Assembly: GCA_026394855.1 (NCBI GenBank) | Contig: JAPLZT010000056.1 | Span: forward strand, 1 to 7,326 | From: Candidatus Woesebacteria bacterium | Lineage (GTDB): Bacteria; Patescibacteriota; Microgenomatia; UBA8517 | Direction: 5' to 3' | Length of the DNA: 7,326 nucleotides | In this document: positions 1 through 7,326 of the stretch, piece by piece | Layout of the letters: every line of letters begins with the position of its first letter | Numbering within the stretch: position 1 is the first letter of the stretch | Notes under the pieces: model-generated | Databases searched by the model: none | What the model saw: the letters and a program-made list of their open reading frames with translations, nothing else | Told to the model about the DNA's origin: nothing | Translations under genes and position numbers: made by a program

Positions 1-17
1 GTTTAATGAAAAATACG

Positions 18-25
18 AAAGGAGG
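18..25 (+). promoter_or_regulatory. Perfect Shine-Dalgarno sequence, displaced from its start codon
   Basis: The sequence AAAGGAGG is a full match to the anti-Shine-Dalgarno core of 16S rRNA, with a second AAGG at 26-29. No ATG, GTG or TTG lies at normal spacing after it: the first plausible start, the ATG at 107, is about 80 bases away, and no good ribosome site lies directly before that ATG. If the hairpin at 32-100 forms, the remaining linear spacing from base 29 to the ATG is about 8 bases, a normal distance. Serving prgI through a folded spacer is inference. Confidence 0.6.
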
Positions 26-31
26 AAGGTA

Positions 32-100
32 AGTACAAAGTACACAGTACTTAGTACCTAGTTTCGAACACTAAATTCTTTGTACTCTGTACTATGTACT
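32..100. repeat. Two 7-base-period GTAC arrays forming an imperfect inverted repeat
   Basis: GTAC occurs at 33, 40, 47 and 54, then again at 82, 89 and 96, each time exactly 7 bases apart; the two arrays are also in phase (54 to 82 is 28 bases). The left arm 32-50 pairs with 82-100 in 17 of 19 positions, with one A-A and one C-C mismatch. The loop holds a further small TAGT/ACTA stem (59-62 with 70-73). The regular period allows alternative registers shifted by 7 bases. The element lies between a strong ribosome site and the prgI start. It could be an RNA control structure, a protein-binding operator array, or a dispersed genomic repeat; the sequence alone does not decide. Confidence 0.75.
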
Positions 101-106
101 AGCTTT

Positions 107-1069
107 ATGGAATCTCACGCTATACCACAACAAATATCTTCTTACCAATTTAGGCTTGTCGGAGATATGACTCTAAAGCAGTTCTTTCAAATTGCCGGTG
201 GGGCTTTGATTGCATTTATTATTTATTCTCTTCCCCTTATGGGAATTATTAAGTGGCCCTTGGTTGTTATATCCGCACTTTTAGGTATTGCTCTTGCCTT
301 TTTACCTTTAGAAGAAAGGCCACTAGAGAGGTGGATTTTTGCTTTTTTTAAATCTGTTTATTCTACAACTCTTTTTTCCTGGAAAAAAACTGAAAAGGAG
401 TTTAACTACTATCGGGATGAAGCTGCTGCACCTTCCGAAAAGATTCTTTACGCCGGAGGGGAAGCAAAACTGCAGGAATATCTTAAAAAATCTTCTTCAA
501 ACTCTTTTTCCGGAAACTTAGAAAAAATCGAGGGTAGTTTTCTTTCGGGTATTACAAACATATTTACCAGTGTTGTTCCGTCAATAAAAGTGGGGGGACC
601 ACCCCTCACTGCTCCCGAACAAATACCCGTTCAAATACCTGTTGTTAGAAATATACCTAAATTGTTTGTAGAAGAAACTACCTCTCAAGCAAAAGCACCG
701 GGGTCGGTTTCCACAACAGTCGTACCTGTTACTTCGGGGTATGGAACGGTTGCAGCAAAGCAGGTTCAATTTTCCATAGACGCCGCCCCCCCCAGCCCCC
801 CAACAACCCCAAACACCCTAACGGGCCAAGTTATTGATCAGGAAAAACATATTGTCGAAGGGGCAATTATGGAAATAAGAGATTCAATGGGCCGCCCCGT
901 TAGGGCTCTTAAAAGCAATAAGCTGGGTCATTTCATGGTGGTCACTCCCCTGATGAGCGGAAAATACGAAATTATTACCGAAAAAGACGGCTTTAGTTTC
1001 GAACCTCTTGGTTTCGAAACTACCGGCACAATTATTCCACCGATTGCAATATATGGTAACAAAATTTAA
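107..1069 (+). CDS. PrgI/VirB3-like inner-membrane T4SS protein with C-terminal carboxypeptidase-regulatory-like domain
   Basis: The 320-residue product starts with a PrgI-family signature: PQQISSYQFRLVGDMTLKQF at residues 7-26, followed by two hydrophobic segments (about 26-44 and 48-67) and the typical FLPLEERPLERW stretch (65-76). PrgI proteins occupy the VirB3 position in Gram-positive and CPR conjugation systems, in the inner membrane next to VirB4. After a Lys-rich segment and a low-complexity Pro/Thr/Val linker (about 180-235), residues 236-318 look like a carboxypeptidase-regulatory or Ig-like beta-sandwich (GQVID, VEGAIMEIRD, KSNKLGHF, YEIITEKDG). A classical PrgI is only about 100 residues, so this is a fusion. 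I chose ATG 107 because it begins the conserved MESHAIPQQ start; an in-frame TTG at 80 would translate part of the GTAC array. Its 3' end overlaps the next gene by 17 bases. Family call is firm, the C-terminal domain moderate. Confidence 0.85.
   Translation: MESHAIPQQISSYQFRLVGDMTLKQFFQIAGGALIAFIIYSLPLMGIIKWPLVVISALLGIALAFLPLEERPLERWIFAFFKSVYSTTLFSWKKTEKEFNYYRDEAAAPSEKILYAGGEAKLQEYLKKSSSNSFSGNLEKIEGSFLSGITNIFTSVVPSIKVGGPPLTAPEQIPVQIPVVRNIPKLFVEETTSQAKAPGSVSTTVVPVTSGYGTVAAKQVQFSIDAAPPSPPTTPNTLTGQVIDQEKHIVEGAIMEIRDSMGRPVRALKSNKLGHFMVVTPLMSGKYEIITEKDGFSFEPLGFETTGTIIPPIAIYGNKI
589..610 (+). other. Strong G/C hairpin inside the prgI coding sequence
   Basis: Bases 589-597 pair with 602-610 in a 9-base-pair stem (one G-U pair) closed by an ACCA tetraloop, in otherwise AT-rich DNA. 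It encodes V-G-G-P-P-L in the linker of the PrgI-like protein. No T-run follows, so it is not an intrinsic terminator. It may simply reflect Gly/Pro codons, or it may slow ribosomes or affect mRNA stability. Confidence 0.45.
786..801 (+). repeat. Two poly-C tracts in the prgI linker
   Basis: A run of eight C (786-793), an AG interruption, then a run of six C (796-801) encode the Pro-rich linker before the C-terminal beta-sandwich. Such runs stand out in this AT-rich gene. A one-base slip in the run of eight would shift the frame and cut off the C-terminal domain while leaving both membrane segments intact. The same tract is also a likely place for sequencing or assembly error. Confidence 0.5.
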
Positions 1070-1730
1070 TATTCCTAAAATTCCATTATTGGGAGTTCCG
1101 GACGCTCCCTTAATGGCGTCTTCCCAAGAACATTTACCAATTTCCGATATTTGCGAAGATATTGTTCTTTTCAAAGACGGAGGGGCCGCCCTTGTAATGG
1201 AATCCACATCTCTTAATTTCAGTCTTCTTTCTGAAAAAGAGCAGGAAGCTGTAATTGCAGCTTACTCGGCCTTACTTAATTCTCTTTCTTTCTCCGTTCA
1301 GATTGTAGTTAGAAGTCAGAAGAAAGATATATCTACTTACATGAATTATCTTGATGAATCTGCCAAAAAAATTGCTAACCCGGGCCTTTATAGACTTATG
1401 CAGTCATACAGAAAATTTATTATTGAATCCGTTAAAAAGAAAAATGTGCTGGGTAAAAGATTTTATGTTGTTCTTCCTTTTAGTTCTCTTGAACTGGGAA
1501 TTGCAAAATCGGTTCTTGCCATAACCAAAAGAAACGGACCCCTGCCTTACCCAAAATCATATGTTATTAAAAAAGCTAAAGTGGTTCTTTATCCCAGACG
1601 AGACCATCTTATAAGACAAATGGGAAGGCTTGGAATTAAGCTTAGACAACTTGAAACCGATGATTTGGTCAATCTTTATTATGAGGTCTACAACCCAATA
1701 AAACCTGAGGAAAGGAAAAAGGAATATTAA
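1053..1730 (+). CDS. TraC-like small protein of a CPR conjugation cluster
   Basis: The 225-residue soluble product has no signal peptide or membrane span. Residues 36-66 (DIVLFKDGGAALVM, then SLNFSLLSEKEQEA) followed by LLNSLSFSVQIVVRSQKKDIS resemble the N-terminal region of VirB4/TraC ATPases, where a conserved beta strand precedes an NF..LS.EEQ-type helix. It has no Walker motifs, so it is not itself an ATPase. Similar small TraC-like proteins sit between prgI and virB4 in CPR genomes (from memory, not searched here). I start it at ATG 1053, overlapping prgI by 17 bases and giving MVTKFNIPKIPLLG; there is no clear ribosome site, so coupling to prgI is likely. ATG 1113 (residue 21) is an alternative. 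The stop TAA shares one base with the virB4 ATG. A role as partner or separated domain of VirB4 is inference. Confidence 0.7.
   Translation: MVTKFNIPKIPLLGVPDAPLMASSQEHLPISDICEDIVLFKDGGAALVMESTSLNFSLLSEKEQEAVIAAYSALLNSLSFSVQIVVRSQKKDISTYMNYLDESAKKIANPGLYRLMQSYRKFIIESVKKKNVLGKRFYVVLPFSSLELGIAKSVLAITKRNGPLPYPKSYVIKKAKVVLYPRRDHLIRQMGRLGIKLRQLETDDLVNLYYEVYNPIKPEERKKEY
1718..1723 (+). promoter_or_regulatory. Ribosome binding site of virB4
   Basis: AAAGGA lies 6 bases before the ATG at 1730, with another AGGAAAGG just upstream (1708-1715). This supports the ATG at 1730, whose first base is also the last base of the preceding TAA stop. Confidence 0.6.
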
Positions 1731-4700
1731 TGGTAAATTCTAAACCGGTAATCTCAAGTGTTGCCTTAGCCCTAAAACAAAAGGAATTAAGAGTGCGGGA
1801 TATTGTTGCCCCGGAAAAGATAGAGGTTGATTTTGATTACTTTAAAATTAATGATGTTTACTTTAGAACCATTTTTATTGCAGGATATCCAAGGTTCGTA
1901 ACCCCCGGATGGCTTGAGCCAATTGTTAATTTTGACAATTCCTTAGATATTTCTTTTTACATTTATCCTGTTGATGGAAAATCGATTCTTGATGATCTTC
2001 GCAGAAAGATTGCTGAAATGGAAGCCGAAATTTCAACCGATCTTCAAAGAGGAAAGATATTAGATCCCCTGACTGAAGCAAAACTGGAAGATGCAAGAGC
2101 CCTTCAGGAACAACTTGTAAAAGGAGCCGAAAGGTTCTTTGAATTTGGTTTTTACATCACAATTCCTGCATCAACCTTAGAGGATCTAAACCACACAACA
2201 AAACAGATTGAATCCACACTTGGATCGTTAATGGTTGTTGCCAAACATGCCCTTCTTGATCAGGATAGTGGATTTTTGACAACTGCTCCTTTTGGTTTTG
2301 ACAGATTAAATATTACAAGGAATATGGATACCACATCCCTTTCTACAACTTTTCCATTAACATCCGCCGAACTTTCAAGCGACACCGGAATTCTTTACGG
2401 AATAAATTCTAAAAACGAATCGTTTATTATCTTTGACAGATTTTCTTTGGAAAATCCGAACATGACGATCTTCGCGACATCTGGAGCCGGTAAGTCGACA
2501 GGTTATGACACAGAAGTTATCTATGAGGATAAAAACAAACAAATTAAAAAGGAAAAAATAGGAAAACTTGTAGACATGTTAATGGAAAATGGCAAACCAG
2601 AAAAAATCGAAAAAGATATAGAAGGTATAATTGATCCTAAAATAAAGGTTTTTTCCTTTGATAAAAATCTAAAGGGAGAATTGTCAAAAGTAATAATAGC
2701 TGCAAGAAAAACTTCACCAAAAAATCTTTATAGGATAACAACCAAGAGTGGAAGAGAAGTGGAAATAACCAAAGACCACTGTCTTGTAACTCTAAAGAAA
2801 GGGATTATTCAAACCAGTAAAGGCAATTCTATCAAAATCGGTGATTATATTCCTCTTCCAAGAGGAATTAATTACGAGGGAATTAGTATCAGCAAAATCA
2901 ATACTTACGATATTCTTAAAAACTCGAACATTAAACACTTAAGAACCCGCTTCGATAGGGTTGGAAACCATTTAATAAGATATTCTGGAAGTATTCCAAA
3001 AATAATTGAGGCCGACTCAGATTTCTTTACGTTTTTGGGCTTACTCGCTTCTGAAGGCATGACGGGTTTTAATCGAGTACTTATTTCAAATACTGACCCA
3101 CTTATCCTGAACTTTACTGCTAAATATTTAGATTCTCTTAAAATCCGACACAATTTCATCATCAAAAACCATAGAAGAGTTGCTGTCAACGTATTTTCAG
3201 AAACTTTTCAGAAGTTCTTAGAAAACATTGGTTCTGGAGGCAGGTCTGGCTTTAAGAAAGCTGCTGATCTTGTTTTTTCCGCGCCCAAAAACCTAGTAGC
3301 AGATTATCTACGTGCATATTTTGAGGGCGATGGTACGGTTAGTGAACATGACATTTCGGCAACAACAAAATCCAAACAGCTTGCATCAGATCTTTGCTAT
3401 CTCCTTTACCGTTTTGGGATTATTGCAAGAATTTCAACTAAGAAAAAGGTTGCCACAAACACTGCGGCAAAAAAGGTGGGTGTTTACTACGCAATCAACG
3501 TTTACGGCCAAGATAATATTGGCAAGTTTATCGAAAATATTGGCTTTATGTCCGAACAAAAAAATCTTAAATCGCGAAAACTTATAAAAGAAGGCAACAC
3601 CAACGTAGATGTCGTTCCTGAGATTGGCAATATCTTTAAAGAGATTCATAATGTTTTATATAAATCCTCCGAACTTGGGGCCCCAAGAAAGTTCTCTGAA
3701 ATCAAACTTGGTATATTTAAACCGTCAAGACAAAATCTCCTTTCCGTCATTAATAAAATTGAGTTAGATATACAAAAATTTGAAGATCTGGAAGGGGATG
3801 GCCTTTCGACGCTAAACAGCCTTCCCAGCACAGAAGAAATCATTTTTAAAGGTAAGTCTAAGGAGAAAAATTCTTTGTTATGGCAAGCCTTAGGGGGTTC
3901 CTGGAGCAGCATCCGAAACGGCGCCCAAGCAGAGTTGAGAAACTCTCTTATGGCCATTTCAATCACTCACGATTACCAGTACTCAACAGAGGACGTCGGT
4001 GGTGCAATTTATCGAAGCTTTAAAAATACCGGTGAATCCTTAATGCTCTATGACAAAACATTATGGAACTCGGTAATGTATTGCAAAGGAAATACTTTGT
4101 ATAAAAGAGTTTTGAAAGCAAGAGATTATATAGCCAGCAAATACACTCAAAAGAAAATGCGAGTAGGAAAAATAAAAGAGAAACTTAATTGGCTTAAAAC
4201 ACTAGCAAACTCAGATCTTTTCTGGGACCCAATAGTAAAAATCGAAAAAATAAAATCCAAGAACAAATATGTTTATGATCTACAGGTTGACAATGCTGTT
4301 TTCGTAGCTGGAAATGCGGGAATGTTTGTCCATAACTCGTTCTTTGTAAAACTTGAGGCACTAAGAAGTTTGATGCTGGGAACAGAGGTTATAATTATTG
4401 ATCCGGAAACAGAATATAAACCTTTAGCAAAAGCTGTCGGGGGAGAATATATTTCTTTTTCATTTAACTCTCCTTCAAAGATAAATCCTTTCGACCTTTC
4501 TCAAGCAATTGAAGAAGGAGAAAATCAACTGGGATTAAAAATCCTTTCTTTGCATTCTCTTTTTAAAGTAATTATGGGGGTAATTACTCCAATTCAGGAA
4601 GCTTTGCTTGATCGCGCCCTGGTTTCTACTTATAGAGCCAAAGGAATTACACAGGATGTCGCAACCCAGACTAAAGAACCGCCGTTAATGGAAGATCTTT

Positions 4701-5326
4701 ACAAAACCTTAATCGGAATGGAGTCTCCGGAGGCACTAGATCTTGCGGCAAGAATAGAAAAGTTTGTCAGGGGAAGTTTTGTGGGAATATTTGATCAACA
4801 AACTAATGTTAATTTAAAAAATCCTTTTACTGTTTTTTCGGTTAGGGATCTTCCGGATGCACTAAGACCAATTGCCATGTTTGTAATACTTGATTACATT
4901 TGGACAAGAGTTAAAAAAGACCTCAGGAAACGCCTCTTAATCGTCGAGGAAGCCTGGCATATGATGAAGTACCCCGATACCGCTCAATTTCTTTGGTCGG
5001 TCGTCAAAAGGTCAAGGAAATATTTCTTGGGGTTAACAACAATTACACAAGATGTTGAAGATTTTCTTTCTCAGGATATTGGAAAAGCAATCGTTACAAA
5101 TTCTGCGCTGCAGCTTCTTTTAAAACAATCTCCTGCGGCAATAGACAAAGTTGGAGAAGTTTTTTATCTTTCCCAGGGAGAAAAAAATCTTCTTCTTGCT
5201 GCAAATGTCGGAGAAGGAATATTTTTTGCAGGACCCCATCATGCGCCCATTAGGATTACGGCATCGCAGGATGAATATCAATTAATAACATCCAAGCCAC
5301 AGGATTTAATTGCTAAACAGCCATGA
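1730..5326 (+). CDS. virB4: VirB4/TraC-type T4SS ATPase interrupted by an intein in its P-loop
   Basis: The 1198-residue precursor consists of N-extein 1-255, intein 256-869 and C-extein 870-1198. VirB4 is the cytoplasmic ATPase that powers pilus or substrate handling in type IV secretion. The N-extein has the VirB4 N-terminal fold (SFYIYPVD, RRKIAEMEAEI, FGFYITIPA) and ends in Walker A, TSGAGK (250-255). After the intein the P-loop resumes as SFFVKLEALRSLMLG, then IIIDPETEYKPLA and INPFDLSQ, Walker B RLLIVEEAW with Glu1073/Glu1074, and the ITQDVEDFLS motif near Thr1106-Gln1107. Removing the intein gives a 584-residue protein, a normal size for VirB4, with an uninterrupted P-loop TSGAGKSFFVK. 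Before splicing the P-loop is broken and the enzyme should be inactive. The gene overlaps its upstream neighbour by 1 base and its downstream neighbour by 4. The frame is intact, so this is not a pseudogene. Confidence 0.93.
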   Translation: MVNSKPVISSVALALKQKELRVRDIVAPEKIEVDFDYFKINDVYFRTIFIAGYPRFVTPGWLEPIVNFDNSLDISFYIYPVDGKSILDDLRRKIAEMEAEISTDLQRGKILDPLTEAKLEDARALQEQLVKGAERFFEFGFYITIPASTLEDLNHTTKQIESTLGSLMVVAKHALLDQDSGFLTTAPFGFDRLNITRNMDTTSLSTTFPLTSAELSSDTGILYGINSKNESFIIFDRFSLENPNMTIFATSGAGKSTGYDTEVIYEDKNKQIKKEKIGKLVDMLMENGKPEKIEKDIEGIIDPKIKVFSFDKNLKGELSKVIIAARKTSPKNLYRITTKSGREVEITKDHCLVTLKKGIIQTSKGNSIKIGDYIPLPRGINYEGISISKINTYDILKNSNIKHLRTRFDRVGNHLIRYSGSIPKIIEADSDFFTFLGLLASEGMTGFNRVLISNTDPLILNFTAKYLDSLKIRHNFIIKNHRRVAVNVFSETFQKFLENIGSGGRSGFKKAADLVFSAPKNLVADYLRAYFEGDGTVSEHDISATTKSKQLASDLCYLLYRFGIIARISTKKKVATNTAAKKVGVYYAINVYGQDNIGKFIENIGFMSEQKNLKSRKLIKEGNTNVDVVPEIGNIFKEIHNVLYKSSELGAPRKFSEIKLGIFKPSRQNLLSVINKIELDIQKFEDLEGDGLSTLNSLPSTEEIIFKGKSKEKNSLLWQALGGSWSSIRNGAQAELRNSLMAISITHDYQYSTEDVGGAIYRSFKNTGESLMLYDKTLWNSVMYCKGNTLYKRVLKARDYIASKYTQKKMRVGKIKEKLNWLKTLANSDLFWDPIVKIEKIKSKNKYVYDLQVDNAVFVAGNAGMFVHNSFFVKLEALRSLMLGTEVIIIDPETEYKPLAKAVGGEYISFSFNSPSKINPFDLSQAIEEGENQLGLKILSLHSLFKVIMGVITPIQEALLDRALVSTYRAKGITQDVATQTKEPPLMEDLYKTLIGMESPEALDLAARIEKFVRGSFVGIFDQQTNVNLKNPFTVFSVRDLPDALRPIAMFVILDYIWTRVKKDLRKRLLIVEEAWHMMKYPDTAQFLWSVVKRSRKYFLGLTTITQDVEDFLSQDIGKAIVTNSALQLLLKQSPAAIDKVGEVFYLSQGEKNLLLAANVGEGIFFAGPHHAPIRITASQDEYQLITSKPQDLIAKQP
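2495..4336 (+). mobile_element. Large LAGLIDADG intein in VirB4 Walker A motif
   Basis: This in-frame insertion of 614 residues (256-869 of the precursor) self-excises at the protein level. The N-terminal splicing block is STGYDTEVIY with Ser256 as first nucleophile; the usual residue is Cys. Block B is GREVEITKDHC with Thr347 and His350 in the expected TxxH arrangement. The C-terminal block is VYDLQVDNAVFVAGNAG followed by FVHN, with penultimate His868 and terminal Asn869, and the +1 extein residue is Ser870. A homing endonuclease sits in the middle, and a segment typical of archaeal-like inteins (NVDVVPEIG, about 624-633; NSDLFWDPIVKIE) lies before the C-block. The insertion point is between Lys and Ser of GAGK/S, a well-known hotspot for inteins in P-loop ATPases. 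Codons for Ser1 and Ser+1 are both TCG. All residues needed for splicing are visible, so it is probably active. A Thr257 start would also leave a P-loop but fits block A poorly. Confidence 0.93.
3011..3568 (+). other. LAGLIDADG (DOD) homing endonuclease domain of the intein
   Basis: Precursor residues about 428-613. The first dodecapeptide is FLGLLASEG (435-443) with acidic Glu442; the second is YLRAYFEGDG (526-535) with Asp534. These two acidic residues are the metal ligands of the active site in this family. A following IGFMSEQK segment (604-611) matches the conserved end of DOD domains. The family cuts intein-free alleles of the host gene so that repair copies the intein in. Both acidic residues are present, so it may still be active; the target would be the uninterrupted virB4 P-loop DNA. 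Domain limits are approximate. Confidence 0.88.
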
Positions 5327-7326
5327 CCAAATTACCTGACATAACACTTCTAACAGCGAGGCAAATAGAAGAAGTATTAAAAACTTGCGATAGCTATCTG
5401 GGTAAAAAACTTGGGCTAGATGGTGCTATTGAGAACACAAATCTTCCAATTGTCGTTTCAAGTCTTAATTTATCATGGCTTACAATCGATCTTTTCGAAA
5501 ACGACCTTAATTTCTGGACTAAACAAAAAAATATCCGTTCCACTTATACGGAACTTTATAAAGTCTGGGAACAAAAACTGGTCCAGGAAAAATCCGGAAA
5601 GGTTGAAAAAACAACTTTAACGCCGGAGGAAATGGAAAAACTCGAAAAAGAAGCGGAAAAACAAAAACAGCAAAAGGCCCAGTCAACAGCCAAAAGTCAA
5701 AAAGACATAGAGCAATTTGTTAAACAACAAAAGGCAATTGCCGAAGAAGCTAAAAGAGCCAAAGAAACATTAAAAGACAAAAAAATTTATGTTAAGGTCT
5801 CCGAGCCGGAACCAATAAAATTAACCAGCGATGAACAAAAAGCCTTCAACAATCTGCAATCAATGGCCCAAGAGACACCGCACATTCTGGTAAAAAATAT
5901 TACCAAAACTATTGAAGAAAAGCTTCTTGAAATAATCAAAGGTGGCGCAACACCAGAAGAAATTCATTACTATGCAGAGGTCGTTGCGGTTAAAGCCGTA
6001 GATAATCTTCGTGCCGAACCAAAACCTGTTGATAAAGACCCGGTTGTTCTTGCTTCTTTATCAAACCATTCTGAGATTTTAGATAAATTGGACATATCCG
6101 AAGCCGACAAGAAATTTATTACAAAAGCCTCAAGCGATTTGGCCACCCTTAAAATGCTTCCCTATCGCACAAATCAACAAATTCTTGCTTCCGTTTTTGG
6201 TAAAAACATTACCGAAAAAATTCTCGGTCCTGATCCAACTACTTTAAATGTTACTTTTACTGACCAACCGCAGGAATCCACCGACTCTGTTCCTTTAGAT
6301 AGGTTGGCAGAAAATTATCAAACGGTTGCCGAAAGCCCAATATTTTCGCAAATTCAATCGTTCGGTGTAGATGAAATTAAAGGAAAACTTATTGATTACG
6401 GCAAGGAAAAAGTTCTTGGACAAATAAGTAAACTCCCCGCTGACAGTTTTCTTGGCAAAATTGCCGCCTCCGAAAAATTCAGCGGTATTATTAATCTTTT
6501 AAAACCAGCCCAAACAATTGAAGCAACCAATCTTTTCGGAAAACTGATAATGAACTTTTCGCCGGAATTTGCCCCGGTTGTAAGCGGCTTGGGACAATTG
6601 ATTGGTGTTGATTTCGGATTAATCTCTGTTCCAGCAACTGCCGTTGTAACTCCAGTTATTATCCCTATGGAAGCAATTGCAATTCAAGGAGCGGTTACTA
6701 CAACTCCGACCATAATTGCTACTGCAGGTCAGGTGGCCAAAAAAGGTCTTAGCGGTCTTAATATTGCTTTAGGGAATGCCGTAGCAAGGGGTGGTGCTGC
6801 AATTTTTTCAAAAATTGGGCTTACAGCAGCTTCAAAAGTTTTAGCAGGTATGGTAGGAACTGGTCTAGCTGGACCGGTTGGTTTTATTGTTACTCAATTA
6901 GCCTTTGCGTTATTTGGAAAACTAATTGAAAAAATTGGTCCATGGATTAAAAAACATCAGGATGATTTAAAAATTGCCGGGTTAATAACACTTGGTGGAG
7001 GAGCTATCACAAGTTCTATTCCGATTCTTATTATTGGCGGCTTAATTTTTATACCAGCTGCACTCAAAACTGGTTTTTCTTTGGCGGGTATCGCGGCAAG
7101 AACCACGTTTTTGTTTGGAAGAATTGGGGCATCAATGGCCATAACCATCGGAACTCCGATTATTGTCGCCATTATCGTTTTTCCAATTTTAGTGGCAATT
7201 ATTTTATTTATCATTAATTCCGGAGCATATCTTGTTCCACCATCACAATCTGCCATAATCTCAAATTTAATCAATCCATATATTGGAGTCGAAAAAGTCG
7301 CTTCTCCAGCAGGACCTTTTCAGAAC
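5323..7326 (+). CDS. Large coiled-coil and multi-spanning membrane protein of the T4SS cluster, 3' end cut by the window
   Basis: An open frame of 668 codons starts at ATG 5323, overlapping the virB4 stop by 4 bases (ATGA), and has no stop up to the window end. Residues 1-95 are a soluble domain, about 100-154 a Lys/Glu/Gln-rich coiled coil, and about 160-405 a mixed helical region. From about 415 it becomes Gly/Ala/Val-rich and hydrophobic, with likely membrane segments near 506-531, 551-581 and 605-631. After the last span comes GAYLVPPSQSAI and then NPYIGVEKVASPAGPF, which resembles the start of a DUF11-type extracellular beta domain; large CPR T4SS proteins often continue this way, sometimes to a peptidoglycan hydrolase (from memory). 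There is no signal peptide. A VirB6/TrbL-like channel role next to VirB4 is inference; I do not recognise a named family for the N-terminal half. No strong ribosome site precedes it, so coupling to virB4 is likely. Confidence 0.8.
   Translation, partial: MTKLPDITLLTARQIEEVLKTCDSYLGKKLGLDGAIENTNLPIVVSSLNLSWLTIDLFENDLNFWTKQKNIRSTYTELYKVWEQKLVQEKSGKVEKTTLTPEEMEKLEKEAEKQKQQKAQSTAKSQKDIEQFVKQQKAIAEEAKRAKETLKDKKIYVKVSEPEPIKLTSDEQKAFNNLQSMAQETPHILVKNITKTIEEKLLEIIKGGATPEEIHYYAEVVAVKAVDNLRAEPKPVDKDPVVLASLSNHSEILDKLDISEADKKFITKASSDLATLKMLPYRTNQQILASVFGKNITEKILGPDPTTLNVTFTDQPQESTDSVPLDRLAENYQTVAESPIFSQIQSFGVDEIKGKLIDYGKEKVLGQISKLPADSFLGKIAASEKFSGIINLLKPAQTIEATNLFGKLIMNFSPEFAPVVSGLGQLIGVDFGLISVPATAVVTPVIIPMEAIAIQGAVTTTPTIIATAGQVAKKGLSGLNIALGNAVARGGAAIFSKIGLTAASKVLAGMVGTGLAGPVGFIVTQLAFALFGKLIEKIGPWIKKHQDDLKIAGLITLGGGAITSSIPILIIGGLIFIPAALKTGFSLAGIAARTTFLFGRIGASMAITIGTPIIVAIIVFPILVAIILFIINSGAYLVPPSQSAIISNLINPYIGVEKVASPAGPFQN

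What the first reader, a model, noticed from the sequence alone, without database searches (positions are those of the whole stretch)
2495..4336. Intein breaks the P-loop of a type IV secretion ATPase in a probable CPR bacterium
The sequence shows complete splicing blocks at both ends and a P-loop that becomes TSGAGKSFFVK on excision. Inteins favour P-loops of replication and repair ATPases; one in VirB4, the motor of a conjugation-like machine, places DNA or protein transfer under control of splicing. A homing element in a transfer gene could also exploit the transfer machine to meet intein-free alleles. Conditional control (for example redox, temperature or metal) is speculation.
Basis: partly seen in the sequence, partly recalled or inferred. 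Interest (0 to 1): 0.78.

Follow-up and report, generated by a model that had tools for sequence, protein, structure and literature searches.

The report
Intein splitting a secretion motor's P-loop
In a tiny uncultured bacterium the only detected gene for the motor of its type IV secretion machine is interrupted, exactly inside the ATP-binding loop, by an intein that is predicted to cut itself out of the protein and likely spreads by homing; relatives carry or lack it patchily, so in carriers the motor would work only after splicing.

Summary
Confirmed and extended. Window 2495-4336 encodes a 614-residue LAGLIDADG intein inside a VirB4-type T4SS ATPase (ORF 1730-5326), between the Walker A Lys and Ser (GAGK|S...HN|SFFVK; spliced length 584). 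It has a large family: of 209 VirB4 sequences sorted, 128 have a bounded intein (all with +1 Ser; 123 keep both endonuclease acids), 75 lack it. Exteins 98.8-99.0% identical occur with and without it; 15 of 281 sampled genomes of the class carry it, while 256 have VirB4. On the extein tree presence needs 20 changes, and one horizontal transfer is supported (AU p=0.0024). No relaxase or coupling protein of the families tried was found here, so 'hitch-hiking on conjugation' is not supported; ComEC uptake is a likelier route (inferred). P-loop inteins are a known kind; the searches I made found no report of one in VirB4. Splicing, homing and conditional control are untested.

The parts
80..1069 (+). 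PrgI family protein with a CarboxypepD_reg-like tail; T4SS neighbour
   Evidence: Pfam PrgI 27.3 bits, cut-off 27; CarboxypepD_reg 19 bits, below its cut-off of 32.3
1008..1730 (+). TrsD-like / VirB4 N-terminal-like protein; start unsure (ORF overlaps the previous one); its stop overlaps the virB4 start
   Evidence: NCBIfam TrsD E=1e-6, 28.7 bits, below its cut-off of 200; no Pfam match
1730..5326 (+). virB4 precursor ORF (1198 aa) containing the intein
1730..2494 (+). N-extein (255 aa), ending in the Walker A half GAGK (2483-2494)
   Evidence: aligned to intein-free VirB4
2495..4336 (+). Intein (614 aa), VirB4 site a (GxGK|S)
2495..2497 (+). Ser1, predicted N-terminal splicing nucleophile
   Evidence: Ser 109, Cys 13, Thr 6 of 128 inteins
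2768..2779 (+). Block B, T-K-D-H (intein residues 92-95)
   Evidence: T92 and H95 in 128 of 128, D94 in 127 of 128
3035..3058 (+). First LAGLIDADG motif (LGLLASEG), catalytic acid Glu187
   Evidence: E187 in 124 of 128
3296..3544 (+). LAGLIDADG_3 domain with second motif YFEGDG (3317-3334), catalytic acid Asp279
   Evidence: Pfam 63.8 bits, cut-off 22.5; D279 in 126 of 128
3545..4192 (+). Region between endonuclease and C-terminal splicing block without a Pfam match of its own; after its endonuclease the UvrB intein of this genome has a helix-turn-helix, so perhaps DNA-binding (inferred)
   Evidence: role not tested
4271..4288 (+). Block F, VYDLQV
   Evidence: D595 in 128 of 128
4331..4339 (+). 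Block G His613-Asn614 plus extein Ser+1 (4337-4339), which is also the Walker A Ser
   Evidence: H613 and N614 in 128 of 128; +1 Ser in 128 of 128 and 205 of 205 bounded inteins of the wider set
4337..5323 (+). C-extein (329 aa)
   Evidence: P-loop_TraG E=2.1e-24
5323..7326 (+). Downstream gene; start overlaps the virB4 stop; runs off the contig. By eye hydrophobic in its C-terminal part, perhaps VirB6-like (inferred)
   Evidence: no family over a cut-off; ORF

Best explanation
Window 2495-4336 encodes a 614-residue intein with all the conserved splicing residues and both endonuclease acids, lying between the Lys and the Ser of the VirB4 Walker A loop, which is predicted to splice itself out and so make the only detected T4SS motor of this genome able to bind ATP, and which likely spreads by homing into intein-free virB4 alleles. 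Shown from sequence: site, splicing blocks, kept endonuclease acids, clean intein-free alleles, patchy distribution, a discordant placement of at least one intein and its extein. Inferred: Ser1 attacks, the chain passes to Ser+1 (the Walker A Ser), Asn614 cyclises and the P-loop closes; the endonuclease cuts intein-free P-loop DNA, and repair from the intein allele copies it in. Because poor splicing would cripple an ATPase probably needed for growth on a host, selection on the host keeps the intein splicing (inferred). Entry of donor DNA by ComEC-type uptake rather than by the T4SS is the likelier route here (inferred).
For: Motifs and domains. Intein-free VirB4 up to 85% identical over the C-extein; pairs with and without intein at 574/580, 573/580 and 562/568 identical extein residues. 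Presence and absence within a genus: g41, g85, g99, g69. Presence needs 20 changes on the 198-row extein tree, at least 14 forced by starred branches, shuffled mean 60.3. P0150: intein inside the Amesbacteria-type clade (99*), extein outside it, AU p=0.00236. Both endonuclease acids kept in 123 of 128. Best solved relative by profile is PI-PkoII, E=2.3e-46, matching both splicing halves and the endonuclease. One VirB4 match in this genome and in 14 of the 15 intein-bearing genomes of the class sample.
Against: No splicing or cutting was observed; structure prediction could not be run. The near-invariant Trp63 (125 of 128) is Leu in the window and in P0003. NCBIfam intein_Cterm falls just short of its cut-off. 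Intein and extein identities correlate (r=0.70 over 7503 pairs), so much of the history is vertical. A second suspected transfer (Collierbacteria) was not rejected as vertical at 0.05 (p=0.0556). No clear co-conversion peak at the site in the one DNA pair examined. Five of 128 have lost an endonuclease acid. Third codon positions and the Ser codon of the target vary, so the enzyme would have to tolerate them.
Confidence: 0.88

Rival explanations
1. The intein is a kept switch: splicing waits for a signal (redox, host contact, nucleotide or DNA) and holds the T4SS motor off until then.
For: The insertion breaks the catalytic loop of a probably essential motor, usually the only copy found. Conditional splicing is reported for DnaB and RadA inteins (starts of abstracts in the listing: PMC6195587, PMC7360933, PMC5790916).
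Against: Patchy: 15 of 281 class genomes, and alleles about 99% identical do without it; the endonuclease acids are kept in 123 of 128, as expected of a homing parasite; no sensor domain among the Pfam matches of 44 members.
Confidence: 0.07
2. The window's copy no longer splices, leaving a dead VirB4.
For: Leu in place of the near-invariant Trp63; also in P0003.
Against: The catalytic residues are kept, the frame is open over 1198 codons and no second VirB4 was found. P0003, with the same change, also has an open frame (1223 aa).
Confidence: 0.04
3. The segment is a native, unspliced domain of VirB4, or an assembly error.
For: None found.
Against: It would break the Walker A motif; 75 of 209 sorted VirB4 sequences lack it exactly at the junction; separate assemblies carry it, including chromosome record CP066693.1.
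Confidence: 0.01

Closest known systems
PI-PkoII, archaeal intein with LAGLIDADG endonuclease (2cw7; DNA polymerase host recalled)
   Same: Same order of splicing half, endonuclease, splicing half; best profile match among solved structures
   Different: Other host protein; the stretch between endonuclease and C-terminal block is not matched
P-loop inteins of DnaB and of RecA/RadA
   Same: Placed at the P-loop of an essential ATPase (PMC5874633 passages)
   Different: Host here is a secretion ATPase, not a replication or repair enzyme; DnaB intein chains match only weakly in the profile search
Intein of Methanocaldococcus MJ0781 (2jmz; KlbA, name recalled)
   Same: Intein in a protein of the secretion-ATPase kind (recalled); the N-terminal splicing part matches
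   Different: Matched over profile positions 18-123 only; KlbA is GspE/VirB11-like (recalled), not VirB4
LAGLIDADG homing endonucleases in CPR rRNA genes (I-ShaI; PMC11270868)
   Same: Site-specific homing elements widespread in CPR, with signs of horizontal transfer (passages)
   Different: Those sit in rRNA insertion sequences; this is a protein-splicing element

Membership tests
Class 1 intein | Nucleophile (Cys or Ser) at residue 1 (definition recalled) | tested here: met
   Ser1; 6 of 128 relatives have Thr1, unusual (recalled)
Class 1 intein | Block B TxxH | tested here: met
   TKDH; T and H in 128 of 128
Class 1 intein | C-terminal His-Asn followed by Ser, Thr or Cys | tested here: met
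   HN|S
Class 1 intein | In-frame insertion with clean intein-free homologs | tested here: met
Class 1 intein | Actual protein splicing | not testable with these tools
   needs expression
Class 3 intein | No nucleophile at residue 1, Cys in block F (definition recalled) | tested here: not met
   Ser1; block F is VYDLQV, without Cys, Asp595 in 128 of 128
LAGLIDADG homing endonuclease | Two motifs with catalytic acids | tested here: met
   E187 and D279; LAGLIDADG_3 over cut-off
LAGLIDADG homing endonuclease | Cutting of the empty site | not testable with these tools
   needs a cutting assay
VirB4-type T4SS ATPase | Family score over the curated cut-off | tested here: met
   NF045971 (VirB4-like, CD1110) 364.6 against 325, P-loop_TraG 86.4 against 25.8; the broad TIGR00929 VirB4_CagE, 91.5 against 643.1, is not met
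Conjugation system | Relaxase and coupling protein | tested here: not met
   No match to PF03432 or PF02534 in this genome, about 90% complete; other relaxase families not tried

The most novel reading that the evidence does not exclude
A P-loop-specialised intein lineage, shared by bacterial VirB4 and archaeal HerA motors and able to slide between the two GK|S steps of one Walker A loop, has become the maturation gate of the sole T4SS motor in many Patescibacteria, so that host attachment or feeding starts only when splicing is released.
Probability: 0.08. Interest if true: 0.82.

Novelty: new member of a known kind. Interest (0 to 1): 0.5.

Why it matters
It puts a likely homing parasite inside the ATP-binding loop of the motor of a machine whose genes, in the one Patescibacterium examined experimentally, are essential for growth on its host (PMC12102498 and PMC12857230, passages). 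It widens the list of P-loop inteins beyond replication and repair, ties VirB4 and HerA (and, more distantly, UvrB) together through one intein superfamily across bacteria and archaea, and offers a natural case of an intein found at two places five residues apart in the same loop. Near-identical alleles with and without it make homing, splicing and cost directly testable.

Tried and rejected
Rejected: native VirB4 domain, assembly error, class 3 intein (see tests).

Papers searched for a prior report: intein+VirB4 (5 papers), inteins+candidate phyla radiation, intein+Patescibacteria, intein+type IV secretion+ATPase+homing endonuclease, and the mixed-term searches, of which I saw the listings only. 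I saw passages of PMC5874633, PMC11270868, PMC12857230 and PMC8987985, and of PMC12102498 the abstract, passages and two sections ('intein' occurs 0 times in its text). The 2016 survey of intein clustering (PMC4760082) is not held, so a listing of VirB4 there cannot be excluded; InBase was not available.

Rows dropped or doubtful: searches list only the best 120 of 5012, 198 and 433 matches and scored only about 8000 candidates each, so the sorted sets are a best-matching part, not a census. One search left 6 of 209 sequences unbounded and misplaced one (P0181), corrected by hand; 5 of 203 exteins were left out as fragments; one search left 15 of 292 unbounded. The 128 include the window itself and near-duplicates (L074 and P0149 carry the same intein). 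One of the 27 sites in the DNA profile (L036) is the downstream half of a site-b allele, not an empty site.

Full report
What is there. The window is a whole contig (C159) of an 835,613-base, 159-contig genome. ORF 1730-5326 encodes 1198 residues. Residues 1-255 and 870-1198 form a VirB4-like T4SS ATPase (NF045971 364.6 bits, cut-off 325; P-loop_TraG). Residues 256-869 form an intein with splicing and LAGLIDADG_3 domains over their cut-offs. Junctions are GAGK|STGYDTEV and FVHN|SFFVK: the break lies between the catalytic Lys and the Ser of the Walker A loop, and that Ser is the +1 residue. Joined length is 584. Upstream lie a PrgI gene (just over its cut-off) and a TrsD-like gene (below its cut-off), downstream an unmatched gene.

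Family. Searches with the C-extein and with the intein (best 120 of each listed) and genomes of the class gave 192 proteins and 17 loci that I sorted: 128 with a bounded intein, 75 intein-free, 6 unbounded (P0181 corrected). Residue 1 is Ser in 109, Cys in 13, Thr in 6; T92, H95, D595, H613 and N614 are in 128 of 128; E187 in 124, D279 in 126, both acids in 123. With a third search the set of 292 proteins holds 205 bounded inteins, all with +1 Ser (five of them are HerA inteins). A scan of one genome per GTDB species found 174 related stretches, of which 80 were kept; those with a VirB4 C-junction include records named Woese-, Ames-, Collier-, Gottesman-, Shapiro-, Harrison-, Yanofsky-, Nealson-, Nomura-, Magasanik-, Kaiser-, Taylor-, Zambryski- and Uhrbacteria.

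How common. In an even sample of the class, the window's own genome included, 15 of 281 genomes match the intein at E<=1e-20, and VirB4 is in 256 of 281 at E<=1e-60. The junctions of the 14 other carriers were read: all end in HN|S before VirB4; for G019 only the C-terminal side could be read, because its contig ends. In a sample of 379 genomes of the phylum 7 match the profile at E<=1e-50: three carry it in VirB4 (G000, G036, G351, the last with an endonuclease that looks eroded by eye) and four in UvrB (G510, G525, G550, G608, recognised by eye from their likeness to this genome's UvrB); the window's genome has both. VirB4 is single in 14 of the 15 carriers of the class sample; G084 has two matches.

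Gain, loss and transfer. Four genera hold genomes with and without it: g41 (G190/G282), g85 (G151/G078), g99 (G094/G178), where the empty allele was read, and g69 (G204 against G061, G241, G253), where absence rests on no match and VirB4. Exteins 574/580, 573/580 and 562/568 identical differ in having it. On a quick tree of 198 exteins its presence needs 20 changes, at least 14 forced by starred branches, shuffled mean 60.3. Intein and extein identity correlate (r=0.70, 7503 pairs), so inheritance is largely vertical. But the P0150 intein (Chisholmbacteria by its source name) is 71-75% identical to Amesbacteria-type inteins whose exteins are only 64-68% identical to its own; the intein lies in their clade (99*), the extein outside, and holding its extein with theirs is rejected, AU p=0.00236. 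The group was chosen after seeing the identities, so that p is a guide. A like case in Collierbacteria gave p=0.0556.

A second site in the same loop. Six relatives (L069, L079, P0182, P0188, P0189, P0191) read VFGK|S...HN|SGxGKS, five residues upstream of the usual site. Their exteins contain the step GK-Ser twice (FGKSGxGKS). In the intein tree the five tried (L102 and L116, the named records of L069 and L079, with P0182, P0188 and P0191) form one clade, support 100*, inside a 98* clade of otherwise site-a inteins. On the extein tree, however, the five site-b rows there need two changes, so either the intein moved place once and was then passed on, or the move happened twice; I hold the first likelier. 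I infer a move by one repeat unit, perhaps because cutting or repair took the other GK|S step.

Wider kin. Archaeal HerA-type proteins carry relatives at the homologous break GITGSGK|S...HN|SYLVK (L132, L134, DUF87 by Pfam; P0193-P0197), and an Altiarchaeota VirB4-like gene, cut off by its contig end, has GTSGGGK|S (L131; its extein gave no Pfam match at E<=0.001). The UvrB intein of this genome (GSGK|S...HN|TFTV) is up to 37% identical to VirB4 inteins but lies on a long branch whose place is unsure. Two further inteins of the genome are in a tyrosine recombinase (VLRH|C...HN|SFATD) and in GyrA (AMRY|C...HN|TEVKL).

Mechanism. Inferred from established intein chemistry: Ser1 acyl shift, transfer to Ser+1, Asn614 cyclisation, ligation. 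In the precursor the intein follows the Walker A Lys, so it should not hydrolyse ATP. The target is partly fixed: in 27 neighbouring sites (of 29 loci scanned) the first two bases of both Gly codons and of the Lys before the break and the Val, Lys and Glu codons after it do not vary, while third positions and the Ser codon (TCN or AGY) do, so the enzyme would have to tolerate wobble. This is a homing-parasite explanation; nothing here demands a host benefit.

PF03432 and PF02534 give no match in this genome, about 90% complete, whereas the ComEC family does. Most Patescibacteria T4SS clusters lack a relaxase (PMC12102498 abstract). T4SS genes of a cultivated Saccharibacterium are reported essential for growth on its host (PMC12102498 and PMC12857230 passages); applying this to the window's lineage is inference.

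Novelty. Inteins at P-loops are a known kind (PMC5874633 passages). The searches listed under Tried and rejected gave no report of an intein in VirB4; most listed database entries have no name, and the named ones read 'LAGLIDADG family homing endonuclease', 'intein/homing endonuclease' or 'VirB4 component-like protein' and the like. I therefore call it a new member of a known kind, with a new host protein and a site-shifted variant.

Noticed in passing
Own genome contig C109 (locus L084:5126-8626): UvrB carries an intein (520 aa) at the Lys|Ser/Thr break of its P-loop, with a helix-turn-helix after the endonuclease; four other Patescibacteria in the phylum sample (G510, G525, G550, G608) seem to have it too.
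   Followed up: partly
Own genome contigs C79 (L085:157-2379, minus) and C157 (L086:3-2093, minus): A XerC/D-like tyrosine recombinase split at RH|SFAT and a GyrA split at AMRY|TE carry LAGLIDADG inteins; with VirB4 and UvrB that is four inteins detected in a 0.84-Mb genome, all at or near active sites (active-site places recalled).
   Followed up: partly
L069:4545-6347 (minus), L079:3824-5626 (minus), P0182, P0188, P0189, P0191: Site-b VirB4 inteins, five residues upstream in the same P-loop; one clade in the intein tree (five tried), two changes on the extein tree.
   Followed up: yes
P0090, P0114, P0118, P0129, P0130, P0175: Inteins of this family with Thr as residue 1, an unusual first residue (recalled); whether they splice is open.
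   Followed up: no
L176/L179 (G351), P0108, L073, P0144, P0160, P0188: Family members with eroded or mutated endonuclease but kept splicing residues: candidates for splicing-only inteins.
   Followed up: partly
L132:5722-8715, L134:2400-5480, P0193-P0197: Archaeal HerA-type (DUF87) proteins with a related intein at the homologous P-loop break.
   Followed up: partly
Window intein residue 63 (2681-2683): Leu where 125 of 128 relatives have Trp; P0003 shares it.
   Followed up: no
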